The position numbers and the translations under genes are program-made. Of a DNA stretch of 64,000 nucleotides, positions 1 through 64,000 are shown in pieces (position 1 is the first letter of the stretch; each line of letters begins with the position of its first letter). Below the pieces are notes generated by a model, which worked only from the letters and a program-made list of their open reading frames with translations, had not been told where the DNA came from and did not search any database. The DNA comes from Moniliophthora roreri (Eukaryota > Basidiomycota > Agaricomycetes > Agaricales > Marasmiaceae), in assembly GCA_001466705.2 (NCBI GenBank), contig LATX02000207.1:404551-468550 (forward strand), in the 5' to 3' direction.

Positions 1-968
1 TGATCCATTGATTTGTGCTGATGATTGTTTCCCCCTTGTTTGTAACTGGCATTAGATTGATTTCCGGAGTTCAGATGACGGTAGGTCTGATTGCCGGAGG
101 ATTGATTTCCTCCATGAGGTCGAAAGGGACGATTGTTCCGCTTTCGAAAGGCTTGATAGCCTTAAGCAGGCCTAATACCAGTAATCTAGGAAATCAAAGC
201 CATGTTGGGAGAAAGATTCCTCCTACTCCATTCTCGTTGGATTGAGGAATAAAGGGTTGAAACAGCAAAGTCTTCCTTCTTCTCCGCAGTTACAAAGACT
301 TGAGATTTGAAGGTGTCCCATGAACCTGGGAGGGCCTTCATAAGGATCATTGAAATCATCCAATCAGCAATTTCAATTTGCTCTTCCTTCAATTTAACAA
401 GGCAGGTCTGAATTAGGTTGTAAGCATTGGTAGGATTCTGTCCTTCGCCAATGTGTACGGCAGTGAGGACAGAGAACCATTCGAAGATTTCAGCAAGGTT
501 AAACTTATCATATTCAGCGATCAATGCATCCCATGTAAGTTTAGCAGTTTCCTTGATGAAGTGTTGGAGTAATGGACCTAATTTCATTTTGAAAAGACCC
601 ATGCACTTGTTATTGTATTCGTTCCAGGAAGCAAGTTTGTCCTTGTCTTTCTTGTCTTCATCAGAAAGTTTTTTCTGAGTAAGACCTTCTACTACATTTT
701 GTAATTCGCAGTAGCCTAAGAAGAGACATTTGAACTCTTTAAACTTGTTCCTTTCTCCATCAAAGATGGGAACAGAAGAAAGGCTAGACATTCCAGAGCC
801 AGCACCAGCATTCATGATTGCAACAGTGCTCCTGCCACTAGTGTAGACAGAGAGCTTGATAGAATCTTCAATGTGGGCATGAACATTAGATCCCGCGTCC
901 AAAAGGACAGGGTTGGTAATGTTAACATTGATTGGTTGATCCTGAGAACGAGTTCAAGGTTGAGACAT
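1..968 (-). pseudogene. Ty1/copia Gag, copy A (partial, runs off left edge)
   Basis: The copia Gag (UBN2-type capsid domain) binds element RNA and builds the cytoplasmic particle. The capsid region is read from about 902 down to 186, with motifs such as FDGERNKFKEFKCL and the helical segment around SWNEYNNKCMGLFKMK. The original start is the ATG at 966-968, aligned with the intact start of copy B at 10817. Here codon 5 is TGA (954-956) where copy B has CGA, and further stops lie near 183 and 127. Sequence 1-1360 matches 9850-11211 throughout, so this is the 5' part of a second copia copy whose pol lies beyond the left edge. Family assignment is secure and the copy is dead. Confidence 0.85.
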
Positions 969-1360
969 TCTGTTATCGAAAGATCTAAATGGGCATCGTT
1001 AGCGAGTATTCATTTGCCAGAGGATGGATTCCGATTATGATCTCCGAAGGATAGAATGTAGGATATTATTCATCATAGTCATGTCTTGGTTGTCAATCCT
1101 TCTGTCATCTGGTCTCATCACCCAGACTGACGTTGTGTATCGTACGTTATTTACAAAATCTGATTGCCAAGAGAAAGTCTAAATAAAGCTTGTCTTAAAG
1201 ATTGATCAGATCAATCAACAAGTCTTTAAGTAAACGTTTAAATAACTTAGGGCAAATCAGGAGGCACTATTTACGTTAAAAATTTGTATGTAATTACATA
1301 AACAACTCCTTCCATAGATGAAGGCAACAAAGTTGTTTTATCTAGGTGCCAGTGTCCAGT
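969..1360 (-). other. copia copy A leader between LTR and gag
   Basis: About 390 bp of untranslated leader, matching 10818-11211 with scattered, mostly C/T and G/A differences. I see no coding sequence. A primer binding site should lie at its LTR end (about 1340-1360). The stretch complementary to a tRNA end could not be assigned with confidence. Confidence 0.55.
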
Positions 1361-1363
1361 TGT

Positions 1364-1405
1364 GAGACCCTCCAGCTCACTGGGTTGACTACCGGTTTAT
1401 TGCTG
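1364..1405. other. 42-bp block, unreversed complement of 11215-11256
   Basis: Flanks on both sides align directly with the other LTR (GTCCAGTTGT before, AGATGGGCTAAC after). Inside the block 40 of 42 bases are the Watson-Crick complement of 11215-11256 in the same left-to-right order. The two exceptions would be CpG/TpG differences if this copy is the original orientation. Confidence 0.9.
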
Positions 1406-1682
1406 AGATGGGCTAACCCATGTTCCAGTGAAGAAAATAAGGCCAACAGTTGACAACTGCGTGTCATGGAGGTAATTCTCCATGGGCGAGAAAAAAGGGT
1501 TGTATAGTACGATGTTAGGTGCCACTTTCAGGGCAACAATGGTGGTAGCAAAAGAGAGAGAGAGAGAAATTACCTCTACCTATCCACCAATCCACATCCG
1601 AGTCGCTAGAACAATAGTCATAGCCTTACTGCCAGTTAAGGCGTCGGCTACATTGCAAACCTCCAGCAAAGTCTTATAGGAG

Positions 1683-1707
1683 TTATAAGCCTTTGGCTAG
1701 AGTAGTG
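1683..1707. other. 25-bp block, unreversed complement of 11533-11557
   Basis: All 25 positions are the base-by-base complement of 11533-11557 read in the same direction. The flanks GTCTTATAGGAG and ATGATGACTGTTG are identical in both copies. Confidence 0.9.
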
Positions 1708-2370
1708 ATGATGACTGTTGTGAACAACGATCCCACATGCTAAAGCCTTCGGGGCTCATAACCTGTCGAAGAAGTGTGGGGCAAGAGGACGTCGAGCATA
1801 GCTCTTAGTCATTGCCAGCAGCATAGCAGCGCAGTGGTGTAATGTGTCTTCGACTCACATTGTTATATGGGGTGGTCTCTATATATGACTTGCTTGTTGC
1901 TTGTGACGATATGTAGAAGAGAGTAGATTCTCGAGGTACTTGAGAGTACAAGAGGGAGATCTGAGGAACTGAGCCTCATACAGGTGTCCTTATATACTGT
2001 TCTAGTATTTACTACTGTGGATGCCTAATCCTAATAGATCTATGTCTATCTACGGTGAACAATAAGTATCTAACTATAGATCTTATTGTTCTGTATGACT
2101 CAGACAATAAACTGCTGTGCCTGTAGTCTGAGTCTACCAGATATAGGCAGTACTCTAAAAGGCAGTCTCTGCACTTGGGCAGTCTGTGGCGCAGTACAAT
2201 AGAGTACTAAGAATAACTATCTTATTGTTCTCCTAGTTGACTCGAACTGAGTTGAACTGCTTCTAGGATCTTGAGATCTACGGACGCAGATATGTGTTTA
2301 CGATTGTGTGACAGTCATGTGATGACTTCTCACGTGATAATCCTGTGATGATTTCCACATCGTTTCAACA

Positions 2371-2382
2371 TGCCCCCATATC
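2371..2382 (-). promoter_or_regulatory. copia polypurine tract for plus-strand priming
   Basis: The minus strand reads AGATATGGGGGCA directly before the LTR start at 2370. This is the expected place and composition for the primer of second-strand synthesis in copy B. Confidence 0.7.
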
Positions 2383-2420
2383 TGTGACTGTATGTCAAAA
2401 GATATTGTCTAAGCATCAAA

Positions 2421-3171
2421 GGTGATGCCCAACTTTGCTCATAGGTATTCGAAAGTGGGATAGGCAAGGTTTTTTGTAAATATGTCAGCTATTTGGTCCT
2501 TTGTAGGAACATATCTGACATCTATCTCTCGGTGTTCTGTACATTCCCATATGTGGTGATAATGCATGTCAATGTGTTTTGATCGTTGCATTGTGACATC
2601 ATTGTCTGTGAGGAATATGGATCCTTGGTTGTCAAGGAGTAAAGGGAATTGATCAAGATTATAACCTATTTCTGAGAAAAGGTTCTTGATGCACCAAATT
2701 TTGTGAGCACAGTCTGAGGCTGCCATGTATTCCGCTTCAGTTGAGGATAAAGCTAAGGTTTTCTGTTTCATAGAAACCCAGCTAACAGGTCCTTCAGCAA
2801 ACTGAATGATATATCCTGCTTGCGATTTTCGCTTCCTTGTCGGATCTGAAGCCCATTCTGCATCTGAATATGCAATGAACCCTTTAGTGGTATTTCCTCT
2901 ATAAACGATAGAGTATCGGCGAGTTCCAAGCAAGTATTTCATAATGTACAGTGCTCGATCCAAATGTTCTTTAGATGGATTCGAAGAAAACTGTGACATT
3001 TTGATTACTGCAAAGCTAATGTTGGGCCTTGTGCCTAAACACAAATAGAGTAGTGATCTGATCACTGATTGGAATTTGGCTTTGATGTCTGGATCTGGAT
3101 CCAAGCTATTGTCTTTGGGTTTGTACCCGGTAGGTAATGGTGTTCGTGCAGTCTTGGCGTTGATAATTCTG
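2421..3171 (-). pseudogene. copia Pol RNase H domain (copy B)
   Basis: This is the C-terminal part of the copia polyprotein, which degrades RNA in the RNA-DNA hybrid. The open stretch 2439-3104 shows the RNase H core in order: YSDAEWASDPTRKRKSQAGY (first Asp), LSSTEAEYMAA (catalytic Glu), LLDNQGSIFL (second Asp) and the C-terminal KHIDMHYHHIWE and DIFTKNL motifs typical of Ty1/copia. It is followed closely by the polypurine tract and LTR, so the domain reaches the normal end of pol. It is separated from the RT block by a stop near 3174. Confidence 0.9.
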
Positions 3172-3176
3172 AATCG

Positions 3177-3851
3177 TCAGAGAATTTTCTCCAGATAATC
3201 ACATTGATCGATGGAGATTGTTCTCCGTTTTCGATCTCTGATGATTTTCATACGAAGGAATTCAGTTGGTTCACCTAAGTCTCTGCATTCCCATATAGCC
3301 ATAAATTCTGCTTTCTTCTTTTGTAGCAATGTACGATTTGAGCCCATGAATAATGCGTTGTCAACGTATATGATGACTAGGATGATGTCGTTTCCTTGTA
3401 TATATACGTAAACACCAGAGTCTGAAGAACATCGTGTGAAACTGAGTTTCTTCATGGATTGCTTACAGGCTTTCCACCAGGAACATGATGCCTGTTTCAA
3501 GCTGTATAAAGCGCGGTGTAGTTGCCAAACTTTGGTTTTGTCCTTTATGAAGCCTTCAGGTTGTTCCATGTAAATTTCTTTCTCTAATTCGCCATATAGA
3601 AATGCTGTTTTCACATCCAGCACTTCTATATTCCAATCTTCAATAGCTGCTAAGGCGAGTAGTAGTCTCACGGTATTGTACCAGACTACGGGAGAGAAGA
3701 CTTCATCATAATCTATTCCTTCAATTTGCGAAAAACCTTTCGCAACAAGTCTAGCCTTTTTGTGACCATTAGACTTGACATCAAAGACCCATCTGGATTT
3801 GATGGTTTTCCGACCATGAGGTAATGCTACTTCTTCAAAGACATGTCGCTG
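3177..3851 (-). pseudogene. copia Pol reverse transcriptase (copy B), catalytic motif altered
   Basis: The RVT_2-type reverse transcriptase has AFLYGELEKEIYMEQPEGF and the thumb motif LHRALYSLKQA. The catalytic box, normally YVDD, reads YVDN (GAC AAC near 3355-3366), so the second catalytic Asp is lost, consistent with a G-to-A change. The upstream part is recognisable in broken frames: FDVKSNGHKKARLVAKGF and then FSPVV between 3672 and 3851. It cannot be active as it stands. Confidence 0.88.
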
Positions 3852-4337
3852 TCATAATGAAGAGAGTTCTTCTTCGCATGCCTTTAACCATTCTACTTGT
3901 TCATTCTCAGAACGTGTTAGAATGTCTTTATAAGTCCATTCTCGGACATTATCAAAATTTGCGGCACATGTGAGAATTGAATCTAGTCGATGCCAAACTC
4001 CCCCTTTCTGTTCAACATGTGTAAGAAAATAGGACAGGTCGTCCGCAAGATTTTCAAATGTTTGAGCAGAAACTGAGACAGATTCAGTGGGAGTGTCGGT
4101 AGCTCTGCCATAAGAGCGTGTATTTTGTTGAATTTCAACTGGGTTATGAGTACCAAACGCACTTCTGTACTGATTAGGAATGTGAGAAGGTTGCATTGAG
4201 CGCCGGAGTTCAATCTGCTGATGTGGCACAGGTGCTGGAATTGGTACGTTATCGACTGATGTTTGATCATCAAGATCTCCATGATTAAGATCAGGTGCTG
4301 CAGAATGATCTTCAGGGTTTTCCTCTGGATTGGGTAA
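3852..4337 (-). pseudogene. copia Pol linker between integrase and RT
   Basis: A low-conservation hydrophilic segment rich in Ser, Thr, Gln and Asn, ending in a WLKACEEELSSL-like stretch that normally precedes copia RT. Two overlapping frames (3852-4229 and 3983-4474) are open, so a frameshift lies in this interval. I recognise no catalytic motif. Confidence 0.6.
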
Positions 4338-5160
4338 TTAATCAGCGTCCCGATTAGTAGTGAAGTGGTTGGTATCATGTTGTAAGGAAGATGGTAAAAG
4401 TATGTTGATGGCGCGTTTAACAAGCGATGATTCAATTGATGAGTTTTTGCACTTTGGAAAATCACTTTCGTCAAAAATAGCTGTGGACGAAGTGAAAGTT
4501 CTGCCTGTGTTCCTCATAAAGAGGTAAGCCTTGGAGCCAGGTGTGTATCTGATAAAGATCATTTTCTCCATTTTGGGTGCTAGTTTATGCGCTCGGAGTT
4601 CTTTATCAAGGTATACATAAGCGGTACAACCTGGAGTTTGGAAATAGGAAACATCTGGTTTCTTTCCGTCAAGGATTTCGGTAGGTGTTTTCCATAACAA
4701 GCGTTGGTTAGGAGTTCTATTATAGACATGAACAGCAATTTGGAACATATAAGTCCACCAGGCAGTAGGAAGACATGCTTTGAAACGGAATTTTTCTGAT
4801 TTCTCACGAATAACACCGTTAAAGTGCTCAATTCTACCAGCCTGTTGATGTTCATGTGGAGCAGAATACTGTATTTGTATTCCAGAATCCTTGAGATACC
4901 CCTGGAATAAGGTCCCAAAGAATTCTCCCCCATGATCAATATGCAGTGTTTTAATAAGCTTCCCAGCTTGTTTTTCTATTTGAGTTCAGAATATTTTGAA
5001 GGAAGCCAATGTTTCGAGTTGTGTTTTTGATTTTTGTAGAGTAGTCCAGCCAAAGCTGGAGTGGTCGTCAATGATTATTAATGCATATTTGTATTTTTCT
5101 GGGTATGAAACCACAAGGAATTCCACCAAATCCATATGGATTAGTTCTAGAACTTCTGAT
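4338..5160 (-). pseudogene. copia Pol integrase core (copy B), frameshifted
   Basis: The retroviral-type integrase joins element DNA to the chromosome. The C-terminal part of the core is clear at 4338-4748: YNRTPNQRLLWKTPTEIL followed by GCTAYVYLDKELRAHKL and MIFIRYTPGSKAY, all standard copia landmarks. The upstream catalytic region (4748-5160) is spread over frames with stops; an HEHQQAGRIEHFNGV-like reading appears only when frames are switched. Assignment is certain and the domain is broken. Confidence 0.85.
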
Positions 5161-5162
5161 GC

Positions 5163-5951
5163 TCATTTCGAGGAGTTTGGGTATGACCATTGCTTTATGC
5201 CCCCATAAGCGCATCCAGTGCAAGGGTGTTCAAACTTCAACGATTCTCTCATAGAAAAACCTTGGCAGGCATTGTGACATTTCTTGAGTACTAACTCAGG
5301 AATATGTCCAAAACGATTATGTGCAATGATAGGATCCACTGTTTTAGTAGTGGCGGTGGAAGCAAGAGACTGGAGAACATTGAGATGCTCAATGTGGGTC
5401 TCAAGGTATGTGAACTTGTTGAATAGGACAGGTCTCTTATTTCTGTCCTCGTAGTCCCCATTCTTCCATCGAATTGAGGTTTCTGGGTGAGAATATATAA
5501 TATCACAACCTCTCATTGTGAATTTGTTCCCGGCTAGTAATCGGAATGTGGATTTTGGATGATAGAATACTGGAGACAATTTGACTTGATGAATATCCTT
5601 ATTGGAGTTTTGATGTGAGATAATAACGGTTCCAGCTTTAGTGATAGTATCACCACCATTTACCCCTTGAATGTGTATAGGGTTTATCTCATGTAATTCA
5701 GAAAAATCTCCAATAAATGGACTTATGTGGTTGGTCACAGCAGAATCAAGAACCCAATATGCAGAGTTCAATTTCAAACTATTATTACTAGTACAATCAA
5801 CTGTAGTACAGAACGTATTGGTTGCACAGACATTGACAACACAATCTTCAATATTTTTAAGAAAAATATCGGTGTAAGAATTGTTCTGTTTGGTGTGATT
5901 AGTACTGAGAGGAATAATAGGGCCTTGACCATACCAATCATAATCGTCCAC
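5163..5951 (-). pseudogene. copia Pol protease and GAG-pre-integrase domains
   Basis: The aspartic protease site is WVLDSAVTNHI, where the family has LDSGATxHI. The Gly-Ala pair after the catalytic Asp-Ser has become Ala-Val, which probably inactivates it. Downstream, HNRFGHIPE and then HPCTGCAYGG make the His/Cys zinc-binding module of the GAG-pre-integrase domain. The first 338 bases of the frame are duplicated on the other side of the N at 6785, ending in a hybrid frame at 6743-7123 that is an artefact of the join. Confidence 0.85.
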
Positions 5952-6784
5952 CTTGTTTTGTTCATAATTGTATTGGTTTTCTTCTTCCCATCATGCAACT
6001 TCAGGAGGAGGAGTTGGAACGACAAGAGGATTGTAGAATGAGCTAATACAATTTTTGTTTCCAGTTATGAAAGTAACGTTATGTGGAGCATCATTCGGAT
6101 CCTCAGATTGTCATAAGACAAATTGTTTGTCTGAATGTTTCAACTTGACTGGTATTACTCCTGTTTGAAAGGTTGGCACGATTGTATATTCCGGATTTGA
6201 GTTATGAATTACAGTGCCTGTAATGTTGGATGACCCTTGTGGTGGTGGAACATGAAGTGGTTCTGGTGAAGTGGTAACTGGTACCATCGGAGGACCATCT
6301 ACCCAACTTGGCATTTGTGACCAAGTTTCGAGACAAGTCAGGGAACATGCTGACTCAGGGTGATGCATTCCATGCCATCCACAAGCTTGGAGGTCAGTCC
6401 ATGGTGTAGGGGCCATATTTGGCCATGTCAGTTCTGTTTGAGATAGACCAGTGCTATTTTCCAGAGTTTCAGGTGAAGGCAAAGTGGATCCTGAAGGACC
6501 CGGGTTATCAAAAAATTCATTGGATCTTGGTCCAATAGCTGTATCAATCAAAGATTGATCGACGATGTCTCTAGATTCCTTTAGGAATGTAGAGTCCAGA
6601 TCAGTTTCCATAACGGAACGTCCAGAGATCTCGCTAAAGAATTTTTGAGCCTCTTCACTTACTGGTTCAACATCAGAACAGTCGGTTTCAGAATGAGTAG
6701 TATTATGCCAGGAGCAGAAAGCTCTCAAGGTGCTGCTCTCACCTATTTTTCTCTTTTTAGGTGAAGGTGGATTTGTGACGGAGC
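5614..6784. repeat. 1171-bp exact duplication, left copy, ending at assembly N
   Basis: Identical in length and, where compared, base for base to 6786-7956, with a single N (6785) between. It starts TGTGAGATAATAACGG and ends GTGACGGAGC. It looks like two contig ends with an unmerged overlap rather than a real tandem duplication. Confidence 0.9.
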
Positions 6785-6785
6785 N

Positions 6786-7956
6786 TGTGAGATAATAACG
6801 GTTCCAGCTTTAGTGATAGTATCACCACCATTTACCCCTTGAATGTGTATAGGGTTTATCTCATGTAATTCAGAAAAATCTCCAATAAATGGACTTATGT
6901 GGTTGGTCACAGCAGAATCAAGAACCCAATATGCAGAGTTCAATTTCAAACTATTATTACTAGTACAATCAACTGTAGTACAGAACGTATTGGTTGCACA
7001 GACATTGACAACACAATCTTCAATATTTTTAAGAAAAATATCGGTGTAAGAATTGTTCTGTTTGGTGTGATTAGTACTGAGAGGAATAATAGGGCCTTGA
7101 CCATACCAATCATAATCGTCCACCTTGTTTTGTTCATAATTGTATTGGTTTTCTTCTTCCCATCATGCAACTTCAGGAGGAGGAGTTGGAACGACAAGAG
7201 GATTGTAGAATGAGCTAATACAATTTTTGTTTCCAGTTATGAAAGTAACGTTATGTGGAGCATCATTCGGATCCTCAGATTGTCATAAGACAAATTGTTT
7301 GTCTGAATGTTTCAACTTGACTGGTATTACTCCTGTTTGAAAGGTTGGCACGATTGTATATTCCGGATTTGAGTTATGAATTACAGTGCCTGTAATGTTG
7401 GATGACCCTTGTGGTGGTGGAACATGAAGTGGTTCTGGTGAAGTGGTAACTGGTACCATCGGAGGACCATCTACCCAACTTGGCATTTGTGACCAAGTTT
7501 CGAGACAAGTCAGGGAACATGCTGACTCAGGGTGATGCATTCCATGCCATCCACAAGCTTGGAGGTCAGTCCATGGTGTAGGGGCCATATTTGGCCATGT
7601 CAGTTCTGTTTGAGATAGACCAGTGCTATTTTCCAGAGTTTCAGGTGAAGGCAAAGTGGATCCTGAAGGACCCGGGTTATCAAAAAATTCATTGGATCTT
7701 GGTCCAATAGCTGTATCAATCAAAGATTGATCGACGATGTCTCTAGATTCCTTTAGGAATGTAGAGTCCAGATCAGTTTCCATAACGGAACGTCCAGAGA
7801 TCTCGCTAAAGAATTTTTGAGCCTCTTCACTTACTGGTTCAACATCAGAACAGTCGGTTTCAGAATGAGTAGTATTATGCCAGGAGCAGAAAGCTCTCAA
7901 GGTGCTGCTCTCACCTATTTTTCTCTTTTTAGGTGAAGGTGGATTTGTGACGGAGC
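6786..7956. repeat. 1171-bp exact duplication, right copy
   Basis: Second copy of 5614-6784. The true copia copy B probably has this interval only once, in which case all coordinates to its right are inflated by about 1.17 kb. Confidence 0.9.
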
Positions 7957-8250
7957 TGGCATAATAACCATCATCATTCTCGACTTGTTCTTCAATCCTT
8001 TTTCTCTTTTCAGCATGTTGCATCTTTACTACAGATCTTGGAGTGACATTTGGTGGAAGAGCATTTTGTCTCTTCGTAATATGTCCGGAGTGTACACACG
8101 CTCGCCAAGAAGTGAAGTGAGGTTTGGTGTCCTGTTGCCTTTGTGCAGCGCCTGGATAAAAGTACCTGATAGGCTTTTCTTTCTTAATGATATCAATATC
8201 TGCATTAAGAACAGGCTATTTCTTTGATTCACCAGGTTTTAATCCAGTTT
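7283..8250 (-). pseudogene. copia Gag C-terminal region with CCHC-like motif
   Basis: The open frame 7283-8023 (246 codons) begins with a basic segment, MQHAEKRKRIEEQ and SPKKRKIGESS, followed by CSWHNTTHSETDC, a zinc-knuckle-like C-x2-H-x4-H-x4-C signature. The rest is acidic and Pro/Ser-rich. The same frame, shortened, occurs at 6111-6728 in the duplicated segment. A basic stretch extends the same reading upstream to about 8250. I infer nucleic-acid binding and have no exact family match. Confidence 0.6.
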
Positions 8251-8398
8251 GATCCATGGTAATTCGAAAAGATTTTGTAGGGAAATCTTCGAAGTGTGGA
8301 ATATGCACTAGAGCAGTATGGCAGGGACTGTGACTTTTACTTTCTTCTGCCCATACATCAAGAGTGTGCGATTCCTTGCAAGTGGTGCAGTATAGAGC

Positions 8399-8815
8399 TC
8401 ATGAATCCAGGAAAGGCTTCGCTGGTTCGGGTAGCTCGGTATAGAATTCGGGGATTCTGTCTTTGTAGACGATAGTGAGGTCGACTGGATTTCCTATAAT
8501 AGGAAGTGGTACCAGTATTTCATCACCATCGTTGACCACTGTTTGACCTAGATAGTAAAGGCCTTGGCCATGATATTCGCCTTGACAGAGATGGTTGGAG
8601 CATATTGGGCAAGTAGAGAGGCATTTAGCTTCTGGGTGACGATGCAGTTCCATGAGGATGAGTTCATCAGTCATGAAAGGTTCGTCAATACCCAAGACAT
8701 GAAGCAATGCATCAACTAGTTGAGGAATCTCGTTAAAGAAATATTCTGGTGGAGTGCAATATGTCCAGTATCTAGCACCATCTGATTTTTCCCATAATAC
8801 TGCATAAACACCCAT
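8399..8815 (-). CDS. copia internal ORF, unrecognised, Cys/His-rich centre
   Basis: 138 codons between the acidic Gag extension and the 7283-8250 region of copy B. It contains CLSTCPICSNHLCQGEYHG, a Cys/His cluster that could bind zinc, flanked by hydrophobic segments. I do not recognise the family. Its position inside the gag-to-protease interval suggests it is part of a very long Gag polyprotein, separated by a stop near 8817. It may be only a fragment. Confidence 0.45.
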   Translation of the reverse strand: MGVYAVLWEKSDGARYWTYCTPPEYFFNEIPQLVDALLHVLGIDEPFMTDELILMELHRHPEAKCLSTCPICSNHLCQGEYHGQGLYYLGQTVVNDGDEILVPLPIIGNPVDLTIVYKDRIPEFYTELPEPAKPFLDS

Positions 8816-8899
8816 GCCTAGGTATTGTGACCATGGTTTGATTTTGTGCTTGCACAGTTCACATTGGTTTGAGCATAAAGCAAAGATGCTTTGATGAGG

Positions 8900-10045
8900 T
8901 CATAGATGACCATAAACCATAGGTTTGCGAACAGCTAGGTACATTATTTCAAGATAGGTTTGAATGCATGGTTTGTCCAATAATCCTTCTTGTTTAGCTC
9001 TGTTGATGATATATTGCATCTTAATCATTCCCAATGTGACAAATTTGTCAAGGAATTGTGCAAGAAATTCATCAAGAGAGTTTATCCAGGTAAACAATGG
9101 ATTCGGTACGATGATGTGTGGAGTGGAATGTGTCAGAGGAATCGAATAATGTCCTCTTAGAGCATGAAGGTTAAAGTTATTTGGAACAGAGGGGTCTGGG
9201 AAGCTAGGTACCAAAGTGATTGGTCCTGATCCACAGTAGACTTTTGTTTCCAAATGTGAAGGAGGATTCGACTGAGGGAAGTAACTTGTCAAATTCATTG
9301 GTAGAGTGATCGCTTCTACTAGTTCAGGAGGAGTATTTTCTTTATCCTCATCTCCTTGTGGTACAGTATAGAAGGATTCATCAGATGATTCGAGTTCATC
9401 ATCTTCATCATCTGTGTCTTCTTCACCTAATGATTCCTCATCGTTGTTATTGCCAGTAATTGAGGAAGATAATCTATCATCAGAATGGAATGGGTCTTCA
9501 ACCTCTTGTTCAGAGATTAGTTCCCCATCATCTGTTTTGTATGCAATAGATTGTTGACGTAGTGGAGCTGAGGAGCGTCTGCCAGATGCAAGTGATAGAG
9601 TCTCGACATGAGGCATGTCTTCTTCTTCTGAAGTTTGTGAGTATTGATCAGAATACTCTACTTGAGCCTCCATTTCAGAGTCCTCAGCTTCGTCACTAGT
9701 TCCCCCTTCTTCATCAATTGCTGTGGCAAAAGCCATGTTAATGGCTTCTTCTCCTTCATCAAAGGCAGCAACAAAGGTATTTTGCTTTTTGCCTTTGTAG
9801 CTCTTCTTCGTTTGATTAGATTTTTGATTGCTTGACTTCTTTTTCTGATCCGTTGATTTATGCTGTGAACTGTTTCCCCCTTGTTTGTAACCAGCACTAG
9901 ATTGATTTCCAGAGTTCGGATGACGGTAGGTCTGATTGCCAGAGGATTGATTTCCTCCATGGGGTCGAAAGGGACGATTGTTCCACTTTTGAAAGGCTTG
10001 ATAGCCTTGGGCAGGCCTAATACCAGTAATCCGAGAAATCAAAGC
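8900..10045 (-). pseudogene. copia Gag, nucleocapsid-like and acidic extension
   Basis: Continues the Gag frame after the capsid. It starts with an Asn/Gly/Gln/Arg-rich segment (GGNQSSGNQTYRHPNSG), then a Lys-rich tract (KKSYKGKKQ), then about 150 residues dominated by Asp, Glu and Ser (for example EEDTDDEDDELESSDESF), then a more ordinary C-terminal domain. The acidic spacer between Gag core and protease is far longer than in typical copia elements. Function unknown; RNA binding by the N-terminal part is inferred from composition. Confidence 0.65.
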
Positions 10046-10078
10046 TGTGTTAGGAGAAAGATTCCTCCTGCTCCATTC

Positions 10079-10817
10079 TCATTGGATTGAGGAATAAAGG
10101 GTTGAAACTGCAAAGTCTTCTTTCTTTTCTGCGGTTACGAAGACTTGTGATTTGAAGGTATCCCAGGAACCTGGGAGAGCCTTCATAAGGATCATTGAAA
10201 TCATCCAATCAGCAATCTCAATTTGCTCTTCCTTCAATTTAACAAGGCAGGTCTGAATTAGGTTGTAAGTGTCAGTAGGATTCTGTCCTTCGCCAATGTG
10301 TATGGCAGTGAGGACAGAGAACCATTCGAAAATTTCAGCAAGGTTAAACTTATCATATTCAGCGATCAACACATCTCATGTAAGTTTAGCTGTTTCTTTC
10401 CTTGATGAAATGTTGAAGAAGTGGACCTAATTTCATTTTGAAAAGACCCATGCACTTGTTATTGTACTCGTTCCAGGAAGCAAGTTTGTCCTTGTCTTTC
10501 TTATCTTCATCAGAAAGTTTCTTCTGAGTGAGACCTTCTACTACATTTTGTAATTCGCAGTAGCCTAAGAAAAGACATTTGAACTCTTTAAACTTGTTCC
10601 TTTCTCCATCAAAGATGGGAACAGAAGAAAGGCTAGACATTCCAGATCCAGCACCAGCATTCATGATTGCAACAGTGCTCCTGCCACTAGTGTAGACAGG
10701 GAGCTTGATAGAATCTTCAATGTGGGCATGAACATTAGAACCTGCGTCCAAAAGGACAGGGTTGTTAACGTTAACATTGACTGGTTGATCCTGAGAATGG
10801 GTTCGAGGTTGAGACAT
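10079..10817 (-). pseudogene. copia Gag capsid domain, copy B (frameshift and stop)
   Basis: Starts at ATG 10817 (MSQPRTHSQDQPVNV) and follows the same UBN2-like capsid as copy A. Compared with copy A it has an extra TTTC near 10397-10404 that shifts the frame, and TGG changed to TGA in the KLTWDA motif just after. The frame is therefore split into 10386-10817 and 10079-10372. Both lesions are absent from copy A at the same place, so each copy decayed separately. Confidence 0.88.
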
Positions 10818-11211
10818 TCTGTTATCGAAAAGATCTAAACGGGCATCGTTAGCAAGTATTCATTTGCCAGAGGATGGATTCCGATTATGATCTCTGAAGG
10901 ATAGAATGTAGGATGTTATTCATCATAGTCATGTCTCAGTTGTCGATCCTTCTGTCATCTGGTCTCATCACCCAGACTGACATTATGTATTGTATGTTAT
11001 TTACAAAATCTGATTGCCAAGAGAAAGTTTAAGTAAAGCTTGTTTTAAAGATTGATCAGATCAATCAACAAGTCTTTAAATAAACATTTAAATGACTTAG
11101 GGCAAATCAGGGGGCACTATTTACATTTTAAAAGTTATACATAATTATATAAACAACTTCTTCCATAGATGAAGGCAACAAAGTTGTTTTATCTAGGTGC
11201 TAGTGTCCAGT
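10818..11211 (-). other. copia copy B leader
   Basis: Untranslated leader between the 5' LTR and gag of copy B, colinear with 969-1360. No gene seen. Confidence 0.55.
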
Positions 11212-11214
11212 TGT

Positions 11215-11256
11215 CTCTGGGAGGTCGAGTGGCCCAACTGATGACCAAATAACGAC
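11215..11256. other. 42-bp block, unreversed complement of 1364-1405
   Basis: Partner of 1364-1405. If this copy is complemented back, its two differences from copy A become CG versus TG, which is the prevailing decay pattern in the window. If copy A is complemented instead, they fall outside CpG. That points to this copy as the altered one. Confidence 0.85.
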
Positions 11257-11532
11257 AGATGGGCTAACCTATGTTCCAGTGAGGGAAATAAGGCCAACAG
11301 TTGACGACTGCGCATCATGGAGGTAATTCTCCATAGGCAGGAAAAAGGTTTGTATAGTACGATGTTAGATGCCGCTTTCAGGGAAACAATGGTGGTAGCA
11401 AAAGAGAGAGTGTGTGTGATTACCTCTACCCATCCACCAATCCACATCCGAGTCGCTAGAACAATGGTCATGGCCTTACTGCCAGTTAAGGCGTCAGCTA
11501 CGTTGCAAACCTCCAGCAAAGTCTTATAGGAG

Positions 11533-11557
11533 AATATTCGGAAACCGATCTCATCAC
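11533..11557. other. 25-bp block, unreversed complement of 1683-1707
   Basis: Exact base-by-base complement of the homologous positions in the other LTR, without reversal, bounded by identical flanks. Confidence 0.9.
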
Positions 11558-12252
11558 ATGATGACTGTTGTGAACAACGATCCCACACACTAAAGCCTTC
11601 GGGGCCCATAACCTGTCAAAGTTGTATGGGGCAAGAGGACGTTGAGCAAAGCTCTTAGTCGTTGCCAGCAGCATAGCAGCGCAGTGGCATAATGTGTCTT
11701 CGACTCACATTGTTATATGGGGTGGTCCCTATATATGACTTGCTTGTTGCTTGTGACAATATGTAGAAGAGAGTAGATTCGAGGTACTTGAAAGTAGCTA
11801 AATACAAGAGGGAGAGGAACTGAGGAACTGAGCCTCATACAGGTGTCCTTATATACTGTTCTAGTATTTACTACTGTGGACACCTAATCCTAATAGATCT
11901 ATGTCTATCTATGGTGAACAATAAGTATCTAACTATAGATCTTATTGTTCTGTATGACTCAGACAATAAACTGCTGTGCCTGTAGTCTGAGTCTACCAGA
12001 TATAGGCAGTACTCTAAAAGGCAGTCTCTGCACTTGGGCAGTCTGTGGCGCAGTACAATAGAGTACTAAGAATAACTATCTTATTGTTCTAAGTATAGCT
12101 TCTCTATTGTTCTCCTAGTTGACTCGAACTGAGTTGAACTGCTTCTAGGATCTTGAGATCTACGGATGCAGATATGTGTTTACAATTGTGTGACAGTCAT
12201 GTGATGACTTCTCACATGATAATCATGTGATGATTTCCACATCGTTTCAACA

Positions 12253-12955
12253 CTTCCTTCTTCGGTTTCTGATCTTGTGTCGATTCATCAACCCATTGCT
12301 GTGTAATGTTGGACTTTGGCACAATGCCTTCAGCTTGTAGCATATCTACACAATATAGTTGGACCGTCAGAAACAGCTGTGGGCAAGTCATTGGACTACT
12401 CACCGATTGGTCTATATTGGAAACAAAACCTGGCACTGGGGGATGGGGACAACTGGTCAACCCTGACAGCATCTCGAGACTCTCCCGTTACAGCCTCTCC
12501 GAACCTGCAGTGGTGTCCTTTTCACTTCATCTGATGGATGTAGAGGTATGCTCACATTGTCTGGTGTTGGATACCTTTCACAGACTTCTGGTCCAAGAGT
12601 CTATCTTGATGTGCCTTCCTGTTGATATGTGCCTCTCGATGTTTGACACGCACCCAAAAGATGCATAGCTCGATAGTTCCTATGATGCAGTGTACTGCAT
12701 GGGTTGTCAATGTCCTAATTGATCAGAAGAACAATAGTGGCCTTTCTATCATTGCTTGTTCCACAGTTGTCAGTGCTTCCACTCAACTATTCACTGTGAA
12801 CTATGATGATGTTCTCACTCTTGAGTAAGTATCTTCTTACTAATGCTAATGCAGGGGGGAGGGAATTTTTTTTTTTTGTACATGGGGTTGAATTTTTTTT
12901 TAAGGACCATTGCAGTGAACCAACCAACCACTGACTACCATATATGGAAGGTAGT
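12253..12955. other. host sequence between copia array and the next gene; no supported gene
   Basis: Holds T-rich runs (about 12868-12901) and an 86-codon minus-strand frame that continues from 12472 into the copia LTR, reading NITQQWVDESTQDQKPKKE at the junction. That could be the end of a host exon cut by the copia insertion, but I could not join it to convincing upstream exons. Confidence 0.4.
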
Positions 12956-14054
12956 TCACATGACATTACCTTTTTGGGAGCCTTTGTATACTGTGATGGT
13001 GCCTCCACGGAACTGAAGGCCATCTCGAATGAGCTGAGACCTGAAAAAGCTATGTCATGCCCAAGGTTGATGGAGAAAAAGGGAGAGCGCACTTGGAGGT
13101 GTACACACCAGGTGCAATGCCACGAGTGAGAATATAGAGCAATGATTTATCTTTGTTCACAGGTATGACTTGCAAGGCATCAAAGACGCCTTCATCGATG
13201 CACTTCTGGTAATATTGATGTGCACACTTTGACAATGTAAAGCCTTTGTAGTAAGTATTCTTGATGCCTGCAATCCACGCTTCGACTCCTTCAACACCCC
13301 TTTCAGGTATAGTTCTCCTGCATTATAAGAGCATCAGTTCTGGGGTGAGACAAGAAAAATCTAGACATACCATGATGTGAACAAGCGGTGCTCATTATCG
13401 GGACCCACATAGATGATATATGCTGGAAAATTACTTCCCATCTCAACAATTTCTCCTTCAGTTGTAACTTTCGTCGTGGCCCTAATGACCCCACCTGGCG
13501 CTTTAGGAACAGAAGAGCCTGGGGTGTGAGTCATTTCTTGGCGAGGCCTCCCAATAGCATGCCTGGGAGTCTGAGGCAAACAGAGAGGAACACTAGTATC
13601 TGACAGAGAGCGTTCAGAAGAGAATGCTTCTCTCACTTTGGCTATAGAGTTCTCAGACGAGCCAAATTCAGAGGATGATAGTATACACACTCACCTATGG
13701 AGCTGCTAAAATGCTCGGCAGACACATCAAGCTTCTCAAGACAATTACTGACTTGGCCTTCTGCTTCAGTAAGAAGTTTTTCAGCCACCTGCTTTTTGAC
13801 CTCTGCTTCACCTAAAGCTGAGAAGTTTATCAGCTATATTTCAGAAAAGCCAAGCCAAGAAACCATACCTTGCTGATGTTTCTCAGCATCTGCACAGGCA
13901 TTGATAGCCTGCCTAATAGCATCCATTTGAAGACTGGAGGGAATCCTGTCTAGAGCCACCTTATTACTGTCATCTAAAACACCCAGTGTTTCATATGACA
14001 TCAAATTATATTTGATAAAATGAAATGGTGGGACATACTGCGATCACCCATCAT
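12956..14054 (-). CDS. six-exon host protein, 270 aa, viroplasmin/RNase H1-N-like modules
   Basis: Exons: 14054-14039, 13973-13869, 13817-13695, 13641-13371, 13317-13105 and 13040-12956. They total 813 bp, an exact 271 codons including the stop. Five introns follow GT-AG; they are 50-65 bp apart from three nearer 51-65, and have donors such as GTATGT and GTGAGT (one weaker GTACAC). The N-terminal half is hydrophilic and helical (EVKKQVAEKLLTEAEGQV). The C-terminal half contains YIIYVGPDNEHRLFTSW, then YILTRGIAPGV followed by FRGGTITVYKGS. This resembles the small alpha/beta viroplasmin or RNase H1 N-terminal module that binds RNA-DNA hybrids and is frequent in mushroom genomes. The module call is by eye and moderate; the gene structure is strong. 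Confidence 0.7.
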
Positions 14055-14196
14055 GTCAGCTCGAGATTGTTGTTTTTTTTTGTGAGAGTGGTAGTAGTGA
14101 AGAAGAAGAGAGCAGAGGCGATTTGGGGGCTGTGACAAAGTTTATTCCTCTGATCCCATGGCACCTTGTTAAGCAGGATATACACAAATTAATCAC
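14055..14196. promoter_or_regulatory. short divergent intergenic region
   Basis: 142 bp between the ATG of the minus-strand gene (14054) and a plus-strand ATG (14197). A T-run at 14070-14078 is the only compositional feature. It is likely a shared bidirectional promoter, inferred only from gene orientation. Confidence 0.4.
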
Positions 14197-14681
14197 ATGA
14201 CTACACACTTCGACTATGACAGGGATATCAAGAAATACATGCTTTTCACTAAACCCTACATTCTGCCAGTGCACTTCTCAGCCCTACTTTTTGTCTGTGT
14301 CCTTCTCGCACGTTTGGGGGCCAACAGGTTCTCCGTGCCTGTGTCAATGTCAACGACACTACCGGCACCACGGAAGGCATGATCGTTCATCAAAACGGCA
14401 CTAGTGTCTTGCGCAAGAATTTCCTCTTCAGTTCACTGTGTCCTTTTCTTATCTTGGTGGATGGATGGATTCTCTCTCTCTGCAACTCATTCAGGAACGA
14501 CCTAAACGAAAGGGAACGAAGGACCTATGGTGAGTATCAATGTTTGGTGATTGAAATGAATTAAGAATGCCATCATTGGCTGCTCCATCTTGCAATAGAT
14601 TCGTGTCCATATCAGGCATTGGCAGGTACCCACCCTCTGGACCTCGAAAGACTATCAGTCACCAAGAAGTTTAAGAAATAT
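14197..14681 (+). pseudogene. host gene, 5' part, cut by element G1
   Basis: Starts ATG at 14197 (MTTHFDYDRDIKKYMLFTKP). A likely intron 14269-14327 (GTGCAC...CAACAG, 59 bp) joins in phase to VLRACVNVNDTTGTTEGM. A further intron ends in TTCAG before NDLNERERRTY. An intron with donor GTGAGT and acceptor AATAG follows, and the last exon reads CPYQALAGTHPLDLERLSVT then KKFKKY at the G1 junction. After the target duplication the frame resumes at 56291. I do not recognise the family. The donor of the second intron is uncertain. The gene is interrupted by 41.6 kb, so it is presumably inactive. Confidence 0.6.
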
Positions 14682-14897
14682 TGTAAGGTGGTCGGTACTT
14701 GACTACTTAAGCACACAGAGGATGCCCTACAGCATATAGAGCACGACAATGATAAGATTGTGTGATGAGGTAGTGAGAGTAAAAGACAAGTAAGTAAGTA
14801 CAACGTGGCAGGGTAAGTATGTAATGTAGAGGCTTTAGCTAAATAAGTATAGACAGATAAAGATTAGATATACCATATAGGTAACGGGCGCATTACA
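14682..14897 (-). repeat. G1 3' LTR
   Basis: 216 bp, ends TGTAA/TTACA, pairs with 56075-56290. Preceded on the left by host AATAT. Confidence 0.95.
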
Positions 14898-14909
14898 CTC
14901 TCCCTGGCC
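14898..14909 (-). promoter_or_regulatory. G1 polypurine tract
   Basis: The minus strand reads GGCCAGGGAGAG immediately before the 3' LTR, the expected plus-strand primer. The following 400 bp (14910-15312) hold no ORF that I can support. Confidence 0.7.
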
Positions 14910-15312
14910 AAATCACCAACAGGTCGATTTGTAGTAAATAAGGAGCACGAATACTAAAGTGGGAATCTGGTAGATGCATAGATGAGACATGGGAGGGTGA
15001 CGGTAGGTGCAAGGATGGTCTGTAATGAATGTAGAAAATGGGAAAATAGATTTTGAAGGGTATCTTCAGGGTATCTCCTTGATATGGACAAAAGGTTGCA
15101 GGCATATGGGCTTCGAGATGGTATATCTGGCATCTACACAGTCAAGGCTGCATGCTGGTGCTAGGCTGGGATGATTGAGCAGCAGAAAATGGATTTTCGG
15201 GATTGGAGGATGGTGCTCGGTTGTGTTCCAACAATAGTTGGGCACTGGCTGAGTCTGAGACGCTCAACCGCTTAAAGTATTGACTGTGGGAGTTATTTGG
15301 GTCGAACCTTTT

Positions 15313-16839
15313 TCAAGATGCCTGCCCAGCCTGCGTAATTGACAATTTGCAGTCATTGAAAAGGGCATGCACATTCCATGAAGGTGGAGGAATCCAGATC
15401 TGAGCCGCATCATTGGAAACAGTGGAAGGAGGGTTGCCGTAGATGCAAAAGCGTTTGGAAATGTGGGACTTAAGTTCAGTCCATTGAGGGTGATACTCAG
15501 AATAGATGATGAATGCATTCTCAATGCAATTGAGAGCCCATTCATTGGCAGTGTTCACCTGTTCGATAGTGACGATACGCTCAGCCATACCAACAACCAT
15601 ATCCATTAGGTTGATATTTGCAGCATCATCGCCTGGGAAGGAAAGATTGGCACCTTCTTCAAGGCTGTTTGCAATGATGATGCCATGATCATGGATCAGT
15701 TGATCAAATAGCCCTGGCGGTGCAACTACGCACAGGAAGACGTAAAGCCAGTGACGGCGGGTATTAGAGGGAAGAATGTCAGTGGTGGAGCAATTTTTGG
15801 GACGAAGTTCCAAGTACAAGCTGAACCCAGGAATGGTGGCAAGGTCAACCATTAGGTTTGTTGCAATAGAAACACCTGGAAAGGCAATTGGGTTCGAGTG
15901 AAGTGCAAACCATGGGGCCTGATCTTTGGGCTTCATATGAGACTTGGCAGGCTCGATGTGTGGGTAGTTCTTTTGCCATGGAAATTGGGTCCATGCATCA
16001 TTGTGATAGAGAGTGTCAGCAGTGATGGCATTATGAATCCACTTGGGAAGCTTATCCAGCGTTGTCTGGATATGCTGGCAACCAGGTGGTAGGGGAAGCA
16101 AGAGCATTGCTGCTCCATGAATGGCTAGGCATAAGTACTGAACCCTTCGAGCAGAAGGCCAGTCTCCAATGGTCTGGGAGGAACAGAGCAGGCTGTCTGC
16201 TTCAAGAGGTGTTTCAAGGAGTGGGTATTCCTGGTGTGGATACGACGGTGGAGATACTTCATATGGTGATGGAATGGTTTGGTGAATATAGGCAAGTGAA
16301 TTCTCCATCAATACAGGGGCATTCTGAGCAGTCTGGATGCGTGAGACAGGGCAGGAAGCCTGTCTTTGGACTGCATTGGGGATAGGACGAGGAATAGGAT
16401 TGTTAATTGGACGATGAGGGGATGTATGGCAGTTGAAACACATATATTCATGACAACAGCATGGGGGAGAGGTGGAACGATGGTTTCTCTTGGTATTTGG
16501 GGTGTAGTCACTGTGTGGACACTGAGGACACACTGAATAAGGTGTAGATCTTCGCTCTTGATGATGGCAGTCTTGGCTGGGTGTGGAAGAGCATTCCAAC
16601 TCACTAACTCTGTCCCATGCATGACGTCCACTAGCAGCTTCTGCCTGTGCATGAGCCTGGCTTCGACGGAGTGCTTCGTGTAAGTCAGAAATCTCCTTCT
16701 GCATATTGGCTAGCTGCTTGTATGGATCAGATGGGTGCATTTCGAAATCCTGATCAATAAAGGAGTGACGGGAATTTGAAGAATTTGAGTAGGTAGATCT
16801 TCCTCCCCCCTGAGACTCGTGAGAGGGACAGTAGGACAT
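15313..16839 (-). CDS. G1 third ORF downstream of integrase, about 508 aa, unknown
   Basis: The ATG at 16839 (MSYCPSHESQGGG) is preferred over the upstream in-frame codon at 16962, which lies inside the integrase-encoding stretch. The N-terminal quarter has a short helical segment (LANMQKEISDLHEALRRSQ), then Cys/His pairs (CPQC, CCCHEYMCFNCH) that may bind zinc. The long C-terminal domain has IAIHGAAMLLLPLPPG-like and FPGVSIATNLMVDLATIPGF segments and a Trp/Pro-rich end. It is fully open despite decay elsewhere in G1. It sits where retroviruses carry env, but I see neither a signal peptide nor a convincing transmembrane anchor. It resembles a class of unnamed Agaricomycete proteins; function unknown. 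Confidence 0.65.
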   Translation of the reverse strand: MSYCPSHESQGGGRSTYSNSSNSRHSFIDQDFEMHPSDPYKQLANMQKEISDLHEALRRSQAHAQAEAASGRHAWDRVSELECSSTPSQDCHHQERRSTPYSVCPQCPHSDYTPNTKRNHRSTSPPCCCHEYMCFNCHTSPHRPINNPIPRPIPNAVQRQASCPVSRIQTAQNAPVLMENSLAYIHQTIPSPYEVSPPSYPHQEYPLLETPLEADSLLCSSQTIGDWPSARRVQYLCLAIHGAAMLLLPLPPGCQHIQTTLDKLPKWIHNAITADTLYHNDAWTQFPWQKNYPHIEPAKSHMKPKDQAPWFALHSNPIAFPGVSIATNLMVDLATIPGFSLYLELRPKNCSTTDILPSNTRRHWLYVFLCVVAPPGLFDQLIHDHGIIIANSLEEGANLSFPGDDAANINLMDMVVGMAERIVTIEQVNTANEWALNCIENAFIIYSEYHPQWTELKSHISKRFCIYGNPPSTVSNDAAQIWIPPPSWNVHALFNDCKLSITQAGQAS

Positions 16840-16891
16840 GAAAGAGTGACTGAGGAAGTGAAAGAGTGTGGTGGATGGGTGTGATGCTAGT

Positions 16892-18276
16892 TCAATGGTG
16901 GTATATATGATCATTTGGCCTTGTACTGTGTTTAGGTTTGTGAGGGCCTTGAGGTTCAGCACGAGGCAAGTCCTGCCATTGTTTCACACCTGTGATCTGA
17001 AGATACTCATCCAGAGCACGTAATTCCTTCACGTCTGTGTATGGTTGCCATGTTAAGTCCCCTAGGGTCCACCAGATGGCGAAGTATATGCCATCTCATC
17101 TCCATTCATGACCCTCGATCGAGTCTACAAAGAATTTGGCATCCAGAGGTGCTCCAAAGTCATACGGCTCAGCCTTGGAACGGTTGGGGAAGAGTATTTC
17201 ATCATTTTCTTCATGTGGCCATAGCAGACTGACATGAAAAACAAGATGAATGCAGCGTTTCTCCAAGTCTTCTGGTAACTCCAATTCATAAGTTGATGAG
17301 GTCAGGTAGGCCTTGATAACTGGATAAGGCCCAATATATTTGGGGCAGAGCTTTGTTGTGCGATCCTTTGGCATATTCAAATTCTTGGTTGATAGGTACA
17401 CCTTGCTACCTTTCTTGATTTCCAGATCGGGTTGATGCTTCTTGTTGGAGTAATGAGTTTGGGATACTCAGGCCTCAATGATGCTATCGTGTGCATCATA
17501 CAAATTTTGCATCGCTTGAATTGCAAAAGCACCACCTGGAGGGACCTTCTTGACATAGTGTACTTCCCACATCATGGTCGGGAGGTAACCATAATTCAAT
17601 TCAAAGGGAGAGAATCCAGTAGTTTCACTGATGCTTGAATTAATGGCAAACTCAACAATGGGCAATTTATCAAGCCAGTTGCGTTGATTCAGTTGAACAG
17701 TAGCTCTTAGGATTTGATTACAGTTCCGTATTGAGCATTCTGAGGCACCATCCATCTGAGGGTGAAATGCTGTTGACATGAGGAGTTTTGATCCTAGTAG
17801 GCAATGCAATTCACGCCAAAAGGCAGCTGTGAATTTGGAGTCTCTGTCGGATACGATTGATTCTGGCAGCCCATGGAGCTGAACAATTTCTCGGAAATAC
17901 ACTAAAGCCAATCCGGAAGCAGTGGATGTAGTGTGGATAGGAATATGGTGCACCATAGAGGTCATATGACATAGGACAACCCACACATAGTTGTATCCTC
18001 AAACTTCTGGAAAGGGTCCAACAAAGTCCATACCAATAGATTCCCAAGGATGTGTCGGAATGGGCATAGGATGTAGCTTCCCAGGTGGCTTGTGATAGCT
18101 TGACTTGGCACAGTTACAGGGTTCACAGCTTCTACAAAATTTCTCAGTCATGCCATAGATTCTTGGCCACCAATACCAACGATGAATATAGTCTGCTGTT
18201 TTCTGTGGTCCAAAGTGACCAACAATTTCGTGACCTTGGTCAATAATAAGCCCTCAGAGGGAGCGGTGACCTTTGG
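16892..18276 (-). pseudogene. G1 integrase
   Basis: Zinc-binding HHCC module: HFGPQKTADYIHRWYWWP with CRSCEPC. The catalytic core includes the middle Asp in LPESIVSDRDSKFTAAFW and the Glu region HPQMDGASECSIRNCNQIL. The C-terminal part (17096-17401) has KLCPKYIGPYPVIKAYL, the GPY/F-type module, then HLVFHVSLLWPH. In-frame TGA codons where CGA is expected (near 17093, and at 17466 and 18001) break the frame. It is cut off on its 5' side by G3 at 18282. Confidence 0.88.
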
Positions 18277-18281
18277 GTGCT

Positions 18282-18858
18282 TGTTACGTTACTTGCACAG
18301 CAACAACAACAACAACTCAACAACACTATTATGTAGTGATGCGGAGTCGACCTTCAACGAGAAAGGAAAGTTCTCTTCCCAATGGAGTAAAGGTTCAAGT
18401 TAGAGGACTAGCTTAAGAAAAGTTAGCATTCAAGAGGCTAGTTCGTTGGCTAAACACAAGTTGATTAAACTAGGTCAAGCTGAAGAGCTATAACCCAGTT
18501 CTATCTACTTTTATACATTCATTGTAGTTATGTGTTTGTACTGTACAGAACGTCCAAGAATATGATGGAACTTGTATGAGATAATCGAATGGAATGGAAT
18601 AGAATGTTATAGAAACGTCAATGTCGTCAAGATGATGTCACAATAGAAAGAGATAGAAACTGATAGAAAGAACTTGGCATGATATCATAAAGAAACTGTT
18701 AGAAGGTCTTTTTAGAATGATTTGTAAAAAAGGGAACTGGGAAAGTGGATAAGTCCAGATGTCAAAAAGAAGCATAATGTTGGGTGCTAACTTGCCCAAA
18801 ATGGTAATACAGAAAAGGGAAATGAAAGAATGTCTGATGAAAATAAAAAATTGTAACA
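18282..18858 (-). repeat. G3 3' LTR
   Basis: Pairs with 42344-42921. On the minus strand it contains a TATAAAAG box and, 33 nt later, the self-primer motif CAGCTTGACCT. Confidence 0.93.
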
Positions 18859-18869
18859 CTGCCCTCTCG

Positions 18870-20184
18870 TTACGCTCGAGCGCTCACACTCATAACCGGC
18901 TGTCCCATATGTAGCCATTCTCTCTGGGATTGAGGTGAATTCACCCTATAAAAATATCGCGGCCCTTCTTCTTCTCCTATGTCCACTACAAACGCTGGTC
19001 CTGGCGGTGGTTCTTGTCGTTCAGGATTCCCCATCTCTGTAGATCTCATCATCCCAGGCGAGATCATCTGTAAGATTGTCATAAGCAGTTGGATCATGGA
19101 GGGAATAGTTACGCTTCGAAGTTCTTCAAGACCTTCATCGGTCATGACAGTCACAAGATATATGTTCAGGTGCACGTTCGGTGCAGAGCAGGCAACTATA
19201 ATCCCTGCAGTCAGTGGCGCAGTGTCTCTCCAATTTGCACACAGGGCACAGAGTTGTGCATACACCTCTTCCATCCGTTCCATGGTATGTGGCATGGGAC
19301 TCCTCGATCTGTCGACAGGTAGTAGTTCTTCCGGTTCTTCGTCAATGTCTTCGTTGTCCCACACCGATCTGCATTCCGGAGTTAGACGGTTCATCAACAG
19401 TGTTGAATTGGTTGGTGGATTCGAATCGTCGTTCATGGTAGGAAGCAATGGGGGAGTTGGATCATTCGACTCTTGATCCGATTGGAGGAGGAGGTGTTGG
19501 ACGTGGGGAGGTGGTGGGGAATAATTGTGTTCGTTCAGACGCATTGGAGATTGTTCCTGAGTCAGAGGTTCACACATTCGATGACTCAGGGGGGTAGACG
19601 AGTTCGTTCTGGGGATTGGCGATGGTATTGGTAGTCTGTGTTGGATTGGAATGAATGGCAGGGGAGACATTACGTAGTCTCTGTCTTGTCTGGAGAAGGC
19701 ATTGGCCGTGAGCGATGACAATCGCTCTTCTGAGTCTTCGGTGAGTTCGCTGGAGCTCGTGGAAGAAGGCGGGTTCATTGGGGTTGATGTCCTCACTGTC
19801 TGGGAAGGGTTCATTGGCGTCTTTCGGGATTTCTATGTGAACCGGTAAGTTCTCGACATCTAAGACAGGCACTGGTACCGTGATGGGACCCATTAGCTGG
19901 ATCGCATCTTCGTCATTCGTCATAGCTTCAGCGAATGTCCCGGCTTGTCGATCAAGTTGAGCCAAAGCTTCATTCATTCTGCGGCAATGTCCTCTTAGAA
20001 AGAGCATGCTGCCCCAGAAGGCTTGAAGTCTGTCGTTGTCTTGGACAGCAGCAGTAATCTGGTTGTCATAGTCTTCAGAGTTGATGAGAAAAAGGAGTTT
20101 GAATGCACTGGGATGAAATGGTCCAGTGTGAGTGATCTCGTGGGAGAAGACTTGTCGAGAGGAGTAAGAGAGTGCAGAGGACAT
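18870..20184 (-). pseudogene. G3 post-pol ORF3 with two overlapping frames
   Basis: Starts ATG 20184 (MSSALSYSS), 17 nt after the pol stop. Frame A (20184-19570) carries the conserved N-terminal domain (LLFLINSEDYDNQIT, LFLRGHCRRMNEALAQLDR) and ends at a TGA where G4 has CGA. Beyond that stop the frame still encodes a double zinc knuckle (CPVCKLERHCATDC, then CLLCTERAPEHISC, where the second knuckle has lost its Gly). Frame B (18870-19814) is open for 314 codons and ends with FVVDIGEEEGPRYFYRVNSP. Compare G4 37897-39217. Nucleic-acid binding is inferred for frame A; frame B is unknown. Confidence 0.65.
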
Positions 20185-20201
20185 GTTTGTTGGAATGAGG
20201 A

Positions 20202-22797
20202 TCAATGCAGGTTATGCGCGATTTTATAATCTAGACATAACTCTATCAAATGTTTTAGCCCCGCTGGTTTCAACCACTGATTGTGTGAAGAGTCATATCC
20301 TTTCCAGCAGACAAGATATTCTTTTGGGGTTTGATTCTTTCTTTTTGGTCAATGCCTGATGATGGCTTCAACTTCATATTCCTCTTGTCCTTCTACTATG
20401 TCCGGGGGTGGTTCCAGAAAGTTGGGTCCGTGGATGTCGGTTTCTTTGTATCACGACAACAGACCGGCATGGAAAACAGGGTGAATTCTCCACTGAAACA
20501 AGAGTTTCAACCTGTACATCACAGGTCCTAAGACTTCTGTGATTTCGAAAGGTCCTTCGCGTTTTGGGGATAGTTTCAGAGATGGGTACCCCAAAGATAA
20601 GTTCTTTCCTTCCAACCAAACTTTCTGACCTTTTTCGAACTTGTCTAAATTCCTTCCACTTCTCTCTTTCACCCTTCTTGCTGCAATGTCCAACAAGGCA
20701 GATGTCTCTTCTCTCAACTTCTTCATGTCAGCCACTCTTTTCTCTACAGAAGGTACCATCGTCTTTTTGAAGACAGTGGGGAGAGGTCGGGGGTGATATC
20801 CCATTGTGAGATAGAAAGGGGAATTCTTTGTGACTGAATGTGTTCGGGTATTGTGCACAAATTCGGCAAAGTGAAGGAGATCTTTCCATTTCGTCTGTTC
20901 TTTAGCGCAAAAGAATCGAAGAAAGATCTCTACTTCCTGATTGACTCTTTCAGTCTCTCCATCCATTTGAGGATGATAGGCGGTACTTAGCATTTGTTTT
21001 ATTCCCAATAGTTTTCCCATTTCTTTGAAGACTTCCGCTGCAAATCATGGGTCTCGATCTGAAATAATCTTGTTGGGTAATCCAAAATGTTTGTAGACAT
21101 GTTGGAAAAGTAATTCCACTGTGTCTGTGGCATTGATCTTCTTGTGGCATGGGATGAAAATCACCCCCTTCGTAGCCACATGGTCGACCACGACCAATAT
21201 CGAATCGCAATCCGCAATCTTGGGTAGATCTGTGTTAAATCCATCGATATGATTTGGAAAGGTAACACATCTTTGTGACCCCCAATGGGTTGTATAGGTG
21301 TTTGCGTGGGATGTGTGTTCACTTTCATTTGTTGGCATGCAGTGCATCCATCAACAAATGATTTGATGAACTTTGTCATTCCTGGCCACCAATAGTCTCT
21401 CTGCACTTGATCAACCGTGTTCCATTGTCCAGGGTGTCTGTGAGGTAATGCTTCATGAATTTTTTTGACAATAAGTCTTCAAAGTGTTGGGTTGTTCAGC
21501 ACATAGATCCTGTCTTTGTAAAACAATAAATTTTCTTCTGTTTGCCAGTCTTGTAAGGAAGATTTGATTGGTGGTGTCCCTTTCTCGATGAGGCTTTCTA
21601 TTGTCATTTGAAGGAATTTGTCGCTTGGTAAAGCTTCCTCCAACATCGTTTTCAGCTCTGGATCAATCATGTTAACAAATAACTTATCTGGTAACATGAT
21701 AATGTCATCATTATCGTTTTCTTCGTCCACCAGATCTGGCTGTCGTGAGAGAGCATCGGATTGAACCATTTTTGTTCCTGGAACATGCACCAGTCGCAGA
21801 TCAAATTGAGTTAAGTATAGACTCAATCTAGCTTGTCGTCTGTTTAACTTCTGTGCAGTCCGGAAGTAAGTAAGGTTCTTGTGATCAGATAGGACTGTCA
21901 CCGGGTGTGCTCCTCCCAGCAGGTAATGTTCCCAAGCTTTTAGGGTGTTCGTGATCGCCAACAGTTCGCGGTCGTAAATCTCATAGTTTTGTTTGGTTGA
22001 AGTAAAGGCGTGTGAGATATACCTGCATGGATGAAGTTCTCCATCGGACCCTTGTTGTTTCAATACTGCTCCTGTGGCCCATTTTGATGCGTCGGCTTCA
22101 ATAATAAATGGTTTCTTGTCGTCTGGCATTTGTAAAATCGGTCGTTGAAGGAATTTTGCTTTCAAGACATTGAATGCGATGTCTCGTGTTTTTGTCCATT
22201 CAAATCTCGTGTCCTTTTTCATTAATTCGTGTAAAGGTCATGCCAGTTCCGCATATTTCCCTATGAATTTGCAGTAGAAATTTGCAAATCCAAGGAACGA
22301 TTGCACACCTTTGATTGTTCTGGGTGCTTCCCAATCCTTGATTCTGGCCAGTTTCCTTTCATCCATCGATATATGTCCCGGTGTGATGACCATGCCTAAG
22401 AAGAGCGTTTTTGTGACTTTGAATTTGCATTTCTCCAGTTTGAGGTATAGGTTGTTTTCCTGTAAGTGTTCTAGAACGTGTCTCGTGCAGAGTCGATGCA
22501 GATTGATCTCGTCAGAGAAGATCAATATGTCATCCATGTAGACCACGCACCAACCCTCCTCGATGAAGTCTTTGAGGATGTCATTCATGAACACTTGAAA
22601 CATTGCCGGGGAATTCGTTAAACTGAAGAACATAACTGTGGGTTCAAAAAGGCCTCGAGGTGTTTTGAATGCTGCTTTCCATTGGCCACCATCCTTGATC
22701 CATATATTGTTGTATCCATTACATAGATCCAACTTTGTAAAGACTTTTGCCGTCTTTAGTTTGTCTACAAGGTCTGTAACCAATGGTAGAGGATAGC
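20202..22797 (-). pseudogene. G3 Pol, downstream part: RT, RNase H, integrase, chromodomain
   Basis: RT has [11 protein letters not shown]; RNase H has [16 protein letters not shown] and [11 protein letters not shown]; the integrase zinc module is WWPGMTKFIKSF with CTACQQMK; the integrase core has IISDRDP and HPQMDGETERVNQEVE. The GPF module follows, and then the C-terminal chromodomain (VSWKGYDSSHNQWL-like, 20230-20400) that targets integration to modified chromatin in chromoviruses. Several stops and shifts separate the blocks 22238-22783, 21479-22222 and 20451-21406. The 5' side is cut by G5 within the motif [17 protein letters not shown]. Confidence 0.9.
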
Positions 22798-23305
22798 TGT
22801 TACGTTACTCATGCAGCAATGTCACTCTCAACTATTCTTCTACAAAGTAGACCCTTTGCATTAGAGTAGTTAAGCATAGTCAAGTTTGAGTTCGTTCAGC
22901 AGTTGCTGAAGTTCAGAGATCTGTCGTTCGTTGTGTTGACACAAGATTGAATAAACCAGGTCAAGCTGAAGACCAGAAGTCTCAGCTTGAGTGCTTAAAT
23001 ACGTTACATTGCTTCTAGTATACACTATATACATAAAGACGATGAGTTCGACATTTTATGTAATAATTCCCGAGCCTGTTGGGATATGAGTCATATGAGT
23101 ACAAAGGGACGAGTGAAAGGGGAAAGGGAAATAGTGTATGAGTCTGATAGAAGAAGAAGCATGTGAAGAGAGGAAGAAGGGGGCTGGGAAGGTGTACTGG
23201 TCCGATGAGAAGAAGAAGCATGTAAAGAGAGGAAGAAGGGGGCTGGGAAGGTGTACTAGTCCGATGGAAAGAGAAGCATAGGGAAAAAGGAAGAAAAACG
23301 TAACA
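22798..23305 (-). repeat. G5 3' LTR with internal 59-bp tandem repeat
   Basis: 508 bp, TGTTACG...CGTAACA. Positions about 23150-23270 hold two direct repeats with a period of 59 bp (AAGAAGCATGTGAAGAGAGG versus AAGAAGCATGTAAAGAGAGG). On the minus strand a TATTTAAG box precedes the CAGCTTGACC primer by 33 nt. Confidence 0.92.
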
Positions 23306-23345
23306 TTACCCCCTCAACAAGGGGCAAACTCCGTCTTGCCAACAT

Positions 23346-24662
23346 TCATGATTCACCATCTCCGTATAGCTCCGTGTTGTAATCGTACGATGTGTCAGGC
23401 ATGTCATCCACTGTCCCCAGTCTGGGCATAGGTGGGAACTCAGAGGGAGGCTGCCATCCCATAGCAAGCCGTTCCTCAACCGAAAGCAGTCGGGTCTTCC
23501 GCAGATCCGCCCCGACGAACAAGAGTTGAGCATCCCTGTCATACTCTTGCATGAGCTCCTCAACATTCTCCTCCGAGATTGTCGTATGGTTCATCGTCAT
23601 AATTGCGATCATCCGACATAAGGTCTGTACCCGAATCAGTCCCTCGACGTGCAATGCGGCGAGACCTTCGTTGGTCGGGGCAGTGGCTAGATGTATGTCC
23701 AGGCTGAGTTTTGAAGCATCGACAGCACATGTACTGTGGGCAATGTCTGGTGAAATGGCATTCCAGTCCGCACACAGGGCAGAGACGCGGGCGACTAGTT
23801 GTGTCATTGGGGTCGGGAGCGGAGTCGGACTTCTCAATTTGAGCGTCGGTGGGGCGTCGTCATTTTCGGGGATTCGGTTCTCCTGCTCTGTGTCCTCATC
23901 CTTGCGCTCTTCGAGCATGCCCTCCCCTCCAACCACGGGGATATGTTCCACTTTTGGGAGGAACTGAGGCCTCAGGTGTCTGAAGATTTCGGGGGTCAAG
24001 GGCGGTCTGAGCTCCGGGCTGTAATGAGGAGGAGGGGTCGATAGACTTGACCTTAGGCTTGATGTCGGGATCGGGAGTGGGGTCAGGATAAATGAGGGAG
24101 TTGTTGGGTTCGGGGGAGGAATGGGCAGTGCCAGGGAGTCGGCTGCCGCTGGCGACAGGTTCGGACATGAGTCAGGAGATGAGACTCCGGATATTGTTGA
24201 TGTCGGGACGAGGGTATCCATTCCCATCGGTTCTTCATCCAAGTTGGTCGAGGAGGCTGAAGGAGAGGGGATCAGGGTAGACTGACATTTCTCTGGGATT
24301 GTAATAGGACCTGCGAGGCCCATTTTATAGTTACAGGCGTACATCACCTGGTTCACAATCTCGAGACTGCAGCTTTCAACGATTCGTTCGAAAAGCTTGC
24401 GTTGGGTCCTGAGGAAAAAGAGGCTTTTGACGCAGGGTTCCAATTGGTTGTGTTGATCAGCAGCAGCTCGGATCTGGTTGTCGTACTGTTCGGAATTAAA
24501 GAGGTGGAGAAGTTGGTAGGGGTTGGGATGGAGGCCGTTCGGGTAGAGGATGTTTTCACCATATCGTCCTTCCCCTGACACAGTAGGAACAGGGCTCGGG
24601 ACTCTGGCTGGCTGGCTGCCAGAAGCAGAAGAGGAAGAGGCGGCGGAGGTTGCATTGGACAT
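23346..24662 (-). CDS. G5 post-pol ORF3, 438 aa, overlapped by a zinc-knuckle frame
   Basis: ATG at 24662, only 2 nt after the pol stop TAA (24665-24667), an arrangement that suggests termination-reinitiation. The N-terminal domain (LLHLFNSEQYDNQIRAAAD, SLFFLRTQRKLFERI) matches ORF3 of G2-G4. The middle is Pro/Ser-rich, and the C-terminal third (RVSALCADWNAISPDIAHS) matches frame B of G3/G4. A second frame at 23560-23775 reads CHFTRHCPQYMCCRCFKTQP then GHTSSHC, the two-knuckle module found in frame A of G4. So the two frames are conserved across families, but in G5 the N-terminus is in phase with frame B. Confidence 0.65.
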   Translation of the reverse strand: MSNATSAASSSSASGSQPARVPSPVPTVSGEGRYGENILYPNGLHPNPYQLLHLFNSEQYDNQIRAAADQHNQLEPCVKSLFFLRTQRKLFERIVESCSLEIVNQVMYACNYKMGLAGPITIPEKCQSTLIPSPSASSTNLDEEPMGMDTLVPTSTISGVSSPDSCPNLSPAAADSLALPIPPPNPTTPSFILTPLPIPTSSLRSSLSTPPPHYSPELRPPLTPEIFRHLRPQFLPKVEHIPVVGGEGMLEERKDEDTEQENRIPENDDAPPTLKLRSPTPLPTPMTQLVARVSALCADWNAISPDIAHSTCAVDASKLSLDIHLATAPTNEGLAALHVEGLIRVQTLCRMIAIMTMNHTTISEENVEELMQEYDRDAQLLFVGADLRKTRLLSVEERLAMGWQPPSEFPPMPRLGTVDDMPDTSYDYNTELYGDGES

Positions 24663-24664
24663 GG

Positions 24665-27600
24665 TTAATCTGCAGGGATGGGGTCTTTTGGTTTCAGTTT
24701 ATGCCTCTTTATGTATCCTCTGAGGAGGTCTAGGCGATTCACCATCCCTTCCATTCAGATCCACCGATTATGTGACGAGTCATACCCTGTGTACGAAACT
24801 AAAAACTCCTGTGGCCGCTTCTTTGGTCTGTGTCCCATGATCGCTTCTACTTCGTATTCTTCAAAGCCCTCGATGAGATCTGGGGGTGGTTCCGTGAAAC
24901 TTGGTCCGTGGGCTTCAGTTTCCTTGTACAGCGATAATAAGGCTGTGTGGAAAACAGGGTGAATTTTCCACTGATGCGGTAGGTCTAACTTGTACGTCAC
25001 TGGTCCTAAGATTTCGAGAATTTTGAACGGTCCTTCTCGTTTCGGAGCTAGCTTCTTTGACAGGTATTCTGTGGCCAGATTCTTCGCTTCCAACCAGACC
25101 TTCTCCCCTTTCTCAAATGTGTCTAGCTTCTGCTTCTCTCTTCGTATCATACGTTGTCGTGCGAGTTCCAATAAACTTGCAGTTTCCTCTCGAACCCTTT
25201 TTAGTTCTTGAAGTTGTTCTTCTATAGATGGAATCGTCGTTTTTTCAAATACGGTTGGGAGTGGGCGAGGGTGATATCCCATCATCATGAAGAACGGGGA
25301 CTTCTTGAGAACAGAATGTGTTCGGTTGTTATGTGCGAATTCTGCTAAAGGGAGGTATTCCTTCCATTTGGTCTGTCCCTTTGAACAAAACGCCCTGAGG
25401 TAGACTTTGATTTCTTGATTTACTCGTTCTGTTTCTCCATCTGTTTGCAGGTGAAACACTGTGCTCATCGAATGCTCATCGAATGCTTGATGGACAGCTG
25501 TCTTCCCATTTCCTGAAACACTTCTGCTGCGAATCTGGGGTCTCAATCCGAGATGATATGATCTGGCAATCCGAACCTCTTGTAAAGATGTTGAATTAAT
25601 AACTCGGCTATCTTCATGGCATCTGTTGTTTTGGTGCATGGAGTGAAAATTACCCCCTTCGTAGAGGAGTGGTCCACCACTACTAGAATTGAATCCACGC
25701 CGTCGCACTCTGGTAAGTCTGTGATAAGATCCATCGTGCAAACCTGAAATGGGAAGAAATTCAGTGTTGCTATGAGCGGCTGAATAGGCGTCCTCGTGGG
25801 GTGCGTGTTAACCTTTGACTGTTGACAGGTTACGCAGCCATCAACGAAAGATCTGATGAATTTCGTCATTCTGGGCCACCAAAAGTCATGTTGAACCTGC
25901 TCAATCGTTTTCCATTGCCCTGGATGTCCTACCCCTGGTGTTTCGTGTATAGCCTGAACTATGCGTCATCGGAGATTGGTGTCATTTGGCACGTAAACCC
26001 GACCTTGGAAAAGGAGTAGATTGTCCTTGATTTCCCAATCCGAAAGTGCGGACTTGATTGGCGGCACGCCTTGGTGCAGTAATTGCTCCAAAGCTGACTT
26101 ATGGAAGTCGTCTGGGCCCAATCGTTCAATGATATCATCCTTCATTCCTAAGTCTATGCCCTTGATGAAAAGCCGTTCTGGGAGCATAATCACGTCTTCG
26201 TTATCGGTGTCCATGTCATCCTGTTCATTACTTCATCTGGATAAAGCATCAGCCTGCGTGATGGATTTTCCAGAAACGTGGATGAGCCCTAAATCGAATT
26301 CTGATAGGAAGAGGCTCCATCTGGCTTGCTGTCGGTTCAACTTCTGTGCCGTTTTGAAATATGTCAGGTTTTTATGATCTGACAGAACTATAACCTTGAA
26401 TTTCCTGCCCATTAGGTAATGTCGCCATTCCACCAATGCTCGATAGATGGCCAAGAGCTCGCGATCATAAATTTCATAATTCTGTTCCGTGGGTGACAAG
26501 GACTTCGAAAGGTATCCACAGGGGTGCCATTCGCCATCCGCTCCCTTTTGTCTAAGAACTGCCCCTGTAGCCCATTTGGATGCGTCAGCTTCGATAATGA
26601 AAGGCTTGTCGACATCTGGCATGATCAGTATTGGCTCGGAGAGGAATTTTGCTTTTAGAAGGTTGAAGGCTATTTGACATTCCTTCGTCCAATCAAACTT
26701 CCTATTCTTTTGTAATAGGCTGTTTAGAGGCCTTGTCAACTGCGCGTATTTCCCTATGAACTTTCTGTAAAAGTTCCCAAACCCTAAGAATGCTCAAACT
26801 CCTTTCACTGTTCGCGGAGGCTCCCATTCAGCTATTCCTGCTAGTTTCACTGGGTCTATAGCAATATAACCGGGTCATATGACCATTCCTAAAAATATTA
26901 CTTCTGTCACATCGAACTCGCATTTCTCCGGTTTGAGGAACAGATTATGTTTCTTGAGACGGCACATCAAACGTTCAGTCCGTTCCCTATGTTTGTCCTG
27001 ATTCTTGGAGAAAAGGAGGATGTCGTCCATATAGACTACACACCATCCTTCGTTGATGAAGCCGGACAAGATGCCGTTCATAAAGGCTTGGAACGTGGCC
27101 GGGGAGTTGCTCAACCCGAAGAACATAACGGTCGGTTCGAAGAGTCCACAATTGGTTTTGAAAGCTGCCTTCCATTGATCTCCGTCCTTGATCCGAATGT
27201 TGTTGTAACCATTATGAAGATCGAGTTTCGTAAACACTGTAGCTTCTTTGAGCTTATCCAGGAGCTCTGAGATCAGCGGCAACGGGTAGGCATTCTTCAC
27301 CGTTCCTTTGTTGAGTTCTCTGTAATCCTGCGTTGGCCGGAGTGCTCCCTTCTCCTTTTTTGCGACAAAGAAGAAAGGGGATGCCATTGGTGATTTGGAT
27401 TTGCGGATATACCCTTTTCGTAAGTTCTCTTTGAGAAATTTGTCCTGCTCTACCTGTTCCGCAGGACTCAGCAGATACAGTTTGCAGTTCTGCGGAGCAA
27501 AGTCCGATTTGAGATCTATTGCGTGATCATAAGTCCTAGAAGGTGGAAACCGTTCAGCTTTTCCCCTCTCAAATCGATCTTGGTATCCCAGTAGGTAAGA

Positions 27601-28183
27601 AGGGATGAGGTCATCGATGTTCTTTTTGATCGGCTGCTGTTGATGGGCCATTTCCTGAGAGGCTGTGATTTTTGCTCCGATAAGAACTTCCGGTTCCTCA
27701 TTGTCTAGAACCTCCCTAAACCTTTTGATCTGAATCCTTCTCCTTAAGGGAAACTCGATTTCTCCCATCTCCCAATTAATTGTCGGGTTGTGTCGTCGTA
27801 ACCATGGGAGTCCCAGAATCATCTCTTCATCTCCTATGCCTGATATCATGAAGTTCTCTCGGAATTCCTTTCCAGCAATTAGGAACTCCAACTCCACTAC
27901 ATGAGTGATCCAAGCCGTCTTATTTGCTGTTCCATCGACGTTGAAAACTTTAATCGGTTCCGGTAACTGCACCCATCTCCTTCCTAACGTTCGTGCTAGT
28001 TTCCTGCTTATAAATCTTCCTCCTGCTCCTGAGTCCAGCAGCGCTTTTGTTTCGATGTTTTTGGTTCCCACTTTGTACTGGAGAGGAATATGCATAGAAT
28101 TTTGGTCCATTTTAGCTAGTACAAAGTGTGAAATAGTTATCGGCGGTGGAGACATCGTCCTCTTTCGCCGCTTTAAAAACCCT
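24665..28183 (-). pseudogene. G5 Pol: protease, RT, RNase H, integrase, chromodomain
   Basis: Protease KALLDSGAGGRFISRKLA; RT (26875-28155) with FTKLDLHNGYNNIRIKDGDQ and [11 protein letters not shown] intact; RNase [21 protein letters not shown] and [11 protein letters not shown]; integrase DGCVTCQQSKVN, IISD and NRTHSVLKKSPFF; chromodomain EYEVEAIMGHRPKKRPQEFL. Breaks lie near 26874, 26215-26232, 25966, 25870 and 25742. At 24753-24755 TGA replaces an expected CGA in HNRWI-MEG. Entered from Gag by a -1 shift at 28176-28182. Catalytic residues are intact, so it died recently by nonsense changes. Confidence 0.9.
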
Positions 28184-29612
28184 CCTTCTCCATCATATTG
28201 AGGAGCGATTCCTTTTCTTTGTCTGTCTGGTCGTTTACCAGTGCCTGAATCTTTGTGAACCTTTCTTCTCTTGAAAGCTTCTTCGGCTCTTCCCGCTTCT
28301 TCTCATCCTTTTTCGGCATATCTGAGCAGTCCTTGATTCGGTGCCCATTTCGTCTGCAACAGAAACACAACCCCTTTGCCATGTATTCCTTTCTATCAAA
28401 GTCGCTGACTTGCTTGATGGCGACTTCTTCCTTCTTTCAGAAGTTCCTTTGGGGTTTCTTCCCTCCATGTTCCTCATCCCATGTCTTTCCATACTCTTGG
28501 GCCTGCTTGTAACTTTCGTCAAACAATATGGCCGCGTTCATCCAGTCCTTGATCGTAGTAGGAGCGCCTTCTGGTCTAGTCATGATCTTGAGCACTAAAA
28601 CTCTGGGTAACCCTCGTTTGAAGGCTACGATCTGGGCCGCGTCGTTATACCCTGTTTGCTTGGCCAGATGGGTGAACTGGTAAGTATATTCATCAGCTCT
28701 GTCCATCATCCTGAGATCCTTGAGCTCTAACTGTGCTTTCAAAGCTGGATCAAGAGGTTCAAAGGAGGTTTTAAAGTCCTCCAAGAAGTCAGCCCAGGTG
28801 ACTTTCTCAGCTTCAGGGTCGAACACGAGTAGAAGGTCGGTTTTGTCATTCTTCCAGAACTCCCCTGGTCCGTCCGTCATATAGGAAAGGAGGAACAACT
28901 TCTTTGACCTATCATCTGGGAATGCTTTTGGATTGAGCGCGACGTAAATCAACACCTCCCTCAAGAATCTCCTTGCTTCCTTCCTTGCCCCTGTGAACGC
29001 TCTTGGTAATGTGGCCTTTACTTCTTTCACAGCCAATACTACTTGCACCGGCATTGCAGAACCTATAACGGCTTCTTTGACCGCGGGTTCTTCCTTCCTG
29101 GGTCTGCTTCCTGACGGCTTCTTATCCTCTGCCATTATTTCGGGTTGTGCTTTCGGCGATCGGGGATTGTTCTTCAACCCTTGTAGTAGTCGTTGGAACG
29201 GGTCTAGTTCTTCTGGAGAGCTGGTAGAGATATTCGATGTAGCCGAGTCTGATGGCTTCAGTGTAGTCAACGAGAATTCTTCTTCGTATTCGGTCGGCCT
29301 GGATCCAATCGGAATGGATGACGGGGTCGAGGTTCTCCTTGTTTCTGGGTCGTCGGCTGGTGTCTCTGTTAGTGGCTGACTTGTTAGCGATGGCGAGTGC
29401 AAGGGGGTCAGCAACTCTTTGCAGGATGCCCGGGTTAGCGGTGGGATCGCTCGTCCACCAGGATTCGATATGGATTGGGTTAGAAGCCCGCGCCGGCGCT
29501 CCTCTGCTTTGGCGATGTCTTGTTCGATCTGTTGTTCCGTCCGTGGTGGCGTCTTGTCGTCCTTGGTGATGCCTAAACCTGGATAGGTCGGCAATTGATC
29601 AGCTTGACCTTG
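28173..29612 (-). pseudogene. G5 Gag with AUG-free 5' coding stretch
   Basis: The open frame runs from the leader (LPTYPGLG at about 29594) through a retrotransposon gag domain (EARRFLREVLIYVALNPKAF, FLEDFKTSFEPLDPALKAQL, ADEYTYQFTHLAKQ) to a CCHC knuckle CFCCRRNGHRIKDC and a stop at 28173-28175. One break lies at about 28435. No ATG occurs in any frame between the primer-binding site and 29133, where the first ATG (MAEDKKPSG) is in the Gag frame. Initiation is therefore either at that ATG or at an upstream near-cognate codon. Confidence 0.8.
28176..28182 (-). promoter_or_regulatory. G5 -1 frameshift heptamer
   Basis: GGGTTTT in phase G-GGT-TTT, directly followed by the gag stop TAA. Pol continues in the -1 frame as LKRRKRT. 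The same heptamer occupies the same place in G2, G3 and G4. Confidence 0.8.
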
Positions 29613-29840
29613 TGTTACATTACTCGTGCAGCAACGTCACTCTCAACTATTCTTCTATGAAGTAGACCCTTCACGTTAGAGTAGTTAAGCAGAGTCAAGT
29701 TTGAGTTCGTTCAGCAGTTGCTGAAGTTCAGAGATCTGTCGTTCGTTGTGTTGACACAAGATTGAATAAATCAGGTCAAGCTGAAGACCAGAAGTCTCAG
29801 CTTGAGCGCTTAAATATGTTACATCGCTTCTAGTATACAC
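29613..29840 (-). repeat. G5 5' LTR, outer part, cut by G4-family LTR
   Basis: First 228 bp of the right LTR in plus-strand order. It stops at TACAC (29836-29840) and resumes at 30396/30401. Its inner edge is followed on the minus strand by CAAGGTCAAGCTGATC, the primer-binding site. Confidence 0.9.
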
Positions 29841-30395
29841 TGTTACAGACTTTCTTATTAGACGCTTTTCTTCTTTTCTTCTTTTCTTTTTACTACTATT
29901 TTGGGCAAGTTAGCGCCCAACATTATGTTTCTCTTTAACATCTGGACTCGTCCACATTCCCAGTTCCCTTTTTCAGTATTTACAACGTCATCATGATTTC
30001 ACTTTATTCCATTAGTTTCTATCTCCTTCCGATGACATCGCCTATGATGTCAAATCATTTATTTATAACTTCGTCGACATTCTACCATATTCCATTGCTT
30101 TCTACTTGTTTGACAAACAACGATGTTGATCTCGCATTTGTATCCAAACAAGTAACTACAAAGGATGTATAAGTAGATAGTTCTCTGGGTCTGAGCTCTC
30201 CAGCTTGACCTAGTTTAATCAAACTTGTGTCTAGTCAACGAACGAACTTCTGAACTTTAGCTTTTCTAAAGCTAACTCTCAAACTTGAACTTTACTCCTT
30301 CAAGAAGGAAACCTTCCTTTCTTGTCGAAGTTAACTCCGCATCACTTAGTCAAGTGGTGTTGAGTAGTTGTCGTTGCTGCGCAAGTAACGTAACA
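29841..30395 (+). repeat. G4-family LTR, 555 bp, apparently solo
   Basis: Starts TGTTACAGAC, ends AACGTAACA, flanked by TACAC on both sides. It is identical by eye to the G4 3' LTR at 39229-39783, and the identity continues past the LTR to 32496. It is therefore either a solo LTR from another haplotype or a duplicate of the 39229 copy created at the N at 32497. Confidence 0.85.
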
Positions 30396-32496
30396 TACAC
30401 TATATACATAAAGACGATGAGTTCGACGTTTTATGTAATAATTCCCGAGCCTGTTGGGATATGAGTCATATGAGTACAAAGGGACGAGTGAAAGGGGAAA
30501 GGGAAATAGTGTATGAGTCTGATAGAAGAAGAAGCATGTGAAGAGAGGAAGAAGGGGGCTGGGAAGGTGTACTGGTCCGATGAGAAGAAGAAGCATGTAA
30601 AGAGAGGAAGAAGGGGGCTGGGAAGGTGTACTAGTCCGATGGAAAGAGAAGCATAGGGAAAAAGGAAGAAAAATTTAACAATAGCGGTTTTTGATAGTTC
30701 CATTGTTTAGATCTCGGTAATCCTGGCAGGGTCGTAGTGCTCCCACTTCTTTCTTGGCTACAAAGAAAAAAGGGAATGCCATTGGGGATTTTGAAGGTTG
30801 GATGTATCCTTTCCGTAAATTCTCGTCTAGGAACTTGTCTTGCTCAATCTGTTCTTTTGGTGATAAAGAGTAGATCTTGCAGTCTCGTGGTTTGAAATCT
30901 GGTTTGAGATTGATCGCGTGGTCATATGGTCAGGAGGGCGGGAACCGTTCGGCTTTCTTCTTTTCGAATCGATCCGAGTAGTCGGAAGAATATGGGGGAA
31001 GAAGTTCTTCTAATGGTTTCGCCTTGACCTTGTGAGCCTGTGCCAGTACCTGAGAAGTGGACAACTTAGAGTTGATTCAGATTTCATTACTGTCTTTCTC
31101 TCCTCTAATAAAAGATCGAATTAAGACTTCATCGTCTTCGACCTCGTCCAATATTCCGGTATCGAGTTTCTTGGTTTCATTGAAGATCCCAATAAATGGT
31201 TTCATTGGCCGTTTAACCATGATCTTTCACCTAGGTCGGAAATGGACTACTCCGGTGACCCAATCAATATCCGGATTGTGATCTTGAAGCCAGGGTAGTC
31301 CTAAAATGATCTGTTCAGGTCCAAGTCCTGAGATCAACAAAGTTTCTTTCATTGATCTATCTCCGATTGTTATGTCGACCGTAACGGAGTGTGTAATCCA
31401 ACCAATTTTGTTCCAGGTTCCATCAATGTTGAAAACTTTGATGGGTTTCTCTAATTTTGTCCAGGGTTTCTTGAGTTTTCATGCTTCCTCTTCACAGATG
31501 AAGCGCCCTCCAGCACCTGAATCTATCAGGGCTTTTGTTTCGACGATTTCTGTCCCGACATTGTATTGAATAGGAATTCGCATAGAGTTTTGATTTAACT
31601 TAGCTAATACAACATTCAAGATTGTGATAGCAGGTGGAAAGAGTGTCGGCCTCTTCCACCTCTTTAAAAACCCTCTTTTCCCATGAGATTAAAGATCTCT
31701 TTCTGTTCTCCTTCTCCTTGTTTGGCAATAAGCACTTGAATCTTGGTAAAAGCCTCTCGTGGTGAGAGCTTTTTGGGTTCGTATTTTGGCGGCGGGGTTT
31801 GTTGTGCTTGTCCTTTGGTGGGACAATCTCATGAGACGTGACTGGTCTTTGCACAATGGAAACACTTCCCTGCAACCATATAGTCCTTTCTGTCTGATTC
31901 GGACAACATTCGTCCGACTGTAACTTCCTTTTCTTTCCGAGCGATCTTTGGCTTGATCAGTTCTCTCTTCCTATTGGCCATGACCAATTTATACTGGTCG
32001 TCATATTTGATCACCAGTTTATACCAGTTGTCCAAAGTCTCGGGTTCTCCATCTGTTTGGAGCATGATCTTGTTCTGTAGGGACTCTGGGAGTCCTTCCC
32101 TAAAAAATTTCATAAGGGCCTCGTCATCGTATTTGGTGTCCATCGCGATGAGGCGGAATCGATTGACGTATTCATCAGCTCTATCCGTCATCTTGATCTG
32201 CTCGATCTTCGTCTGCGCTTCTCTGACAATGTTGACGGGTTGCCATTCGTTTCGGAATCTCTGTTTGAAACTACTCCAAGTTTCTTCGGCAGCTTTCTTC
32301 TTTTCTTCAGGGTCATCATCTTCGGAGAATAACTTCATCGTTTCTCTTTGCTTCCACTCTGTGGTATTTCCTTTAACCAGAGAGAGAAGAAGCATTTTCT
32401 TCTTTTCATCGGTGTTCGCTTTGACAGGGTTCATCGCGAAGTAAAGTTGAAGGTCGAGAAGGAAACGGCGGGTGTCTGATTGTTTTCCCAGAAAGG
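30396..32496 (-). repeat. duplicate of 39784-41884: G5 LTR end and G3 protease/RT/Gag
   Basis: Together with the preceding LTR this is a 2656-bp segment (29841-32496) matching 39229-41884 at a constant offset of 9388. It holds the rest of the G5 LTR (to 30680), target copy ATAGC, the G3 pol 5' part, the GGGTTTT site at 31667-31673 and part of G3 Gag (31829-32434). The frames here repeat those described at 40069-42260. It ends at the N at 32497. Confidence 0.9.
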
Positions 32497-32497
32497 N

Positions 32498-33009
32498 TTC
32501 TTTTTACTACTATTTTGGGCAAGTTAGTGCCCAACATTATGTTTCTCTTTAACATCTGGACTCGTCCACATTCCCAGTTCCCTTTTTCAGTATTTACAAC
32601 GTCATCATGATTTCACTTTATTCCATTAGTTTCTATCTCCTTCCGATGACATCGCCTATGATGTCAAATCATTTATTTATAACTTCGTCGACATTCTACC
32701 ATATTCCATTGCTTTCTACTTGTTTGACAAACAACGATGTTGATCTCGCATTTGTATCCAAACAAGTAACTACAAAGGATGTATAAGTAGATAGTTCTCT
32801 GGGTCTGAGCTCTCCAGCTTGACCTAGTTTAATCAAACTTGTGTCTAGTCAACGAACGAACTTCTGAACTTTAGCTTTTCTAAAGCTAACTCTCAAACTT
32901 GAACTTTACTCCTTCAAGAAGGAAACCTTCCTTTCTTGTCGAAGTTAACTCCGCATCACTTAGTCAAGTGGTGTTGAGTAGTTGTCGTTGCTGCGCAAGT
33001 AATGTAACA
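32498..33009 (+). repeat. G4 5' LTR (truncated at assembly gap)
   Basis: Lacks the first 43 or so bases present in the 555-bp copies. Ends AATGTAACA at 33009. Confidence 0.92.
32782..32825 (+). promoter_or_regulatory. G4 TATA box and self-primer (predicted transcript start)
   Basis: TATAAG begins at 32782, and CAGCTTGACCT occupies 32815-32825, exactly 33 nt downstream. In Tf1-type self-priming the first 11 nt of the RNA form the minus-strand primer, so transcription is predicted to start at 32815. Confidence 0.75.
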
Positions 33010-33011
33010 AA

Positions 33012-33022
33012 AGGTCAAGCTG
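33012..33022 (+). promoter_or_regulatory. G4 primer-binding site for self-priming
   Basis: AGGTCAAGCTG, 2 nt after the LTR end, is the perfect 11-nt reverse complement of 32815-32825. The match stops on both sides. The same motif follows the 5' LTRs of G2, G3 and G5. Confidence 0.8.
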
Positions 33023-33027
33023 ATCGT

Positions 33028-34301
33028 TGCCGACCTACCCAGGTTTAGGCACCACCAACTATTGAAATACGACTTCCCCAAAAGCTCCCTTTACGGCAGC
33101 CGAAGAAGCTGATCTCGACGATCAACTCGAAGTAGCTGAACAGTTATTGAACCCCGATCCCGAACTGACTCCGCGCCGAATTACTCATAGCCAACGGAGA
33201 GGAGCAGTTGAAAGTCTCCAAACAAAAAGAACAGAAACCGAAGCTAAGTCTTCCGAAACCGATCCATTTGACGAATACCGAAATATTTTCCATACCCCGA
33301 CACCAGAAATGACGACCCCCAGTGGAAGCACTGCTGCTGCAGACGTCAAACCGAAAGTAGAACACGATGACACCGACGAACAATGGGCCTGAACTATTTC
33401 CACGGCCGTATTACAGACGATCGATGACAAAAAAGATGAAGCCAGTAAAGGACCGACGCCAGATCCTTTCCTGGGAAAACAATCAGACACCCACCGCTTC
33501 CTCTTAGATCTCGAACTATATTTCGCAATGAACCCGGTTAAAGCAAACACAGATGAAAAGAAGAAGATGCTTCTTTTGTCGCTGGTCAAGGGAAACACCA
33601 GTGAATGGAAGCAGAGGGAAACAATGAAGCTTTTCCCCGAAGACGACGACCCCGAAGAAAAGAAGAAAGCTGCCGAAGAAACTTGGAGTAGTTTCAAACA
33701 GAGATTCCGAAATGAATGGCAACCCGTCAACGTTGTCAGAGAAGCTCAATCCAAGATCGAACAAATTCGGATGACAGATAGGGCAGACGAATACGTTAAT
33801 CGATTTCATCTTATCGCAATGGACACCAAATATGACGACGAAGCTCTCATGAGGTTCTTTAGAGAAGGACTTCCGGAATCTTTGCAAAACAAGATCATGC
33901 TCCGAACGGATGGAGAACCCGAAACTTTGGACGAATGGTACAAACTGGCAATCAAATATGATAACCAATACAAACTGGTCATGGCCAATAGGAAAAAGAG
34001 AGAACTGATCAAACCGAAGATTACCCGAAAAGAGAAAGAAGTGACAGTTGGACGACTATTGTCTGAATCGGACAAGAAGGATTACATGGTTGCAGGGAAG
34101 TGCTTCCGTTGTGCAAAGACCGGTCATGTCTCACGAGATTGTCCCACCAGAGGACAAACGCAACAAACCCCGCCCCCCAAATATGAACCAAAGAAGCTTT
34201 CGCCACGAGAAGCTTTTACCAAGATCAGAGCGCTTATTGCCGAACAAGGAGAAGGAGAACAAGAAGAAATCTTCGATCTCATGGGAAAAGAGGGTTTTTG
34301 A
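33028..34301 (+). pseudogene. G4 Gag, nearly intact
   Basis: The frame begins LPTYPGLG-like at about 33028 and includes AAEEADLDDQLEVAEQLLN, the gag core FLLDLELYFAMNPVKAN, SFKQRFRNEWQPVNVV and ADEYVNRFHLIAMDTKYDDE, and the CCHC knuckle CFRCAKTGHVSRDC. Stops: TGA in the leader-proximal part (about 33058) and TGA at 33390-33392; the last 257 codons (33528-34301) are open. The first ATG in any frame after the LTR is at 33309 and is in the Gag frame. It ends TGA at 34299-34301 beside the slippery site. Confidence 0.85.
34292..34298 (+). promoter_or_regulatory. G4 -1 frameshift heptamer GGGTTTT
   Basis: Reads GAG GGT TTT TGA in the Gag frame. The -1 shift gives TTG AAG AGG and enters the protease frame. 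Confidence 0.8.
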
Positions 34302-37300
34302 AGAGGTGGAAGAGGCCGACGCTCTTTCCACCTGCAATTACAATCTCGAACGTTGTATTAGCTAAGTTGAATCGAAACTCTATGTGAATCCCTATTCAAT
34401 ACAACGTCGGGACAGAAATCGTCGAAACCAAAGCTCTGATTGATTCGGGTGCTGGAGGACGCTTCATCTGTGAAGAAGAAGCACGAAAACTGAAGAAACC
34501 TTGGACAAGATTAGAAAAACCCATCAAAGTTTTCAACGTTGATGGAACCCGGAACAAAATAGGCTGGATTACACACTCTGTTACAGTCGACATCACAATT
34601 GGAGATAGATCGATGAAGGAAACTTTATTGATCTCGGGATTAGGACCGGAAAGAATTATTCTAGGATTACCCTGGCTTCAAGATCATAATCCAGATATTG
34701 ATTGGGTCACTGGAGTAGTTCACTTTCGACCTAGGCGAAAAATCATGATCCGACGACCGATGAAACCATTTATTGGAATCTTCGATGAAACAAAGGAATT
34801 GGATACTGGAATACTAGACAAAATCGAAGATGACGAAGTCTTAATTCGGTCTTTTATCAAAGGAGAAAAAGACAGCGATGAAATTCGAATCAACGCTAAG
34901 TTATCCGCTTCTCAAGTACTGGCGCAAGCTCACGAGGTCAAGGCGAAACCATTAGAGGAACTTCTTCCCGCTTACCTTTCCGATTACTCGGACCGGTTCG
35001 AAAAGAAGAAAGCCGAACGATTTCCACCTTCGCGACCATATGATCATGCAATCGACCTCAAACCGGATTTCAAACCAAGGGACTGTAAAATCTACTCTTT
35101 ATCACCGAAAGAACGGATTGAACAAGACAAGTTCCTGGACGAGAATTTACGAAAAGGATACATTCGACCCTCGAAATCCCCGATGGCATCCCCTTTCTTC
35201 TTTGTGGCTAAGAAAGAAGCGGGAGCGCTCCGACCTTGTCAGGATTATCGGGACTTGAATAACGGAACGATAAAAAACCGCTATCCTCTACCATTGGTCA
35301 CAGATCTTGTGGACAAATTAAAAACAGCTAAGGTGTTTACGAAATTGGATCTTCGAAACGGATACAACAATATACGGATTAAAGATGGAGATCAATGGAA
35401 AGCAGCATTCAAAACACCACGAGGCCTCTTCGAACCCACGGTTATGTTCTTCGGTTTAACGAATTCCCCGGCAACGTTTCAAGCGTTTATGAACGACATC
35501 CTCAAAGATTTTCTTGATGAGGGTTGGTGCGTGGTCTATATGGATGACATCTTGATATTTTCGGACGAGATTGACACGCATCGACTCCGCACGAGACGCG
35601 TTTTAGAACGATTGCGGGAAAACGATCTATATCTCAAACTGGAAAAATGCAAATTCGAAGTCAAGAAAACCTTATTCTTGGGAATGGTTATCACACCCGG
35701 ACATATCTCAATGGACGAGACAAAATTAGCCGGAATAAAAGATTGGGAAGTGCCTAAAACAATTAAAGGTGTGTGATCGTTCCTTGGATTCGCGAATTTC
35801 TATCGCAAATTCATAGGAAAATACGCGGAATTGGCACGACCTCTGCACGAGTTGACAAAAAAAGACACGAAATTCGAATGGACAAAATTGAGAGACATTG
35901 CGTTCAATGCTCTCAAGGCAAAATTCCTACAACGACCAATCTTGCAAATGCCAGATGATGAAAAGCCTTTTATAATTGAAGCAGACACTTCAAAATGGGC
36001 CACAGGAGTGGTATTAAAGCAACAAGGTTCCGATGGCGAGTTGCATCCATGTGGATACATTTCACACGCATTCACTGCAACCGAGCGGAACTACGAAATC
36101 TACGACCGCGAACTGCTGGCTATCACGAACGCGTTGAAAGCCTGGGAACACTATCTCCTGGGAGGAGCTCACCCGGTGACGGTTCTATCTGATCACAAGA
36201 ACCTAACTTACTTTCGAACCGCACAGAAGCTGAACTGACGACAAGCCAGACTAAGTCTATACTTGACTCAATTTGACCTTCGGTTGGTGCACGTCCCAGG
36301 GACGAAGATGGTACTATCGGATGCCCTCTCACGACGATCGGACTTAGTCAACGAAGAAGAGAACGATAACGAAGATATCATCATGTTACCAGATAAGTTA
36401 TTTGTTAACGTGATTGATACGGAACTTAAAACCATGTTGGAAGAAGCGTTGCCAAACGACGAATTCCTTCAGATGACAATAGAAAGCCTCATTGAAAAAG
36501 GAATGCCACCAATTAAATCATCTTTACAGGATTGGCGAGCTGAAGGGAATCTATTGTTCTACAAGGATAGGATCTATGTTCCAAACGACCCAACGCTACG
36601 AAGGCTGATTGTCAAAACAATTCACGAAGCCTTACCTCATGGACACCCTGGACAGTGGAATACAGTAGATCAGGTGCAAAGAGATTACTGGTGGCCAGGA
36701 ATGACAAAATTCATCAAATCATTTGTTGATGGGTGCGCTGCATGCCAACAAATGAAAGTGAACACACATCCAACACGAACACCTATACAACCCATTGCGG
36801 GACATAAAGATGCGTTGCCGTTTCAAATCATATCAATGGATTTGATCACAGATCTACCCAAGATAGCAGAATGTGATTCTATACTGGTCGTGGTCGACCA
36901 TGCAGCTACGAAGGGGGTGATTTTCATCCCATGTCATAAGAAGATCGATGCCACAGATACAGCCGAATTACTTTTTCAACATGTCTACAAGTGCTTTGGA
37001 TTACCCGATAAGATTATTTCAGACAGAGACCCGAGATTTGCAGCCGAAGTCATCAAGGAAATGGGAAAATTATTGGGGATAAAGCAAATGCTAAGTACCG
37101 CTTATCATCCTCAAATGGACGGAGAGACTGAAAGAGTTAATCAAGAAGTAGAAATCTTCCTTCGATTCTTTTGCGCCAAAGAACAGACGAAATGGAAAAA
37201 GCTCCTTCACTTTGCCGAATTTGCACACAACACCCGAACACATTTGGTCACGAAGAACTCCCCTTTCTATCTCACGATGGGATATCATCCCCGGCCTCTC

Positions 37301-37879
37301 CCCACCATCTTTGAAAAGACAACTGTCCCTTCCGTGGAGAAAAGAATGGCTGAATTGAAGAAGTTAAGAGAAGAAACATCGGCCTTGCTAGACATTGCAG
37401 CAAGAAGGGTGAAAGAGAGAAATGGGAGAAACCTAGACAAATTCGAAAAGGGTCAAAAGGTCTGGTTAGAAGGAAAGAATCTGTCGTTGGGATATCCATC
37501 TCCTAAATTGTCTCCGAAACGCGAAGGACCTTTCGAAATCACAGAAGTCTTAGGACCCGTGACGTACAGATTGAAACTTCCATTTCAATGGAGAATTCAC
37601 CCTGTTTTCCACGCTGGTCTTCTATCACCATACAAGGAAACTGACATCCACGGACCCAATTTTCTGGAACCACCCCTGGACATAGTCGAAGGCCAGGAAG
37701 AGTATGAGGTCGAAGCCATCGTAGGACATCGACCGAAGAAAAAGAATCAACCCCCAAAAGAATATTTGGTCAGTTGGAAAGGCTACGACTCTTCACATAA
37801 TCAATGGCTGAGACCAGCCGGATTAAAACATTCGATGGACCTATACCTGGATTATAAAATCGCACACAATCTTCGATAA
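34302..37879 (+). pseudogene. G4 Pol: protease, RT, RNase H, integrase, chromodomain; three TGA codons
   Basis: Protease KALIDSGAGGRFICEEEA. RT with [20 protein letters not shown] and [11 protein letters not shown]. RNase [28 protein letters not shown] and [11 protein letters not shown]. Integrase HHCC (WWPGMTKFIKSF, CAACQQMK), DD35E core (IISDRDPRF, HPQMDGETERVNQEVE), GPF module, and a chromodomain EYEVEAIVGHRPKKKNQ with YLVSWKGYDSSHNQWL. TGA occurs near 34376, 35774 and 36236, each where relatives have Arg, so three C-to-T changes are all that break it. Catalytic residues are present throughout. Integrase and chromodomain lie in one open run, 36263-37879. Confidence 0.93.
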
Positions 37880-37896
37880 TTCCCCAATCGAACGAC

Positions 37897-39063
37897 ATGA
37901 CTTCCCAACTCCCCTACCCTCCTCAACAAATCTTCTCCCATGAAACGACACACATTGGATCGTATCGCCCTAGCACTTTTGAACTCCTCTTCCTCATTAA
38001 CTCTGAAGACTATGACGATCAAATTACTGCAGTGGTTCATGACAATGACAGACTCCGAGCCTTCTGGGGCAGTTTACTGTTTCTCAGAGGACATCGTCGA
38101 AGACTGAATGAAGCCCTGGCACAGCTAGACCGACAAGCAGGAATGTTCGCCGAAGCCATGACGAACGATGAGGACGCGATCCAATTAATGGGTCCTACCA
38201 CGGTACCGGTACCAGTCCTAGACGTTGAGAATTTACCAGTTCACGTAGAAATTCCGAAAGACGACGATGAACCCTTCCCCGATACCGAGGATATCAACCC
38301 CAACGAACCCGCTTTCTTCCACGAGATCCAACGAAACAAGAGAAAGCTCCGAAGAGCGATTGTCGTTGCTCGCAGACAATGCCTTCTCCAGACAAGACAG
38401 AGACTACGTCTCGCATCCACTACCAGTCATTCCAATCCCCCTAACGCTACAACCTTCGTCGCCGATCCACAGAACGAACTCGTCTACCCCCCTGAGTCAA
38501 CGGATATACGAACCGCTGATAGCTCGGGAAGAATCTCCAACGCAACTGAACGAGCACGACTATTCCCCTCCACCTCCCCGTGTACAACACCTCCCCCAAT
38601 GCTCCAACCAGGAGTTGAACGATCCCCTTCCTCCTCCACTTCTCAACATCAACAACAATTCAGTCAGGACAACCAATTCCACGCTGCCGATGAGCCGATT
38701 GACTCCGGATCGCAGATCGGTATGGGACGACGAGGACATCGACGAAGAGCCGGAAGAGCTGCTACCCGAAAACAGATCGAGGAATCCTACGCCGCGTATA
38801 ATGGAACGGATGGAAGAGGTGTTCGAGCGACTGTGTGCCCTGTGTGCAGAGTGGAGAAACACTGCGCCACTGACTGCAGGAAGTATAGTTGCCCGATCTG
38901 CACCGAACGTGCACCTGGACATATATCTCGTGACTGCCACGACAGACGAAGGTCTCGAAGAACTATGAAGCGTAACAATCCCCTCGGTGATCCGACTGCT
39001 TACTACAATCTTACAGACGACATCACCTGGGCTGATGAGATCTACGGAGACGGAGAATCCTGA
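37897..39063 (+). CDS. G4 post-pol ORF3 frame A, 388 aa, double zinc knuckle, intact
   Basis: ATG 17 nt after the pol stop. Residues about 1-100 are a helical domain (FELLFLINSEDYDDQITAVV, LFLRGHRRRLNEALAQLDR), then a Pro/Ser/Gln-rich spacer. Near residue 310 come CPVCRVEKHCATDC (C-x2-C-x4-H-x4-C) and CPICTERAPGHISRDC (a longer second loop, C-x2-C-x6-H-x4-C), followed by basic RRRSRR. It ends EIYGDGES. It is the only fully open ORF3 frame A in the window. Single-stranded nucleic-acid binding is likely from the knuckles. Gag already supplies a knuckle, so this is a second, separate one. Confidence 0.75.
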   Translation: MTSQLPYPPQQIFSHETTHIGSYRPSTFELLFLINSEDYDDQITAVVHDNDRLRAFWGSLLFLRGHRRRLNEALAQLDRQAGMFAEAMTNDEDAIQLMGPTTVPVPVLDVENLPVHVEIPKDDDEPFPDTEDINPNEPAFFHEIQRNKRKLRRAIVVARRQCLLQTRQRLRLASTTSHSNPPNATTFVADPQNELVYPPESTDIRTADSSGRISNATERARLFPSTSPCTTPPPMLQPGVERSPSSSTSQHQQQFSQDNQFHAADEPIDSGSQIGMGRRGHRRRAGRAATRKQIEESYAAYNGTDGRGVRATVCPVCRVEKHCATDCRKYSCPICTERAPGHISRDCHDRRRSRRTMKRNNPLGDPTAYYNLTDDITWADEIYGDGES

Positions 39064-39217
39064 ACAACCAGAACCGCCGGCGCCAAGACCAGCCTTTGTA
39101 GTGGATATAGGAGAAGAAGAGGGTCCGAGATGTTTTTATAGGGTGAACTCACCCGTTTTTGTAGGAGAATGGTTACACATGGGACAGCCGATATCGAACG
39201 TGGACGCTCGAGCATAG
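38267..39217 (+). pseudogene. G4 ORF3 frame B, overlapping frame A
   Basis: Open from 38267 to 38968, then one TGA where G3 has CGA, then open to 39217. It matches the G3 and G2 frames: MERMEEVFERLCALCAEWRN, HLDIYLVTATTDEGLEEL and FVVDIGEEEGPRCFYRV. It covers the zinc-knuckle region in another phase and extends 150 bp beyond the end of frame A. Whether it is translated is unknown. Confidence 0.5.
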
Positions 39218-39228
39218 TAAGAGGGTAA

Positions 39229-39783
39229 TGTTACAGACTTTCTTATTAGACGCTTTTCTTCTTTTCTTCTTTTCTTTTTACTACTATTTTGGGCAAGTTA
39301 GCGCCCAACATTATGTTTCTCTTTAACATCTGGACTCGTCCACATTCCCAGTTCCCTTTTTCAGTATTTACAACGTCATCATGATTTCACTTTATTCCAT
39401 TAGTTTCTATCTCCTTCCGATGACATCGCCTATGATGTCAAATCATTTATTTATAACTTCGTCGACATTCTACCATATTCCATTGCTTTCTACTTGTTTG
39501 ACAAACAACGATGTTGATCTCGCATTTGTATCCAAACAAGTAACTACAAAGGATGTATAAGTAGATAGTTCTCTGGGTCTGAGCTCTCCAGCTTGACCTA
39601 GTTTAATCAAACTTGTGTCTAGTCAACGAACGAACTTCTGAACTTTAGCTTTTCTAAAGCTAACTCTCAAACTTGAACTTTACTCCTTCAAGAAGGAAAC
39701 CTTCCTTTCTTGTCGAAGTTAACTCCGCATCACTTAGTCAAGTGGTGTTGAGTAGTTGTCGTTGCTGCGCAAGTAACGTAACA
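39229..39783 (+). repeat. G4 3' LTR
   Basis: 555 bp, TGTTACAGAC...AACGTAACA, followed by the target duplication TACAC. Confidence 0.93.
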
Positions 39784-40068
39784 TACACTATATACATAAA
39801 GACGATGAGTTCGACGTTTTATGTAATAATTCCCGAGCCTGTTGGGATATGAGTCATATGAGTACAAAGGGACGAGTGAAAGGGGAAAGGGAAATAGTGT
39901 ATGAGTCTGATAGAAGAAGAAGCATGTGAAGAGAGGAAGAAGGGGGCTGGGAAGGTGTACTGGTCCGATGAGAAGAAGAAGCATGTAAAGAGAGGAAGAA
40001 GGGGGCTGGGAAGGTGTACTAGTCCGATGGAAAGAGAAGCATAGGGAAAAAGGAAGAAAAATTTAACA
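39784..40068 (-). repeat. G5 5' LTR, remaining part
   Basis: TACAC target copy plus the last 280 bp of the G5 LTR interrupted by G4, including the 59-bp tandem repeat. Followed by ATAGC, the G5 target duplication, at 40069-40073. Confidence 0.9.
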
Positions 40069-41061
40069 ATAGCGGTTTTTGATAGTTCCATTGTTTAGAT
40101 CTCGGTAATCCTGGCAGGGTCGTAGTGCTCCCACTTCTTTCTTGGCTACAAAGAAAAAAGGGAATGCCATTGGGGATTTTGAAGGTTGGATGTATCCTTT
40201 CCGTAAATTCTCGTCTAGGAACTTGTCTTGCTCAATCTGTTCTTTTGGTGATAAAGAGTAGATCTTGCAGTCTCGTGGTTTGAAATCTGGTTTGAGATTG
40301 ATCGCGTGGTCATATGGTCAGGAGGGCGGGAACCGTTCGGCTTTCTTCTTTTCGAATCGATCCGAGTAGTCGGAAGAATATGGGGGAAGAAGTTCTTCTA
40401 ATGGTTTCGCCTTGACCTTGTGAGCCTGTGCCAGTACCTGAGAAGTGGACAACTTAGAGTTGATTCAGATTTCATTACTGTCTTTCTCTCCTCTAATAAA
40501 AGATCGAATTAAGACTTCATCGTCTTCGACCTCGTCCAATATTCCGGTATCGAGTTTCTTGGTTTCATTGAAGATCCCAATAAATGGTTTCATTGGCCGT
40601 TTAACCATGATCTTTCACCTAGGTCGGAAATGGACTACTCCGGTGACCCAATCAATATCCGGATTGTGATCTTGAAGCCAGGGTAGTCCTAAAATGATCT
40701 GTTCAGGTCCAAGTCCTGAGATCAACAAAGTTTCTTTCATTGATCTATCTCCGATTGTTATGTCGACCGTAACGGAGTGTGTAATCCAACCAATTTTGTT
40801 CCAGGTTCCATCAATGTTGAAAACTTTGATGGGTTTCTCTAATTTTGTCCAGGGTTTCTTGAGTTTTCATGCTTCCTCTTCACAGATGAAGCGCCCTCCA
40901 GCACCTGAATCTATCAGGGCTTTTGTTTCGACGATTTCTGTCCCGACATTGTATTGAATAGGAATTCGCATAGAGTTTTGATTTAACTTAGCTAATACAA
41001 CATTCAAGATTGTGATAGCAGGTGGAAAGAGTGTCGGCCTCTTCCACCTCTTTAAAAACCC
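40069..41061 (-). pseudogene. G3 Pol, upstream part: protease and RT N-terminus
   Basis: Continues into 22797 once G5 is removed. Motifs read in broken frames: the protease DSGAGGRFI region at about 40890-40920, ILGLPW at about 40690 and the RT leader FPPS-PYDHAIDL at about 40310-40340. Stops interrupt the frame often enough that no block exceeds 60 codons. The Gag-Pol heptamer GGGTTTT is at 41055-41061. Confidence 0.85.
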
Positions 41062-42340
41062 TCTTTTCCCATGAGATTAAAGATCTCTTTCTGTTCTCCT
41101 TCTCCTTGTTTGGCAATAAGCACTTGAATCTTGGTAAAAGCCTCTCGTGGTGAGAGCTTTTTGGGTTCGTATTTTGGCGGCGGGGTTTGTTGTGCTTGTC
41201 CTTTGGTGGGACAATCTCATGAGACGTGACTGGTCTTTGCACAATGGAAACACTTCCCTGCAACCATATAGTCCTTTCTGTCTGATTCGGACAACATTCG
41301 TCCGACTGTAACTTCCTTTTCTTTCCGAGCGATCTTTGGCTTGATCAGTTCTCTCTTCCTATTGGCCATGACCAATTTATACTGGTCGTCATATTTGATC
41401 ACCAGTTTATACCAGTTGTCCAAAGTCTCGGGTTCTCCATCTGTTTGGAGCATGATCTTGTTCTGTAGGGACTCTGGGAGTCCTTCCCTAAAAAATTTCA
41501 TAAGGGCCTCGTCATCGTATTTGGTGTCCATCGCGATGAGGCGGAATCGATTGACGTATTCATCAGCTCTATCCGTCATCTTGATCTGCTCGATCTTCGT
41601 CTGCGCTTCTCTGACAATGTTGACGGGTTGCCATTCGTTTCGGAATCTCTGTTTGAAACTACTCCAAGTTTCTTCGGCAGCTTTCTTCTTTTCTTCAGGG
41701 TCATCATCTTCGGAGAATAACTTCATCGTTTCTCTTTGCTTCCACTCTGTGGTATTTCCTTTAACCAGAGAGAGAAGAAGCATTTTCTTCTTTTCATCGG
41801 TGTTCGCTTTGACAGGGTTCATCGCGAAGTAAAGTTGAAGGTCGAGAAGGAAACGGCGGGTGTCTGATTGTTTTCCCAGAAAGGGGTCCAGAGTTGGTCC
41901 CTTGCTGGCTTCGTCCTTCTTGTCATCGATTGTCTGGAGTACAGCCGTGGAAATAGTCTGGGCCCATTGTTTGTCGGTGTTGTCATGTTCAATCTTTGGT
42001 TGGACGTCTGAAGCAGCAGCAGTGCTTCCAGCTGGAGTTGTCATTTCTGGGGTCGGGGTATGGAATATATTTCGGTATTCGTCAAATGGATCGGGTTTGG
42101 AAGACTTAGCTCTGGGTTCTGTTCTTTCTTGTTGGAGACTTTCAACTGCTCCTCTCCGCTGGCTACGAGTAATTTGGCATGGGGTTCGTTTGGGATTGGG
42201 GTTCAGCAGCTGTTCGGCTACTTCAAGTTGATTGTCGAGATCGGATTCTTCGGCTGCCATAAAGGGAGCCCTTGGGGGAGTTGTGTTTCAGTAAGTGGTG
42301 GTGCCTGAACCTGGGTAGGTCGGCAACGATCAGCTTGACC
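41052..42340 (-). pseudogene. G3 Gag
   Basis: The long open block 41217-42260 (347 codons) spans AAEESDLDNQLEVAEQLLN, FLLDLQLYFAMNPVKANTDE and the knuckle CFHCAKTSHVS, which is cut by TGA in place of the Arg codon of G4 (HVSRDC). The apparent ATG at 42260 is itself a C-to-T change of an ACG codon seen in G2 and G4. It therefore does not mark the ancestral start, which lies upstream near LPTYPG. Capsid and nucleocapsid roles are inferred from family. Confidence 0.85.
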
Positions 42341-42343
42341 TTT

Positions 42344-42921
42344 TGTTACGTTACTTGCGCAGCAACGACAACAACAACTCAACAACACTATTACATAGTG
42401 ATGCGGAGTCGACCTTCAACGAGAAAGGAAAGTTCTCTTCCCAATGGAGTAAAGGTTCAAGTTAGAGGACTAGCTTAAGAAAAGTTAGCATTCAAGAGGC
42501 TAGTTCATTGGCTAAACACAAGTTGATTAGACTAGGTCAAGCTGAAGAGCTATAACCCAGTTCTATCTACCTTTATACATCCATTGTAGTTATGTGTTTG
42601 TACTGTACAGAACATCCAAGAATATGATGGAACTTGTATAAGATAATCGAATGGAATGGAATAGAATGTTATAGAAACATCAATGTCGTCAAGATGATGT
42701 CACAATAGAAAGAGATAGAAATCGATAGAAAGAACTTGGCATAATATCATAAAGAAACTGTTAGAAGGTCTTTTTAGAATGATTTGTAAAAAAGGGAACT
42801 GGGAAAGTGGATAAGTCCAGATGTCAAAAAGAAGCATAATGTTGGGTGCTAACTTGCCCAAAATGGTAATACAGAAAAGGGAAACAAAAGAATGTCTGAT
42901 GAAAATAAAAAAATTGTAACA
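42344..42921 (-). repeat. G3 5' LTR
   Basis: 578 bp with TATAAAGG-like box, primer motif 33 nt on, and AAAGGTCAAGCTGATC directly after it on the minus strand. Confidence 0.93.
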
Positions 42922-42926
42922 GTGCT

Positions 42927-44108
42927 TCAGGAATACAAACAACACACTCCCCAGCAAGATTGGTGTACCAGATGAGTTCATCCTCAACAGTAAAGCGTGG
43001 ATGATCTTCTGGGCTTTTCAATACCTTGGAGAATGTGGGGTCTGTTCTATAGAACCTTTTAATGTTATTCAAGAAGGATTCATCTTGACCATACACATGT
43101 TCTTAGAGATCTGGGCCAGATGCAAGTGAATCAATCACTGTGGGGTCAAAATAATGCGATGGTGGCTCAGTCTTGTTGGAGTCATCTGAGTGGATATGGT
43201 TATCTGGCTTATTAGCTTCCAGTTCAGCAGCCTCAATATCATGTTTCTCTTGTTTCTCCTTGAGTCGGGATGAACATCTGAGGGAGTATGCTTGCTCAAG
43301 CATGTGACTAAGTTCAGCCTTGCGCCCTAGGGGTAGGTCTTCACCATCTTCATCAAGGCGAGCATCAGCAGATACATATTTACACAAATCATGAATTTCT
43401 CCAGGTCTATCAGACTCNTTCCCATTTCAGTAATGCCTCAAGTATAGCCAAGGTTTCAGCTTCAAAAACACGATAGTTTCGTTGTGCATCTGTGAACTTC
43501 TTTGACATGAATCCAGCTGGATGGCACTTCTGCCAGATAGGGCCTTGGCCATACATGGCTCCAACACCAGAGACAGATGCATCACAAATAACCCAAATGG
43601 ATTCATCAAGCTTGGGGTTTATGGGACGAAGAACTGGTATATTGCCCTCGCAACAAAGATCCTTGATGTTCTGCATACAGGCATCATGAATGGGATGCCA
43701 CATGAATGGTTGCTTATTCTTTGACATATCTGAGAGAGGTAAAGTGAAGGATGCAACCCCAGGAAGGTAAGCAGCAATATAGTTGACAATACCCAAGAAT
43801 TTCTGAATATCATGGTAGTCTCGAGGTTGTCTCCACTTTCGGATGATATCAAGCTTGTCAGCATCAGCATGAAGCCCATCATTATTAATAATATGTCCCA
43901 GACAGTCCATTGCCATTGAGTATAAGTCCAATTTCACAGCCTTGAGGTATAGGTGTAGATTGCGCAGTCAGTCAAAGACTAGCTTCAGGTGATGTTGATG
44001 TTCCTCAATAGTGTCACTGAAGATGAAGATATCATCAAGGTAGACATATACAAAGATCCCAATATAATCTCGAAATGCAAAGACCATAAGACATTGGAAA
44101 GTTGATGG
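42927..44108 (-). pseudogene. G1 Pol: RT C-terminus, RNase H start and linker, with gap
   Basis: From 44108 the RT resumes after G2: TFQCLMVFAFRDYIGIFVYV then YLDDIFIFS (the YxDD box is intact). RNase H follows at 43410-43937: HIINNDGLHADADKLDII, KFLGIVNYIAAYLPG and CDASVSGVGAMYGQG. At the N (43418) the frame jumps from ALLKWE to an acidic linker, so the rest of RNase H is missing from the assembly. The 43103-43387 frame is a charged linker (SRLKEKQEKHDIEAAELEAN), and the 42927-43096 part leads towards the integrase N-terminus. Cut by G3 at 42927. Confidence 0.88.
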
Positions 44109-44681
44109 TGTTATGTTACTTGTGCAGCAACAACAACAACAACTCAACAACACTATGACATAGTGATCCGGAGTCGACCTTCAACAGGAAAGGAAAGTTC
44201 TCTTCCTGAAGGAGTTAAGGTTCAAGTTAGAGAACTAACTTAAGAAAAGTTAGCGTTCAGAGGTCTAGTTCATTGGCTAAACACAAGTTGATTAAACTAG
44301 GTCAAGCTGAAGAGCTATAACCCAGTTCTATCTACTTTTATACATCCATTGTGGCTATGCATTTGTACTATACAGAACGTCCAAGAACACGACAGAACAC
44401 GTATAAGATAATCAGATAGAATGAAATAGAATGTTAGAGAATGTTAATGTCGTCAAGGTGATGTCATGTTAGAAAGAGATAGAAGACGATAGAAAGAACT
44501 CGGCATGATATCATAAAGAAAAAGTTAGAAGGTTTTAGAACGATTTATAAGAAGGGAGCTAGAAAAGTGGATTAGTCCAGATGTCAAAAAGAAGCATAAT
44601 ATTGGGTGCTAGATTGCTCAGAATGGTAATACAGAAAAAGAGAACAAAAGAATGTCTGATAAAAAATGAAAAATTGTAACA
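44109..44681 (-). repeat. G2 3' LTR
   Basis: 573 bp, TGTTATG...GTAACA, pairs with 50896-51468. Confidence 0.93.
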
Positions 44682-44692
44682 CTGCCCTCCTG

Positions 44693-46004
44693 TTATGCTT
44701 GAGCGTCCATGCTCATAACTGGCTGTCCCATGTGTAGCCATTCTCCCTGGAATTGAGATGAATCCACCCTATAAAAATATCTTGGTCCTTCTTCTTCTCC
44801 TATGTCAACTACGAACACTGGTCTTGGTGGCGGTTCCTGTTGTTCAGGACTCTCCGTCTCCATAAATCTCATTGTCCCAGGTGAGATTGTCTGTAAGATT
44901 GTCGTAAGCAGTTGGATCGCGGAGGGAATAGTTATGCTTTGAAGTTCTTCGAGACCTTCATCAGTCATGACAGTCACGAGATATATGTCCAGGTGCACGT
45001 TCGGTGCAGAGCGGGCAACTATACTCCCTGCAGTCAGTGGCGCAGTGTCTCTCCAATTTGCACACAGGGCACAGAGTCGTGCATACACCTCTTCCGTCCA
45101 TTCCATTGTATGCAGCGTGGGACTCCTCGATCTGTCGACAGGTAGTAGCTCTTCCGGTTCTTCGTCAATGTCTTCATCGTCCCACACTGACCTGCATTCT
45201 GGAGTTAGACAGTCCATCAGCGGTGTTGAACTGGTTGCTTGGTTCGAATCGCTGTTTATGGTGGGAAGTAATGAGGGAGTCGGATCGCTCAACTCCTGGT
45301 CCGAGCATAGGAGGAGGTGTTGTACATGGGGAGGTGGTGGGGAATAATTGTGCTTATTCAGACGCGTTGGAGACTGTTCCCGAGTCAGAGGTTCGCACAT
45401 CCGATGACTCAGGGGGTAGACAAGTTCGTTCTGGGAATCGGCGATGATGTTGCTGGTCTGGGTTGGGTTGGAATGAATGGCAGGGGAAACATTACGTAGT
45501 CTGTCTTGTCTGGAGAAGGCCTTGGCTGTGAGCGACGACAATCACTCTTCTGAGTCTTCAGTGAGTTCGCTGGAGCTCATGGAAGAAGGCGGGTTTGTTG
45601 GGGTTAATATCCTCGCTGTCTGGGAAGGGTTCATTGGCGTCTTTCGGGATTTCTATGTGAACCGGTAAGTTCTCAACATCTAGAATGGGCACTGGTACTG
45701 TGATGGGACCCATCAATTGGATCACGTCTTCGTCATTTGTCATGGCTTCGGCGAATGTCCCGGCTTGTCGATCGAGTTGAGCTAAGGCCTCGTTCATCCT
45801 GCAGCGATGTCCTCTTAGAAAGAGCATGCTGCCCCAGAAGGCCTGAAGTCTGTTGTTGTCTTGGACGGCGGCAGTAATTTGGTCATCATAGTCTTCAGAA
45901 TTGATGAGAAAAAGGAGCTCGAACGCACTGGGACGGAACGGTCCAGTGTGAGTGATTTTGTGAGAGAAGACTTGTCGAGAGGAGTAAGAGAGTGCAGAGG
46001 ACAT
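44693..46004 (-). pseudogene. G2 post-pol ORF3, frames fused by an indel
   Basis: ATG 46004 (MSSALSYSSRQVFSH). The N-terminal domain is open to 45558, then a stop. The block 44693-45541 starts in frame A (RLRNVSPAIHSNPTQ) and passes, after a deletion, into frame B (MCEPLTREQSPTRLN, then VFVVDIGEEEGPRYFYRVDS). It shows the same domain order as G3 and G4. Confidence 0.65.
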
Positions 46005-46009
46005 GTTCG

Positions 46010-49000
46010 TTAGAATGGGGAGTAACACAGGTTATGCACGATTTTATAATCCAGATACAACTCCATTGAGTGTTTTAGGCCTGCTGGCTTCAGCCACTGA
46101 TTGTGTGAAGAGTCGTATCCTTTCCAGGAGACAAGGTATTCTTTTGGGGGTTGATTCTTTCTTTTCAGTTGATGTCCAATGATGGCTTCGACTTCGTATT
46201 CCTCTTGTCCTTCTACTATGTCTGGGGGTGGTTCCAGAAAGTTGGGTCCATGGACGTCAGTTTCCTTGTATCGTGACAACAGGCTAGTGTGGAAAACGGG
46301 GTGAATTCTCCATTGGAATGGGAGTTTCAACCTGTACGTCACGGGTCCTAAAACTTCTGTAATTCTGAAAGGTCCTTCTGGTTTCGGGGATAGTTTGGGA
46401 GATGGATACCCCAAAGATAAGTTCTTCCCTTCTAACCAGACCTTCTGACCCTTCTCAAACCTGTCTATGTCTCTTCCACTTCTCTCTTTCACTCTTCTTG
46501 CCGCGACGTCTAATAGGGCTGATGTCTCTTCTCTCAATTTCTTTAATTCAGTCACTCTTTTCTCCACTGAAGGAATTGTGGTCTTTTCGAAGACAGTGGG
46601 AAGGGGTTGAGGGTGGTATCCCATTGTGAGGTCAAAAGGGGAGTTCTTTGTTACCAAATGAGTCCGAGTGTTGTGAGCGAATTCGGCAAAGTGAAGGAGA
46701 TCCTTCCATTTCGTCTGTTCCTTGGCACAGAAAAATCGAAGAAAGATCTCTACTTCCTGATTGACCCTTTCAGTCTCTCTGTCCATTTGAGGATGATAAG
46801 CGGTACTTAGCATTTGTTTTATCCCCAATAATTTTCCCATTTCTTTAAAGACTTTGGCTGCGAATTGTGGATCTCGGTCTGAAATAATCTTGTTGGGTAG
46901 TCCGAAATGTTTGTAGACATGTTGAAAAAGTAGTTCTGCTGTATCTGTGGCATCAATCTTCTTGTGACATGGGATGAAAATCACCCCCTTTGTAGCTGCA
47001 TGGTCTACTACTACCAATATCGAATCACAATCTGCAACTTTAGGTAGATCTGTGATTAAATCCATTGATATGATTTGGAAAGGTAATGCATCTTTGTGAC
47101 CTCCAATAGGCTGTATGGGAGTTCGTGTGGGATGTGTGTTCACTTTCATTTGTTGGCATGCAGCGCACCCATCAACAAATGCTTTGATGAACTTTGTCAT
47201 TCCTGGCCACCAATAATCTCTCTGCACTTGATCGACTGTGTTCCATTGTCCAGGGTGTCCATGAGGTAATCCTTCGTGAATTGTTTTGACAATCAGTTTT
47301 CGAAGTGTTGGATCATTTGGCACATAGATTCTGTCTTTGTAAAACAATAGGTTGTCCTCTGTTTGCCAGTCATGTAAGGATGATTTAATCAGCGGTGTTC
47401 CCTTCTCAATAAGGCTTTTGATTGTCATCTGCAGGAATTCGTCGCTTGGTAAAGCTTCCTCCAACATCATTTTCAGTTCTGTGTCGATCATGTTAACAAA
47501 TAACTTATCTGGTAACATGACAATATCTTCGTTATCAGTGTCTTCTTCATCCACTAGATCTGATCGTCTTGAAAGGGCGTCGGATTGAACCATCTTTGTT
47601 CCTGGAACATGTACCAGTCAGAGGTCGAACTGAGTCAAATATAGACTCAGTCTAGCTTGTCTTCAATTCAGTTTCTGGGCCGTTCAGAAGTAAGTGAGGT
47701 TCTTGTGATCAGATAAGACTGTCACTGGGTGGGCTCCTCCTAGGAGATAATGTTCCCAAGCTTTCAAGGCGTTGGTGATCGCTAAAAGTTCGTGGTCATA
47801 AATTTCATAGTTCCATTCGGTTGAGGTAAAAGCATGTGAAATGTATCCATATGGGTGAAGCTCTCCATCAGATCCTTATTGTTTCAATACCGCTCCCATG
47901 GCCCATTTTGATGCATTGGCTTCGATAAGAAATGGCTTCTTGTCATCCAGCATCTGTAAAATCGGTTGCTGTAAAAATTTTGCCTTGAGAATATTGAAAG
48001 CAACGTCTCATATTTTCGTCCATTCGAATTTCGTGTCTTTCTTTGTTAATTTGTGTAGGGGTCATGCTAGTTCCGCGTATTTTCCTATAAACTTGCGATA
48101 TAAATTCGCGAATCCAAGGAGCGATCGCACTCCTTTGACTGTTTTGGGAGCTTCCCAGTCTTTAATTCTGGTCAATTTCGTTTCATCCATTGATATATGT
48201 CCCGGTGTAATGACCATTCCCAAGAATAACGTTTTTGTAACTTCGAATTCGCATTTTTCCAGTTTGAGATAGAGGTCGTTTTCTCATAACTGTTCCAGAA
48301 CGTGTCTCATGTGGAGTCGATGGATGTTAATCTCGTTGGAGAAAATTAAGATATCATCCATGTAGACTACGCACCATCCTTCATCGATGAAATCTTTGAG
48401 GATGTCGTTCATAAATGCCTGAAACGTTGCCAGGGAATTCGTTAGACCGAAGAACATAACTGTGGGTTCGAAAAGGCCTCGGGGTGTCTTGAATGCTGCT
48501 TTCCATTGGTCACCATCCTTGATCCATATGTTGTTATATCCATTACGTAGATCCAATTTCATAAAGACTTTTGCTGTCTTTAGTTTATCCACGAGGTCCG
48601 TGACCAATGGTAGCAGATAGCGGTTCTTGATCGTTCCATTGTTTAAATCTCGGTAATCCTGGCAAGGTCATAGCGCTCCTGCTTCTTTCTTGGCTACAAA
48701 GAAAAAAGGGGATGCCATTGGGGATTTTGACGGTCAGATGTATCCCTTCTGTAAGTTTTCGTCCAAGAATTTGTCTTGCTCAATCCGCTCCTTCAGTGAT
48801 AGGGAGTAGATTTTGCAATCACACGGTTTGAAATCCGGTTTGAGGTCGATCGTGTGGTCGTATGGTCGAGAAGGTGGAAATTGTTTGGCTTTCTTCTTTT
48901 CGAATCGATCCGTATAATCGGAAAGATACGCTGGAAGTAGTTCCTCTAATGGTTTCGCCTTAACCTCATGAGCCTGTGCCAGTACTTGAGAAGCAGACAA

Positions 49001-49600
49001 CTTAGCATTGATTCAGATTTCATCGCTATCTTCTTCTCCTCGAATGAAAGATTGAATTAAAATTTCATCGTTTTCAACTTTATCCAGTATTCCAGCATCG
49101 AGTTCTTTGGTTTCGTCAAAAAATCCCAATGAATGGTTTTATCGGCTGTTTAACCATTATCTTTCTCCTTGGCCTGAAACAGATTACTCCGGTGACCCAA
49201 TTAATGTCCAGATTATGGTCTTGGAGCCAGGGTAGTCCTAAAATGATTTGTTCTGGTCTGAGCCCTGAGATCAACAAGGTTTCTTTTATTGATCTGTCTC
49301 CAACTGATATGTTGATTGTAACGGAATGAGTAATCCAACCGATTTTGTTCCAAGTTCCATCAACGTTGAAAACCTTGATGGGTTTTTCCAGTTTCGTCCA
49401 TGGTTCTTTTAGTTTTCATGCTTCTTCTTCGCAGATAAAACGTCCTCCAGTGCCTGAATCAATTAGGGCTTTTGTTTTGACAATTTCTGTCCTGACGTTG
49501 TATTGGATAGGAATTTGCATAGAGTTTCGATTTAACTTAGCTAGTACAACGTTCAAGATCATAATTGCAGGCAGCAAGAGCGTCGGCCTCTTCCGCCTTT
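46010..49600 (-). pseudogene. G2 Pol
   Basis: The longest block, 46010-47593 (527 codons), covers the end of RNase H, the integrase (WWPGMTKFIKAF, CAACQQMK, IISDRDPQF, HPQMDRETERVNQEVE) and the chromodomain (YEVEAIIGHQLKRKNQPPKE). RT block 48284-48607 includes [13 protein letters not shown]. Protease KALIDSGTGGRFICEEEA is at 49416-49604. Between blocks many stops and altered residues occur. Entered by the GGGTTTT site at 49604-49610. The stop normally after HNLR is lost, so the frame runs to 46010, only 5 nt before the ORF3 ATG. Confidence 0.88.
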
Positions 49601-49603
49601 TCA

Positions 49604-50893
49604 AAAACCCTCTTTTCTCATAAGATCAAAGATCTCCTCTTGTTCTCCTTCTCCTTGTTTGGCAATAAGCACTCGGATCTTTGTGAAAGCCTCTCGTGGT
49701 GAGAGTTTCTTCGGTTCGTATTTGGGTGATGGGGTTTGTTGTGCTTGTCCTTTGGTGGGACAATCTCATGAGACGTGACCAATCTTTGCACAACAGAAAC
49801 ACTTCCCTGCAACCATATAATCTTTTCTGTCTGATTTGGACAACATTTGTCCGATTGTAACTTCCTTTTCTTTTTGAGCGATCTTCAGCTTGACCGGCTC
49901 TCTCTTCTTCCTGTTGGCCATGACTAATTTGTACTGGTTGTCGTATTTGATTGCCAGTTTGTACCAATTGTCCAGAGTTTCAGGTTCTCCATCCGTTCAG
50001 AGCATAATCTTGTTCTGTAAAGACTCCGGAAGTCCTTCTCTAAAGAATTTCATAAGGGCCTCGTCATCGTACTTGGTGTCCATCGCGATGAGGCGGAATC
50101 AATTGACGTATTCATCGGCTCTATCCATCATTTTGATTTGCTTGATCTTTGTCTGTGCTTCTCTGACAATGTTGATGGGTTGCCATTCATTTCGGAATCT
50201 CTGCTTGAAACTACTCCATGTTTCTTCGGCAGCTTTCTTCTTCTCCTCGGGGTTGTCATCTTCAGGGAATAATTTTATCATCTCCCTTTGTTTCCATTCT
50301 GTCGTGTTCCTCTTAACCAGGGAAAGAAGAAGCATCTTCTTCTTTTTGTTGGTGTTTGCCTTGACTGGATTCATCGCAAAATAAAGTTTGAGGTTGAGGA
50401 GGAAACGGCAGGTGTCCGATTGTTTTCCCAAAAAGGGATCCGGTGTCAGTCCCTTACTGGCTTCGTCCTTCTTGTCATCAATCGTCTGGAGTACGGCCAT
50501 GGAAATAGTCTGGGCCCATTGTTCATCGGTGTCATCATGTTCCACCTTTGGTTTGACATCTGAAGCAGCGGCAGCGCTTCCACTGGGAGTTGTCATTTCT
50601 GGTGTCGGGGTATGAAATATATTTTGGTATTCATCAAACAGATCTGTTTCGGAAGACTTAGCTTTGGATTCTGTTCTTTCTTGTTGGAGACTTTCGACTG
50701 CTCCTCTCTGCTGGCTGCAAGTAATTCGGCGCGGGGTTCGTTTGGGGTCAGGGTTCAGCAGCTGTTCGGCTACTTCAAGCTGATTGTCGAGATCAGATTC
50801 TTCGGCTGCCGTAAAGGGAGCTCTCAGGGGAGTCGTGTTTCGATAAGGGGTGGTGCCTAGACCTGGGTAGGTCAGCAACAATCAGCTTGACCT
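49604..50893 (-). pseudogene. G2 Gag
   Basis: Open from 50881 (LLTYPGLGTTPYRNTTPL) to 50099, then broken. The gag core FLLNLKLYFAMNPVKANTNK is followed by a degraded knuckle region with TGA in the HVSRDC motif at about 49770. The N-terminal LPTYPGLG-type start without an ATG is the same as in G3, G4 and G5. Confidence 0.82.
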
Positions 50894-50895
50894 TT

Positions 50896-51468
50896 TGTTA
50901 CGTTACTTGCGCAGCAACAACAACAACAACTCAACAACACTATGACATAGTGATCCGGAGTCGACCTTCAACAGGAAAGGAAAGTTCTCTTCCTGAAGGA
51001 GTTAAGGCTCAAGTTAGAGAACTAACTTAAGAAAAGTTAGCGTTCAGAGGTCTAGTTCATTGGCTAAACACAAGTTGATTAAACTAGGTCAAGCTGAAGA
51101 GCTATAACCCAGTTCTATCTACTTTTATACATCTATTGTGGCTATGTGTTTGTACTATACAGAACGTCCAAGAACACAACGGAACACGTATAAGATAATC
51201 AGATAGAATGAAATAGAATGTTAGAGAATGTTAATGTCGTCAAGGTGATGTCATGTTAGAAAGAGATAGAAGACGATAGAAAGAACTCGGCATGATATCA
51301 TAAAGAAAAAGTTAGAAGGTTTTAGAACGATTTATAAGAAGGGAGCTAGGAAAGTGGATTAGTCCAGATGTCAAAAAGAAGCATAATATTGGGTGCTAGA
51401 TTGCCCAGAATGGTAATACAGAAAAAGAGAATGAAAGAATGTCTGATAAAAAATGAAAAATTGTAACA
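50896..51468 (-). repeat. G2 5' LTR
   Basis: 573 bp, followed on the minus strand by AAAGGTCAAGCTGATT, the self-primer complement. Confidence 0.93.
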
Positions 51469-51473
51469 GATGG

Positions 51474-52860
51474 TGCATTACAGTCACCCTGTTGCATAGT
51501 TTCACTAACAAATGTTCCCTGAACTGTGGCAAATCCAGTCTTCCAGACATCTTTGGGAATCACCCATATTTGTTCATATGCATTGGACAAATCAATCTTT
51601 GATCAGTATCTCTTGCTGGCAACATGCATTCGAATCATATCTTGATCTGGCATGGGGGTACAATCCTTCACCGTGTTATCATTGTGTTGACGACAGTCAA
51701 GGACTGTTTGGAGGGTACCATCCTTTTTTGGCACACAAAGCATTGGGATGGCTTGATCTACTGGCTCAGCTCGCCACCAGCAAGCACAAGTATATTGTTC
51801 AATTTTCTCCTTTAGTTGTTGCTGTAGCGAGTCAGGGCAGCAAGGCAAGTAATAATTGTACTTCTTGCTGGGGTCAATCAATGGAATAGTATGGTTGATT
51901 TCCCGTAATGGAGGTAGGACCTCAGATACACCTTCAAGTATGTCTGCATATTCATTAAGCCATTGTTCATGGAGCCTTGGTATATCAGCTTCAGTGAGTG
52001 GGGAAAGGTCATTTTTAGGTTCCTGAGTGCTCTTTAGATTCTCCTGAACATTTTGCATGCCTGCTTGTGCTTGGGAAAATTCATTTGCTTGAGCTATACT
52101 CTGGAGAATGTCTTTGAGTTGGGCTGTAAGCATTGTAATGTCTAATGCAGAGTTGGTCTCCATTGTGCCAATGTAACTGTTTTGTTCGTCAACATGTACA
52201 TTGACGTGGAGGGGTCCTGCCATGATATTGACTGGTATTGATGTTGATGGTTTAGGTTTGGTAGTCTTTGGCTTCCAAGGGGGCTTCTTACGTTGGTGGG
52301 AAGCTTGATGAGAGCTCCCCATATCCTGTTATTGATCTTGATCAAATTGAGTTGAGATTTGTGGTCTTGAACATGCAGGAGTCATGATCTCCTCCCCTGC
52401 ATGCCAGCCATCAAAGGTAGAAACCTTATACTCATGTAGGGCTTTAGTTTCTTCTGATACCTGTTTTGAGGAGCGACGAATAATTTCAGCCTGTTCCTCC
52501 CCCACTGGAATTGTAGAAATCGGCTTTCCAGCAATTTCAATAACATCATGTTCAAGGTTGACAGATATCTTGTACTTCCTCATGAATGCACAACCCACTA
52601 CCATATCGTAGCGGTCAATGTTCACAATATCAAAGTAGTCTTCTCCTGAAACAGAGATTTTGTCATCTCCGAGGTGGAACTTGGCTTTGCAGCCATAATT
52701 GATCTTTGAGCGGCTTCCTTTAGTTCCAAGTTGAAGTGTTACAGGATTCTTGAGTTGGAAATAGTATATCTTAGCAACAGTGGCAAAGTCAGGGCTAATG
52801 ATGTCAGCAGTACTTCCAGTATCGAAGAGTGCAAAGCACTTGATGCCGTTGATGATGATC
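51474..52860 (-). pseudogene. G1 Pol: protease and N-terminal RT
   Basis: Protease at about 52560-52860: CFALFDTGSTADIISP is the active site (DTG intact), then MVVGCAFMRKYKI, the second conserved strand. The block 52329-52625 ends at a stop. A second block, 51603-52322, carries a linker and the RT palm (MLCVPKKDGTLQTVLDCRQH), and QGDCNAPS leads into the G2 insertion site. The substitution of CRQH for the usual DYR-LN motif suggests either a lineage difference or decay. Confidence 0.85.
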
Positions 52861-55800
52861 TATGCAGCAAGACACCAGTTCTCAGCAAAGTCACAATGTG
52901 GACATTTCCCAACTTTAGGCACATGCTTCCAGTTTGGGTCAACAGTAGCATAGAAACAGCCTTCTTCATTTGGGTCTTCCTGGATGGATTGAATGTACTC
53001 TGTGAAGTCCAACACACCTTCATCGTGAGAATTATATTCATCATCATACAAAGGTATATCTGACTCGTTGATTTGGTTAAGGTGAGCGTGACCAATCCAG
53101 CTTAGGCTGGTATGACCAGAGTCTTCTTCAGCAGTGGTATATTCATTATCACTTGAGTGAGAGTCAAATAGGGCCCTAAATTGCTCACTGACTGAAGCAT
53201 TTACTTCTTTCATTGATTCTTCGTCATATAATGCATCAATGAATTCATCAGAGAAGTTGGCAATGGCATATGGGTCCCCAGACTCTGAATCAGAGTTGGA
53301 AGAATCACTCTCTTCCTGAGGTTCTTGATCATCTTCACTGAACTGCTCTTCCACAATTGCGGCTAACCTAGGAGCTCCAGCAACATGTTTCTCACAGACT
53401 GGGTCATTCATAAAGTGACTGGTCTTGCCACAAGCAAAACAAGCACTGTCCTTGTTCTTATATGAGATCCATATACGATTAGGCCGTCTATTTGCTTGAC
53501 TGTTATGAGAAGGGTTATTTTGACAGTAACCTGGTCGCTTATGGTTTTCATGTCGTTGATGTTTCTCTTGTTGGTCATTAATTTCTCAGATACGAGCATG
53601 GTCAACAACCTGGTGATGTTCTCATTTTATGTGCACCATCTTCTTTGGGGTATTACTCACAGTAGGAACAGAATAGAATTTATTTGCACACCAGCCCTTT
53701 TCAACAGATAATGCTTGCTGCATAATTTCATTGATGGAGGAATCTTCAGCAGTGATCCCGACCATAGTAATGCAATCTCGAAGTTCATAGGGTAATCGAG
53801 TAATGAGCGCAAGCTTGAAGTTGTATACTTCGGGAGGTTCAGGCATTCTTTTAGCAAAGAGAGAGAGCTCAGCAAACAGTCTTCGAACACCACTTTGGTC
53901 GTGGTACCTGATCACTCAAAGACTTGTCTGAGTTCAAATAGTGCAGACTTGACGATAAATCGGTTAAAGAGGCCTTGGAAGAGCTCAAGAAACGTGTAGC
54001 AATGCTCTCGAGGGTCTCTTCCACGGTGATATGAGTCTGGCACTTGATCGACAATGTCACTGAACCATTCCTTCGCTGCACTGGCAAGATTAGCACCCAG
54101 TAGCATAACACGATTGACATCTTCAGGAGTAACGACCCATCTTCCGTCTTGAGTCAACATTCTTGGGGGTCCTGTCAGTCCATGAATTTTGCAACGTTCA
54201 ATGAGTCCCTTGATGAATATGTCAAGTTTCACAATACTACATTCACCATTATACAGGATGAGCTTTGGCATTGAGTTGATGATATCTTTTCAGGTTTTAG
54301 CATCGTGAAGGTTACCAACACTAGTGTGAAGCCTGAAGTCAATGTGATCTGAGAATGTGAGGAAAACGCGGTCCCGGAGGCTAGCCTCTTGGTCATAGGA
54401 ATGGACTTGGTAGTTGAAAAATTCTTGGCAAGGTAAGCGATCATTATCTGGGGGAATTACACCAAATGGAGTAGTCCTGTTGTTATATTTCAGTTTATTC
54501 ATATGAGGTGGCTTGTCTTGATGACTTGAACTCTGGGACTGTTGACCGATGGGCTTGGAGTCACGACTAGAGTTGCCATCTTGACCCTGACGAGGACCAC
54601 TGCCTCCACCTATGCTGAAGTCACTATTATTACTGCTGTCACTGGGATCAGGTGGTGGTGGAGGTTCAAATTGGGGTAATGGAGTGTATTGTTGGCTGAG
54701 ATGCGGAGTCAAAGAATAGTTTCGAGTAATTGAGAGAGCTCTACCAGAGAACGTTGTACGTCGTCTATCTGAAATTCCCTGGCCTTCCCTGGGAGCTTCG
54801 TAGTGGGAGTGAGGTGCCGATGGGATATAGTCAGGCTCATCTTCATCCTTAACGACCTCTACTTGTGCTTGCATTGAGTGTCAACGTTGTGACGGTCTGG
54901 GCACTTCGTCAGAAGGTGATGAGCGTTCAGGTGGTTCTGATTGGGTTTCCATAGCAACAACAAACAAGTCTTGCACACCAAGAGTTGTCGAATGCTGGCG
55001 CCATTCTGGCACATTTAGGTCTGGCTTTGGTGTGAACTTTGCAGAGTGAAGTTGAGGGGTCCTATCCTGAACAAGGTTTGGGATCAGTCAGCGATCATCT
55101 TTGTTGTCAGCCATAGCACCTTCGTCCTCAAAGGAAGATGGAGACGGTCTTGAATGAGGTAGACAATAGTGACTTTGTGAGATGTTATCCCCTTTGGGGT
55201 AATGTGAGTCTGCTTCGCCAGACTTGGAGATTCTTCTCAAAGCATTCATTTGTTGGCTAAAGGCTGAATCAGATTCACCAGTGAAGTGGCAAGCTGATAG
55301 ATGATGAAACACACCCTTGATGTTAGAATCAAGGTGTGGCAGTTATTGGCAGTGTTGTAATTGGTCTGATACCGGGTGTGGAGGGGCCTCCACCCATGTA
55401 TTGCAGGAATACTTTAGGTACAGGGGGTGGTATGGCATGTGTATCTTCTATGTTTCCACCAGCTTCCTTCAATTCAATGTCTAACATCTTTGTAACGCCC
55501 ACTTCCGCCTCTGCCTGGTCTTCTGGCAGCTGATAAGTCACATAAGCACTTCCGAGTGACGATGGCAGCCTTCTAGTGGGTGATGTTGGCCTTGAGCGTA
55601 ATCTTGGGCTTTGAAGGTATGTGTCCCGAGTGTTTCGGGCCTTCTCTAGGTTCATAGCAATGTTTTCGTAGGCTAGTTTGCAGCCAGTAACAACTTCTTC
55701 AGGCAGTTTCTTGATCTGGGCCTTCTTGATGTCATATTTGGCCTCAGCAAGTTGATCCTTGAGCTGATGAATGCGGTCTTGCAATGAAAAGGGTACTTCG

Positions 55801-55901
55801 GTGTATGAGAACTGGGAATCAGTGATGGCAGACGCAGCAGAGATAGAGTTGCTGGTATGTGTTGGGGAGATGGGTTGAGTACGCTCTCCTGCATTCGACA
55901 T
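52860..55901 (-). pseudogene. G1 Gag
   Basis: ATG at 55901 (MSNAGERTQPISPTHTS). Blocks: 55329-55901 (coiled-coil-like LQDRIHQLKDQLAEAKYDI), 54290-54874 (Pro/Ser/Gly-rich), 53912-54271 (gag capsid core: VVTPEDVNRVMLLGANLASA, AAKEWFSDIVDQVPDSY), and 53622-53915. A zinc knuckle CFACGKTSHFMNDPVC spans about 53392-53440. An acidic linker (52860-53411) precedes the protease. Frames change at about 55328, 54875, 54280 and 53912, so it is non-functional as assembled. Unlike G2-G5 this Gag starts with a normal ATG. Confidence 0.8.
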
Positions 55902-56074
55902 TGTATTTGGGAAATAATGGGGGTGAGGGAGGAAGAGGCGGGTTCTTTGGTATGGAAATCTGTTGAGCTGGGGAATTAGGGAATTTTGCTGTTGTTTTTG
56001 CTGTTGTGGGCAAAGCCGGAATGTACTTGTCCTATGATGGTATGACACCAATCTAGTATTGATGCTCAAAAAAG
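55902..56074 (-). other. G1 leader
   Basis: 173 bp between the 5' LTR and gag. A TGGTGTCATACC stretch on the minus strand, 21 nt from the LTR, could be a tRNA primer site, but the distance is unusual, so I leave it unassigned. Confidence 0.45.
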
Positions 56075-56290
56075 TGTAAGGTGGTCGGTACTTGACTACT
56101 CAAGCACACAGAGGACGCCCTACAGCATATAGAGCACGACAACGATAAGATTGTGTGACGAGGTAGTGAGAGTAAAAGACAAGTAAGTAAGTACGACATG
56201 GCAGGGTAAGTATGTAATGTAGAGGCTTTAGCTAAATAAGTATAGACAGATAACGATTAGATATACCATATAGGTAATGGGCGTGTTACA
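56075..56290 (-). repeat. G1 5' LTR
   Basis: 216 bp, pairs with 14682-14897. Followed on the right by AATAT. Confidence 0.95.
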
Positions 56291-56335
56291 AATATGTTAC
56301 TGTATGTTACTCACTGTTAAACATCTCCACATAGC
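56291..56335 (+). pseudogene. host gene cut by G1, resumed 3' part
   Basis: After the duplicated AATAT the frame of the 14197 gene continues as KKYVTVCYSLLNIST and stops at TAG (56333-56335). A GTATGT...CAACAG intron starting at about 56301 is an alternative 3' end. This segment overlaps the end of the minus-strand gene at 56307. Confidence 0.5.
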
Positions 56336-58661
56336 CTTTGCCTTCACCATTCCCGTTCCCAACAGGACCTGACATCAGTGAGGAATTGGTAGGATTCCAA
56401 TTCACCATCTGCTGATCAAGGAACAGTGATTGAGGGTAAAACTGGACCAAGTGAGGTGACATTCCCGGATAGCAGACGGGGGTCTGAGAGCCTGTGAATG
56501 GCATGCCCACACCAAATCCTTGCTGTTGTTGCTGAAGAACGAGCTGCTGAAGCTGTAGTTGCTGCTGTTGCTGAAAGAGCAGCTGTTGCGGGTTGAGTAT
56601 TGGAGCACTGGGTTGGGGCAGTGATTGTGAATGATACATGGAACCACTGGAATTGGTATGAAGCCATTGTGGTGCAACAGTGAAAGGATGAAGCTGCCCA
56701 TTGACTCTGGAAATGTGCAGATCAATTGCACCGGGCATAGGTGAAGACATGGCAGCAGAACCTGATGAGCCTTGCTGCTCAACAACCTCAGGTGCACCAA
56801 TAGTGGTAGCAGATGGAGCATTGATAGGCAATGTCCCTGGAGTATTCTGATCAGGCTCCGTACTGTTTATAGGAGTAGTGGTTATGGTGGGCGGAGTTGG
56901 AGAATGTGAGCTCTTCCCAACAGGGAGAGTCAAAGGCAATTCCTTTAGCGACAAACCCTGGATGGTGGGGGTAGGCAGAGCTGGTGTAGGCAGAGCTGGG
57001 GTAGGTAGAGCTGGAGCAGGAGGAGAGGAGGTAGACAGAGCTGGGATAGGCAAAGCTGGGGTGGGTGGAACTGGGGTGGGTGGAACTGGGGTAAGAGGAG
57101 AGGTAGACAAAGACGAGGTAGACAGCAATAGAACTACAGGGCCATTATGAGCAATAGCTCCAGAACTGAGTACTAGTTCAGAATGCTCGGGATGGGTCTG
57201 TGGTGTGTTGACTGAAGAAGGATCGTGAACAGTGGGCTGCACCAATGAAGCAACACATGTGACCGGAATACTTCCAGAAGGGTCTGGGCCCGTGACTGGA
57301 CCAGCAGTTGCTGAAGGGTCTGGGATCAGACCAACAGTCAAGAGGGCTGGACCGAATGATGGGGTTAGCTGCTCCTTGGAATGACGTTGCATCACTGCAT
57401 GCTAGGCATGGTGGGAGTGTCTCATCTGTAACATCTTCATCCTCTTCCTCACAATCGACATTACTGCCCAAAGGGCTGGAATCATTCAGAACAATTCAGT
57501 GTTTACACTCTTCTTCAGCTAGAAAAAGTCTGGTCAAAACATGCAAGCACCGAGAGGCCCAAAACTTACTGAAGACTGCTTGCCCATAGGAATTGCACAG
57601 ATAATGAAGCCGCTTGTAGCCCGCTTCATCCCAGTTCTGGAACAGAATGGTAGTGTTTGAACAGGGGACAACAGATGTGATGCTGTGATAATGGTAAGTA
57701 ATCACATTATTCAAAGAGAAACTGAGTACCACTGACCTTCTGGTTTCTATCTTCCCATATTTGGGCCTTGGTAGGGTAATGCAAACCATAACTATTCCCC
57801 CAAACACCATGGCAGTTGCGTCTGCTAAGGGGCCAATATCTCAAGACTGTCCTTCATTGCCCTGGTAACATATTAGCACATGTAAAGACACAACTGTGAA
57901 AACACATACTCTGCAAACTCCTCCGGTGTGCGTGTCCATTTGATATCAGCTTCATATTTGGTCATTTCTGCCTTGTATTGGTCGCTATTCAACTTCTGCA
58001 AATCTGCTATGACCTTTGGTCCCTCTTTGTCCATCTTTCTTTGAGTGAAAGTATTCATTGTATGTAGCCAGTTTCTATTACCACCTTTGGCTTCACCAAC
58101 AACATTCCAGTATTCAGCAAATTCGTCTCAGATCTTGCTAGTGTAGTGGATCTCCTGGTATCGTGCCAAAACTGATTTTTTGCGCGGTGTTTTCTTGTTG
58201 AGATTGCTGAGTTCTCTGAGGCAGTCGTTAACAACCGTGTTCTTGTCTTGGACCTTCTTCTTCTGCTTGGAACTCTTGTCACCCCAGCGATAGTAAGCCC
58301 AGTTACTGGCTTTCTGGAGAGATAATGTCAGTAAGGTAATCCTTGCACTGATCACTGCCAAGCAACTCACTTTTCAGAGATCAGCTTTGAAATCCTTGCG
58401 ATGGTCTGCCTCCTCCTGGCATTGATCTTCAGGGAACATATTAATGTCGGGTGGTGCATAGTCAGTATTTTCATCCAGGATATCATAGACAGGAAGATTA
58501 TATCCCCAGGTTTTAATGAAATATTTCTCAACCTCGTCAAGGAATAAGGTACTCTTCTGTCTCCAGAGTGATTCCAGGGAATTGAGATATTCACTCTTGG
58601 GTCCTTCATCCCACTTCCAATCATGGCCATGACCAGGGTTACTGGGTTTCGGCTTTGTCAT
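56307..58661 (-). pseudogene. spliced host gene or recent pseudogene, Gln/Pro-rich C-terminus
   Basis: ATG 58661 (MTKPKPSNPGHGHDWKWDEG). Exon 1 runs to a GTGAGT donor near 58367. The next exon (SNWAYYRWGDKSSKQKKK, KTPRKKSVLARYQEIHYTS) continues through FAEYWNVVGEAKGGNRNW to an intron at 57860-57905. Then come exons with LADATAMVFGGI and WDEAGYKRLHYLCNSYGQAVF, and a last exon 56307-57420 rich in Pro, Ser and Ala (repeats of ALPTPALPTP) and Gln. This is the layout of a widespread unnamed Agaricomycete family. In-frame TGA follows KDFKADL (58374-58376) and YTSKI (58128-58130), both where Arg fits. A TAG near 57402 can be removed as a 63-bp intron. It is probably decayed; function unknown. Confidence 0.55.
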
Positions 58662-59846
58662 ATTGATATGAACACGTGGATGTTGACAATGAGTGGGAGG
58701 TGTGGTATTGACACAGAACATGAACATGTCTAAGATGGTGTGATGAGCACGATGTAGGGTACACAATGGGTGAAACGAATTACCACAACACGAGGTCGTG
58801 TTTGCTGGTCCAGAAGGAAGCACTTGAAAAGGATGTGACAACGAGGTCCAGATGGAAGTAGAAGGATGAGAGTGAAAAAGCGTGGTGAGAATAATTTGTG
58901 CCAGTTTTAATGCAACTTACCAATGACCGCTTGATAAATTGGCCTAGAATCACTCTCTGAGGCATGCATTTACAATTTGTGCTTCTGCTTGACCTGCCAT
59001 CGATAAGCTTAAAGCTTGAGTGAATATTACATTTTATTTCTGTGCTCAGCTCCTCTTTTGAAGGGATAAAAAGAGAGTGAAAAAGCGTGGTGAGAATAAT
59101 TTGTGCCAGTTTTAATGCAACTTACCAATGACCGCTTGATAAATTGGCCTAGAATCACTCTCTGAGGCACACATTTACAATTTGTGCTTCTGCTTGACCC
59201 ACCATCGATAAGCTTAAAGCTTGGGTGAATATCACATTTTATTTCTGTGCTCAGCTCCTCTTTTGAAGGGATAAAAATGATTACTGACGCCATTTTCAGC
59301 TGCAAATAAACATGTTCCAAGCAGAATTTTGTGTTCATCTCATTGGGCAAAGGTTTTCCTAAGTTGTGGTTCACCACTAATGGGATGTGGCGTTAGATGG
59401 AAGGTGGCACTAATACAACTTTTTACCACTGCTACTGAACATAATTTAGAGACTAAGTGAGATTGCATGCTATTTTATGAGTTTACTGCTTAGACACAGT
59501 ATGTTTTCCCCTTTGTTTATAGGATGCATAATTTCCCAATGTTTCATATCTTAGGAATTAGAGTCCACAGTCCAAAGCCTGGTATGCCACATTTACTACT
59601 AAATAGAATACAAAATGCTTATTATTACAGAATGGATCCGGATCTACTCCCAAACAGAAAAAGGCTATTTCAATGGAACAGAACTGCCTATAGCCTAAAC
59701 ACCACTTGAGTTCATGATTCAGGTTTGTTGTCATTCTAATCTCAGTGCTCGAACTCATGGAAAAGTTATTTAGTGCATTCAATCATCAAGAAATCTTTGT
59801 CTTTTGGTGCGCTGATACTACAACAAGTGATACTATAACAAGGCAC
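58662..59846. other. intergenic region with 205-bp tandem duplication
   Basis: No supported gene. Apart from the duplication at 58868-59277 it contains AT-rich, non-repetitive sequence. Several 60-90-codon frames overlap on both strands without motifs. Confidence 0.5.
58868..59277. repeat. tandem duplication, two units of 205 bp
   Basis: Units 58868-59072 and 59073-59277, both starting GAGAGTGAAAAAGCG and ending GAAGGGATAAAA. They differ at only about five positions, all transitions. Each unit contains AAGCTTAAAGCTT, a short palindromic stretch. Confidence 0.9.
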
Positions 59847-61749
59847 CTATAGTGAACAACTCAGACCCCAACCACAGTTGGTGCACTGCTCTTGTTGATC
59901 GGAGATGACACTGTCACAACGGGGGCAGTAAGATTCATTGTCAGGATAGTAATCATAGTCATCATCACTCAATGTCGACGGTGCTGGAATGGGATTTGCT
60001 GGAACTGGTCACCAGAGCTTCCTCCCATAAATGCATAGATTCTTTGTGATCATCTTCCTCGCCATCTTCACGTAAATCTTCAGAATCTCGAAATTGACCT
60101 TCAGGTTCATAGAGCTGGAGAGTCCTGTCAAAATGGTCAGTAGTGGGATTGTCGTTTTCAGGAGATTGCACACGTTGAGGTCTGCACTGCATTGGTACAG
60201 AGCTCTGGAAAGCTCTGAGTCCTGGGGCTGCTGTATTCCTGGTCTGGGGAGTCATGCTCCAGCCTTAATTTGTATTTTTTCGCAACAGTATGCTTTCTTC
60301 AGGATTGTTGGCTGGATGTGAGTCATCGCAAAGGGGGTGATGCATAGCAGAAACTCACTTTACTGGTCTCCTGACGCACTCTCGAGCTCCCTTCACATAG
60401 TCCTGAGCCTTTTCCTCCTTCCTAAAAGTTGCTGAAGCTTGGGTGATGGCTCTGGATTTCATCATTTGCCTCAGAATCATCGAATTTGAAAAAGTAATAA
60501 ACACATTACTTGAGTACTCTCCGTTCCTTGATTTTTTCTTTATGTCTGTGAGCTCGATTAGTAAAGATCGGGCTTATGATAGATGATGCATAGAGACCCA
60601 TCTAGCATAGTACCTGGCACTCTTGAGACAACTTGCCTCTCACTGTTCCTCAGGAGTGTGATAAAGTCAGGCATGGGGCATAGTGGTTGAAAAGAACCTG
60701 GTTTTAGCTCAGCCTGAGCCGAATTTCGACTGGATGGCATTGGTCTATTTCGGCTTGTGTTCCTAATCATGTAGTTTTGGTGGGAGCTTGTCATCATTAT
60801 GCTCAGAACCCATTTTGTCAGTCTCCATTTCAGGGGCAATGTTGGCCTCGTGTTTAAGGTCACCATGTATTGCTTCGATTTCACGCTATGCAATGAAGCA
60901 TTAGATTGATATGTTCGGGATACAGAGCGAGGACGTACCATGTCTTTCACATATGCGGAAGCTGTGTTATGAGCCAAATTGGACCCCTTTGAACATATAT
61001 ATGATGATCAGCAATGGACATAAATACTAAGAAGTGACTGACAAAAACTACTGGACTGATAGCTTGTATTTTTTCATATTCCCATGTGACACTGCATGCA
61101 AAAGACTATCAAGAGAAGTTAGCACCAATCATTTTGACTGTGTACGAGAACCTACGATGGCAACATCTTGCTTAATAGTAACCCGAGACTGAGTCGAGGC
61201 AATGTCCTACAGACATGACATTCCATTAATGCCTCAAGAATGACAAACAATACCAAATGACATACTGGGACATCTTGAAAATCAACACTGCTCTGAGTCA
61301 TGGTAGAACCCCACAACAGAATAATCAATCAATAATAAATTAACAAGAGACGAGGCAACATACAGAGGACAAACAGTCATTGTCAACAGCTTCATTTACG
61401 CTTTGAGAGTAGCTCGAGCCCTATAGTAGCAATTATTAGTGACTGAGGCTGTGCATTGAAAATGGGTGATGATAGCTTACTATTTTCTCGTCATCAGATC
61501 TAACTTCTCCACCATCAGATCTATCATCTTTGTCATGGGCGGTAGGCGTCTTCGAGGAGCAAATCTTCTGTAAATTTGTTAGGTTCCTGGCACTGAAGAT
61601 AAAGAATGATGGCTGCACCAACGTATGTCCTCTATGATCTTCTTTGTCACCAGCTTCAGCCAAGAGGTAAGGGTTCTTCCGAGGAGGTTTCCCTAAAGGT
61701 GTCCCACTATTAGGCATGACAGTTACAAAAAAAAGACGACAAGCATACC
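59847..61749 (-). CDS. multi-exon host gene, acidic protein with C-terminal zinc ribbon
   Basis: Exons with good GT-AG borders include the one ending at 61749, 61692-61481 (GKPPRKNPYLLAEAGDKEDH), one with SSYSQSVNEAVDNDCLSS, short exons SVDFQDVP and DIASTQSRVTIKQDVAIV, then a hydrophilic region (GDLKHEANIAPEMETDKMGS) and an acidic segment (EDLREDGEEDDHKESMHL). The last exon encodes SYCPRCDSVISDQQEQCTNC, a four-Cys zinc ribbon, and stops at 59847-59849. The exact chain between 60977 and 59990 is not settled, and the first exon may extend upstream of 61765, where a GATATAAAAGC box lies at about 61853-61863. No family recognised. Confidence 0.5.
61693..61748 (-). other. 56-bp intron joining an H3-tail-like segment
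   Basis: Donor GTATGC, acceptor CTTTAG. Splicing joins GQHARMHTG to GKPPRKN in phase. Confidence 0.6.
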
Positions 61750-61968
61750 ACCAGTGTGCATTCTAGCATGTTGACCATGTCCATGAGTGACTATTGGTTT
61801 GGGATGATGGTATGAAGGAAGGGGATTCGAGGTGGCGTATGATTTCACATTGCTTTTATATCTGTGGCCTGGAGAGAGGGCTGAAAACTTGGCTGAAAAT
61901 GAGAGGAAGGCTGACTTCTTCAGTTCTGAAAATTGGGATTCAGTCCTGAAAAAGGGTAGTTGAAGCAC

Positions 61969-62080
61969 AAGATGATAAGCACATGGACTTTCCCTATGAT
62001 ACCCAATCTTATCTGAACTGCTCAGTCTTATCTATATGGCCCCCTTGCTGAACATGTTGGACATGCCGAGAAACAGGATA
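61969..62080. other. short intergenic stretch, nothing seen
   Basis: About 110 bp between the upstream limit of the minus-strand gene and the end of the KDZ remnant. No motif found. Confidence 0.4.
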
Positions 62081-63439
62081 CTATATTGAACTGACGTATG
62101 TATCAAGAGACTGGTCCTTCAGGTCTAGACTCTCCACAGGTGTGAGTTTGACTGAAGCATGAAGATATGTTTCCAGGCTGTATGCCAGTTTGTCAATCCA
62201 TTGCAATATGGCATTGGCCCGTTGTCTGATGGGTAGAAGGCAAGTAGACCAGGATTGGCCTCGAGCAAATTCAGATGACGCCTGGTCCATCGCATATGCT
62301 TGTAGTCCTTCTACATGCCAGGGTGCTATGGCCTTCCTATCTGTGCTACTCACCACTGTGACTTCCAATAGCAATATTCGATCGATCGTCTCATCTCCTC
62401 ATCAACCAGAAGGACCTCTTCACGAGTGTGCCATGCCCTTGCCCTGGCTCGACACCATTCGACACAGAGACCTAGATAGAAGCAATAATGAGAACCCAAC
62501 CAAACAAAAAATGTAGAAGAAAAAATAGTGTTATTCATACATACTTGCTTCTAACTCCTTATTATCATCTCCCTTGCCGATAGATACTAAATCCACAACA
62601 AGTTCTTTGCTTTGGCATCTGTGAGAACTACATCCCAATTCACATAAGCCAAGGGAAGAGAACTGGTTCAGCCCGGAAGAACTGCCTCAATATCCTTTTG
62701 ATCAACCCCCAATTTCTTCTGTGCCTTATGGAACTCCTCCTTCTCCTCCTCCCAAAGAAACCTTTCACCAATACCACGTATATCCTCTGGGTTCAAAACT
62801 TTCAGCACCTTTTCCCATTCACCAGGACCACGAAGGGAGAGCAGCGCTCAATGCGCTGCAGTGTACATTGCTTGCAGACCCTGAATACGAGCATCAATTT
62901 ATGCTCAAAGAGTGTTCATCTTCGTCCACATGGCCTGAGACTGTCCAGACTTGCTGTTGTACTTGTAAGTGAGAGATTGGGCTTGCAGCTGACCCCAAAG
63001 ACGAATAATGCACTTGTATGCTTGACCATACCAAAGTCGATTCTCAATGTCGATCAGCTTCTCTGAACATATCTTTCGGCATATAGCCTGCAGTAGTGAG
63101 CTAGGGAGGTGCAGATCAATGGCTTCAGCTTTGATGTCTGTGGTAGGTGACAAAACATGGTTGTCGAGGCCAGGCATGTGGATGCTCTGAGTGTCACGGA
63201 ATCAACAGATTCACTGAAGAAGCATGACTCAATGCTTCAGTGTGTCAGTCTCCTGATATATTGATTGCTTCAACTGCAAGGCCATTGCTGCTACAATTCA
63301 CCTGTCGATACATATTAGTTGAGACCCAAATGTGCATGCCTGCCAAGATACATACTGGTTCTCCTCAATATCCAGTGCTTCTGACAGCATTGTGCTCATC
63401 GACATTCCTTCTGCATTCTCCCCTTTTTTCTCTTGCTTN
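62081..63439 (-). pseudogene. KDZ (Kyakuja-Dileera-Zisupton) transposase, C-terminal remnant
   Basis: Successive pieces match the characteristic C-terminal part of Agaricomycete KDZ proteins: IDIENRLWYGQAYKCIIRLW, SLTYKYNSKSGQSQAMWTKM, then IDARIQGLQAMYTAAH and ALLSLRGPGEWEKVLKVLNP followed by EDIRG, and finally VEWCRARARAWHTREEVLLV, EEMRRSIEYCYWKSQW and EGLQAYAMDQASSEFARGQS. In-frame stops (near 62909, 62903, 62852 and 62669) break it. KDZ elements are cut-and-paste DNA transposons; the catalytic domain would lie upstream, in the gap at 63440. The call rests on the spacing and order of these motifs. Confidence 0.75.
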
Positions 63440-63440
63440 A
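63440..63440. other. assembly gap (single N) within the KDZ locus
   Basis: The first exon on the right and the C-terminal pieces on the left are far too close for a full KDZ protein, so the N must stand for missing sequence. Confidence 0.7.
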
Positions 63441-63852
63441 AAGAGGTGCATCCTATATTGGTGAATAAGATCAGCTAAACACAGTGAGCCATAATTAACA
63501 TCACACACACAGAATCCTCATAACACTTGGCCTTAGCTTGCTCCTTCTCAGTCTCCTGAATACCAACTCCATCCTGAGCAACTCCACTATCAAGATCTAT
63601 GGAATTATATGCTGTGGTGCTGGTAGTATCATTTCCTGGTTGTTGTTGTTGTTGTAGTGGTAGTGGTGGTGGTGGTAGTGCTTGTGGTTCCAGTGCTTGT
63701 TTCTGTTGCTCTACTTCTCGGGTAGTGATAGTCCCAATCACAATGCAACCAGATCCGGTGGAGGTACTGGCAGTTTCTCGCTGAACCAGAAGGTCATTGG
63801 TTGCAATCAGCTGTCTGTTCCTCTTTCGCTTTTGGCCAGCATGCGAATTCAT
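63441..63852 (-). CDS. first exon(s) of the KDZ-locus gene
   Basis: ATG 63852 (MNSHAGQKRKRNRQLIATND). The basic N-terminus could serve as a nuclear signal. A Gln/Pro run follows (PPPPLPLQQQQQP), then an acidic end (ETEKEQAKAKCYEDS), a GTGTGT donor, and an acceptor TATAG before 63453. It is probably the N-terminus of the transposase at 62081-63439, based on orientation and position only. 63853-64000 shows nothing further. Confidence 0.45.
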
Positions 63853-64000
63853 GGATCTGGCAGGTACTGCATGAAGGGATGATGGTAGTTGTGAGGAACC
63901 TGTTCCATGTGGAGGGTCATGAGATTAGATCAACCATGATAAGCCGCATATGGAAGCAGAAATTTACATCCACAAGTGCATCTCTGAGTCACTGATTTCT

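Follow-up and report, generated by a model that had tools for sequence, protein, structure and literature searches.

In the window analyzed here (the whole stretch of DNA, 64,000 nucleotides, C106:404551-468550), a short segment of one retroelement copy reads as the complement of its homologue in the same 5' to 3' order. This locus raises the question of whether such a segment belongs to the DNA of the organism or arose in the handling of its sequence. Base-by-base alignment agreed with the sequence-only reading of the locus: 40 of the 42 bases at 11215-11256 (block 1, copy B) are the same-order complement of 1364-1405 (copy A). The flanks of the two segments are collinear, with 88 bp at 91% identity and 90 bp at 90% identity. 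When the complemented window was compared with the window by BLAST, only two pairs were found at E <= 0.1: block 1 (E = 3.7e-12) and block 2 (11533-11557 with 1683-1707, complementary at 25 of 25 bases, E = 8.6e-6). The control, the window reversed without complementing, gave a single match to the window, with E = 0.026.

Copy B is the altered copy and the A form is the ordinary one, as had been claimed. All six of the other copies in the genome that were aligned carry the A form at block 1. When the genome was searched by pattern with up to 3 mismatches allowed, the B form was found at one place (C106:415765-415806) against 45 places for the A form, which served as the backwards-read control. 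The search with the A-form pattern listed 24 places, and its own backwards control 1. These counts rule out, at block 1, an inherited variant shared by more than one copy. Once complemented, block 1 is identical at all 42 bases to a third copy (L002), so the two mismatches to copy A are CpG transitions that predate the change. Two further claims are thereby borne out, namely that the mismatches become CG/TG differences only if copy B was altered and that the change was superimposed on ordinary divergence.

The host of block 1 appears to be a minus-strand copia-type LTR element, with the following predicted layout:

11215-11256, unstranded: block 1, a 42-bp unreversed complement located in the 5' leader of element B (copia-type)
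1364-1405, unstranded: segment of copy A corresponding to block 1, unaltered
11533-11557, unstranded: block 2, a 25-bp unreversed complement located in the leader, with the putative primer-binding site about 43 bases upstream of it
1683-1707, unstranded: segment of copy A corresponding to block 2, unaltered
5420-5452, unstranded: block 3, a 33-bp unreversed complement within the minus-strand reading frame 5163-5951
5166-5951, minus strand: reading frame containing block 3, with Pfam domain Pol_BBD (copia-type pol) by domain scan
1764-2370, minus strand: LTR adjoining copy A, which begins TGTTGAAACG and ends ACA on the minus strand
11614-12252, minus strand: 5' LTR of element B, with ends as in 1764-2370
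11601-11613, minus strand: putative primer-binding site GGTTATGGGCCCC, immediately 3' of the LTR

Judged by this layout, the untranslated leader would hold blocks 1 and 2, and pol would hold block 3. The earlier placement of block 1 inside a copia LTR is thus corrected: the LTRs are 1764-2370 and 11614-12252, both with TG...CA-type ends (TGTT at the start and ACA at the finish on the minus strand). Among extra copies of the LTR part alone, eight of nine start at 1762-1775 and one at 1961. The motif GGTTATGGGCCCC is putatively complementary to the anticodon arm of initiator tRNA-Met, the arrangement of copia half-tRNA priming. Pol_BBD (E 4.6e-7) was found in one of the four element frames scanned, and the other three were without domains. 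Blocks 2 and 3 had been overlooked in the earlier reading of this element. Block 3 matches its relative as a same-order complement at 33 of 33 bases, and the other form at 5420-5452 is carried by L040 (the same place as L018), L042, and L043.

Within positions 1-12252 of the window, the LTR 1764-2370 appears to be shared by the two copia-type copies or to be where they abut. A further LTR copy is located at C106:390153-390782, and the order is possibly LTR-internal-LTR-internal-LTR. A (GA)n tract at 1560-1569 in copy A corresponds to (GT)n at 11410-11419 in copy B; this looks like a microsatellite change and not a block.

Small inversions and template-switch mutations resemble the blocks in being short and length-preserving between collinear flanks, whereas they yield the reverse complement. 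The segments found here are the same-order complement (40/42, 25/25, and 33/33 for blocks 1, 2, and 3), and a small inversion was therefore rejected, in line with the earlier argument that neither process can give such a block. The 'complement repeats' counted by REPuter in plastomes are tallied regardless of homologous position. They show the identical letter relation, whereas each block here takes the place of its own homologue.

The genome comprises 59,427,881 bases in 154 contigs. Complement runs of at least 10 bp between collinear flanks were sought by a detector in 50 loci, window included, which total 336,757 bases (279,007 non-redundant). Blocks are detectable only where a close relative exists, i.e., in repeats, and the testable part of the survey, repeats for which the set includes a relative at 85% identity or more, amounted to 175,329 bases. 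The detector reported 128 pairs and 61 intervals, and all those listed trace to six altered places of 25-45 bp, each altered in one copy only:

window 11215-11256: 42 bp
window 11533-11557: 25 bp
window 5420-5452: 33 bp
C45:806945-806978: 34 bp
C93:490353-490397: 45 bp
C15:19995-20026: 32 bp

The sample is biased upwards: the window was chosen for its block, and L039 was fetched after a block had been seen in L036, which is the same place. None of the altered copies shares its alteration with any relative available for comparison (3 to 34 aligned stretches). The shortest interval listed was 23 bp, and no further complement intervals were found in the 50 loci when the minimum was lowered to 8 bp. 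The block on C45 is apparently part of the coding sequence of a related family, where the frame CTT TTT, read by eye, runs in the altered letters into TGA. The three blocks of the window all fall within its first 12,252 bases, and the other 25,104 testable bases yielded none.

Three queries were searched, as unreversed complements, against the whole genome: two taken from a second family, which matches window positions 1097-1478 at about 80%, and one from a gypsy-type stretch; these searches returned coordinates only. The first second-family query (1,730 bases) found four places: C93 and C45 again, and the new 55-bp places C90:2444-2498 and C111:19364-19418. The second (1,199 bases) found C110:2092747-2092821 and C108:419681-419732. 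The gypsy-type query (2,322 bases) found C16:27999-28046 (90%) and C118:342689-342740 (87%), both by coordinates only. The strand of the C16 match is the expected one, and the match falls within about 6-12 bases of where collinearity would place it. Sensitivity of these searches was limited, because the known C15 block was not returned by the 1,730-base query, nor was block 1 by the 1,199-base query, though that query holds its counterpart at about 90%.

The genome searches thus added six places: three with both flanks (one of them beside a deletion), one with one flank, and two by coordinates only. Both flanks are collinear for the C111 block (55 bp) and the C110 block (99 bp). At C108:419681-419732 the right flank aligns and the left does not. 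The 55-bp C90 block was found by direct display and was absent from the detector list; the left flank of C90:2444-2498 matches for 17 bases only and is followed by a deletion of about 90 bases. Seen from locus L054 (C90:2141-2800, at about 288), this deletion of about 90 bases is located about 15 bases left of the complemented block.

Altogether, blocks were found in contigs C106, C45, C93, C15, C90, C111, and C110, with a one-flank place in C108 and coordinates-only places in C16 and C118. The affected families are two copia-type ones and, by coordinates only, one gypsy-type. Biology specific to retroelements was considered and rejected: all three window blocks lie within the first 12,252 bases, but the gypsy-type query gave two more places, by coordinates only. 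A scan of repeats for complement without reversal had been proposed by the sequence-only reading. It was realized in part: the 50 loci yielded six blocks, and the genome, searched with chosen queries only, six more places. The version carried by other copies of the repeat, also asked about, is the A form, as the counts above demonstrate. The nine both-flank blocks measure 25, 32, 33, 34, 42, 45, 55, 55, and 99 bp. Short segments of single repeat copies (25-99 bp in these nine blocks) have been swapped in place for their base-by-base complement.

Chance similarity or a simple-repeat effect has a negligible probability: chance complement matches do occur (23-25 bp, 91-92% identity, E about 0.02-0.08), but it is refuted for the both-flank blocks by E-values, where a block was given one, of about 1e-5 to 1e-16 among the loci and window comparisons and 1e-8 to 1e-29 in the second-family genome searches, by their homologous position with collinear flanks, and by a detector with a 10-bp minimum that lists none below 23 bp.

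The change is specific in kind. In the 50 loci, the same detector found three transition-swap intervals, each of 9 bp, and none of at least 10 bp; no A-C/G-T-swap blocks were found. An additional test covered 721 gaps of equal length (12-400 bp) flanked by collinear ungapped matches. Among these, 106 intervals belonged to the complement class (14 were displayed and inspected), and none to the reverse (mirror), transition, or A-C/G-T classes. Four gaps were of the reverse-complement class, three of them pairing with their own locus and the fourth pairing L052 with L044. The latter is an 89-bp gap between collinear matches (L052 115-203, L044 1199-1287) and represents a palindrome or a small inversion.

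Seven of the nine both-flank blocks, once complemented, match at least one relative perfectly; the C90 block has 1 mismatch in 55 and the C110 block 3 in 99 (one CpG transition, one other transition, and one transversion). Since the complemented blocks match relatives perfectly or nearly so, they look as if they had evolved little after complementing. Six blocks compared with 31 hand-picked relatives differ at 30 sites, of which 23 are transitions, 9 of them CpG, in the unaltered orientation. A possible origin of the blocks by copying from a different repeat copy was also considered. The mean number of mismatches to relatives is lower in the block than in flank windows for eight of the nine and higher for C90, in a set where detection favours conserved blocks.

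Bacterial sequences were used as controls. A 1,200-base query from E. coli 16S, complemented without reversal, had no matches in 20,395 records, whereas the forward query matched 37,584 places. Likewise, the unreversed complement of 740 bases of E. coli IS1 had no matches, whereas the forward query matched 74,328 places (undercounted in 383 records). The 16S gene is under selection, and IS1 is the more neutral control. Together, these searches covered at most about 100 Mb, in which the rate found here (6 in about 175 kb, biased upwards) would predict blocks on the order of three thousand. They depend on an exact word of 28 bases, which a 25-bp block would escape, and the control records are finished bacterial genomes, compared with a draft eukaryote assembly here.

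Judged by the pattern, by how widely it is spread, and by the controls that lack it, the blocks are most probably not the DNA of the organism and were made in silico, in the assembly as analyzed, be it the deposited record or a later copy (probability roughly 0.93). Such a fault had been offered earlier as one of two options, and it is favoured by blocks that are scattered over many contigs as single copies, keep their length, and have sharp edges. A general fault would be expected to affect unique genes as well; detection here covered repeats with a close relative. The faulty step itself we infer as follows. An opposite-strand read is the reverse complement, and reversing it alone leaves exactly the unreversed complement. 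A patching step, such as short-gap filling, consensus correction, or contig merging, may have taken a segment from the opposite strand and reversed it without complementing. Reversal without complement is the correct strand rule for colour-space (SOLiD) or double-encoded data, and a step of this type would be a plausible source. No program with such a bug was reported in the literature search results, nor was any report of complement without reversal, as error or as process, found there.

Imperfect joining elsewhere in the assembly also counts for the in-silico fault. Positions 5614-6799 and 6786-7968 are 99.7% identical over about 1.17-1.2 kb and meet at a single N (6785), where two overlapping contig ends seem to have been left unmerged. 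The usual types of assembly error are collapses, inversions (reverse complement), and indels. Ordinary repeat errors (misjoins, unmerged ends, wrong gap fills) share with the present case the repeats, the single affected copies, and a gapped assembly with unmerged overlapping ends, whereas the blocks found here are complemented in place at exact length.

Two narrower explanations are sub-cases of the in-silico fault. The first, a possible but rather doubtful one, is that a SOLiD-assembled or gap-filled piece was decoded from a wrong (uncomplemented) anchor base between two colour positions. According to PMC4569514, a sequence and its complement share identical colours in colour space, which was also computed here; complementing thus leaves colours unchanged, and two colour changes bound the block. 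On this explanation each block should differ from the true sequence at two colours only. Indeed, six of the eight blocks tested differ in colour from the chosen relative at the two junctions only, and the other two have extra pairs of colour differences, from ordinary substitutions. However, in two of the eight, one junction colour change is unlike that of a pure complement, with the neighbouring base also differing. Moreover, independent colour errors should give three classes of letter swap, including transition-swap and A-C/G-T-swap blocks, and only complement blocks were found at 10 bp or more; random SOLiD colour errors were therefore rejected.

The second sub-case, which we regard as improbable, is a deliberate or accidental change made after assembly to the genome copy analyzed and not to the deposited record. 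The window agrees with the genome copy letter for letter over the 3,406 bases of L007, and the blocks occur on many contigs; these observations exclude an alteration of the window only, but not one of the whole copy. Against it, no other alteration was noticed in the analyzed copy.

Far less probable than either is a real process, i.e., parallel-strand copying or strand exchange that places a same-order complement, perhaps during retroelement reverse transcription. It is hardly credible that, in living cells, short segments at scattered single retroelement copies are exchanged for their complement with the 5' to 3' order kept. A same-order complement would need strands joined in the wrong polarity, and we know of no polymerase, recombinase, or other biochemical route that joins strands in this way. 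Parallel-primed PCR in vitro is claimed in PMC4304224. All blocks read are in LTR retroelement families, three of them in one element, but this bias is one of detection, because only repeats are testable. In addition, the altered form of block 1 was inherited by no other copy found (1 vs. 45), and no blocks were found in 16S and IS1 (at most about 100 Mb). The parallel-strand alternative of the sequence-only reading is thus unneeded for scattered, sharp-edged single copies that keep their length and are absent from these controls.

If the blocks are an assembly fault, they are silent errors, which keep sequence length and would therefore pass many checks. Where one falls in coding sequence, 8-33 codons would be replaced and stop codons could be introduced. 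Extrapolation from 6 in about 175 kb, an upward-biased sample, gives about 2,000 blocks per genome if unique sequence is affected too. Such blocks can be sought cheaply in any genome by comparing the assembly with its unreversed complement, a search that has very little background. Confirmation of the blocks by reads would mean a break with a basic rule of DNA replication.

Some other features were observed in the window. Positions 29841-32496 and 39229-41884 (2,656 bases) are 100% identical, and the first copy ends at an N (32497); this is a possible assembly duplication. The region 18282-51469 contains multiple nested or rearranged gypsy-type elements. Two frames scanned in this region encode reverse transcriptase (RT) with protease, and integrase with SH3_Tf2-1 and a chromodomain.
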